Below, piece after piece: positions 1 to 36,631 of a DNA stretch of 36,631 nucleotides. The position numbers were made by a program, and so were the translations under genes. Numbering within the stretch: position 1 is the stretch's first letter; every line of letters begins with the position of its first letter. The stretch is from Sedimentitalea xiamensis. GTDB lineage: Bacteria > Pseudomonadota > Alphaproteobacteria > Rhodobacterales > Rhodobacteraceae. The stretch spans positions 1 to 36,631 of the forward strand of contig NZ_JASNJE010000038.1 of NCBI RefSeq assembly GCF_030164465.1, in the 5' to 3' direction. The notes under the pieces were generated by a model that worked only from the letters and a program-made list of their open reading frames with translations, was not told the origin of the DNA and made no database searches.

Positions 1-104
1 GGACGTTTACGGAGTTGTTCAGCGCGCTCGGAAGGATATGCGACCTGTTCACTCCCGACGAATGCATGAACTACTTTCGCGCTGCAGGATATGCGCCAGG
101 TTAA
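1..104 (+). CDS. IS630-family transposase, C-terminal fragment (cut by window edge)
   Basis: The frame beginning at base 3 is open from the window edge and ends in TAA at 102-104. It encodes the segment LGRICDLFTPDECMNYFRAAGY, shown here only by its ends: an ICDLFTPDEC core followed by NYFRAAGY. This closely resembles the C-terminus of IS630-family DDE transposases, in which a 'PEEC-NYF--AGY' ending is typical. Only about 33 residues are visible, so the catalytic domain lies outside the window and I cannot say whether the copy is intact. It belongs to the chromosome on the far side of tRNA-Glu, left of the integrated element. Confidence 0.72.
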   Translation, partial: TFTELFSALGRICDLFTPDECMNYFRAAGYAPG

Positions 105-308
105 TCCCGAAATGCTTTAGGGAGACCACGAAGCCAATCGCACGGCTTTCGGTACAGCGGCGCAGAACAGCGACCGACGCGGAGCTGACGGGTGCACGCC
201 GCGAGACGATCAGCAAACTCTACAGCTTCCTGTGCGCTTGCATTAGGGAATGTATAGAAATCCAGCCCTCTGAATTTCAGATGCAAAATCAATATCTCAC
301 AAGGATAA
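105..308. other. Left chromosomal flank between the IS630 fragment and attL; no gene recognised
   Basis: This stretch of about 200 bases lies between the transposase stop and the attachment repeat. Open frames exist on both strands, but none gives a recognisable protein. Before the element integrated, it was the sequence directly downstream of tRNA-Glu. It may include the right end of the IS630 copy. Confidence 0.4.
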
Positions 309-325
309 GTGGCAGCCCGTAGGGG
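309..325 (+). repeat. attL core (17-bp direct repeat, copy of tRNA-Glu 3' end)
   Basis: The sequence GTGGCAGCCCGTAGGGG is identical to 10082-10098, where it forms the 3' acceptor end and part of the T arm of tRNA-Glu plus the CCA. This left copy is the orphan tRNA tail displaced by integration. Identity stops at 326. Confidence 0.93.
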
Positions 326-360
326 CCGCGCACAAAATAAATGAAATCAATGGGTTAGTC

Positions 361-421
361 TGTCCAACCCCGCTCTATGTGGGTGTTGATATCAAAGCGG
401 AATTTCCGAGATTGTCCAACC
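361..421. promoter_or_regulatory. Probable integrase arm-type binding sites, left arm (TGTCCAACC repeats)
   Basis: TGTCCAACCCC occurs at 361-371 and TGTCCAACC at 413-421. The same motif occurs near the right end at 10010-10020 (11 of 11 bases identical to the first copy) and inverted at 10029-10037. Short repeats flanking an attachment core on both sides are the usual layout of arm-type sites bound by the N-terminal domain of lambda-type integrases. The role is inferred; the repeats are seen directly. Confidence 0.6.
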
Positions 422-430
422 GACGAAGGC

Positions 431-469
431 CAAAAGAAAACGCCGCGTCTGTTGGACCTAGACGCGGCG
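431..469 (-). terminator. Rho-independent terminator candidate reading leftward
   Basis: A perfect 10-bp stem (CGCCGCGTCT at 441-450 with AGACGCGGCG at 460-469) encloses a 9-base loop. On the - strand the stem is followed by TTTTCTTTTG, giving an intrinsic terminator for leftward transcription. The loop contains GTTGGACC, most of an inverted copy of the arm-type motif, so the structure could also be an integrase site. No - strand gene is seen to feed it. Confidence 0.5.
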
Positions 470-569
470 CTCGAAAAGAAAAGCGCCTGTTCACAACGCT
501 CAAGACCGAAGATAGCCGATTTCAGGTCCACCGCACAAGCGGTAATCCTGCTTTTGCGGGGTGCCTGGT

Positions 570-1739
570 ATGACGCAGAGGGACGACCAGACAAGCGCAC
601 CACTCGACGTTTGCGCAATTAGGGAAGCATTCGCCAAGGCCGAACAAGTAGACGCGCCGGCAAACATGGTGCCCATGAACAAAGTCGTGCGGGATCGCCT
701 AGCCCATCTCAAAGGCCAGGTGCGATCCGCGCGCGAAGCCCAGGCCGACCTGGATCCGAATTATCTGATCAAGGGCTGGCTCATGGGGGGCGCCACCAGC
801 GTGATCTACGGGCCTTCGAACGTGGGCAAGACTTTTCTTGCGCTCAAGATCGCCCAGGCCGTTGCATCCGGCACTGATTGGTTCGGATGCAAGACCCGCC
901 GCCAACATGTTCTATATGCGGCGGCCGAAGGCGGCCGTGCCTTTGAAAACCGTGTAGCAGCATTGCGCGCGGCCGAATTCGACTGGATCACACATCCATT
1001 TGATTTCCACGCAAACGCGATTGACGCCCAGGTTCTCGCCCATCTCTACAACGAGATGAACCCGAACCCAGCACCCGGACTGATCATCATTGACACCCTG
1101 GCACGGGTAATGGCCGCCGGGGATGAGAACTCCAGCGTGGATATGGGGCTGCTGATCCGCAATGTGGATACGCTGGCCCGCATGACTGGCGCGCATGTCA
1201 TGCTGATCCACCACACCGGCAAGGATACAGCCCTGGGTGCCCGTGGGCACTCATCCCTGCGGGCTGCGATAGACACCGAAATCGAACTGTCCCGCGATGA
1301 GGAAAGCGGCGTGATTTCCGTCATGTCGCGGAAGCAGCGCGATATCGGGATGGGGCGGGATGCCTATTACAGCCTGGCCGAGGTGCACTTGGGCACCGAT
1401 CCAGACGGTGATGCCGTGACCACTTGTATCGTTGCAGAGGCAGAGGCGCAGGAACCCGTAGTCAAGGACAAGCGCAGGCCGTTGAAGGGCCACCAACAAG
1501 TTGCCCACCAGGCGCTTCTGGATGCGCTAAGGGACCACGGCCAAAAGCGCAGCGGCCCGGATTTCCCTGGTAAACCTGTGGTCCACGTCGATCACTGGCG
1601 GGAAGCCTGCAAGCTGCACGGGTTGCTGAATAATCCGAAATCGAAGGACGGTGGGCGGAATGCATACAAGCGGGCAAAGGAATGGCTAATGAACAGCGAC
1701 TATGTGCGCTCATATCAAGACTACTGGTGGGTGTGTTGA
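570..1739 (+). CDS. RepA-like hexameric helicase / AAA ATPase, replication protein of the element
   Basis: This 389-residue protein has a RecA-fold ATPase core of the AAA_25/RepA type. It shows Walker A GPSNVGKT at residues 81-88, an acidic segment YAAAEGG at about 116-122, Walker B LIIID at 171-175 and LIHHTGK at 213-219, where the paired histidines match the RepA/DnaB-type sensor. A basic C-terminal region after about residue 300 may be a DNA-binding domain. Such proteins unwind origins in small plasmids, phages and satellites. A GTG three codons upstream at 561 is an alternative start; I chose the ATG at 570, which is preceded by GCGGGG. It is the first gene of the element and lies directly upstream of an origin-like repeat region, which suggests it replicates the excised circle. 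No primase domain is visible. Confidence 0.82.
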   Translation: MTQRDDQTSAPLDVCAIREAFAKAEQVDAPANMVPMNKVVRDRLAHLKGQVRSAREAQADLDPNYLIKGWLMGGATSVIYGPSNVGKTFLALKIAQAVASGTDWFGCKTRRQHVLYAAAEGGRAFENRVAALRAAEFDWITHPFDFHANAIDAQVLAHLYNEMNPNPAPGLIIIDTLARVMAAGDENSSVDMGLLIRNVDTLARMTGAHVMLIHHTGKDTALGARGHSSLRAAIDTEIELSRDEESGVISVMSRKQRDIGMGRDAYYSLAEVHLGTDPDGDAVTTCIVAEAEAQEPVVKDKRRPLKGHQQVAHQALLDALRDHGQKRSGPDFPGKPVVHVDHWREACKLHGLLNNPKSKDGGRNAYKRAKEWLMNSDYVRSYQDYWWVC

Positions 1740-1877
1740 AGTTGCATTCGGGTAACAGGGTCGCAGTAGTGTGCGGCAGAAAAGTGGATGGCGCACACGG
1801 AGCGTTGCATTTCAATGTAACATTTTTAATTGTTGAAAAACAATGCGTTAAATGTGCCCGTAATATCGGTTTGGCGG

Positions 1878-1960
1878 AAAATGATACGCCATGTTACGGC
1901 ACTACACCCCGCAGGCGGAAAATACGTTACATTTTGGGGGTTGCGGCGGCGTATCATTTT
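1878..1960. repeat. 13-bp perfect inverted repeat (AAAATGATACGCC / GGCGTATCATTTT)
   Basis: The left arm is at 1878-1890 and the right arm at 1948-1960, separated by 57 bases that contain further GTTAC motifs. The outer bases and the spacing fit protein-binding half-sites better than a terminator. It is part of the origin-like region. Confidence 0.7.
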
Positions 1961-1962
1961 GG

Positions 1963-1986
1963 GGTAATGCCTAAAGGCATTAACCC
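1963..1986. repeat. Palindrome GGTAATGCCT-AAAGGCATTAACC
   Basis: TAATGCCT and AGGCATTA form an 8-bp perfect stem around AA. On both sides runs of G and C (GGGG ... CCCC) extend the pairing with one bulged base. It is flanked by near-inverted copies of GTTACATTTTGGGGG, at 1925-1939 and 1983-2000. Confidence 0.65.
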
Positions 1987-2106
1987 CCAAAAAATGTTAC
2001 GCATGTTACGCGGCCGAGTATCAGCCGTATCGCTTTCGCTTGCGCTACAGCAATACGGCCAATACGCGGCCGCTGCGTCGGTGCAGATCAGCGGATGGGT
2101 GCAGCC

Positions 2107-2421
2107 ATGAACCGCTGGCCCTATTGCACCACAGCCTGGCGCAAGCTGCGCTCTGCCAAGCTGGATCAACAGCCCATGTGCGTGATCTGCGAGCGCCGTG
2201 GCAAGACAGTGCTGGCGAACACGGTCGATCACATCAAGCCGATCAGCCAGGGCGGCAAGCCCTTTCCTCCGCTGGAAGAACTGCAATCGCTGTGTGCCAG
2301 CTGCCACAGCGAAAAGACGCACATGCACGACAAGACACGAGGCAATGCCCTGGGTCGCAGGTTCAAGGGCTGCGACGAAACAGGACAGCCGATTGATCCC
2401 AGCGATGGGTGGTGGCGATGA
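2107..2421 (+). CDS. HNH endonuclease, phage packaging type
   Basis: This small protein (104 residues) carries the classical HNH fold: CVIC near residue 24, then VDHIKPISQGG (the D-H of the first beta strand), the asparagine-position segment LEELQSLCASCHSEKT, and a C-terminal GWWR. The CxxC and CxxCH pairs would bind a structural zinc ion. In HK97-type phages and capsid-forming satellites, an HNH protein encoded next to the terminase stimulates cos cleavage and DNA packaging. The gene lies 294 bases upstream of terL in the same orientation. An in-frame ATG at 2095 is an alternative start; I used 2107, which leads into the family-typical NRWPYCTTAWRKLR. The packaging role is inferred from context. 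Confidence 0.85.
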   Translation: MNRWPYCTTAWRKLRSAKLDQQPMCVICERRGKTVLANTVDHIKPISQGGKPFPPLEELQSLCASCHSEKTHMHDKTRGNALGRRFKGCDETGQPIDPSDGWWR

Positions 2422-2715
2422 ACCGGGGGGCCTTTCAATCACGGGAAATGGCCGCGTGCGTAACCAATCCCCCCCACGCGCGTATAGTTAATAAGGTTCG
2501 TGTCGCTGACCTAATTTCCGTCAGCAATATTGACCTTTTTTGCGGGAGGTCAGGCAAAACGGGCCAACCCTTCTTTTCGCCAGGATATGCGCAAGCATCG
2601 AACAGGGGCGCAGCGTGCCCACAAGGGGCCGCATTGGTTTTGGAGGCCCCATTTACCAGAAAAACCAATGCGGCCCCTTGTGGGTGGCCACAGGCGACGA
2701 ACGGAGGAAATTGAT
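2422..2715. other. Non-coding gap between HNH and terL with large hairpin; candidate cos/packaging region
   Basis: A frame of about 100 codons spans the gap and ends just before terL, but half of it encodes the two arms of an inverted repeat and the product resembles nothing known, so I do not call it. The stretch also contains a small hairpin, GCTGAC-CTAATTTCC-GTCAGC. In HK97-like phages, cos sites lie close to the HNH and terminase genes, so this is where a packaging site would be expected. That role is inference. Confidence 0.4.
2618..2684. repeat. 24-bp perfect inverted repeat with 19-base loop upstream of terL
   Basis: The left arm (2618-2641) starts CCCACAAGGGGCCGC. The right arm (2661-2684) ends GCGGCCCCTTGTGGG. 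All 24 positions pair. No T-run follows on either strand, so it is not a standard intrinsic terminator. The ribosome-binding site of terL (ACGGAGGA, 2701-2708) lies outside the stem. Confidence 0.93.
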
Positions 2716-4374
2716 ATGGGACTGCGAGGCCAGGGCGCTACGCCCAAACTGATCGTGGACAACCGCCAGGGCAACCTGGGTTTTGATCTTGAAGAAACCA
2801 CACCAATGCGGGGCACTTTGCCCTGGGAGGCCACCGGCCTGTCTCGCCTGGATCGCGTGATCGCGTTCCTGGAGGACTTGCCGATTACACAAGGATCGCT
2901 GGCCGGCACGAAGCTGCAAATCCGGCCCTGGCAACGTGATTTCCTGGCAGCGGTGTATGCCGAGGATCAGGACGGCAACCGCCCCGTGCGAACGGCCGTG
3001 CTGTCGATGGCTCGCAAGAACGGCAAGACCCAGCTTGTCGCTGGATTGGCGCTTGCCCACCTGCTGGGGCCAGAGGCCGAAGGGCGCGGCGAAGTCTACG
3101 CCGCGGCGAACGATAAGGCCCAGGCGGGTAAGACATTCGCTGAAATGAAGGCGATCCTGGAGGAACATCCCGGACTTGGCGCGCGGGTGAATATCGTCAA
3201 TTTCCACAAGCGCATGGAAGTGCTGCAAGGCACCGGCAGGGGATCGATCTTCCAGGCGCTTTCTGCCGATGCCAGCACGAAACAGGGCCTTTCCCCCAAC
3301 TTCGTTGTATATGATGAACTCGGCACCGCGCCAAAACGCGACCTGTATGAGGCGCTGGATACCGCGATGGGCGCCCGCGACAATCCGCTGATGTGCGTGA
3401 TCAGCACCCAGGCCGCCAGCGACACGGCCGCGCTGTCTACGCTGATCGACTACGGGGTGAAGGTGAATGCGGGCGAGGTGCAAGACCCGAGTTTCCATCT
3501 GACATTCTACACCGCTGCGCCGGACGATGATCCATGGAGCGAAGAAACCTGGCGCAAGGCAAACCCTGCCCTAGGCGATTTCCGTTCCCTGGAGGATGTG
3601 CGCCGCCAGGCGGGCCAGGCGCAGCGGATGCCGGCGGCCGAACAGGGCTTTCGCAACCTGATCCTGAACCAGCGTGTGGATGCGCATGTGCGTTTCCTGG
3701 CGAAACGGGAATGGGACAACTGTGCGGGCCAGGTGGATTTCTCGGGGCTTGCCGGCCGCCAGTGCTGGGCTGGTCTGGACCTGTCGCAATCCCGCGACCT
3801 GACCGCGTTCGTGATGGTGTTTCCTGACGATGCCGGCGGGTTCGATATCCTGCCGCGTTTCTTCCTGCCAGAGCGCGGGATTGCCGAGAAATCCGATCTG
3901 GACAGGGTGCCCTATGACGTGTGGGCGCGGCAAGGCTTCCTGACCCTGATACCAGGCGCAACCGTTGATCCGTCATTCGTGGCCGAGGCTATCGCCGATG
4001 CCTGCGACCAATACGACATGCGGCGGATCGCCTATGACCGCTGGCGCATTGAGGACTTGCGCCGCGAGCTGGCCCGCATGAACGTGGCCCCACCGCTGGA
4101 ACCGTTCGGCCAGGGCTTCAAGGACATGGCGCCGGCGGTGGACAAGGTGGAGCGCCTGGTGGCCGAGGCACGCCTGCGCCACGCGGGTAATCCGATCCTG
4201 ACATTCTGTGCTGCCAACGCGGTGATCGAGCAAGACCCGGCGGGAAACCGCAAACTGGCAAAGAACAAGAGTAGCGGCCGGATCGATGGACTGGTGGCCC
4301 TGGCAATGGCCCTGGGTGGCATGGATCGGGAAACCGTTTCCGAGGTGCCAGGGTGCCTTGAGGGATTGCTTTAG
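2716..4374 (+). CDS. terL: Terminase large subunit, HK97/lambda-type
   Basis: The 552-residue product is a full-length TerL motor-nuclease. The N-terminal ATPase shows the Walker A variant MARKNGKTQ at residues 98-106 and Walker B VVYDELG at 197-203. The C-terminal RNase H-like nuclease shows acidic residues in WAGLDLSQSRD (Asp355, Asp361) and RIDGLVALA (Asp524). It pumps DNA into empty proheads and cuts the concatemer, normally guided by a small terminase subunit, which I do not find. The start at 2716 is set by the strong site GGAGGA eight bases upstream. The frame is open further upstream to 2530, but that part translates through a long inverted repeat and is not part of the family. It is followed by an operator-like region and two small genes. 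Confidence 0.93.
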   Translation: MGLRGQGATPKLIVDNRQGNLGFDLEETTPMRGTLPWEATGLSRLDRVIAFLEDLPITQGSLAGTKLQIRPWQRDFLAAVYAEDQDGNRPVRTAVLSMARKNGKTQLVAGLALAHLLGPEAEGRGEVYAAANDKAQAGKTFAEMKAILEEHPGLGARVNIVNFHKRMEVLQGTGRGSIFQALSADASTKQGLSPNFVVYDELGTAPKRDLYEALDTAMGARDNPLMCVISTQAASDTAALSTLIDYGVKVNAGEVQDPSFHLTFYTAAPDDDPWSEETWRKANPALGDFRSLEDVRRQAGQAQRMPAAEQGFRNLILNQRVDAHVRFLAKREWDNCAGQVDFSGLAGRQCWAGLDLSQSRDLTAFVMVFPDDAGGFDILPRFFLPERGIAEKSDLDRVPYDVWARQGFLTLIPGATVDPSFVAEAIADACDQYDMRRIAYDRWRIEDLRRELARMNVAPPLEPFGQGFKDMAPAVDKVERLVAEARLRHAGNPILTFCAANAVIEQDPAGNRKLAKNKSSGRIDGLVALAMALGGMDRETVSEVPGCLEGLL

Positions 4375-4395
4375 GAAAAAACTAGAAAACAGTGC

Positions 4396-4439
4396 TTGCC
4401 AGACATCATGTATTGCAATACATAGAGTATAGCGATACT
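4396..4439 (+). promoter_or_regulatory. Putative promoter overlapped by two palindromic operators
   Basis: TTGCCA (4396-4401) and TACATA (4419-4424) are 17 bases apart and resemble a sigma-70 promoter for the two-gene unit starting at 4488. The spacer and -10 are covered by the perfect 16-bp palindrome ATGTATTGCAATACAT (4408-4423). A second dyad, AGTAT-AGCG-ATACT (4426-4439), follows directly. Two adjacent dyads over a promoter are typical of a repressed or autoregulated gene. The likely binder is the HTH protein at 4751, by inference. Confidence 0.55.
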
Positions 4440-4487
4440 TCATGTATGGCAAAGTCAAATAGAAAGACCGACGAAAAGGAATAAGCA

Positions 4488-4751
4488 GTGAAAAAGCAAG
4501 ATCACCCCAGCCAACGTCAGATCGACTTGTTGGAGATTGAAGGGCAGGTCCACTGCCTGGCCAACAATGTCCTTACCGCTCTGCGGTTAGCCTGGCACCA
4601 GGCGATGGAAGCGCCACGCAATGAACGCCCTCACAATGAAGCCTGTGTATTCGACAACCTCGAATACCTGACCTCAAAAGCAATCGAGGACATGCAAGAG
4701 CTTATGGCACAGCTTGGCACCGCACATGAAATCAAGCGGGAGGCGGCTTAA
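4488..4751 (+). CDS. Small hypothetical protein of the satellite (87 aa)
   Basis: I do not recognise this protein. It is short, predicted mostly helical and mildly acidic in its C-terminal half, with histidines scattered through the first half and no membrane segment or signal peptide. It starts at GTG 4488 behind AAAAGGA and ends in TAATG, sharing one base with the next start, so the two genes are probably translationally coupled. It lies between terL and the capsid block, downstream of a palindrome-covered promoter. A role in packaging or in control of the element is possible; nothing in the sequence decides between them. Confidence 0.7.
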   Translation: MKKQDHPSQRQIDLLEIEGQVHCLANNVLTALRLAWHQAMEAPRNERPHNEACVFDNLEYLTSKAIEDMQELMAQLGTAHEIKREAA

Positions 4752-5359
4752 TGTCTAAGGTAGAGAGCACAAAAGCCCAGCAAAACATCACCAATGCGAA
4801 GTTTGAACTTCCCGAGGTTCTGGAAGTTGCTGGGCTTCCGCTTACCACCTTCAATGCGTGGGTGCGGCGTAGCAAAGACCCGCGATACGACATTCCCGCC
4901 ATTCCAGACCTTGAAGGTGCGATGGCGCATCCCGGCCACAGGAAGCACCGTCAGGTAAATGGCTTGGGCGCAATTTTCATCATTGTGGCCAAACACCTGG
5001 TGGATGGTGGCGCAACTGTCGCGGAAGCATTGATGGCCGCCACACGGTTTACATTCGTAGGCGAGTCCGGCCGCGTGCCTGGCGGGCTTTACGAAAGCGA
5101 GATTACCATGTTGGTAATCGAACGCTTCGCGGACGAACCCTCAAAGTCCTATGTCGGCGCCCTACCCAAACACTGGAAGGGCAGTGGCTTTTTTCCACCC
5201 CCGCAATGGCACCGCGGCTATGCCCAGGGTCGGCCCATTTCTTGGCTCTTTTTCGATGTCGAAAATTTCCTACCACAGTTGTGTCGGGAACTTGGGATTG
5301 AACCGGTGGAGACCGCCCGCGACAGCGACGATGACAACCTTGAAATCGACAAGAGATAA
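4751..5359 (+). CDS. Hypothetical protein with MerR/AlpA-like helix-turn-helix (202 aa)
   Basis: Residues 18-44 contain the segment LPEVLEVAGLPLTTFNAWVRR, whose ends I quote as LPEVLEVAGLPL and TTFNAWVRR. This has the spacing of a MerR/AlpA-type helix-turn-helix (hydrophobic helix, G turn, T-x-x-W-x-R recognition helix). A second helical part around GHRKHRQ...VAKHLVDGG resembles the helices that follow in that fold. The C-terminal 100 residues are unfamiliar, with an acidic tail. AlpA-like proteins control PICI induction, so a regulator acting on the dyads at 4408-4439 is one reading. Because small terminases also use an N-terminal HTH and none is otherwise present, it could instead be a divergent TerS. 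I rate both as open. Confidence 0.65.
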   Translation: MSKVESTKAQQNITNAKFELPEVLEVAGLPLTTFNAWVRRSKDPRYDIPAIPDLEGAMAHPGHRKHRQVNGLGAIFIIVAKHLVDGGATVAEALMAATRFTFVGESGRVPGGLYESEITMLVIERFADEPSKSYVGALPKHWKGSGFFPPPQWHRGYAQGRPISWLFFDVENFLPQLCRELGIEPVETARDSDDDNLEIDKR

Positions 5360-5561
5360 CGAATTCCCCCTCGGGGAGTCAGGGCGTTGCGGTGACGCCT
5401 ACAATCTGCGCCGGGCCGAGGGGGTGTTATTCCTTCCCGGCGCAGGACACCGCACCAAATTCCCGCTGTGAAGCGGCATCTTCCCTGCGCCAGGCTTGCC
5501 TGGCCCGATGGACCTTCAACCCCGCCGGGATGGCGGCATTTTCCCAAAGATGGAGACCTGA
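5360..5561 (+). promoter_or_regulatory. Hairpin-dense leader upstream of the capsid gene
   Basis: This 202-base gap contains no gene but packs several perfect stems: TGCGCCGGG/CCCGGCGCA (5407-5415 and 5436-5444), CCGCT/AGCGG (5463-5476), GCCAGGC/GCCTGGC (5489-5504) and CCGCC/GGCGG (5522-5536). None is followed by a clear T-run. Candidates are an RNA-stability or translation leader for the highly expressed capsid gene, or DNA sites for packaging. Confidence 0.5.
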
Positions 5562-6791
5562 ATGAAACCGCACGAAATCAAAGAGGCCCGCGCGGCCAGG
5601 ATAGCAGAAATGCGCCAGATCAATGAGACCGCGACCGCAGCAAATCGCGACCTGACCGGCGAAGAACGCGCCCGTTTCGACACCCTTGACGGTGAGGTGC
5701 GCAACCTCAATACGCGTCTGTCCGATGCCGAGCGCCTGACCGAGTATGAGCGCCTGGAAGAACGCGCCGAACCGATCAATGGCGGCACGTTCCGCCGGGG
5801 TGATCTGTCGGGCTATTCGCTCGCCAAGGCGTTGGTGGAAAGCCGCGCGGGAACCCTGACCGGCCTGGAAGCGGAAGCACACCAGGAACTGGCCAAGGAT
5901 CGCGCAGAGGTGCGCGGCGTCATGGTGCCCACCGATGTGATCCTGGGCGGCGAAACCCGCGCCCTGCTGACCACGGGCACGGGTGGCAACATGGTGTCCA
6001 CCGATCTGGCGGCCATGACGGATCGCCGCCGGCCCGCGCTCAAGGTCGAGGCGATGGGCGCCACCTTTCTGCGCGGCCTTTCGGGCAATATCGATCTGCC
6101 GCGCCTAAGCGCATCCGGCACGGCTGGGTGGGTGGCCGAGAACGCGGCGGCAGCCCGCAGCGATGCGACCTTTGCCAAGAAATCGATGGGGCCGAAAACC
6201 GTGACGGCCGAATACGAGATTTCGCGGCGGATGCTGCTGCAATCCAACCAGGCGCTGGAACCGATCTTGCGCGCGGATCTGGGCTATCTGCTGGCCCAGG
6301 CCCTGGATGGCGCTGCGATCCGTGGCGCGGGAGCCAATGAGCCGACCGGCATCCTTGCCGATGCGAATGTGACCAGCGTGACCGGCGGCGCCTTCTCCAG
6401 CGATATCACGGCCGATCTTATCGCCGCGCTGGAAACCGACGATGTGACCGGCACCGCGGCCTTTCTGACCAACCCGGCCGTTATGGCGGTGGCGCGCAAG
6501 GCTAAGGACACCACCGGCCGCGTGATCCCGCTGGCCGAACTGTTCCACAACCAGCGCGCCGAAGCATCCACCCAGGTGCCGCGCGATATCGGCGTGGGCG
6601 GCGACAAGAATGCGCTGATCTATGGCGAGTGGGCCAGCCTTTACGTGGGCTACTGGTCTGGCGTTGATCTGCTGATGAACCCGTATCACACCGACGTGGC
6701 CAGCAAGGGCGGTGCGTTGCTGCATGCCTTCCTGGATGCCGATGTGGTGGTGCGCCACCCCGAAGCATTCCGCTATGCGGAGATTGATTGA
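5562..6791 (+). CDS. Major capsid protein, HK97 fold
   Basis: The 409-residue protein has the architecture of HK97-type capsid precursors. A charged, coiled-coil-like N-terminal delta domain occupies about residues 1-75 (from MKPHEIKEARAARIAEMRQI onward). A Gly/Ala/Thr-rich shell domain follows, with the typical mid-protein segment GWVAENAA and the E-loop and A-domain regions. The delta domain acts as an internal scaffold and is normally removed by the prohead protease encoded 270 bases downstream. The start at 5562 is preceded by TGGAGAC. The stop overlaps the connector start by one base (TGATG), consistent with a translationally coupled head operon. It is the main evidence that this small element makes its own shell. 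Confidence 0.92.
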   Translation: MKPHEIKEARAARIAEMRQINETATAANRDLTGEERARFDTLDGEVRNLNTRLSDAERLTEYERLEERAEPINGGTFRRGDLSGYSLAKALVESRAGTLTGLEAEAHQELAKDRAEVRGVMVPTDVILGGETRALLTTGTGGNMVSTDLAAMTDRRRPALKVEAMGATFLRGLSGNIDLPRLSASGTAGWVAENAAAARSDATFAKKSMGPKTVTAEYEISRRMLLQSNQALEPILRADLGYLLAQALDGAAIRGAGANEPTGILADANVTSVTGGAFSSDITADLIAALETDDVTGTAAFLTNPAVMAVARKAKDTTGRVIPLAELFHNQRAEASTQVPRDIGVGGDKNALIYGEWASLYVGYWSGVDLLMNPYHTDVASKGGALLHAFLDADVVVRHPEAFRYAEID

Positions 6792-7066
6792 TGGTCTCGC
6801 TTGGCGATGCCAAAGCCCACCTCCGCGTCGATCACGACGCGGAGGACGGGTTGATAGAGGGGTTGGTTGATGCAGCCGCCGACCACCTGCAATCGATCGA
6901 TGTGGATGTGTCTGTGGTCCCGCTGCCGGGGGCACTTCGTCAGGCGATCCTTTTGCTTGTGGCCCATTATTACGCAAACCGCGAAGCGGTGAGCGATCAG
7001 CTGGTGCACGTCCTTCCCCTTGGCGTTGCCCGGCTGATCGCGCCTTATCGGAGCCTTGGAATATGA
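6791..7066 (+). CDS. Head-tail connector, gp6-like
   Basis: This 91-residue, mostly helical protein starts MVSLGDAKAHLRVDHDAEDG. It matches the HK97 gp6 / phage_connect_1 family, whose members begin with a 'L--aK-hLRvd-d-eD--i' pattern. The middle segment AILLLVAHYYANREAV is also typical. Thirteen or so copies form a ring under the portal, and the ring provides the docking site for a tail or stopper. In a tail-less element, this is the protein most likely to contact a helper tail. It overlaps the capsid stop by one base and the protease start by four (ATGA). Confidence 0.85.
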   Translation: MVSLGDAKAHLRVDHDAEDGLIEGLVDAAADHLQSIDVDVSVVPLPGALRQAILLLVAHYYANREAVSDQLVHVLPLGVARLIAPYRSLGI

Positions 7067-7596
7067 GCATCGAAAGGAGATTTCAGCCTGCGGAACTGCG
7101 GGCAAAAGGGCGGCGGCTTGAAGGGCACGCCGCCCTTTTCGGGGCATCTGCGCAGATTGGCGGCGGCCTGGTCGAAACCATCGCGCCAGGTGCCTTCGCG
7201 GAAAGCCTTGCCACTCGCCAGGATATTCTTGCCCTGGTCGACCATGACCCAATACGGGTGTTGGCGCGCACGAAGTCAGGCACCTTGCGCCTGGCTGAAG
7301 ATAGCCAGGGCTTGGCCTTTGACCTGGACTTGCCGGATACCCAGGCCGCGCGTGACGTTCTGGCCCTGGCCGAGCGCGGCGACCTGGGCGGAATGTCTTT
7401 TGGGTTCACTGCTACACGCGACGATGTGCAGGGCAGCACACGAACCCTGCACGCGGTTGAACTGTTCGAGATTTCCGTGGTGGCGGCCTGGCCAGCCTAT
7501 GAAGGCACCACGGTCCAAGCCCGCGCGCTTTCCAATTTCACACCATTCCGCACTGCTGCCGCCCGCCGCCTGCGCATCTGGGAGTTGATGCAATGA
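7063..7596 (+). CDS. Prohead (capsid maturation) protease, HK97 / peptidase U35
   Basis: The 177-residue serine protease shows the U35-family pattern: the segment GHAALFG near residue 21, an APGAF motif at 41-45, catalytic His61 in LVDHDP, Ser112 in GGMSFGF and an acidic residue in ELFEISVV (133-140). It would cleave the delta domain from the capsid precursor and then itself, allowing expansion and DNA packaging. It overlaps both neighbours by ATGA, so connector, protease and portal are coupled. Here the protease follows the capsid, whereas in HK97-like phages it precedes it. Confidence 0.9.
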   Translation: MSIERRFQPAELRAKGRRLEGHAALFGASAQIGGGLVETIAPGAFAESLATRQDILALVDHDPIRVLARTKSGTLRLAEDSQGLAFDLDLPDTQAARDVLALAERGDLGGMSFGFTATRDDVQGSTRTLHAVELFEISVVAAWPAYEGTTVQARALSNFTPFRTAAARRLRIWELMQ

Positions 7597-8807
7597 GCAT
7601 TTTAAAGCGCCTGCTGGGCGTTGAAACCCGCAACACTGTCACCACGTCCGATCCGAGCCTGGCCGAATTCCTGGGCCCGCGCAGCGGCGTTTCCGGCTAT
7701 GTCGATAATGCCCAGGCATCGGGCCTGGCCGTGGCGCAAGCCTGCATCACCGTTATCAGTCAGAACCTGGCGGCGATCCCGCTGAACGTCTACCGCCGCG
7801 GCGATGATGGGAGCCGCGAACGCGCCCAGGATCATCCATTGCAGCGGGTTCTGCATGACCAATTCACCCCGAGCATGACTGCCTTTGAAGCGCGCGAGGC
7901 GTTGATTTCCGATCTGCTGACGAACGGCAACGCCTATGCGGTGATCGAGACCAACGGGCGGGGCCAGGTGGCCCGTTTGTTCCGAGTCTCCCCGGCAATG
8001 GTATCCATTGAGCGAATCAACAACGGCCGCCTGCGCTACCGCGTGGCGGATCACCGGGGGCAAACCAAGGTCATGATCCAGGATGAAATCCTGCATCTGC
8101 GCTATCGCATCGGCCCGGATGGGGTGTTGGGCGTATCCCCGATCCAACTGGCGCGGGAAGCCTTTGGCCTGGCCCTGACCCAGCAAGAACAAGCCCGGAA
8201 ACAAGCGGCCAAGGCATTCCGTGCGGAGGGTGCCCTGGTGTTCCCGCAGCCGATCCCCGGCGACAAAAAGAGCGAAGCCCTGGACAAACTGGCCGCGCGG
8301 CTGGAGAGCCAGGCCAGCACCTCGGGCGTTATCGTGCTTGATGGCGGCGCCGAATGGCACCCGCAATCGCTTTCCTCGAAAGATGCGGAATTCCTGGAGA
8401 GCCGCAAGCTGTCGAACCTGGATGTGGCGCGGGTTTTCAACGTGCCGCCAACGGCTATCGGCATCGTGGACAATGCCACCTACAGCAACGTGGAGGGCGA
8501 AACCCGTGCCCTGGTGACGCGCTGTCTTGCCCCAATGGCCCGCCGGATCGAACAGGCAATGAATGCGGCCCTTCTGACCGCCGATGGGCGGCGGCGGCAT
8601 TTCATCGAACACGACATGGGTGCCTTGCTGCGGGGCGACCTGGGCGCCCGGTATGACGCCTACCGCGTCGGCCGCGAAGCCGGTTTCCTGTCGGTCAATG
8701 AAATCCGGCGCCTGGAAAATCTGCCACCTGTCCCAGGTGGCGAAACCCACATCCAGCCGATGAACTTCGCGCCTTTGGGCGCGCAAAGCCAAGAAGAGGG
8801 AAACTAA
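7593..8807 (+). CDS. Portal protein, HK97 family
   Basis: The 404-residue product is a phage portal. It begins MSILKRLLGVETRN, has the typical early segment AQACITVISQNLAAIPLNVYRR, the central LLTNGNAYAVIETNGRGQV and the conserved C-terminal part VARVFNVPPTAIGIVD followed by YSNVEGE. Twelve copies make the vertex ring through which the terminase pumps DNA. The C-terminal tail (LSVNEIRRLENLPPVPGG) is also characteristic. The start overlaps the protease stop by four bases. Being the last head gene before the integrase region is unusual, since portal is normally first after terL. Confidence 0.92.
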   Translation: MSILKRLLGVETRNTVTTSDPSLAEFLGPRSGVSGYVDNAQASGLAVAQACITVISQNLAAIPLNVYRRGDDGSRERAQDHPLQRVLHDQFTPSMTAFEAREALISDLLTNGNAYAVIETNGRGQVARLFRVSPAMVSIERINNGRLRYRVADHRGQTKVMIQDEILHLRYRIGPDGVLGVSPIQLAREAFGLALTQQEQARKQAAKAFRAEGALVFPQPIPGDKKSEALDKLAARLESQASTSGVIVLDGGAEWHPQSLSSKDAEFLESRKLSNLDVARVFNVPPTAIGIVDNATYSNVEGETRALVTRCLAPMARRIEQAMNAALLTADGRRRHFIEHDMGALLRGDLGARYDAYRVGREAGFLSVNEIRRLENLPPVPGGETHIQPMNFAPLGAQSQEEGN

Positions 8808-8984
8808 ATGGCATATCCCCGCGCGACCGTGAAGCAATCCGATCTGACAAAGTATTTCAAAGCTGCCCAGGCTGCGGGATACGAAAGGCCGCGCGTGGTC
8901 ATTCACCCCGATGGGAGGGTGGTTATCGAAGCGGTTGAAGATGAAGGAACAGCCGGCAATCCGTGTGACGTGCTGTTGAAATGA
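8808..8984 (+). CDS. Small protein coupled to integrase (58 aa), possible excisionase
   Basis: The frame starts at ATG 8808, directly after the portal stop, and ends in TGA at 8982-8984, overlapping the integrase start by four bases (ATGA). The product begins MAYPRATVKQSDLTKYFKAA and contains a beta-hairpin-like segment RVVIHPDGRVVIEAVE. I do not recognise a named family. The N-terminal KQSDLTKYFKAAQAAG could form a short helix-turn-helix. Size and tight coupling to an integrase gene suggest a recombination directionality factor or integrase partner; this is inference from context only. Confidence 0.72.
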   Translation: MAYPRATVKQSDLTKYFKAAQAAGYERPRVVIHPDGRVVIEAVEDEGTAGNPCDVLLK

Positions 8985-10123
8985 GCGGCCGCCGAAACCC
9001 GTTTCCTGGTGTTACCCGCGTCGTGGATCGTCACGGCAAGGTGCGCTGGCGCTATCGGCGCAAGGGCTTTTCCTGCTACCTGCCGGGGGAATATGCCTCG
9101 GCCGAGTTTCGCGCGGCTTATGAGCGGGCGCAGGACGGGGCCAGACCACCAGTGACCAAAGCACCGCAATCCGGCACGCAGCACTGGTTGGTCGAGCAAT
9201 ATCTGCGATCCGCAAAGTATCGGGATCGCTCCGAGGTTTCTCGCCGCGTTTTGCGCAAGGAACTGGACTGGTTGCTTGACCAGGCAGGGCAGCTGCCGTT
9301 TGCGTGCCTTGAAATCCGCCATATCGAAGCAATCATGGACAGGAAGGAAGGACCGGCGGCGGCCAATAAGGTGCGCAAGAACCTTTCACTATTGCTCAAC
9401 TTCGCAATCCGTCGGGGCTATGGCGTGACATTCAATCCGGCGCGATACGCAGAAAAGCGCAAGGAAAACCCTGACGGTTTTCATGTTTGGACAGAGGCAG
9501 AGATTGCCAGGTTCAAAAGGCATCACGCCGCGGGAACAAAAGCGCGGTTGGCACTGGCAATCTTTCTCTGCACCGGGGCATCCCGCCAGGATGCGGCCGC
9601 CATGGGTTGGCGGAATGTCGCCGGTGCCAGGATCAGCTATCGGCGCGGCAAGACGGGTGTTGAGGCAAATCTGCCGATCCTTCCCGATCTGGCCGAAGAA
9701 CTGGCCTACGTGTCGCCTGATCAGGCGCTATTTCTGACCCATAGCGGGGGCAAGCCCTACAAGCCCGAAACCCTGGGCAACTGGTTTCGGGATCAGTGCA
9801 ATGCAGCTGCTGTAAAGGGTAGTGCACATGGGTTGCGAAAAGCTGGTGCGACCCGCCTGGCCGAGGCCGGCGGCACACCGGACGAAATCCGCGCTTTCCT
9901 GGCGCACGCGACGAACAAGGAAGGTCAAACCTACACGAAAAAGGCGGATCGGGCGCGCCTGGCCGACAGCGGACTTGCGAAGCTGGGAAGCCTGGACCAT
10001 AGTGAAGAATGTCCAACCCCACAGAACAGGTTGGACAAAATAGGGAAAAAATCCAATGAAACCAATGTGCAGGCAGGTTTTGTGGCAGCCCGTAGGGGAA
10101 TCGAACCCCTCTTTCCAGGTTGA
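8981..10123 (+). CDS. int: Tyrosine recombinase / integrase of the element
   Basis: The 380-residue protein is a lambda-type integrase. An N-terminal arm-binding part (about 1-60) is followed by a core-binding SAM-like domain (about 65-155) and a catalytic domain with Arg202 (TGASRQD), Lys224 (RRGKTG), His283 and Arg286 (HGLRK), His309 (LAHAT) and nucleophile Tyr318 (GQTYTKKADR). It would recombine attP with the tRNA-Glu 3' end. The gene reads out of the element: codon 368 begins at the first base of the attR core, and the last residues (IEPLFPG) are encoded by tRNA-Glu read antisense. In the excised circle the end would instead be RAQNK, with stop at 342-344. It is convergent with tRNA-Glu. 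Confidence 0.92.
   Translation: MSGRRNPFPGVTRVVDRHGKVRWRYRRKGFSCYLPGEYASAEFRAAYERAQDGARPPVTKAPQSGTQHWLVEQYLRSAKYRDRSEVSRRVLRKELDWLLDQAGQLPFACLEIRHIEAIMDRKEGPAAANKVRKNLSLLLNFAIRRGYGVTFNPARYAEKRKENPDGFHVWTEAEIARFKRHHAAGTKARLALAIFLCTGASRQDAAAMGWRNVAGARISYRRGKTGVEANLPILPDLAEELAYVSPDQALFLTHSGGKPYKPETLGNWFRDQCNAAAVKGSAHGLRKAGATRLAEAGGTPDEIRAFLAHATNKEGQTYTKKADRARLADSGLAKLGSLDHSEECPTPQNRLDKIGKKSNETNVQAGFVAARRGIEPLFPG
10010..10037. promoter_or_regulatory. Probable integrase arm-type sites, right arm
   Basis: TGTCCAACCCC (10010-10020) and its inverted form GGTTGGACA (10029-10037) lie inside the 3' end of int, 45-72 bases from the attR core. They match the direct copies at 361-371 and 413-421 near attL. 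Conservation of the motif inside coding sequence supports a DNA-site function. Confidence 0.6.
10082..10098 (+). repeat. attR core (17-bp direct repeat inside tRNA-Glu)
   Basis: GTGGCAGCCCGTAGGGG is identical to 309-325. It covers the tRNA acceptor 3' strand, discriminator, CCA and first T-arm bases, so the tRNA gene is rebuilt on integration and stays functional. Confidence 0.93.
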
Positions 10124-10157
10124 AAACCTGGCGTCCTAACCGATAGACGAACGGGCC
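10083..10157 (-). tRNA. tRNA-Glu (anticodon TTC)
   Basis: On the - strand the gene starts GGCCCGT at 10157 and ends ACGGGCT-G-CCA at 10083, giving a 7-bp acceptor stem (first pair G-U) and an encoded CCA. The anticodon stem CCAGG/CCTGG encloses TTTTCAA with anticodon TTC, and the T-loop reads GGTTCGATTCC. It is the integration target of the satellite. It lies downstream of recJ on the same strand but has its own promoter-like sequence. Confidence 0.96.
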
Positions 10158-10173
10158 ACTGTCGGTGAGCGGT

Positions 10174-10202
10174 TCATTAGGCAATCGGGCCAACCGGCGC
10201 AA
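10174..10202 (-). promoter_or_regulatory. Putative tRNA-Glu promoter
   Basis: Read on the - strand, TTGCGC (10202-10197) and TAATGA (10179-10174) are separated by 17 bases, with -10 ending 16 bases before the tRNA 5' end. This fits a sigma-70 promoter for the tRNA gene. Confidence 0.55.
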
Positions 10203-10247
10203 GTGGAAAAATGCGGATTTTTGCAAGAAACAGACCGGCCATCGGGA

Positions 10248-11999
10248 TCAGTTGTCCGTGACCGGCGCAGCATCCTCCAGGCGCAGCTGGACGGATTGGC
10301 GTCCGCCCCAGGTGTTCACATCCAGCCGGCCCGCCATGTGAAACCGTGCTCCTCCGTGTTCCATCAGGGCGGGGCCGAGCGGGGTCTCGAACGCGCCGAA
10401 ACAGATCGCGTCCAGCCCTCCGCCCATGCCGTCGTTGAGCGACAGTTTCAGATGGGTTTCGCCGACGCGGCGGGCATGGCGGATTTGCAGGTCGCAGAAA
10501 GCGTATCGCGGGGCAGGGGCTCCGGCACCGAATGGCCCGGCCTGTTCGATGTCCTCGACCAGCGACACATTGGCGGCCCTGGGCATGAGAACGCCGTCCA
10601 GTTTCAGATCGGCCGGCCCGCCTTGCCCCGCGCCCTGCCGTTCCAGCAGGTCGGACAGGCGTGCCATTGCCGCTTCCAGATTGTCGCGGCTCACGGTCAG
10701 ACCTGCCGCCATCCTGTGTCCGCCGCCCTTGACCAGCAGCCCCTCGGCCGCGAGGCGCTGGATGGCCGCGCCCAGGTCCACACCCGACACGGACCGGCCG
10801 GACCCCTTGCCTTCGCCGCCCTCCAGACCGATCACGACGGCCGGGCGGTTGGCCGCCTCCTTCAGTCGCGCGGCGACGATTCCCACCACGCCGGGATGCC
10901 ATCCTTCGCCAGCGGCCCAGACGAGCGGCGCGTCAAGACCGCGGTCTTCCGCCTGTTCCATGGCGGCGGCCCGAACCGCGTTTTCGATCTCGCGGCGTTC
11001 CTTGTTCAGGGTATCCAGCCGCTCTGCCAGGGCCTGCGCTTCGGCCTCAGATGCGGTCGACAGAAGCCGCGCGCCCAGGTCCGCTTCGCCGATCCGTCCC
11101 CCGGCGTTGACCCGCGGACCCAGCAGGAAACCGAGATGGTAGGTATTCGGAGCCGTGTCCATGCGGGCGGCGTCGGCCAGCGCCACCAGTCCGGGGCGGT
11201 CGCGACGCCCCATGATCTTCAGCCCCTGGCGGACAAGTGCCCGGTTCGCGCCGATCAGCGGCGCGACATCGGCGACGGTCGCCAGTGCGACGAGGTCCAG
11301 AAGAGCCATCAGGTCCGGCCCGGTTCCGGCACCGGAGCCGCGCATCTGGCGGCGGACCTCGACCAGCATCAGGAACACGACGCCAGCGGCACAGAGATAG
11401 CCCAGATCGCCGTTTTCGTCCTGTCGGTTGGGGTTCACGACGGCGAAGGCCGGGGGCAGATCTTCACCGCCGAGGTGATGGTCCAGCACGATCACATCGG
11501 TGCCCGCCGCGGCGGCAATCGGCGCGTGGGATAGGGTGCCGCAATCGACGCAGACGATCAGGTCGTGGCTGGCCGCCAATTGCCGCATCGCCGGTTCGTT
11601 GGGGCCATACCCTTCGTCGATCCGGTCGGGAACATAGAGAGTCGCGGGCAGACCCATGTCGCGCAGCCAGACGAGGAGAAGCGCCGCGGAACTGCCGCCA
11701 TCGACGTCATAGTCGGCAAAGACGGCGATGCGTTCCCGGCGCCGCACCGCGGTCAGAAAGCGCGCTGCGGCCTTCTCCATGTCCTTCAAACCGCGCGGGT
11801 CCGGGAGCAGGTCGCGCAACTGCGGCGCCAGGAAGGTTTTTGCCTCCGATGCCGGAACGCCGCGACGGGCCAGAACCTGGCAAACCGCCAGCGGCAGGCC
11901 CGTCGTCTGCTGCATCGCGTCGGCGGCGCGTTCGATTTCGATCGATGGTCCGATCCAGCGCCGCCCGGTCAGCGATGTCGCGATTCCCAGAAAGGCCAC
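10248..11999 (-). CDS. recJ: Single-stranded-DNA-specific exonuclease RecJ
   Basis: The 583-residue protein is a DHH-family 5'-3' exonuclease used in recombinational and mismatch repair. Visible motifs are FADYDVDG (motif I, DYDxDG), VDCGT (motif II), VLDHHLGG (DHH, motif III) and, in the DHHA1 part, GEGWHPGVVGIVAARL and GGGHRMAAG. A C-terminal OB-fold region follows. I place the start at GTG 11999, six bases after AAGGAG, giving VAFLGIATSLTGRRW; a longer frame to 12032 lacks such a site. It follows glpX after about 100 bases in the same direction, as part of a hom-glpX-recJ cluster. Confidence 0.93.
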   Translation of the reverse strand: MAFLGIATSLTGRRWIGPSIEIERAADAMQQTTGLPLAVCQVLARRGVPASEAKTFLAPQLRDLLPDPRGLKDMEKAAARFLTAVRRRERIAVFADYDVDGGSSAALLLVWLRDMGLPATLYVPDRIDEGYGPNEPAMRQLAASHDLIVCVDCGTLSHAPIAAAAGTDVIVLDHHLGGEDLPPAFAVVNPNRQDENGDLGYLCAAGVVFLMLVEVRRQMRGSGAGTGPDLMALLDLVALATVADVAPLIGANRALVRQGLKIMGRRDRPGLVALADAARMDTAPNTYHLGFLLGPRVNAGGRIGEADLGARLLSTASEAEAQALAERLDTLNKERREIENAVRAAAMEQAEDRGLDAPLVWAAGEGWHPGVVGIVAARLKEAANRPAVVIGLEGGEGKGSGRSVSGVDLGAAIQRLAAEGLLVKGGGHRMAAGLTVSRDNLEAAMARLSDLLERQGAGQGGPADLKLDGVLMPRAANVSLVEDIEQAGPFGAGAPAPRYAFCDLQIRHARRVGETHLKLSLNDGMGGGLDAICFGAFETPLGPALMEHGGARFHMAGRLDVNTWGGRQSVQLRLEDAAPVTDN

Positions 12000-12101
12000 C
12001 GGATCTCCTTCGTCGATGGGCCCGATCACCAAGGTCCGGGCGGAAACCTGTATCGTTCGTCCATTGCCCGCCGGATGGTCCGGCCGTCGGCGACCGCCGG
12101 T

Positions 12102-13064
12102 TCAGACCGGTGTGCGGTATTCCATGCGGCGGACGGAGCCGGTCTTGGACCGCATCAACAGCGTCTGCGTCGTCACCCAGCCGGGCTCGCGCTTGATGCC
12201 GTTCAGAAGCGTTCCCCCGGTCACGCCGGTCGCGGCGAAAATGACGTCCTGCTGGACCATCTCGTCCCGCGAATAGACCTTGTCGAGGTCCGTGATACCG
12301 GCCTTGGCGGCGCGGGCTTTCTCATCGTCGTTGCGAAACAGCAGGCGGCCGAAGATCTGCCCGCCCATGCATTTCAGCGCAGCCGCGGCCAGCACGCCTT
12401 CGGGGGCGCCGCCTGATCCCATGTACATGTCGATGCCGGTCTTGTGGGCTTCGGCGCAATGCATGACACCGGCCACGTCGCCATCGGTGATCAGCCGGAT
12501 CGACGCGCCGGTGCTGCGGACTTCGGCGATCATTTCCTCGTGACGCGGGCGTTCCAGAATGCAGACGGTGATGTCGGACGGCGCGCATCCCTTTTCCGTG
12601 GCCAGGGCGGACACGCGGGTTGCGGGCGGCATGTCCAGCGTCACCAGACCTTCGGAATAGCCCGGACCGATGGCCAGTTTTTCCATGTAGACGTCCGGCG
12701 CGTGCAGCATTGAGCCGCGCGGACCCATGGCGATGACGGTCAGCGCATTGGGCATGTCCTTGGCGGTCAGAGTCGTGCCTTCCAGCGGGTCCAGCGCGAT
12801 GTCCACGCCGGGTCCGTTGCCGGTCCCGACCTCTTCGCCGATATAGAGCATCGGCGCTTCGTCGCGTTCGCCTTCGCCGATCACCACGACCCCGGCGATG
12901 TCCAGCAGGTTCAACTGCTCGCGCATCGCATTGACCGCCGCCTGATCCGCCGCCTTCTCGTCGCCGCGCCCGATCAGGGACGCCGAGGCCAGTGCTGCCT
13001 GTTCGGCGACGCGGGCGAGGCCGAGGGACAGCATGCGGTCGTGAAATTCGATCTTGTTGCTCAT
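12102..13064 (-). CDS. glpX: Class II fructose-1,6-bisphosphatase
   Basis: This 320-residue enzyme hydrolyses fructose-1,6-bisphosphate to fructose-6-phosphate in gluconeogenesis and related cycles. GlpX-family signatures are clear: GEGERDEAPMLYIGE, the metal-binding DPLEGTTL, and GSGGAPEGVLAAAALKCMGG. Length is normal for the family. ATG 13064 is preceded by CAGGAG. It follows hom after 35 bases and is probably co-transcribed with it. Class II enzymes use divalent metal and are typical of this bacterial group. Confidence 0.95.
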   Translation of the reverse strand: MSNKIEFHDRMLSLGLARVAEQAALASASLIGRGDEKAADQAAVNAMREQLNLLDIAGVVVIGEGERDEAPMLYIGEEVGTGNGPGVDIALDPLEGTTLTAKDMPNALTVIAMGPRGSMLHAPDVYMEKLAIGPGYSEGLVTLDMPPATRVSALATEKGCAPSDITVCILERPRHEEMIAEVRSTGASIRLITDGDVAGVMHCAEAHKTGIDMYMGSGGAPEGVLAAAALKCMGGQIFGRLLFRNDDEKARAAKAGITDLDKVYSRDEMVQQDVIFAATGVTGGTLLNGIKREPGWVTTQTLLMRSKTGSVRRMEYRTPV

Positions 13065-13099
13065 GAGAAATGGCTCCTGTTCAGGACTTGGGGGCGAGG

Positions 13100-14386
13100 C
13101 TAGAGGTTTTCGATCCGCAATGCGACGGGGGGCGAGACGAGAACATCGGTGGCCTGCATGGCTGAAATGGCTTCGTCCAGGGCCGCGCGCGTGGTCTTGT
13201 GGGTCACGATCAGCACCGGGGCGGCAGGTTCGGAATGCCCGTACTGGCGCATTCTGTCGATGGAAACCCCGGAGGCGCCGAGGATCGTGGCGATCTTGGC
13301 GAGCGCGCCGGGCTTGTCCAGAAGCGCCATGCGCAGGTAGTAGGGCGCAGGCAGGACGGCCCGTGCGGCGGGCGCGTTTTCAAGCGATGCCGCAGGCTGG
13401 CCGAAGGTCGGCATCCGGAAGCCGCGCGCCAGGTCGCAGACATCGCCCATCACGGCGCTCGCGGTCGGGCCGGCTCCGGCGCCGGGACCGCGCAGCACGA
13501 TCTGCTCGACCGCATCGCCCTCGATCACGATCATGTTGGTGCCGCCTTCGAGCTGGCCCAGCGGAGAACTGATCGGCACCAGGCAGGGCTGCATGCGCTG
13601 TTCCAGCCCGCGGCCGGTGCGCTGCGCAACCCCGAGCAGCTTGATCCGGTATCCCATGTCCGCCGCCTGGCGGATGTCCTCGATCTCGATCCGGTCGATC
13701 CCCTCGAGTTCGATGCCATCGAAATCCGGCCGTGTCCCGAAGGCGATCGCAGCCAGGAGCGCCAGCTTGTGGCCGGCGTCGATCCCGCCGACATCCAGCA
13801 TCGGGTCGGTTTCGAGATATCCGAGGTCAGCCGCTTCGCGAAAGATGGCCTCATAGGGCAGCCCGGCGCTTTCCATCCGCGTCAGGATGTAGTTGCAGGT
13901 GCCGTTGATCACGCCCATGACGCGGGTGATCTCGTTCGCGGCGAGTCCTTCGCTCAGGGCCTTGATGACGGGGATGCCGCCTGCGACCGCGGCTTCGAAC
14001 TTGATGCAGCGGCCTGCGGCCTCGGCCTGTTCGGCCAGCGCCTGCCCATGGATGGCGAGCATGGCCTTGTTGGCCGTGACCACGTCCTTTCCGGCCCGCA
14101 ACGCCGCTTCGGTTGCGTCCTTCGCCGCCCCGTCGATGCCGCCCATGACCTCGATGAATATGTCCACGTCGTCACGTTGCGCCAAGTCCACCGGGTCGGC
14201 TTCCCAGGCATAGCCGCCCAGGTTCACGCCCCGGTCCTTGGTCGCATCGCGGGCGGATACGGCGGTGATCCGGATGTCGCGCCCGGTGCGCCGCGCCAGA
14301 AGATCGGCCTGTTTGCGCACGATCCCGACGACGCCCAGACCGACTGTGCCCAAGCCCGCAATTCCCAGGCGCAACGGAGTTGTCAT
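13100..14386 (-). CDS. hom: Homoserine dehydrogenase
   Basis: The 428-residue enzyme reduces aspartate-semialdehyde to homoserine for threonine and methionine synthesis. The N-terminal Rossmann motif is GIAGLGTVGLGVVG. The family signature MGVINGTCNYILTRM and the catalytic segment LGYLETDPMLDVGGIDAGHKLALLA are present in the middle, and a C-terminal ACT domain (about residues 345-428) suggests feedback control by threonine. The frame is open upstream, but ATG 14386 gives the expected MTTPLRLGIAG start, with GAGGGA upstream. It is the first gene of the hom-glpX-recJ group. Confidence 0.95.
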   Translation of the reverse strand: MTTPLRLGIAGLGTVGLGVVGIVRKQADLLARRTGRDIRITAVSARDATKDRGVNLGGYAWEADPVDLAQRDDVDIFIEVMGGIDGAAKDATEAALRAGKDVVTANKAMLAIHGQALAEQAEAAGRCIKFEAAVAGGIPVIKALSEGLAANEITRVMGVINGTCNYILTRMESAGLPYEAIFREAADLGYLETDPMLDVGGIDAGHKLALLAAIAFGTRPDFDGIELEGIDRIEIEDIRQAADMGYRIKLLGVAQRTGRGLEQRMQPCLVPISSPLGQLEGGTNMIVIEGDAVEQIVLRGPGAGAGPTASAVMGDVCDLARGFRMPTFGQPAASLENAPAARAVLPAPYYLRMALLDKPGALAKIATILGASGVSIDRMRQYGHSEPAAPVLIVTHKTTRAALDEAISAMQATDVLVSPPVALRIENL

Positions 14387-14464
14387 GTGGCTATCCCTCG
14401 ATCTTGAGTTTTGACGTGCCTTAGCGGGTTCGGTCCAGGGGTGCAACGCGTCAGATGTTGCGCC

Positions 14465-14782
14465 TTATCGTGGCACGCCGGCTTGCATCCGTTTCCGTGT
14501 TTCGTCATCCACCACGGTCGTGTTCAGGCGATCCGCGCGCACCCGGAGCGAGTCCCGCCGGCTTTCCAGGCTGGCGCGGATGTCGTCCGACTGATCCCTT
14601 GGCGCGGGAAGCGGCACAAGCAGGGTTTCGATCGGAACCAGCGCGGGGTAGTCGGCATCTTCGAGGCTCGCGGGGACGGTGCTCGCCAGATCCGGGACAT
14701 TCGCGCATCCGGCGACAAAGGGCAGTGCCAGAAGACAGGCGAAGCGGGGCGAAAACCGGTTTCGGGCCGAGGACATGGGCAT
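14465..14782 (-). CDS. Small predicted lipoprotein
   Basis: I do not recognise a named function. The product (105 residues) starts MPMSSARNRFSPRFACLLA. It has a basic N-terminus, a hydrophobic stretch and a lipobox LPFVAGC, so the cysteine would be lipidated and the protein tethered to a membrane facing the periplasm. The mature part is short, with a region rich in Arg/Asp/Glu (DIRASLESRRDSLRVRADRL) that may be a helix. ATG 14776 is an alternative start. It lies upstream of hom on the same strand and divergent from the TetR gene at 14877. Confidence 0.72.
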   Translation of the reverse strand: MPMSSARNRFSPRFACLLALPFVAGCANVPDLASTVPASLEDADYPALVPIETLLVPLPAPRDQSDDIRASLESRRDSLRVRADRLNTTVVDDETRKRMQAGVPR

Positions 14783-14843
14783 CTCGCGGATCTTGTTTGC
14801 CCGTTTGATGCCCTTTTGCCGGAAAAGCCGCAAGCGGGGGTTT

Positions 14844-14865
14844 TATCTGAACGTGCGTTCAGATA
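14844..14865. promoter_or_regulatory. Perfect 22-bp palindromic operator upstream of the TetR gene
   Basis: TATCTGAACG and CGTTCAGATA are perfect inverted arms around TG. TGAACG-N-CGTTCA half-sites are common TetR/AcrR targets. It ends 11 bases before the TetR start and lies in the divergent gap, so it probably serves autorepression. Confidence 0.8.
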
Positions 14866-14876
14866 GCCTTTGCCCC

Positions 14877-15467
14877 ATGGCGCGCACGACCGGATCCCAT
14901 TCGGATATCACTGGCCCCCGAATACGCGAGGCGGCCCTGAAACTCTTTGCGCGCCATGGGTTTGCCGCCGTATCCATGCGCCAGATCGCGGCCGAGGTGG
15001 GGGTTCAGGCGGGGGCGCTCTACAATTACACGTCCGACAAGCAGAGCCTGCTGTTCGGCTTGATGAAAGAGCACATGGAAGAGCTTCTGGACGCGCGCGC
15101 GCACCGGGTCGTGCCGCAGGATGCCACGGCCCGGCTGGAAGACTTCACCCGCTTTCACATCGCACACCACCTGAAACGTTCCGACGCGGTCTTTGTCTCC
15201 TACATGGAACTGCGCAATCTCAGCCCGGAAAACTTCGACGAAATCGAAGTGCTGCGCCGCGCCTACGAGGAACATTTGGAACACATCCTTCGACAGGGCG
15301 TCGCGGATGGTGTGTTCGCGGTTCCCGATACCAAGATCGCGTCGATGGCGGTGATCGCCATGCTGACCGGCGTCAATACCTGGTATCGGGCGGAAGGTCG
15401 GCTGTCAGTGACGGAAGTCGAATCCATCTACTGGGACATGGTTCGCAAATCCGTGGCCCCGGAGTAA
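14877..15467 (+). CDS. TetR/AcrR-family transcriptional regulator
   Basis: The 196-residue protein has an N-terminal TetR helix-turn-helix (about 14-60: IREAALKLFARHGFAAVSM, then QIAAEVGVQAGALYNY and K-x-x-L). A C-terminal ligand-binding half contains FHIAHHLKRSDAVFVSYMEL and an ELRNLSPE segment, resembling regulators of acyl-CoA and fatty-acid metabolism. The ligand cannot be told from sequence. ATG 14877 follows the operator by 11 bases and has no clear ribosome-binding site, so the message may be leaderless or start further upstream. It is convergent with the pirin gene and divergent from the lipoprotein gene. Confidence 0.88.
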   Translation: MARTTGSHSDITGPRIREAALKLFARHGFAAVSMRQIAAEVGVQAGALYNYTSDKQSLLFGLMKEHMEELLDARAHRVVPQDATARLEDFTRFHIAHHLKRSDAVFVSYMELRNLSPENFDEIEVLRRAYEEHLEHILRQGVADGVFAVPDTKIASMAVIAMLTGVNTWYRAEGRLSVTEVESIYWDMVRKSVAPE

Positions 15468-15500
15468 CCCCGGCACCGGCATCGTTCTGTTCCTCTTCAC

Positions 15501-16412
15501 TCAGTGAGCCGGTTTGATGAACGTTCCGTTGCGCAGGTCGCGCATCGCCTGAATCAGTTCTTCCTGCGTGTTCATCACGATGGGGCCGTGCCATGCGACC
15601 GGTTCATCGATCGGAGCGCCCGAGATCAGCAGGAACCGGACGCCTTCCGGACCCGCCTGAAGCGTCACTTCGTCACCGGTGCCGAACCGGACGAGAGTCC
15701 TGTCGCCGCTGAGATCGCGGATATTCATCTCTTGCCCGGCGACTTCCTTTTCAAGAAGTATCCCGGACGGATCGGATGCTGCCGCGAAGGCGGCGGAGCC
15801 TTCGAAAACATAGGCGAAGGCGCGGCGATAGGTGTCGATCCTGAAGGTCTTGCGCACGCCGGCCGGAACATGGACGTCCAGATACTGCGGATCGGCGGCA
15901 ATGCCGTCCACCGGGCCGGTCTTGCCCCAGAATGTGCCCACGACGATCTTCACCCGCGTTCCGTCGTCGTCGATCACCTCCGGGATGTCGGCGGCGGTCA
16001 CGTCCTGATAGCGCGGCGCGGTCATTTTCTGCGCCGAGGGCAGGTTTCCCCAGAGCTGAAACCCGTGCATCTGTCCGCGCGCGTTTCCATGCGGCATTTC
16101 CTGATGCATGATTCCCGATCCGGCGGTCATCCACTGAACGTCGCCCGCGCCCAGCGTTCCCGTGTTGCCAAGGGAATCTCCATGTTCGACCGTTCCGCTG
16201 AGCACATATGTTATGGTCTCGATGCCGCGGTGCGGATGCCAGGGAAAACCCTTCAGGTAATCCTGCGGATGCTCGTTGCGGAAATCGTCGAACAGCAGGA
16301 AGGGGTCCAGTTCGGACGGGTCCTGAAACCCGAAGGCTCGGTGCAGTTTCACGCCGGCGCCTTCCATCGTCGGAATCGCCTGTCGTGTTTCGAGGGTCGG
16401 TCTGAGTGACAT
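15501..16412 (-). CDS. Pirin-family protein
   Basis: This 303-residue bicupin matches the pirin family. The metal-site residues are His59 and His61 in WHPHRGIET and His103 and Glu105 in MHQEMP, the expected H-x-H ... H-x-E set. The C-terminal pirin domain follows from about residue 190. Bacterial pirins act as quercetinase-like dioxygenases or as metabolic interaction partners; the substrate here is unknown. I chose ATG 16412 (MSLRPTLETRQ) over the longer frame beginning at 16442, because family members start near this point. The gene is convergent with the TetR gene, with a gap of 33 bases. Confidence 0.9.
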   Translation of the reverse strand: MSLRPTLETRQAIPTMEGAGVKLHRAFGFQDPSELDPFLLFDDFRNEHPQDYLKGFPWHPHRGIETITYVLSGTVEHGDSLGNTGTLGAGDVQWMTAGSGIMHQEMPHGNARGQMHGFQLWGNLPSAQKMTAPRYQDVTAADIPEVIDDDGTRVKIVVGTFWGKTGPVDGIAADPQYLDVHVPAGVRKTFRIDTYRRAFAYVFEGSAAFAAASDPSGILLEKEVAGQEMNIRDLSGDRTLVRFGTGDEVTLQAGPEGVRFLLISGAPIDEPVAWHGPIVMNTQEELIQAMRDLRNGTFIKPAH

Positions 16413-16591
16413 GTCTGTTTTCCATAGACGGTTGTGCCACACATAGATGGGTCGATTGCGCGGTCTGGCAATCGGGATAGTTCAACGAGTCATGTGCATC
16501 GCTGCACAACGCCCGCAAAAGATCTCTCAAACCGTGGCCTGGCGGCCGCCGCGCGTCGGGTCTTGCCCAGCCCTTTGGCGGCCAGTCCCTG

Positions 16592-17170
16592 TCAGGGTGA
16601 GACGAGGAACCACGCGCCATCCACGCAGACGGCTTCCTGCTGGCCGCAGTGGAACATGAAATAGGTCATTTCGGATCTTGGAAGGCGCGACACGCCTGGG
16701 AGACCTTCGAGTTCGGACGCTGCGCCCATCATATTCCCGCCGAAGACATCGGATGCGAAGATCATTTGACCGGGGGACAGGACGATATCCCGAACGGGAG
16801 AACACGGCCCAAGGGTCCGGGTCCGGATCTGAATCGGAAGCGCTTCCGGATGCCGGGCCATGAAATCCGCGTCGAGCCGGATCTCGTCGATCCATTCGAC
16901 CTGACGATAGGCGCCTGAGCGTGTCTTGACCCTGTCGCGCAGCCGGAGGGCTTCGATAGGAAGCTCGCCAAAACTTGTCGACAGGCGGCAGCCCGCAGCA
17001 AAGCCGGGCAGGGTCCAGACCTTGTTCGGTCTCGGGGCGGGATGGCTTGCGGCGGCGGACGGCGCATCGCTCTGGCGGGTCTGTCTCAGAACCGCGTCGA
17101 GAATGGTCTGATCCGACGGCGCGAACGACGCCGGATATGACGGCTCAGAGCGGGATAGGTCCGGGCGCAT
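16592..17170 (-). CDS. Stand-alone Hint-domain (Hint_2) protein, catalytic Cys position altered
   Basis: The 192-residue protein matches the Hedgehog/intein-type Hint_2 domain common in Rhodobacteraceae. It has the fold start GFAAGCRLSTSFGELPIEAL, then RLRDRVKTRSGAYRQVEWI, RIRTRTLG, the segment DIVLSPGQMIFA, and a final EMTYFMFHCGQQEAVCVDGAWF. Active Hint domains begin with Cys at the first position of the block (C-F-x-x-G-T). Here that position is Gly and a Cys appears five residues later, so autoprocessing is doubtful. The N-terminal 50 residues are Pro/Ser/Ala-rich linker. ATG 17170 has AAGGAT upstream. It is not clearly in an operon. Confidence 0.75.
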   Translation of the reverse strand: MRPDLSRSEPSYPASFAPSDQTILDAVLRQTRQSDAPSAAASHPAPRPNKVWTLPGFAAGCRLSTSFGELPIEALRLRDRVKTRSGAYRQVEWIDEIRLDADFMARHPEALPIQIRTRTLGPCSPVRDIVLSPGQMIFASDVFGGNMMGAASELEGLPGVSRLPRSEMTYFMFHCGQQEAVCVDGAWFLVSP

Positions 17171-17520
17171 GTCGATCCTTTGCTTGGCAGGGTCCGAAGG
17201 CGTTTTGTGGGGTCAGATTGCGATGCGGCCAGACTACGGGCTTTGCCAAAATTCTCCATGAATTTGGATCGATTTGTCGAAATCGAAGCGGGTTTTGGCG
17301 TTGCGGGCGGACAGTTTCGGATGTGGTGCGGGTTTGGAAACTCGTGAGAAACAATCGAAACGCCGGACTGCCCTGCGAATCCCGGCCCGAGTTTCCCATG
17401 GGCCATATGTTTGTTGTGACCGATAGCGGTGCGGGAAGACCCGGCGCAGGTCGCAAACAGGAAAGATCGGCTGTGCGTCGATGCGCAGGGTGCCGTTGAA
17501 TCGTAAGCGAGGACGGGAAG
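17171..17520. other. Intergenic region between divergent genes; nothing specific recognised
   Basis: These 350 bases separate the Hint-domain gene (leftward) from the dehydrogenase gene (rightward) and must hold both promoters. I see no convincing ORF, long repeat, RNA structure or clear -35/-10 pair. Confidence 0.5.
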
Positions 17521-18474
17521 ATGCGGGTAGGTTTCATCGGACTTGGCAATGTCGGCGGGAAACTTTCGGGAAGTCTCTTGCGCAATGGCATTGACCTCGC
17601 GGTCCACGATCTGAACGGCGATCTGGTTCACAAGATGGTCGTGCGCGGCGCGCGGGACGGTGCAAGCCCGTCCCGGCTGATGGAAACCTGCGACGCGGTC
17701 ATCACCTGCCTGCCCAGCCCCGCCGCAAGTGCCGCCGTGCTGGACGAGATGCTGCCGCGCGTCGGTCCCGGCAAGATCTGGATGGAAATGTCCACGACCG
17801 ACGCCGCCGAAGTGAAACGGCTTGGCGCTGCCGTCATCGACCGGGGCGGTGCGGCGGTGGATTGCCCGGTTTCCGGCGGCTGTCACCGGGCGGACACCGG
17901 CAACATCAGCATCTTCGCGGGCTGCGATCGGGAAACCTTCGAACGGATCCTGCCATTGCTGACGGTCATGGGGCGTCGCATCCTTCATACGGGCGACCTC
18001 GGCAGCGCCAGCGTTCTCAAGGTGGTGACGAACTATCTGGCCACGGCCAACCTTGTCAGCTGTGCGGAGGCGCTGGTGGTGTCAAAGGCCGCCGGAATGG
18101 ATCTGGGCGTCGCCTACGAGGCGATCCGGATCAGTTCCGGCACGAGTTTCGTGCACGAAACGGAAAGCCAGGTGATCCTCAACGGCAGTCGGGACATTTC
18201 GTTCACCATGGATCTCGTGGCCAAGGACATCGGGTTGTTTCAGTCGGTTGCCGACCGGGCCGGGGTTCCGCTCGATCTCGGCCCGAAACTGATCGAGATA
18301 TTCGCGGACGGGATCCGCCGATACGGTTCCCGTGAACTGTCGCCAAACATCATCCGGCGGCTCGAAGATGCGACCGGTCTGGACATTCGGGCACCGGGCT
18401 TCCCGGCGCAGATGCAGGATGACGAACCGGAAGAACCGGGCGCGGAAGTGATCGTGCGACGTGCGGAGAAATAG
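17521..18474 (+). CDS. NAD(P)-dependent beta-hydroxyacid dehydrogenase (3-hydroxyisobutyrate dehydrogenase family)
   Basis: The 317-residue protein opens with the Rossmann motif MRVGFIGLGNVGG. It carries the family substrate-binding segment DCPVSGG near residue 118 and the catalytic lysine region GSASVLKVVTNYL, with Lys about residue 166. The family includes 3-hydroxyisobutyrate, tartronate-semialdehyde and related dehydrogenases; the substrate cannot be assigned. Length is slightly above the usual 290-300 because of an acidic C-terminal tail (DDEPEEPGAE). The next gene starts within about 60 bases in the same direction. Confidence 0.88.
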   Translation: MRVGFIGLGNVGGKLSGSLLRNGIDLAVHDLNGDLVHKMVVRGARDGASPSRLMETCDAVITCLPSPAASAAVLDEMLPRVGPGKIWMEMSTTDAAEVKRLGAAVIDRGGAAVDCPVSGGCHRADTGNISIFAGCDRETFERILPLLTVMGRRILHTGDLGSASVLKVVTNYLATANLVSCAEALVVSKAAGMDLGVAYEAIRISSGTSFVHETESQVILNGSRDISFTMDLVAKDIGLFQSVADRAGVPLDLGPKLIEIFADGIRRYGSRELSPNIIRRLEDATGLDIRAPGFPAQMQDDEPEEPGAEVIVRRAEK

Positions 18475-18512
18475 GCTGTTCGCCTCCGCTCGCGCGGGGT
18501 AAACGGGCCTGA

Positions 18513-19025
18513 ATGGCGAACGGGCGGAAGAAAATGGAAAACGACGAGGTTCTGGCGGTTCTCGAGGCCAGTCCGATCCGGCGCGGGATCGGCGTGGCGA
18601 CGCTGGTCGCGATGGCGGCCCTGCTGTTCTATTCGGCGGCGACGACGGCGTCCGGCCCGCTCTGGCAGGCGATTGCCGTGGTTCTGGGCGCGGCGTCGCT
18701 CTGGACCGCGGATCTGTTTCGACGCGCCGCCGCCGGACGGGTCGAACTGACCGAAGGCGGGTTGCGGGACAGTCGCGGAGAGACCATCGTTTCCATGGAA
18801 GACATCGTGAGACTGGACCGGGGTGCCTTCGCCTTCAAGCCTTCCAACGGTTTCACGATCCGGACCCGGTCGCCCGGCACCCGCGTCTGGCGTCCGGGGC
18901 TGTGGTGGCGGTTCGGTCATCGCATCGGCATCGGTGGCGTGACGCCGATCGCGCAATCGAAGGCCATGGCCGAGCTGCTGACCCAGCGGATCGCCGAGCG
19001 ACAGGATCGGGATGCGGCGTCCTAG
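18513..19025 (+). CDS. Small inner-membrane protein of unknown function
   Basis: I do not recognise a family name. Of about 170 residues, two hydrophobic segments near the N-terminus (GVATLVAMAALLFYSAATTA and PLWQAIAVVLGAASLWTA) likely form a membrane hairpin. A soluble C-terminal domain (VELTEGGLRDSRGE ... FAFKPSNGFTIRTRS) resembles PH-like membrane-associated domains. An internal ATG at 18534 has a better ribosome-binding site (GCGGAAG) and may be the true start. The gene follows the dehydrogenase and is convergent with the Tad genes. Confidence 0.75.
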   Translation: MANGRKKMENDEVLAVLEASPIRRGIGVATLVAMAALLFYSAATTASGPLWQAIAVVLGAASLWTADLFRRAAAGRVELTEGGLRDSRGETIVSMEDIVRLDRGAFAFKPSNGFTIRTRSPGTRVWRPGLWWRFGHRIGIGGVTPIAQSKAMAELLTQRIAERQDRDAAS

Positions 19026-19111
19026 GTGACTGACTCTGATCCTTCGCAATAGTCCGGAGCAGAGCGACCGGACCTTGCAAGACCACCGGCCACGAGGCGG
19101 TCAGGGGCCAA

Positions 19112-19714
19112 TCATCCCGGGCCAATCACCCCGTCGTCGTGATCCTCGCCCTCACCCTCGTTCATCCCCTCGAACACGACCTGCGAGACGAAGCGGGGCC
19201 GGGTGAAAACGAAATTCTTCAGGTCCAGGTTGTCCAGGCCGACGTTGAAGAGAGGGACAAAGACATTGTTGGTTTCCACCAGAATGACGCGTTCGTTGTC
19301 GGGCATTTCGGGCAGATCGCCGGAAATGTTCTCGATGTTCGCATTGGTCAGTTCGGCCGGAAAGCCGCGGTTCTCGGACCAGTCCAGATAGTATCGTTCG
19401 TCGGCGGCGTCCCAGCGGATCACCGAGACCCGCAGATCGACATCCGAAGGCGTGCGCGTCATCAGGCTGAGCACTTCGACCATGGAGTCGATATAGGCAT
19501 CGTTCACCGCCTGGGTTTCGCGCGAGAGCAGGTCCGAGATCGTATAGGCCGCCTTGAGATTGACCGCGCTCTGACGGTAGCCGTCAAAGAACACGTAGGC
19601 CGCCATGAAGGTCCAGAACAGGATCGGCATCGCGAGGATGAATTCGACGGTGACATTGCCGTGCTCTTCGCGGCAGAAACCGCGCAGCAGGGTTTTCGGT
19701 CGGGAGATTTTCAT
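19112..19714 (-). CDS. TadE-like pilus assembly protein
   Basis: The 200-residue protein has the TadE pattern. A short basic N-terminus is followed by REEHGNVTVEFILAMPILF, with an E at position 5 of the hydrophobic segment as in pseudopilins, and then a single membrane helix. The remaining part is periplasmic, with an acidic C-terminus. TadE/TadF pseudopilins are processed by TadV and act in Flp/Tad pilus assembly. It is the last of three overlapping or abutting genes (three-base gap to the next). The rest of a tad locus is not in the window, so a role in Tad secretion is inferred from family. Confidence 0.82.
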   Translation of the reverse strand: MKISRPKTLLRGFCREEHGNVTVEFILAMPILFWTFMAAYVFFDGYRQSAVNLKAAYTISDLLSRETQAVNDAYIDSMVEVLSLMTRTPSDVDLRVSVIRWDAADERYYLDWSENRGFPAELTNANIENISGDLPEMPDNERVILVETNNVFVPLFNVGLDNLDLKNFVFTRPRFVSQVVFEGMNEGEGEDHDDGVIGPG

Positions 19715-19717
19715 GGC

Positions 19718-20257
19718 TTACCTCGGTTCCTGAACGAAGGCAGAGGTCGCGACCAGCCGGAACTGGCCGGCCCCATCCTTCGCGATGTTCTTCCCGAGGC
19801 CGGTGGTCGGGAAGATCGGCGAGATCTTGGCGCAGGCACGCAGGATCATCAGGTCGTTGTCCTGCGCATCGTTCTTGAACTCGGTCTTGGGAATGACCTC
19901 TTCGGAATTGTCGGTGCAGTTCGCCGCCGCCGGGATATCGGTCCATGCGCGGGGGTCGCGCTGCACCATTTCCAGCAACATGTTCGTCTTGCAGTCCTGG
20001 ATGAAACCGGTGCGGTCGCACAGCAGGTTCTTGATGTCGTCGTGCTGGGGAACCGTGCCGGTTCCGAGCCGTATGTCGCGCACGGTCATGTCCATCGCCC
20101 GTTCGAGCATCGCGTGCTGCAAGGAAACCATCCCCAGTTCCACCCCGGACAGCAGCAGGAAGAGCATTGCCGGAAAGGTGATGACGAATTCGATGGTGGA
20201 GTTGCCGTCTTCGGAGCGCCGGAACCGGCGCAGGAACGGGCGGGACAGACGTGTCAT
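19718..20257 (-). CDS. TadE/TadF-like pilus assembly protein
   Basis: This 179-residue protein starts with a basic segment (RPFLRRFRRSEDGN) and then STIEFVITFPAMLFLLLSGVE, the TadE-type processing region and transmembrane helix with its conserved Glu. The periplasmic part has four or more cysteines (for example LLCDRT, QDCKTN, ANCTDN, RACAK), suggesting disulphides. The start overlaps the upstream vWA gene by four bases (ATGA). It probably forms a minor pseudopilin pair with its neighbour at 19112. Confidence 0.83.
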   Translation of the reverse strand: MTRLSRPFLRRFRRSEDGNSTIEFVITFPAMLFLLLSGVELGMVSLQHAMLERAMDMTVRDIRLGTGTVPQHDDIKNLLCDRTGFIQDCKTNMLLEMVQRDPRAWTDIPAAANCTDNSEEVIPKTEFKNDAQDNDLMILRACAKISPIFPTTGLGKNIAKDGAGQFRLVATSAFVQEPR

Positions 20258-21873
20258 TGGGTCAGCCTCAGCTTGCGGATCGAGGTGGCGATGGAGTCAA
20301 ACGCCGCCAAGATGTCCGATCCGTCGGAATTGAAGTAATGGCTCGCGGAACTGGCGCAGTCCTTCAGCGTCTTGATGCCTGTTATCGGGGCTTCCATGCC
20401 AATGGTGAAGACAATCACGTCGCGATCCTTCGCGGCGTCGCAGATATGCTTGGTGAATTGGTCCTTGGCGGCTTTTTCCCGCTTGGAGAAGGCCGAGGAT
20501 ATCCATGTCGCCCAGGCGCTGGAGGTGAAGCTGTAGTTCTCTTCGGCGTTGTATTTGAGCGAGGCGCGGTTGTTCAACTCGGGGAAGGTCAGTTCGACGG
20601 CGGTGCCCGGTTCGCTGCCATCGGGGGCGTTGCCGAAGGGGTATTCGCTCCATGCGTCGAGGTGGGGAATCCAGTATTTTGTTGCGCTCTGGTCATGATA
20701 GACGCTGTAGACGTCCGCTTCGGCGTTGTACCAGACATTGGACGGGCCTTCGCGCATGGTCGGGTTGATGAAATACTGATCTTCGTTCTTGCCGTCGGAC
20801 ATCACGATCAGCACTTTCAGCGTGTTCTCGTCAGTGTAGTCGACCGGCTTGCTGGCGTAGACGGACGGCACGATGCCCTTGGCTGCAAGGTCCGAAACGA
20901 CGGGCCGGATGCTGGGATCCAGAAGGGTGATCCCCCATTTGACGCCCACGTCGATGGAGGTCGGCCCCAGCGCGGTCATCGCGTCGATGGCGGCGTGCAG
21001 CTTGGTGCGGTCGTTGGTGATCGGAACGATGGCGGAACCGGCGCGGATCGGGCAGACCGGCACCTGGATGGGCATGGTGCTGTGGGTATAGGGATCGAAA
21101 TGCGCCGTGCGTTCGAGCGGCTGGGAGGCATCGATTGTGGTGCGGCTGAACTGGTCTTCGATGAAATTGACGCAATGCGAATAGCGGTGTTCGGCGGAAA
21201 CGGTGAACCCGTTGTCATGGAATTCGTCCAGCAGCGTTTCGCCGACATTGACCTGGCTGGCATAGGGAATGATCGAGAAGGACACCGAGTCGTTGCGCGC
21301 CTGGGTCAGCATGTGGTCGATGAAGGTTTTCGCGGCCGTCTGCATGTTGCTCAGACGGCTGTTTTCAGCCATTGACCCCGAGATATCCAGCACCATCGAG
21401 ATTTCCAGCGACTGGATGCGTTCTTCGGCGGCGCTGGCGGCGGGGGTGCGTATCGAATTCAGCCCAGTCATGTGCATGAACTGCGTCGCGACGTCGGCGC
21501 TGGCCGTTGCCGACACCGTCCGTGCACCGACGGAATCCGTGACCGACACACCGCCGAGGTATTCGCCCAGTTCCGCCTTGTTGAAATAATCCTGCACGAC
21601 GGCGCCGGGTTCGATCTCCTGGTCGAGACTCGCGGCGGCCAGAACCGCCCTGTCCAGCGTGTATTGCAGCTTGGCGCGGTCGCGTTCGACCCGCATCAGA
21701 TCGATTCCGATTCCGCCGACCATCAGCATCATCAGGAATATGTAGACCCCGAGAATGAGCATCGCTCCGTCTTCTTGACGGAAGAAGGCGCGCAGGAATG
21801 GCGGAGATCCGGGCGGGTTCGCGCTCGGGAGCGGGTGGTCTTCAGTCTGAAAGCGGTCGTGACGCGAAAACAT
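20254..21873 (-). CDS. TadG-like protein with von Willebrand factor A domain
   Basis: The 539-residue protein combines an N-terminal TadG-like membrane anchor (RQEDGAMLILGVYIFLMMLM and following residues) with a large extracytoplasmic vWA domain. Its MIDAS motif is VLDISGSM near residue 160, followed by conserved Thr and Asp positions further on (VLIVMSDGKNEDQ). Such proteins occur with Tad pilus genes and are thought to anchor or stabilise the pilus at the outer surface. It is the first gene of the three-gene unit; AGAGGTG precedes ATG 21873. The gene lies divergent from the glutamate dehydrogenase gene. Confidence 0.86.
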   Translation of the reverse strand: MFSRHDRFQTEDHPLPSANPPGSPPFLRAFFRQEDGAMLILGVYIFLMMLMVGGIGIDLMRVERDRAKLQYTLDRAVLAAASLDQEIEPGAVVQDYFNKAELGEYLGGVSVTDSVGARTVSATASADVATQFMHMTGLNSIRTPAASAAEERIQSLEISMVLDISGSMAENSRLSNMQTAAKTFIDHMLTQARNDSVSFSIIPYASQVNVGETLLDEFHDNGFTVSAEHRYSHCVNFIEDQFSRTTIDASQPLERTAHFDPYTHSTMPIQVPVCPIRAGSAIVPITNDRTKLHAAIDAMTALGPTSIDVGVKWGITLLDPSIRPVVSDLAAKGIVPSVYASKPVDYTDENTLKVLIVMSDGKNEDQYFINPTMREGPSNVWYNAEADVYSVYHDQSATKYWIPHLDAWSEYPFGNAPDGSEPGTAVELTFPELNNRASLKYNAEENYSFTSSAWATWISSAFSKREKAAKDQFTKHICDAAKDRDVIVFTIGMEAPITGIKTLKDCASSASHYFNSDGSDILAAFDSIATSIRKLRLTQ

Positions 21874-22196
21874 GGTTCACCTCTCTTGCCGATACCGTTG
21901 AACGGAACGCCGGTTACACAGAGTCCAGTTTTGAATGCCGTGGGAACATGTTCAAAATAAGGCGAAGCGTGGCCAATTCGGGGGTCGGGTGCACCGGTTC
22001 TTGCAATGATCTCAAGTCCCGGAGCCGATTGTTTCAGGTGCGGCGACACCGCGCCGGAACCGCCTGACACTCGACGCCATTGATGCGTCCGTTCGCGGAA
22101 TGGTCGGAAAAGTCGCACTTTTGGGAAGACGTGTCATAGTGTGGGCGCGACAGAACCGCATCCGCGAGTCGTGAAGACAACAGGGAAGGACAGGAA
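21874..22196. other. Divergent intergenic region tadG / glutamate dehydrogenase
   Basis: These 323 bases contain no supported ORF. They must hold promoters for both flanking units, but I cannot pick a convincing -35/-10 pair. GGGAAGGACAGGAA before 22197 is the ribosome-binding site of the dehydrogenase. Confidence 0.45.
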
Positions 22197-23627
22197 ATGG
22201 CCCCGAAAACCGAGCCGAGTTTTCGCGAAAGCGTCGATCTGATGTTCAACCGGGCCGTCGCCCTGATGGACTTGCCGCCCGGCCTCGAAGAAAAGATACG
22301 GGTCTGCAATGCGACCTATACCGTCCGGTTCGGCGTCCGGCTGCGGGGACAGATCCAGACATTCACTGGCTACCGGTCGGTCCACTCCGAGCACATGGAA
22401 CCCGTGAAGGGCGGCATCCGCTATGCCCCCAGCGTGCATCAGGACGAGGTGGAGGCGCTGGCGGCGCTCATGACCTACAAATGCGCGCTGGTCGAGGCGC
22501 CGTTCGGCGGCTCCAAGGGCGGCTTGAGAATCGATCCGCGCCAGTATGACGAATACGAACTGGAACAGATCACCCGCCGTTTCGCCTATGAGCTGGCCAA
22601 GCGCGACCTGATCCATCCGAGCCAGAATGTTCCGGCGCCCGACATGGGTACCGGGGAACGGGAAATGGCCTGGATCGCCGATCAATACGCGCGGATGAAC
22701 ACCACCGACATCAACGCGCGGGCCTGCGTGACCGGCAAGCCGCTGAACGCAGGCGGGATTGCCGGGCGCGTCGAAGCGACGGGACGCGGCGTGCAATATG
22801 CGCTGCGCGAGTTCTTCCGCCATCCCGAAGACATGGCCAAGGCCGGGCTGACCGGTTCGCTGGACGGCAAGCGGGTGATCGTGCAGGGGCTTGGCAACGT
22901 CGGCTATCACGCGGCCAAGTTCCTCGCCGAAGAGGATGGCGCGATCATTACAGGCATCATCGAACGCGATGGCGCGCTGTTCAATCCCCAGGGCCTGGAC
23001 GTCGAAGCGGTGCACAACTGGATCAAGGGTCGCGGCGGGGTCACCGGGTTTCCCGATGCCGCGCATACCGCCGAAGGGGCGGCGGTGCTGGAAGAGGAAT
23101 GCGATATTCTGATACCGGCGGCGCTGGAGGGCGTCATCAATCTCAACAATGCCGAGCGGATCAAGGCGCCGCTGATCATCGAGGCGGCGAACGGCCCGGT
23201 CACGGCAGGGGCGGACGATGTCCTGCGCGCCAAGGGCACGGTGATCGTTCCCGACATGTATGCCAACGCCGGCGGTGTAACCGTGTCCTATTTCGAATGG
23301 GTCAAGAACCTCAGCCATATCCGTTTTGGCCGCATGCAGCGCCGTCAGGAAGAGGCGCGGCATCAGCTGGTTGTCGACGAACTGGAACGTCTGGACCGGT
23401 ATCTCGGCGATGCCTGGAGCATGTCGCCGGATTTCAAGAAACGATACCTGCGGGGGGCGGATGAACTGGAATTGGTGCGATCGGGCCTGGATGACACGAT
23501 GCGCATCGCCTACCAGTCCATGCGCGACGTCTGGCATGAACGCGAGGATGTGGAAGATCTGCGCACCGCCGCCTATCTGGTTGCGATCGGCAAGGTCGCG
23601 GCCAGCTATCGCGCCAAGGGTCTCTAG
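22197..23627 (+). CDS. Glu/Leu/Phe/Val dehydrogenase, probable NAD(P)-glutamate dehydrogenase
   Basis: The 476-residue enzyme carries the family hallmarks: MEPVKGGIRYAPSVHQDEVE with the substrate-binding Lys, the catalytic block VEAPFGGSKGGLRIDP, VPAPDMGTGEREMAWIADQY, and the NAD-binding motif VQGLGNVGYHAAKFL. It would interconvert glutamate and 2-oxoglutarate plus ammonia, though leucine/phenylalanine/valine specificity cannot be excluded. It is somewhat longer than the common 410-450 residues owing to its C-terminal helices. It lies 287 bases upstream of the sarcosine oxidase genes, so it may sit beside amine catabolism by function, but a separate transcript is likely. Confidence 0.92.
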   Translation: MAPKTEPSFRESVDLMFNRAVALMDLPPGLEEKIRVCNATYTVRFGVRLRGQIQTFTGYRSVHSEHMEPVKGGIRYAPSVHQDEVEALAALMTYKCALVEAPFGGSKGGLRIDPRQYDEYELEQITRRFAYELAKRDLIHPSQNVPAPDMGTGEREMAWIADQYARMNTTDINARACVTGKPLNAGGIAGRVEATGRGVQYALREFFRHPEDMAKAGLTGSLDGKRVIVQGLGNVGYHAAKFLAEEDGAIITGIIERDGALFNPQGLDVEAVHNWIKGRGGVTGFPDAAHTAEGAAVLEEECDILIPAALEGVINLNNAERIKAPLIIEAANGPVTAGADDVLRAKGTVIVPDMYANAGGVTVSYFEWVKNLSHIRFGRMQRRQEEARHQLVVDELERLDRYLGDAWSMSPDFKKRYLRGADELELVRSGLDDTMRIAYQSMRDVWHEREDVEDLRTAAYLVAIGKVAASYRAKGL

Positions 23628-23914
23628 TTCTGGCCCGGCATCCGGGGCCGTATCGGCATGGCCGGCGAAACCGGTCCGGGTCCTGAGGAACGATGTCTCG
23701 ATCCGGCCGCCGCACGATCCGTTCGCGTGCCGGCGGATCGCCCGGTGGGGCGGTTTTCGCTTGCGCGGAGTCTCGTGCGCGATGCGGGTGGCATGATCGG
23801 AACCCGTCCTGGATTTCCCGGCGAACCTCCGGAAAAACAGCGGCTGAATGGATTTGGGCATTGATACGCTCCGGCCGGACTGTTTCTATCCCGCTGGACG
23901 AAGGGAAATGTTCG

Positions 23915-25168
23915 ATGCGGTTCTCCGGCCTGAAAATTCTGAAGGAAGGTCTGACGGGCAACAGGGGCTGGACGCCTCATTGGCGGGACCCCGACCCGAA
24001 AGCGGAATATGACATCATTGTCATCGGCGGCGGCGGCCATGGCCTGAGCACGGCCTACTACCTGGCGCGGGATCACGGGTTGACCAATATCGCGGTGCTG
24101 GAGAAAGGCTATATCGGCGGCGGCAATGTCGGGCGCAACACGACCATCGTGCGGGCGAACTATTTCCTGCCGGGCAATTCGGAGTTCTACAGCCATTCCC
24201 TGAAACTCTGGGAAGGTCTGGAAGAGGATCTCAACTACAACGTGATGCATTCGCAGCGCGGGCTGATCAACCTGTTCCATTCCGACGGGCAGAGGGATGC
24301 CTTCGCGCGGCGGGGCAATGCGATGATCAACCAGGGCGATGACGCGATCCTGCTGGATCGCGACGGCGTGCGGGCGCATCTGCCCTATCTGGATTTCGAG
24401 AACGCCCGCTTTCCGATCTACGGTGGTCTCTATCATCCGCGCGGCGGAACTGCGCGCCACGACGCGGTGGCCTGGGGGTACGCCCGCGCGGCGGATCGGC
24501 GGGGCGTCGACCTGATCCAGAACTGCGAAGTCACCGGCATCGACATCGAAAACGGCAAGGTCACGGGCGTGCGGACCACGCGCGGGGCGATCCGCGCCCG
24601 CAAGGTGGGGATCGTGGTTGCCGGGCGGTCGGGGCAGGTGGCGGCGATGGCGGGGATGCGCCTGCCGATCGAAAGCCATGTCTTGCAGGCCTTTGTCACC
24701 GAAGGGTTGAAACCGGTGATCGACCACGTGGTCAGCTTCGGCATGGGGCATTTCTACATCAGCCAGTCCGACAAGGGCGGGCTGGTCTTTGGCGGCGACC
24801 TGGATTTCTATGCTTCCTATGCGGCCAGGGGGAACCTGCCGATGGTCGAGCATGTGATGGAAGCGGGCATGACGCTGATGCCGATGATCGGCAAAGCCAA
24901 GGTTCTGCGCAGCTGGGGCGGGATCATGGACATGACGCCAGACGGCTCCCCGATCATCGACAAGACGGATGTCGCGGGGCTCTATCTCAATTGCGGCTGG
25001 TGTTACGGCGGGTTCAAGGCCGTGCCGGGGTCGGGAAACTGTTTCGCGCATCTGATGGCCACCGACCGGTGTCACGGCGCGGCGACCGGGTTCCGGCTGG
25101 ACCGGTTCCGGACCGGGCGCGGGCTGATGGATGAAGAAGGCACCGGTTCTCAGCACAATCTGCACTAA
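23915..25168 (+). CDS. soxB: Sarcosine oxidase, beta subunit
   Basis: The 417-residue flavoprotein is the beta subunit of heterotetrameric sarcosine oxidase, which oxidatively demethylates N-methylglycine to glycine. The FAD-binding motif is IIVIGGGGHGLSTAYYL (residues 34-50), followed by VLEKGYIGGG and NTTIVRANY. The segment HPRGGTARHD (174-183) is the region where FMN is covalently attached to a histidine in characterised enzymes. I chose ATG 23915 (MRFSGLKILKEGL), the family-typical start, although the frame is open to 23693. It is first in the order B-D-A-G, followed by soxD after 68 bases. Confidence 0.94.
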   Translation: MRFSGLKILKEGLTGNRGWTPHWRDPDPKAEYDIIVIGGGGHGLSTAYYLARDHGLTNIAVLEKGYIGGGNVGRNTTIVRANYFLPGNSEFYSHSLKLWEGLEEDLNYNVMHSQRGLINLFHSDGQRDAFARRGNAMINQGDDAILLDRDGVRAHLPYLDFENARFPIYGGLYHPRGGTARHDAVAWGYARAADRRGVDLIQNCEVTGIDIENGKVTGVRTTRGAIRARKVGIVVAGRSGQVAAMAGMRLPIESHVLQAFVTEGLKPVIDHVVSFGMGHFYISQSDKGGLVFGGDLDFYASYAARGNLPMVEHVMEAGMTLMPMIGKAKVLRSWGGIMDMTPDGSPIIDKTDVAGLYLNCGWCYGGFKAVPGSGNCFAHLMATDRCHGAATGFRLDRFRTGRGLMDEEGTGSQHNLH

Positions 25169-25236
25169 GCGCAGGGGGACAGGATGGGAGCCTCCGGCGG
25201 GAGTATTTGGACAAAGATGAAGACGGGGCGTGGCGC

Positions 25237-25512
25237 ATGAGAATCACTTGTCCGATTTGCGGTGAACGGGATCGGCGCGAGTTCTATTACCAGGGGGCGG
25301 CGATTGCCCTGGCGCGGCCGGCCCCCGACGCGGGGGAGGCGGCTTGGGACGCCTACGTGCATCTGCGCGACAACCCCGCCGGCGTGACCCGCGATCTCTG
25401 GCAGCACGAGAGCGGATGCAGCGCCTGGATCGTCGTGACCCGCGATACTGTCACCCACGAGGTTCTGGACAGCGCGCTTGCGGCGGATATCGGGATGGAG
25501 GCCGGAGCGTGA
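25237..25512 (+). CDS. soxD: Sarcosine oxidase, delta subunit
   Basis: This 91-residue subunit binds a structural zinc ion. The expected ligands are present: Cys5 and Cys8 (CPIC), His57 and Cys61 (WQHESGC). It stabilises the heterotetramer. The start is ATG 25237; the stop overlaps the GTG start of soxA by four bases (GTGA), which couples their translation. Confidence 0.95.
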   Translation: MRITCPICGERDRREFYYQGAAIALARPAPDAGEAAWDAYVHLRDNPAGVTRDLWQHESGCSAWIVVTRDTVTHEVLDSALAADIGMEAGA

Positions 25513-28442
25513 GGATCGCGGGACGGGGAAGGATCGACCGCCGGTCGCCGGTTCGCTTCCGCTTTGACGGCATCGACTACTCCGGTTTCCAGGGAGACAC
25601 GCTTGCCTCGGCCCTCCTGGCCAACGACGTCCGGCTGGTCGGGCGCTCGTTCAAGTATCATCGGCCACGCGGCGTGCTGACGGCGGGCAGCGAGGAGCCG
25701 AACGCTTTGATGACGATCGGCAGCGGTGCCGGTGCGGAACCGAACGTGCGAGCGACCGTTCAGGAGTTGTTTCCGGGGCTTGAGGCGCGCAGCCAGAACC
25801 GCTGGCCATCGCTGAATTTCGACCTGATGGCGGTGAACGACCTTGCCGCGCCCTTCCTGGGCGCCGGTTTTTACTACAAGACCTTCATGTGGCCGCGCGC
25901 CTTCTGGGAAAGGGTTTACGAACCCGTCATCCGGAATGCCGCCGGGTTGGGTGCGCTGTCCGGGGCGCATGAGCCGGACCGGAACGAAAAGGCTTATGCC
26001 TTTTGCGACCTCCTGGTCATCGGCGGTGGACCCGCAGGGCTGATGGCGGCGCTGGTCGCGGCGCGCGCGGGGGCCGACGTGATTGTCGCCGACGAGGACA
26101 GCCGCATGGGCGGGCGGCTTCTGGCCGAAACCTTCGAGGTGGGGGGCAGGCCGGGCGTGAACTGGGCTGACAATGTGATCGCCGAACTTAACGCGATGGA
26201 CAATGTCCGCCTTATGACCCGGACCACGGTCACGGGCGTCTACGATCAGGGAACCTTCGGGGCGCTGGAACGGGTTTCGCATCATCTGGCGGTGCGACCC
26301 GAGGCCCTTCCGCTGGAAACCTTCTGGCGGATCCAGGCCCGCCGATCGATCCTGGCGGCGGGCGCACTGGAGCGTCCGGTGGCGTTTCGAAACAATGACC
26401 GTCCGGGGATCATGACCGCAGGCGCGGTTCGGGCCTATCTGAATCGCTGGGGCGTCTGCGCGGGGCGCAGGGTCACGCTTTTCGGCAATAACGACGACAT
26501 GCATCGTACGGCCCGCGACCTCCTGTCGGCGGGCATCCATGTCGTGGCGGTGATCGACAGTCGCCACGACGCGCCAGATGGCCGGGGTTACCGGGTCTAC
26601 AAGGGGGCTATGGTCTGTGACAGTTCCGGACGTAGGGGCCTGGAAAGCGTCACGGTGCGCAGTATCGGTGGCGAAGACAGGATCGCGACGGACTGTCTGG
26701 CCATGTCCGGTGGCTGGAACCCGACGGTCCATCTGACCTGTCACCTGAATGCCCGCCCGACCTGGCGCGAAGATATCCTTGGTTTCGTTCCGACGCCGCA
26801 GGCCGTTCCCGGTATGAGCGTGGCGGGGGCCTGCAACGGGGCATTCTCGACGCATGACTGCCTGCGTGAAGGGGCCGCGGCCGCGCGGGACACGCTGGAA
26901 GACCTTGGACTGAGAGCCGCTGCCATCGACTTGCCGGAGGCCGAGGACGCGCCCCATGCGATTTCGCCGCTCTGGGCGGTGCCGGGCAGCGGGCGGGCCT
27001 GGCTGGATTTTCAGAACGATGTCTGCGTCAAGGACGTCAGGCAGGCCGCGATGGAGAACTTCCGGTCGGTCGAGCATATGAAGCGCTATACGACGCAGGG
27101 AATGGCGACCGACCAGGGCAAGAACTCGAACGTCGCGGCCCTGGCGATCCTGGCGGATGTGACCGGGCGCGGAATCCAGGACACCGGCACCACGACGTTT
27201 CGTCCTCCCTTCAGCCCAGTGTCGATCGCCGCCATGGGCGCCGGGGCACAGGGCAAGGGGTTCGCGCCCGAACGGTTCACGACCAGCCACAAGGCCAGCG
27301 CCGAAAGGGGCGCACCGATGATCGAGGCGGGACTGTGGTATCGCCCGAGCTATTTCCCCGCGCCGGGCGAATCCCATTGGCGGCAAAGCTGTGACCGCGA
27401 GGTGAACATGGTGCGCACGAGCGTCGGCGTTTGCGACGTCTCGACGCTGGGCAAGATCGACGTTCAGGGGCCGGGCGCGGCGGCGTTCCTGGATTTCGTC
27501 TATGTGAACACTTTCAGTACCCTGAAGGTGGGGCGCGTGCGCTATGGGCTCATGCTGCGCGAGGATGGGCATGTGATGGACGACGGCACCTGCGCGCGTC
27601 TGGGCGACACCCATTTTGTCGTGACCACCACGACGGCGGCGGCGGGGCAAGTGATGCGGCACCTGGAATTCGTGCACCAGTGCCTGCGTCCGGATCTGGA
27701 CGTTGCGCTGACCTCGGTGACAGAGCAATGGGCGCAGTTCTCGGTGGCGGGGCCGAGATCGCGGGACCTGCTGAACGCTGTGCTCGACAATCCCATTGCC
27801 GTGAAAGACTGGCCCTTCATGGCCTGCGGTCAGGTTTTTGTCGGCGGGGTCCAGGCACGGCTGTTTCGCATCTCCTTTTCCGGCGAACAGGCTTACGAAC
27901 TGGCGGTTCCGGCACGGTTCGGCGACAGCGTTTTCCGAATTCTGCTGGATCATGCCGAAAAGATTGGCGGCGGACCCTACGGTCTGGAGGCGCTGAACGT
28001 CCTGCGTCTTGAAAAAGGCTTCATCACCCATGCCGAGATTCATGGGCGCACGACGGCCTTCGATATCGGCATGGACGCGATGGTGTCGGACAAGAAGGAT
28101 TGCATCGGCAAGGCGATGAGCCGGCGTCCCGGCCTGACGGATCCGGATCGCGAACGACTGGTGGGTCTGAAACCGGCGGGGGAGGTTCAGCTACTGGTCG
28201 CGGGCGCGTATCTGTTCTCACCGGGCGACGACCCGGTGCGGGTGAATGCCCAGGGCTATGTCACTTCGGTCGCATTCTCGCCGACCCTTGGGCATATGAT
28301 CGCGCTCGGTTTTCTCAGGAACGGGCCTGCCCGGCATGGCGAGCGCGTGCGGATGATCGACCACCTGCGCGGATTGGACGCGACCTGCGAGGTGGTCGAC
28401 CCGGTTTTCCTTGATCCGGAAGGGGAACGTGCGCGTGATTGA
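25509..28442 (+). CDS. soxA: Sarcosine oxidase, alpha subunit
   Basis: The 977-residue alpha subunit has the normal layout. An N-terminal ferredoxin-like domain (about 15-100: YSGFQGDTLASALLAND, SFKYHRPRG) is followed by an NAD-binding Rossmann domain with VIGGGPAGLMAA (from residue 170) and a C-terminal GcvT-like tetrahydrofolate domain (about 590-977), which passes the one-carbon unit to folate. GTG 25509 is chosen because it overlaps soxD by four bases and gives the family start; the frame remains open upstream within soxD. The 3' end overlaps soxG by eight bases. Confidence 0.95.
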   Translation: MRIAGRGRIDRRSPVRFRFDGIDYSGFQGDTLASALLANDVRLVGRSFKYHRPRGVLTAGSEEPNALMTIGSGAGAEPNVRATVQELFPGLEARSQNRWPSLNFDLMAVNDLAAPFLGAGFYYKTFMWPRAFWERVYEPVIRNAAGLGALSGAHEPDRNEKAYAFCDLLVIGGGPAGLMAALVAARAGADVIVADEDSRMGGRLLAETFEVGGRPGVNWADNVIAELNAMDNVRLMTRTTVTGVYDQGTFGALERVSHHLAVRPEALPLETFWRIQARRSILAAGALERPVAFRNNDRPGIMTAGAVRAYLNRWGVCAGRRVTLFGNNDDMHRTARDLLSAGIHVVAVIDSRHDAPDGRGYRVYKGAMVCDSSGRRGLESVTVRSIGGEDRIATDCLAMSGGWNPTVHLTCHLNARPTWREDILGFVPTPQAVPGMSVAGACNGAFSTHDCLREGAAAARDTLEDLGLRAAAIDLPEAEDAPHAISPLWAVPGSGRAWLDFQNDVCVKDVRQAAMENFRSVEHMKRYTTQGMATDQGKNSNVAALAILADVTGRGIQDTGTTTFRPPFSPVSIAAMGAGAQGKGFAPERFTTSHKASAERGAPMIEAGLWYRPSYFPAPGESHWRQSCDREVNMVRTSVGVCDVSTLGKIDVQGPGAAAFLDFVYVNTFSTLKVGRVRYGLMLREDGHVMDDGTCARLGDTHFVVTTTTAAAGQVMRHLEFVHQCLRPDLDVALTSVTEQWAQFSVAGPRSRDLLNAVLDNPIAVKDWPFMACGQVFVGGVQARLFRISFSGEQAYELAVPARFGDSVFRILLDHAEKIGGGPYGLEALNVLRLEKGFITHAEIHGRTTAFDIGMDAMVSDKKDCIGKAMSRRPGLTDPDRERLVGLKPAGEVQLLVAGAYLFSPGDDPVRVNAQGYVTSVAFSPTLGHMIALGFLRNGPARHGERVRMIDHLRGLDATCEVVDPVFLDPEGERARD

Positions 28443-28980
28443 ACTTACATCAAGAACGCCGTGCAATGGGTTGCAGTTACTGGAAACAGCAGCCTGTTCG
28501 CTGACCGAGGTAGATCCGGGCAGGCTGACGATCATGGTGCCGTTCCGGGGCCAGGGCGCTGACCTGTCCGCCAGGTTAAAAAGCGCCCACGGTATGACGC
28601 TGCCCGGCCCGAACCGGGCGACGGGGAAGGACGGGAACAGGGCGATATGGTTTGGCCGGAGGCAGGTCATGCTGGCGGGATCTGAACCGGCGCCCGGACT
28701 GTCCGGACACGCGGTTCTCGTCGATCAGAGCGATGCCTGGGCCGTGGTCCGCTTGCAGGGGCCGCAGGCGACCGACGTTCTGGCGCGACTCGTGCCGGTC
28801 GATCTGCGCCCGCGTCACTTCAAGCGCGGCCATACGGTGCGCACCGATCTGATGCGCATGAACGTCTCGATTACGCGGGTCGCGGACGCGGCTTTCCTGA
28901 TAATGGCCTTCCGGTCCATGGCCGCGACCCTGGTGCATGATCTTAAAACGGCCATGGAAGGTGTCGCCGCGCGGGGCTAG
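28435..28980 (+). CDS. soxG: Sarcosine oxidase, gamma subunit
   Basis: This 181-residue protein is homologous in layout to the N-terminal part of the GcvT fold. It starts VIELTSRTPCNGLQLLE at GTG 28435, behind AAGGGGAA, and has the family segments VVRLQGPQATDVLARLVPVDL and MRMNVSITRV. The gamma subunit completes the tetramer and has no cofactor of its own. The start lies eight bases inside soxA. Family divergence is usually high for this subunit, so identification rests partly on its place in the operon. Confidence 0.9.
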   Translation: MIELTSRTPCNGLQLLETAACSLTEVDPGRLTIMVPFRGQGADLSARLKSAHGMTLPGPNRATGKDGNRAIWFGRRQVMLAGSEPAPGLSGHAVLVDQSDAWAVVRLQGPQATDVLARLVPVDLRPRHFKRGHTVRTDLMRMNVSITRVADAAFLIMAFRSMAATLVHDLKTAMEGVAARG

Positions 28981-29016
28981 ATTGTCAGCGACCCAAACTG
29001 ATTCCGGAGAGTGCCC

Positions 29017-29322
29017 ATGACCCGCCTGCCGATCCTGCCCGTGATCCTTGTCCTGACCGCCTCCACGGCCCTGGCGCAAAGCGAAAAGGAAATCGATTGC
29101 GGTTACCAGGCGGACGTGGCCGGAGCCGTTCAGCAGGCGCGGCTCGACGGCGTGTCGGAAAAGAACGTGCGGGAAAAGATCGAAGCGGGCAATCCGGCCT
29201 GGCCCGACCGCTACAGCAACGCCATTCCGGTCTTTGCCGCGCAGATCTACCAGATCAGGAAACGGGATCTGAAAAAGATCAACCTGCGCTCCGAATGGCT
29301 TGGCACCTGCCTGAACAACTGA
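29017..29322 (+). CDS. Small secreted protein of unknown function
   Basis: The 101-residue product begins with a signal peptide (MTRLPILPVILVLTASTALA, cleavage before QS by the A-x-A rule). The mature part has two cysteines, DCGYQADV and the C-terminal GTCLNN, which may pair. The family is not recognised. ATG 29017 follows GGAGAG. It lies 36 bases after soxG and may be read from the sox transcript, but its role in sarcosine use is unsupported. Confidence 0.75.
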   Translation: MTRLPILPVILVLTASTALAQSEKEIDCGYQADVAGAVQQARLDGVSEKNVREKIEAGNPAWPDRYSNAIPVFAAQIYQIRKRDLKKINLRSEWLGTCLNN

Positions 29323-29361
29323 TGGCGTGCCCACTGGCCTGAACCTGTGGTATGAAACCCC

Positions 29362-31305
29362 ATGAACTTGCCCGCCGGATTCCTTGATGAACTGCGCAGC
29401 CGCACCAGCCTGTCGCAAGTGGTTGGGCGCAAGGTCATGTGGGATGCGCGGAAGTCCAATCAGGGCAAGGGCGACATGTGGGCGCCATGCCCCTTTCATC
29501 AGGAAAAATCCGCCTCATTTCACGTCGATGACCGCAAGGGCTTTTACTATTGTTTCGGGTGTCACGCCAAGGGCGACGCGATTTCCTTCGTGATGGAAAG
29601 CGAAAATGTCGGCTTCATGGAGTCCGTTGAGATCCTCGCCCGAGAGGCCGGCATGACGATGCCGGCGAGAGATCCGAAGGCGCAGGAAAAGTCGGACCGG
29701 CGCGGGCAACTGGCCGAGGTGATGGAGCAGGCCGCGGCATTCTACCGTCTGCAACTGAAAACCGGCGCCGCCCATGCCGCGCGCAGCTATCTATCGGGAA
29801 GAGGGGTGACGGACCCGGTTCAGGAGCGGTGGGAGATCGGTTTCGCGCCGGATGGCTGGCAGTCCCTGTGGGACCATCTGCGGGGCAAGGGCGTCGCCGA
29901 AGACCTGATCTTCGGGGCCGGGTTGGCCAAGCCGCCAGGCAAGGGCGGCAAACCCTATGACACGTTTCGAAACCGGATCATGTTTCCCATCCGCGATGCC
30001 CGTGGACGATGCATCGCTTTCGGCGGACGGGCGATGGATCCGAACGACAAGGCCAAGTATCTGAATTCACCGGAAACCGATCTGTTCGACAAGGGACGCA
30101 GCCTGTTCAACCATGGACCGGCACGCGCCGCCGCTGGGCGGGGAAAGCCCCTGATCGTCGCCGAAGGATACATGGACGTGATCGCGCTGGAAAAGGGCGG
30201 ATTTCCGGCGGCGGTCGCGCCGCTGGGGACGGCAATCACCGAAACCCAGTTGCAGATGTTGTGGCGCATCGCCCCGGAACCTGTCATCGCGCTGGACGGC
30301 GACACGGCGGGGCTGCGCGCGGCGATGCGGCTGATGGATCTGGCCTTGCCCTTGCTGGAAGCGGGGCAGTCCCTGCGTTTCGCTCTGATGCCGGAAAAGA
30401 TGGATCCCGATGATCTGATCCGCGACCAGGGGTCCGCGGCGATGCAGAAGCTGCTGGATCAGGCCATTCCGATGGTCCGGCTGCTCTGGCGGCGTGAAAC
30501 CGATGGCAAGGTCTTTGACAGTCCGGAACGCAAGGCGATGCTGGACAAGGCGCTGCGGGAAAAGATCAAGCTGATCCGCGACCCGTCCATCCGCAGTCAC
30601 TATGGACAGGAGATCAAGAACCTCCGGTGGGAATTGTTTTCGCAACGGCGAACGGGCGCGCGCAGGGCGTGGACGCCGGGAAAACAGGCGGCTGCGGTGC
30701 CGCTAGAAGGAACCAAGGCCTCGATTCTGGCGGCCGCGGACGAGGCGATGCAGGATCACCTGCGCGAAGCGGTGATCCTCGCCACGGTGATCGCAGCGCC
30801 AGAGGTGATACCGGAATTCGAGTCCGGACTTGAGGCGATGACCTGCGCCGACCCTGTGCACAGATCCCTGCGGGATCTGATCCTGAGCCATCCGGCTACG
30901 GCACAAGGGCCACTTTCCGACAAGATTGCCGGGCAAATGGGTCCCGATACCCTTGAAAACCTGCACGCGCTGCGCCATGTCGCCATAAGCCCCTGTGTGC
31001 GCAATCCCGGCGATGTCGAACTGGCTCGGATGACCCTGAGCGAAGAACTCGCAAAACTGACGGCGCGGCGCGGGCTGACGGCTGAAATCGCCGAGGCTGT
31101 CGAGGATTTGACCGGGCTGGCCGACGAGGCGCTGACCTGGCGTCTGTCTCAGGCCGCGCAGGCCCGCAACCGGGCGGAACGGAGCGAACACGAAGACAAG
31201 GCAGAATACGATACCGGGGACAATGGCGCGCGCATCAACCGCCAGGAGCGTGACGCCTTCGATGCCCTTCTCGAAAAAATCATGCATTCCAAGCCGAAGA
31301 GATGA
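29362..31305 (+). CDS. dnaG: DNA primase DnaG
   Basis: The 647-residue enzyme makes RNA primers for replication forks. The N-terminal CHC2 zinc finger has Cys43 and His46 (CPFH) with Cys64 and Cys67 (CFGC). The catalytic core follows with FRNRIMFPIRD and a TOPRIM domain containing IVAEGYMDVIAL and ALDGDTAGLRA. The C-terminal part (about 450-647) is the DnaB-binding region and is less conserved. It is followed by rpoD, the standard primase-sigma arrangement. Confidence 0.96.
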   Translation: MNLPAGFLDELRSRTSLSQVVGRKVMWDARKSNQGKGDMWAPCPFHQEKSASFHVDDRKGFYYCFGCHAKGDAISFVMESENVGFMESVEILAREAGMTMPARDPKAQEKSDRRGQLAEVMEQAAAFYRLQLKTGAAHAARSYLSGRGVTDPVQERWEIGFAPDGWQSLWDHLRGKGVAEDLIFGAGLAKPPGKGGKPYDTFRNRIMFPIRDARGRCIAFGGRAMDPNDKAKYLNSPETDLFDKGRSLFNHGPARAAAGRGKPLIVAEGYMDVIALEKGGFPAAVAPLGTAITETQLQMLWRIAPEPVIALDGDTAGLRAAMRLMDLALPLLEAGQSLRFALMPEKMDPDDLIRDQGSAAMQKLLDQAIPMVRLLWRRETDGKVFDSPERKAMLDKALREKIKLIRDPSIRSHYGQEIKNLRWELFSQRRTGARRAWTPGKQAAAVPLEGTKASILAAADEAMQDHLREAVILATVIAAPEVIPEFESGLEAMTCADPVHRSLRDLILSHPATAQGPLSDKIAGQMGPDTLENLHALRHVAISPCVRNPGDVELARMTLSEELAKLTARRGLTAEIAEAVEDLTGLADEALTWRLSQAAQARNRAERSEHEDKAEYDTGDNGARINRQERDAFDALLEKIMHSKPKR

Positions 31306-31346
31306 AGGTTTTGGTAAAGAATCGCTAAAGAAAACAGGGTAAGCGG

Positions 31347-31380
31347 GGTGACGAATCACCGAATCATGGCGATGATTCGG
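31347..31380 (+). promoter_or_regulatory. Two adjacent hairpins between dnaG and rpoD
   Basis: GGTGA-CGAA-TCACC (31347-31360) is followed at once by CCGAATCA-TGGCGA-TGATTCGG (31359-31380), and GAATCACC recurs at 31387-31394. No T-run follows, so a simple terminator is unlikely. Control of rpoD or an RNA-processing site is possible. Confidence 0.5.
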
Positions 31381-31417
31381 CGCAGCGAATCACCTCACGC
31401 CCTAGCAGGAGCACCAT

Positions 31418-33403
31418 ATGGCCGCCAAGGATAACGACGACCGCAAGCCCGATGATCAGGACGCTGACGTTTCGCTGGACATGAGCCAGGCCGCCGTCAA
31501 GAAAATGATCGGCGAAGCGCGTGAGAAAGGCTACATCACCTACGACCAGCTCAACCAGGTCCTGCCGCCGGATCAGGTGAGTTCCGAACAGATCGAAGAC
31601 GTGATGTCGATGCTCAGCGAAATGGGCATCAACATCATCGAGGACGAAGAGGCCGAAGAGGAAGAGAACAAGGGATCGACGGCGATCGCGACGACCGAAA
31701 GCGCCCGCGATATCACCCTCTCTTCCGGCACGGCAGAGAAACTCGACCGCACCGACGATCCCGTGCGCATGTATCTGCGGGAGATGGGCAGTGTCGAACT
31801 GCTGAGCCGCGAGGGCGAGATCGCCATCGCCAAACGGATCGAAGCCGGCCGGAACACCATGATCGCAGGGCTGTGCGAAAGCCCGCTGACCTTTCAGGCG
31901 ATCACCATCTGGCATGACGAATTGTTGAGCGAAGACATACTCTTGCGGGACGTTATTGATCTTGAGACCACTTTCGGCAACCAGATGGGCGAAGACGGTG
32001 AAGTCGACGCGCCCGTGGTCGATTCCTCGGTCGTGGCCGCGGCCAAGCCGGCCGAGGACGAGTCGCCGGAGCTGGATGCCGATGGAAACCCGATCCAGAA
32101 GGACGATGACGACGACGAGGACGAACAGGCGAACATGAGCCTGGCGGCCATGGAAGCCGCCCTGAAAGATCAGGTTCTCAATACGCTGCAAACGATCAGC
32201 AACGACTATGCGCAACTGTCGGAAATGCAGGACAGCCGGATCTCGGCGACCTTGAACGAGGACGGGTCGTTCAGCGATGCCGACGAATCCACCTATCAGG
32301 CGCTGCGCTCTGAGATCGTGTTGCTCGTCAACGAGTTGCATCTGCACAACAACCGGATCGAAGCCCTGATCGACCAGCTTTACGGCATCAACCGCCGGGT
32401 GATGTCGCTGGACAGCGCCATGGTGAAACTCGCCGACCAGGCGCGGATCAACCGTCGCGAATTCGTCGATGAATACCGTGGGCGCGAACTGGATCCGAAC
32501 TGGCTTGCCGACATGGCGGAAAAGCCGGGGCGCGGCTGGCAGATGTTCATCGAACGCTCGACCGACAAGGTCGAGGAATTGCGCGCGGACATGGCGCAAG
32601 TCGGTCAGTATGTCGGTCTGGACATCAGCGAATTCCGCCGCATCGTCCAGCAGGTGCAGAAGGGCGAGAAAGAGGCTCGTCAGGCCAAGAAGGAAATGGT
32701 CGAGGCCAACCTGCGGCTGGTGATATCGATCGCCAAGAAATACACCAACCGCGGCCTGCAATTCCTTGATCTCATTCAGGAAGGCAATATCGGCCTGATG
32801 AAGGCGGTGGACAAGTTCGAATACCGCCGGGGCTACAAGTTCTCGACCTATGCGACCTGGTGGATCCGCCAGGCGATCACGCGGAGCATCGCGGACCAAG
32901 CCCGCACCATCCGCATTCCCGTCCACATGATCGAGACGATCAACAAGCTGGTCCGCACGGGCCGGCAGATGCTGCACGAGATTGGCCGCGAACCGACGCC
33001 CGAGGAACTGGCCGAGAAGCTCCAGATGCCGCTGGAAAAAGTGCGCAAGGTGATGAAGATCGCCAAGGAGCCGATTTCGCTGGAAACCCCCATCGGCGAC
33101 GAGGAAGACAGCCAGCTCGGCGATTTCATCGAGGACAAGAATGCGGTACTGCCTTTGGACAGCGCCATTCAGGAGAACCTGAAGGAAACCACGACGCGGG
33201 TTCTGGCCAGCCTGACCCCGCGCGAGGAACGGGTGCTGCGGATGCGGTTTGGCATCGGCATGAACACGGATCACACGCTGGAAGAGGTCGGTCAGCAGTT
33301 CAGCGTTACCCGTGAGCGTATCCGCCAGATCGAAGCGAAAGCGCTGCGCAAGCTGAAACACCCGAGCCGCAGCCGGAAATTGCGCAGCTTCCTGGATCAG
33401 TAG
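31418..33403 (+). CDS. rpoD: RNA polymerase primary sigma factor (sigma-70, RpoD)
   Basis: The 661-residue housekeeping sigma factor has all regions in order. Region 1.1 is near the start ([13 protein letters not shown]). Region 1.2 contains [11 protein letters not shown]. An acidic non-conserved spacer follows. Region 2 contains [20 protein letters not shown] and the -10 recognition segment [10 protein letters not shown], and region 3 contains [13 protein letters not shown]. Region 4 has the -35 binding helix ([20 protein letters not shown]). ATG 31418 follows GCAGGAG. A terminator follows 30 bases after the stop. Confidence 0.97.
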
Positions 33404-33432
33404 TTTCAGGTTCGCGCCTTGCCATGATGGGT

Positions 33433-33461
33433 CCCGCGCGGCATCGGCCGGGCGGGGTTTT
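33433..33461 (+). terminator. Rho-independent terminator after rpoD
   Basis: CCCGCGCGG (33433-33441) pairs with CCGGGCGGG (33448-33456) with one mismatch around a 6-base loop, followed by G and TTTT (33458-33461). Confidence 0.72.
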
Positions 33462-33642
33462 CATTGGGCGGCGTTTGTCGCGGCGGCGGATGTCCCTGAG
33501 TCTGTGCCGCCGAAATGATCGGTGCGAGAGCGTCGATCCGATTGCTTTTCCGGGATGCATGCCTTCATACTGTCGGTGAACCGGAGCGACCGCCCGAGTT
33601 GTGCGGCGGCGGGATTTCTTGCTCTAGCAAGGGAGAAAAACC

Positions 33643-34053
33643 ATGCGGCGACATCTTTCGGGAGCCATCGCGCTCGCCATCCTGCTGGTGGGCGCGCCGG
33701 GCGCTGGCGACGCTTTTACCAGCCGGTCGGGTGCACGGGTGAATCCGGTCAATCAGGCCGTTTTCGAGGTGGTACCCAGAAGCAGCGGCAACGGGCCGAT
33801 CATCTGGTGCGCTGCGGCGGACTACGCGCAGCGGGCGCTGAAAGCGCCGTGGCAGGCCCGCGTCTATGTGGCGCGCGGGCGCGGCGTCAGCGTCACGACG
33901 GGCAGGAGATCCGCTGTCCAGTTCACCCTGGACCCGGCCGCAGCGGGCATCGTTCCAAACGGGACGTCACTAAGCCTCAATTCCTTCGCGGTCGGGGATT
34001 CCATGTCTGTCCAGCAGGCGTTCGGCTACTGCCAGAAACAGATGGCATTCTGA
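33643..34053 (+). CDS. Small secreted protein, paralogue of the gene at 34280
   Basis: The 136-residue product has a signal peptide (MRRHLSGAIALAILLVGAPG) and a mature part of about 110 residues with two cysteines. The family is not named to my knowledge. It shares a clear pattern with the protein at 34280: V-N-x-V-F/W-E-V-V, then WC-A-A-D-Y/F-AQR-L, then R-Y/V-x-x-R-G/I-x-x-V, then AVQF-L-P and a final C. ATG 33643 follows AAGGGAG. The two genes probably arose by duplication; function is unknown. Confidence 0.78.
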   Translation: MRRHLSGAIALAILLVGAPGAGDAFTSRSGARVNPVNQAVFEVVPRSSGNGPIIWCAAADYAQRALKAPWQARVYVARGRGVSVTTGRRSAVQFTLDPAAAGIVPNGTSLSLNSFAVGDSMSVQQAFGYCQKQMAF

Positions 34054-34279
34054 ACGCGGCGAGATGGCGGATGTCGGCCCGGATTCATTCGGAAGCGCGC
34101 CATTCATCGGCTTCAACTTGACCGCGCCGAATGGACCGGTCTAGCGTTTTATCTGCGCGCGTCGAAAGAGGATCGTCAAGTTCGCGGTGGCCGTTGCAAC
34201 CTGACGGAGGGCTCTGAACCGTCCTTACTGCCTGACAGATGCCGGTGGGCGACAGGCACCGATGAACAAGGAGAATGAC

Positions 34280-34699
34280 ATGTCAATTCGAACTTGTATC
34301 GCAGCGGCCGCCGCGCTCATTGCCGCGCCGTCGCTGGGGTTCGCATGGTGGTCGATGAACCGCCACGAAGTGTTTCCGGTTTCGAACACCGTCTGGGAGG
34401 TCGTGTCCGAGGTCGGATCGAGCGCGGCGGACTACTGGTGCGGCGCGGGCGATTTCGCCCAGCGTGTCCTGGGGACACCCGCAGTGCAAAGGATCTATAT
34501 CTGGCGCGAGATCGGACCAAGCGTGAACCGGCCCGGCAAGAATGCGGTGCAGTTCTCGCTTTCCCCGCCGGCGGGCGCCGATACGACGCCCCGTCTGTCG
34601 CTGTCGGTCAAGCAACCGGGCGACAACCTGGCGCGACATGCGGCGGTGCAATACTGTTTTCAGTATGAGGGTCCCGACATCTGGGACAGGGGATGGTAG
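34280..34699 (+). CDS. Small secreted protein, paralogue of the gene at 33643
   Basis: This 139-residue protein has a signal peptide (MSIRTCIAAAAALIAAPSLG, cleavage near FAWW) and the same core pattern as its upstream neighbour, including NTVWEVVSE, YWCGAGDFAQRVL, IYIWREIGPSVN and KNAVQFSLSP. It has a Trp-rich mature start and end (WDRGW). The start at 34280 is set by the site AAGGAGAA; an ATG at 34262 lies upstream of that site and is less likely. The two cysteines of the mature region match those of the paralogue and may form a disulphide. Confidence 0.8.
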   Translation: MSIRTCIAAAAALIAAPSLGFAWWSMNRHEVFPVSNTVWEVVSEVGSSAADYWCGAGDFAQRVLGTPAVQRIYIWREIGPSVNRPGKNAVQFSLSPPAGADTTPRLSLSVKQPGDNLARHAAVQYCFQYEGPDIWDRGW

Positions 34700-34955
34700 T
34701 TCGCCTGGACCATGCGCGCCTGCCGACGATCTGACCCCATTGTCCGCGGATCGTTTCGGATACGGACGGAACGCCGGTCTGGCAGTCGTTTCAGCGGGGT
34801 TTGCTGGCAGCGGCCTGTGACCGGCAGGGGTAATGCTGCCCGCATCTTGGGTTCCCAAATCTCCACTACCCAAATCCTAGAGGGTCGCCTATAGTTGTGG
34901 ATAAGTGCGTCACAGTGCGCACAACGAGAGGCAGATCAATTGAGGGGGATGGCCG

Positions 34956-35420
34956 ATGCGCTGCCCGTTTTGCGGAAATATCGACACACAGGTCAAGGAT
35001 TCACGCCCGGCGGAAGATCACGTTTCCATCCGGCGCCGGCGGTTCTGTCCGGCCTGTGGCGGGCGGTTCACCACCTATGAGAGGGTGCAACTCCGCGACC
35101 TCGTGGTGATAAAGTCGAGCGGCAAGCGCGAAGATTTCGACAGGGACAAGCTGGAACGTTCTATCCGCATCTCCATGCAGAAGCGTCCGATCGAACCCGA
35201 ACGCATCGACCAGATGATCTCGGGCATTGTGCGGCGGTTGGAAAGCATGGGTGAGACGGATATTTCGTCCAGCAAGATCGGCGCCATCGTCATGGAGGCG
35301 CTGGCCCGGATCGATACCGTTGCCTATGTGCGTTTTGCGAGCGTTTACAAGAACTTCCAGGCTGCGGACGACTTCGAGGATTTCGTTCACGAACTGCGCC
35401 CGCAGACGCCTGAAGAGTGA
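34956..35420 (+). CDS. nrdR: Transcriptional repressor NrdR of ribonucleotide reductase genes
   Basis: The 154-residue protein has an N-terminal zinc ribbon (MRCPFCGN, Cys3 and Cys6; FCPACGGRF, Cys31 and Cys34) with the basic segment VSIRRRRFC, and an ATP-cone domain (about 49-139: [16 protein letters not shown]). NrdR senses ATP/dATP and represses nrd operons. I looked for NrdR boxes upstream and saw none. GAGGGGGA precedes ATG 34956. The stop overlaps the ribD start (GTGA), the usual nrdR-ribD arrangement. Confidence 0.96.
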
Positions 35421-36514
35421 ACCGGCAAGATACCCGTTTCATGGCGATGGCCCTGGCGCTGGGACGACGCGGACAGGGGCAGTGCTGGCCCAATCCCTCC
35501 GTCGGCTGCGTGATCGTGCGCAACGGACGTGTTGTCGGCCGGGGATGGACCCAGCCGGGGGGGCGTCCGCATGCGGAAACCGAAGCGATTCGGCGGGCCG
35601 GCGATCTGGCGCAGGGGGCGACCGCCTATGTCAGCCTGGAACCCTGCGCCCATCATGGCCGGACGCCGCCCTGCTGCGATGCCTTGATCGCGGCCGGGAT
35701 CGCGCGCGTGGTCGCGCCGTTCGAAGACAGTGACGCGCGTGTCGCAGGGCAGGGGTTCGGGAAACTGCGCGACCATGGGACCGAGGTCACGGTCGGCGTT
35801 CTGGCGGGTCAGGCCGCGCGCGACCATGCCGGGTTCTTCCTGCGCACCGAACAGGGCCGCCCGATGGTGACTCTGAAGCTTGCGGGCAGTTTTGACGGGC
35901 GGATCGCCACGGCGACGGGACAAAGCCAATGGATCACCGGACCCGAGGCGCGTCGCGTGGTGCATGGCCTGCGCGCGCGTCATGACGCGGTCATGGTTGG
36001 GGCGGGAACGGCCCGAGCGGACGACCCGGAACTGACCGTGCGGGACATGGGTGTGCCGCGGCAACCGGTGCGTATCGTTGTTTCGCGCCATCTGGACTTG
36101 CCGCTGCTTGGAAAACTGGCGCGATCCGCAAGGCAAACGCCGCTCTGGATATGTCACGGGGAAACGGCCGATCCGGAACGGGTGAAGGCATGGGATGGGC
36201 TGGGGGCGACGCTCTTGCCCTGCGCTTCGGACGGCATGCAACTCGATGCAGGCGACATCCTGCAACATCTGGGGCGGGCCGGTTTGACGCGGGTCTTTTG
36301 CGAAGGCGGCGGTTCGCTTGCGGCGTCCCTGCTGGCCGGCGACCTTGTGGACGAACTCGTGGGGTTCACGGCGGGGCTCGTGATCGGGGCGGAGGGGCTG
36401 CCGTCTGTCGGGGCGCTGGGTCTGGATGGGCTGGACAGCGCGACACGGTTCGAACTGGTGGAAACGCGAAGGGTCGGCGCCGACGTTCTGCACCGTTGGC
36501 GGCGTGCGCTCTAG
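35417..36514 (+). CDS. ribD: Bifunctional riboflavin biosynthesis deaminase-reductase RibD
   Basis: The 365-residue enzyme carries out two riboflavin steps. The N-terminal deaminase domain has the zinc-binding His52 and catalytic Glu54 (PHAETEA) and Cys77/Cys86 ([13 protein letters not shown]). The C-terminal reductase domain (about 145-365) starts [18 protein letters not shown] and contains [21 protein letters not shown] and [16 protein letters not shown] 35417 overlaps nrdR by four bases. The next riboflavin gene would be expected downstream, but the window instead meets an IS5-like transposase on the other strand within 12 bases of the stop. Confidence 0.95.
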
Positions 36515-36526
36515 GCGGCGTCTGCA

Positions 36527-36631
36527 TTAGGCGAGCCATGTCATAGCACAGGCAAGGGCAACGAATGCCCGAAAGGACGAGATTGTCTTTTCGCAGCGCA
36601 GCGCGATACGACGGAACCGTTTGATCCGATT
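36527..36631 (-). CDS. IS5-family transposase, C-terminal fragment (cut by window edge)
   Basis: The - strand is open from the window edge to TAA at 36529-36527 and encodes about 34 residues, beginning NRIKRFRRIALRCEKT and ending ALACAMTWLA. The pattern R-x-K-x-FRRIA-R-x-x-K, then F-A-V-A-A-W-L, is typical of the end of IS5-family (IS427-like) transposases. Only this end is visible. Its stop lies 12 bases from the ribD stop, so the insertion sits directly behind ribD. Confidence 0.78.
   Translation of the reverse strand, partial: NRIKRFRRIALRCEKTISSFRAFVALACAMTWLA

What the first reader, a model, noticed from the sequence alone, without database searches (positions are those of the whole stretch)
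309..10098. Tail-less, head-encoding phage satellite (cf-PICI-like) in an alphaproteobacterial tRNA-Glu
Seen: an att-bounded 9.8-kb element with intact replication ATPase, HNH, TerL, capsid, connector, protease, portal and integrase, all on one strand, and no tail, lysis or classical repressor genes. Known: capsid-forming PICIs keep head and packaging genes and steal tails from helper phages. Inference: this is such a satellite, possibly of a lineage not well described in Rhodobacteraceae-type hosts. The overlaps between genes and absence of broken frames argue against a decayed prophage.
Basis: partly seen in the sequence, partly recalled or inferred. Interest (0 to 1): 0.85.

Follow-up and report, generated by a model that had tools for sequence, protein, structure and literature searches.

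The report
Tail-less phage satellite with own capsid
A 9.8-kb mobile element in an alphaproteobacterium carries genes for its own virus head and DNA-packaging motor but none recognised for a tail, so it probably borrows tails from another phage or phage-like particle; it belongs to a large, little-described family, one branch of which inserts itself into the terminase gene of gene transfer agents.

Summary
Window 309-10098 is bounded by a 17-bp repeat at the 3' end of tRNA-Glu and carries intact ATPase, HNH, TerL, capsid, adaptor, protease, portal and integrase genes; no tail or lysis gene was recognised. It does not look like a deletion derivative: of 120 relatives with a portal (nine phage-type loci excluded), 114 have the order capsid-protease-portal, no tail family was recognised in the ORFs scanned, seventeen boundary-defined elements measure 9.7-11.1 kb, and shared genes are under purifying selection. 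TerL and (with one exception) portal place the alphaproteobacterial elements in one supported clade; capsid does so only weakly. It works like a capsid-forming PICI but is not filed as one: no small terminase, AlpA or head closure was recognised, and gene order differs. The host carries two possible tail donors, a siphophage-like prophage and a gene transfer agent (GTA) with uninterrupted terminase gene. Unexpectedly, a sister integrase group inserts inside that GTA gene, g2: 12 of 13 IMG/VR loci with integrase at least 60% identical (two are query contigs), and Chelativorans intermedius. The insertion cuts off ~40 codons; where contigs run on, GTA genes follow on the same strand. GTA-supplied tails are possible but untested.

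The parts
309..325 (+). attL, 17-bp core GTGGCAGCCCGTAGGGG
   Evidence: Only two copies in the window, none expected; flank matches the tRNA-Glu neighbourhood of congener G1023
361..370 (+). left copy of TGTCCAACCC, possible integrase arm-type site
   Evidence: Exact 10-mer at 361-370 and 10010-10019, mean 0.07 in shuffles (pattern chosen after seeing it); function inferred
561..1739 (+). replication ATPase (AAA_25, RepA/primase-helicase-like), GTG start
   Evidence: PF13481 9.9e-38; phrog_906 DNA polymerase/primase 7.8e-42
2095..2421 (+). HNH endonuclease
   Evidence: PF01844 9.4e-11; phrog_2323 2.1e-27
2716..4374 (+). terminase large subunit, ATPase plus nuclease, 552 aa
   Evidence: PF20441 1e-38, PF03354 6.1e-21; start set by alignment A3
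4408..4423 (.). perfect 16-bp palindrome ATGTATTGCAATACAT upstream of the p87-p202-capsid genes, possible operator
   Evidence: Single copy (pattern chosen after seeing it); no sigma-70-type promoter-like match nearby; role inferred
4488..4751 (+). p87, small protein of unknown function
   Evidence: No family
4751..5359 (+). p202, probable MerR-like DNA-binding protein in a variable slot before the capsid gene
   Evidence: No Pfam hit itself; MerR_1 in 5 of 146 pooled accessory ORFs of relatives; AF2 model pLDDT 65.8; no Foldseek match at E<=1e-3
5562..6791 (+). HK97-fold major capsid protein
   Evidence: PF05065 1.2e-27; TIGR01554 1.1e-34
6788..7066 (+). gp6-like head-tail adaptor
   Evidence: PF05135 1.5e-13; phrog_40 Ad1 3.5e-26
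7063..7596 (+). prohead protease (S78)
   Evidence: PF04586 1.5e-40; TIGR01543 9.4e-29
7593..8807 (+). portal protein
   Evidence: PF04860 6.7e-92; TIGR01537 2.2e-60
8808..8984 (+). p58, small conserved protein before the integrase, possible excision factor
   Evidence: Homologues in 23 of 130 loci; no family; role inferred
8981..10123 (+). tyrosine integrase; frame crosses attR and ends inside tRNA-Glu
   Evidence: PF00589 2.5e-9; frame
10010..10019 (+). right copy of TGTCCAACCC, possible arm-type site
10082..10098 (+). attR, 17-bp core
10083..10157 (-). tRNA-Glu (ttc), the attachment gene
   Evidence: ARAGORN

Best explanation
This is an integrated phage satellite that makes its own head and packaging motor and takes its tail from another element. 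Shown: integration at the 3' end of tRNA-Glu, an intact gene set under purifying selection, no recognised tail or lysis gene, and a large family of similar ~10-kb elements. Inferred: when a tailed helper becomes active, the integrase excises the element; the ATPase (with host or helper polymerase) replicates it; a control region between TerL and the capsid gene (palindrome plus MerR-like p202) switches on the head genes; capsid, protease, portal and adaptor form small heads; HNH and TerL cut and package the ~10-kb genome; and the helper supplies head closure, tail and lysis. The tail donor is not identified. In this host both a siphophage-like prophage (contig C24) and a GTA cluster with uninterrupted g2 (contig C66) could supply it.
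For: Borders and empty site. Domains. Of 120 relatives with a portal (nine phage-type loci L119-L127 excluded; one of 130 mapped loci has no portal), 88 have an integrase on the same strand within 1.4 kb after the portal, 19 have it only upstream, and 13 have neither; 114 of 120 have capsid, then protease, then portal. Of the 13, eleven have 2.5 kb or less of sequence beyond the portal, L064 has an integrase there on the other strand and L160 a serine integrase. Of 193 unlabelled ORFs of at least 85 aa in 45 elements, 146 from 42 elements were scanned: replication initiators, Xre repressors, head completion and MerR, with no tail family in the rows shown. Ten ORFs behind the portal in L094, L098, L160 and L167 gave no tail hit. 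Seventeen elements with both borders defined measure 9728-11140 bp, mean 10220, SD 408. Against L052, dN 0.09-0.25 and dS 1.3-2.8 over six genes. Phage records have the opposite order: 5 of 10 fetched annotate portal, protease and capsid, and all five have them in that order. Donors in the host: prophage with major tail, tape measure, distal tail and fibre proteins and GTA.
Against: No particle, induction, circle or transfer was observed; everything is sequence-based. No TerS was recognised, so the packaging start is unexplained. No regulator that senses a phage was identified in this copy. The PHROG and Pfam tables showed 25 of 66 and 25 of 29 matched families for the pooled ORFs, so a tail family hit by a single ORF could be hidden; 47 of the 193 ORFs were not submitted. 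Short tail proteins of unknown type cannot be excluded. dS is near saturation. The capsid tree supports the alphaproteobacterial clade at 25 only, and one element (L050) falls outside it in the portal tree.
Confidence: 0.8

Rival explanations
1. GTA-coupled satellite: the tails come from the host's gene transfer agent rather than from an infecting phage. The satellite makes its own ~10-kb head and TerL and mounts GTA tails when GTA genes are expressed; the branch inserted in g2 would also disable GTA packaging while integrated.
For: A sister integrase group inserts inside GTA g2. Of 40 loci, 13 have integrases at least 60% identical, and 12 of these have the g2 C-terminal piece 44-52 nt behind the integrase match (10 of 11 without the two contigs the query was built from; L336 and L337 are probably one source); of the other 27, 0 of 26 searched have it. 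Query locus L036 has it too. GTA head and tail genes follow on the same strand in L036 and, where the contig runs on, in others. The window's host has a GTA with uninterrupted g2.
Against: The window element itself sits in a tRNA, not in the GTA. Adaptor (gp6) proteins are not specially close to GTA g6. A conserved gene end is a usual integration target whatever its function. No expression or particle data.
Confidence: 0.12
2. Deletion derivative or decaying prophage that lost its tail module.
For: Head genes are of ordinary HK97 phage type.
Against: The same tail-less architecture recurs in many hosts and sites at near-constant size; dN much lower than dS; frames intact and overlapping; capsid-protease-portal order is opposite to that of the phage references.
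Confidence: 0.04
3. Autonomous tail-less virus or vesicle-spread element: the heads leave and enter cells without any borrowed tail.
For: No tail was recognised, and the helper is unknown.
Against: The portal and gp6-like adaptor are widely conserved, which points to docking of a tail; 6 of 146 pooled accessory ORFs matched head completion, as did ORFs of L094 and L098; no lysis gene was recognised.
Confidence: 0.04

Closest known systems
Capsid-forming PICI (cf-PICI), prototype EcCIEDL933 of E. coli
   Same: Encodes capsid, protease, portal, gp6-like connector, HNH, TerL and integrase, no tail annotated; capsid-protease-portal order. BLASTP identity to window: protease 42%, portal 32%, TerL 27%, gp6 29%, HNH 41% over 66 aa, capsid 31% over 67 aa only. 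That CP region is EcCIEDL933 is recalled and fits its gene set.
   Different: It runs Int-HTH-...-DUF927-SSB-...-MCP-protease-portal-closure-connector-HNH-TerS-TerL over about 14.4 kb. The window runs ATPase-HNH-TerL-...-MCP-gp6-protease-portal-Int, 9.8 kb, with no TerS, AlpA or closure recognised. In the capsid tree the two do not group.
Acinetobacter head-encoding elements (plasmid pHZE33-1-1, L199; IMG/VR L310-L321)
   Same: Capsid-protease-portal order; several contigs of about 10 kb. The three used in trees lie beside the alphaproteobacterial elements, apart from the phages, in the capsid tree (97) and, without a star, in the TerL tree (87).
   Different: HNH, an ORF that may be TerS, and TerL follow the portal; in L315 and L318 the integrase is at the 5' end. 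I labelled them cf-PICI in the trees; no source calls them so.
Streptomyces satellites MulchRoom and MiniFlayer (PMC10690885, passages read)
   Same: Satellites that encode their own capsid and packaging genes.
   Different: Described there as without significant homology to PICIs; they parasitise virulent phages and have direct terminal repeats.
cf-PISP satellite-plasmid TG54 of Vibrio crassostreae (PMC13230959, section read)
   Same: Head and packaging genes without tails; classified there by SatelliteFinder as cf-PICI.
   Different: Episomal, 15.8 kb, with plasmid maintenance genes and no integrase.
Gene transfer agent cluster (RcGTA type)
   Same: HK97-type head genes in Alphaproteobacteria; site of insertion for a sister branch.
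   Different: Order TerL-portal-protease-capsid followed by tail genes; not an att-bounded element with integrase (recalled).

Membership tests
cf-PICI | Own capsid, head maturation protease, portal and head-tail connectors (definition as in PMC10690885) | tested here: met
   Capsid, protease, portal and gp6-like adaptor found; head closure not recognised in this copy
cf-PICI | HNH endonuclease and large terminase | tested here: met
cf-PICI | Small terminase subunit | tested here: not met
   No TerS profile for a window protein other than a TerS-labelled HNH family hit on the HNH (phrog_4581); HNH-TerL gap at most 150 bp in 73 of 88 loci; Terminase_4 in 1 of 146 pooled ORFs. A cryptic TerS (p87, p202) is not excluded
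cf-PICI | No tail genes | tested here: met
   for the window; for relatives, within the display limits stated
cf-PICI | Integrase and att-bounded chromosomal island | tested here: met
cf-PICI | Induction regulator (Stl-like or AlpA) | tested here: inconclusive
   No AlpA or repressor profile among the window proteins; p202 is a probable MerR-like DNA-binding protein
cf-PICI | Capsid inside the cf-PICI clades | tested here: inconclusive
   References were only the EcCIEDL933 region, one relative and three Acinetobacter elements; the window lies near the Acinetobacter set, not EcCIEDL933, in the capsid tree; with L050 left out, all satellites are one side of the portal tree at 92/88, not starred
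cf-PICI | Mobilised by helper tails | not testable with these tools
   needs induction and helper
Defective prophage | Broken genes or relatives with tails at the same site | tested here: not met
Gene transfer agent | Tail genes in the cluster, no integrase, no att borders | tested here: not met

The most novel reading that the evidence does not exclude
These elements are satellites of gene transfer agents. They build their own ~10-kb head, borrow the tail of the host's domesticated GTA, and in one branch insert into and inactivate the GTA terminase gene, so that GTA induction spreads the satellite instead of host DNA.
Probability: 0.13. Interest if true: 0.93.

Novelty: new variant of a known kind. 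Interest (0 to 1): 0.68.

Why it matters
It adds an alphaproteobacterial branch of head-making satellites, about a third smaller than the E. coli prototype, with its own gene order and no recognised small terminase. The near-constant ~10-kb size predicts a small capsid of fixed volume. The branch whose integrase targets the GTA terminase gene links two systems that are treated separately, and makes it testable whether satellites can parasitise a domesticated GTA, or switch it off while integrated.

Tried and rejected
Deletion derivative: judged unlikely on recurrence, size constancy and purifying selection. Naming the tail donor from the adaptor: gp6 of the satellites is about equally like cf-PICI, phage and GTA adaptors, so it decides nothing. 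p202 by fold: the model is weak (pLDDT 65.8) and Foldseek gave no match at E<=1e-3; the plausible MerR-family hits (CarH, CueR, GlnR) rank among or below unrelated ones. p87 and ORF 1682-2110: no family. Sigma-70-type promoter in 4360-4760: none found. Finding the g2-site integrase in sampled genomes: 0 of 385 in the class sample at E<=1e-80, which by itself shows little. Capsid in a phylum sample: 8 of 398 genomes at E<=1e-20, own genome included. Literature: the primary cf-PICI paper and the SatelliteFinder paper are not held. Seen as search listings only; no listed paper was seen to describe this family or the g2 insertion, and one search was too broad to be informative. Passages read: PMC10690885, PMC11389934, PMC13230959, PMC11773190, PMC8682789; one section of PMC13230959.

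Dropped or left out: L040 from the TerL alignment after an error. 47 of 193 unlabelled ORFs were not put into A5, and three of the 45 elements gave none. L050 was left out of the test because of its divergent portal; L050, L111 and L117 were not put into the TerL and capsid trees. Eight locus duplicates of one contig were dropped before counting. In one search, 23 loci were examined; nine with repeats of at least 15 nt spaced 9.7-11.1 kb were counted; L084 (14 nt), L089 (15 nt, at the contig end) and L138 (18 nt, 4.2 kb apart) were not; eleven gave none. L044 is among the nine with only 15 nt and no tRNA called.
Full report
Observation. The window is the whole contig C31 of genome G000. A 17-bp repeat with no other copy in the window and none expected in shuffles lies at 309-325 and 10082-10098; the right copy is the 3' end of tRNA-Glu. 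The bases just left of attL match, together with the core, the sequence beside the tRNA-Glu of congener G1023 (88% over 41 nt). Four congeners have this tRNA beside recJ. In the 1.5 kb beside it two show no match to the element's proteins, G1023 only a 23-aa match over the tRNA end itself, and G1025 a 61-aa integrase-like match at 34%. So a 9773-bp element is integrated here.

Gene content. On one strand: replication ATPase, HNH, TerL (552 aa from 2716), p87, p202, capsid, gp6-like adaptor, prohead protease, portal, p58, integrase. No tail, lysis or small-terminase gene was recognised among the window proteins tested; the one TerS-labelled family (phrog_4581) matches the HNH protein. The integrase frame crosses attR into the tRNA; excision would replace its last seven residues by five others. 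The closest relative found, L052, has the same tRNA-Glu, the same core sequence and the same integrase ending. A perfect 16-bp palindrome at 4408-4423, noticed by eye and the only copy in the window, lies between TerL and the p87-p202-capsid genes. In relatives L035 and L046 the same interval holds a minus-strand Xre-type gene, and the slot before the capsid gene often holds a variable, probably DNA-binding protein; MerR_1 was found in 5 of 146 pooled ORFs. I infer that this interval is the control region and p202 its regulator; the p202 model is only moderate and no fold match was significant.

A family, not a wreck. Scans with portal and capsid alignments kept 80 of 180 and 80 of 175 confirmed IMG/VR relatives, a capsid scan gave seven, and one genome scan with the window portal gave 12 loci. 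After dropping eight duplicates of one contig, 130 loci were mapped with profiles. Nine (L119-L127, portal about 34-36% identical, portal before capsid where both are seen) are phages or fragments of them. Of the other 121, one has no portal. Of the 120, 88 have a same-strand integrase within 1.4 kb after the portal, 19 have it only upstream and 13 have neither; eleven of these 13 have 2.5 kb or less beyond the portal. The order capsid-protease-portal holds in 114 of 120. It is opposite in all five of ten fetched phage records that annotate the three genes. Of 193 unlabelled ORFs of at least 85 aa in 45 elements, 146 from 42 elements were scanned. The families shown include replication initiators, repressors, head completion (6), MerR_1 (5), one Terminase_4 and one AlpA, and no tail family; the tables show 25 of 66 PHROG and 25 of 29 Pfam families. 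Ten ORFs behind the portal in L094, L098, L160 and L167 gave two head-closure proteins, a serine integrase, a lipoprotein-like match and no tail hit. Of 23 loci tested for att repeats, nine have long ones, at tRNA-Arg, -Phe, -Gly or -Thr genes or with no tRNA called. With the window and seven g2-inserted elements, 17 elements measure 9728-11140 bp, mean 10220. Between the window and L052, dN is 0.09-0.25 and dS 1.3-2.8 over six genes.

Phylogeny. Portal: 32 of 33 alphaproteobacterial elements form a supported clade (97/95) and L050 falls elsewhere on a long branch. TerL: all 30 in one clade (100, quick tree). Capsid: all 30 on one side, but with support 25 only, and three Acinetobacter elements lie beside them within a 97-supported group apart from phages. 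With L050 left out, all satellites together are one side of the portal tree at 92/88, not starred. The E. coli prototype does not join them in the capsid tree. Long branches are present, so a shared origin with Acinetobacter elements is likely but not proven.

Comparison with cf-PICIs. The EDL933 element runs Int, HTH, DUF927, SSB, capsid, protease, portal, closure, connector, HNH, TerS, TerL over about 14.4 kb. The window shares the head and packaging set and the lack of tails but differs in gene order and size, and no TerS, AlpA or closure was recognised. I therefore say that it works like a cf-PICI and do not file it as one. PMC11389934 states that cf-PICI capsids form three clades, and PMC10690885 that cf-PICIs are widespread across Bacteria (passages read). 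The primary papers were not available, so alphaproteobacterial members may already be listed there.

Tail donors. The host carries a prophage with major tail, tape measure, distal tail and fibre proteins on contig C24, and a GTA cluster on contig C66 with an uninterrupted 471-aa g2. The adaptor proteins do not favour either.

The GTA branch. In Chelativorans intermedius (L036) and IMG/VR loci L131 and L135, elements of this family lie between the main part of GTA g2 and g3, on the GTA strand; in L036 GTA genes as far as a baseplate hub protein follow. L110 shows the right-hand side. The four integrases are 79-96% identical. A scan with those of L036, L131 and L135 gave 40 loci. Of the 13 with at least 60% identity, 12 have the g2 C-terminal piece 44-52 nt behind the integrase match, and L346 does not. 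Two of the 12 are the contigs of L131 and L135, leaving 10 of 11 others, and L336 and L337 are probably one source. Of the other 27, none of the 26 searched has it. In seven loci both junctions are seen, with an 8-bp core ATGTGCGA 9.9-10.7 kb apart or slightly more (9918-10752 bp). Translation shows g2 interrupted at ...LED(E/Q)MC, with the last ~40 residues, including SPDR(L/V)DALVWA in all 12 tails read, cut off; the host's own uninterrupted g2 reads SPDRMDALVWA. That this motif contributes to the terminase nuclease site is recalled, not tested. L335, L336, L338 and L340 carry a more divergent head set of the same kind. No genome in the class sample had this integrase at E<=1e-80 (0 of 385). 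No paper describing such insertions was seen in the listings.

Reading. The satellite interpretation is strong, the helper is open, and the GTA link is a real genomic association in a sister branch whose functional meaning is untested.

Noticed in passing
L036:1718-14626; L131; L135; L110; L335-L345: A sister integrase group inserts satellites inside the GTA terminase gene g2, splitting off its last ~40 codons; 8-bp core ATGTGCGA, elements 9.9-10.8 kb.
   Followed up: yes
L210 (G000 contig C24:1-16000): Resident siphophage-like prophage with fused protease-capsid, major tail, tape measure, distal tail and large fibre protein; a candidate helper.
   Followed up: partly
L334 (G000 contig C66:158000-177500) and G000 contig C39:7851-8282: The host's own GTA cluster has an uninterrupted g2 and a 1325-aa frame with the GTA_TIM domain; a second GTA_TIM match in a 199-aa frame lies on C39.
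   Followed up: partly
window 1-121: The first ~120 bases of the contig recur at 100% in at least six other contigs of this genome, in three of them at or near base 1, so the assembly probably breaks in a repeat, perhaps an insertion sequence.
   Followed up: no
window 8981-10123: The integrase gene ends inside the tRNA, so integration and excision change its last residues; the same ending is seen in L052.
   Followed up: partly
L199 (Acinetobacter schindleri plasmid NZ_CP044475.1): A head cassette capsid-protease-portal-HNH-TerL-connector-closure with no tail annotated in the 25 kb shown, on a 132-kb plasmid, with a CBASS gene downstream.
   Followed up: partly
L034:3753-3941, L044:3692-3865, L045:1848-2012, L040:4190-4414: A small conserved protein (motif HRxPxxFHxEK) overlaps the HNH start in these relatives but was not seen in the window; function unknown.
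   Followed up: no
L069:5188-5631, L135:9507-9941, L136:7821-8255, L141:3246-3680: A ~145-aa protein directly before the capsid gene in some relatives may be the phrog_10356 virion structural protein seen twice; not checked one by one.
   Followed up: no
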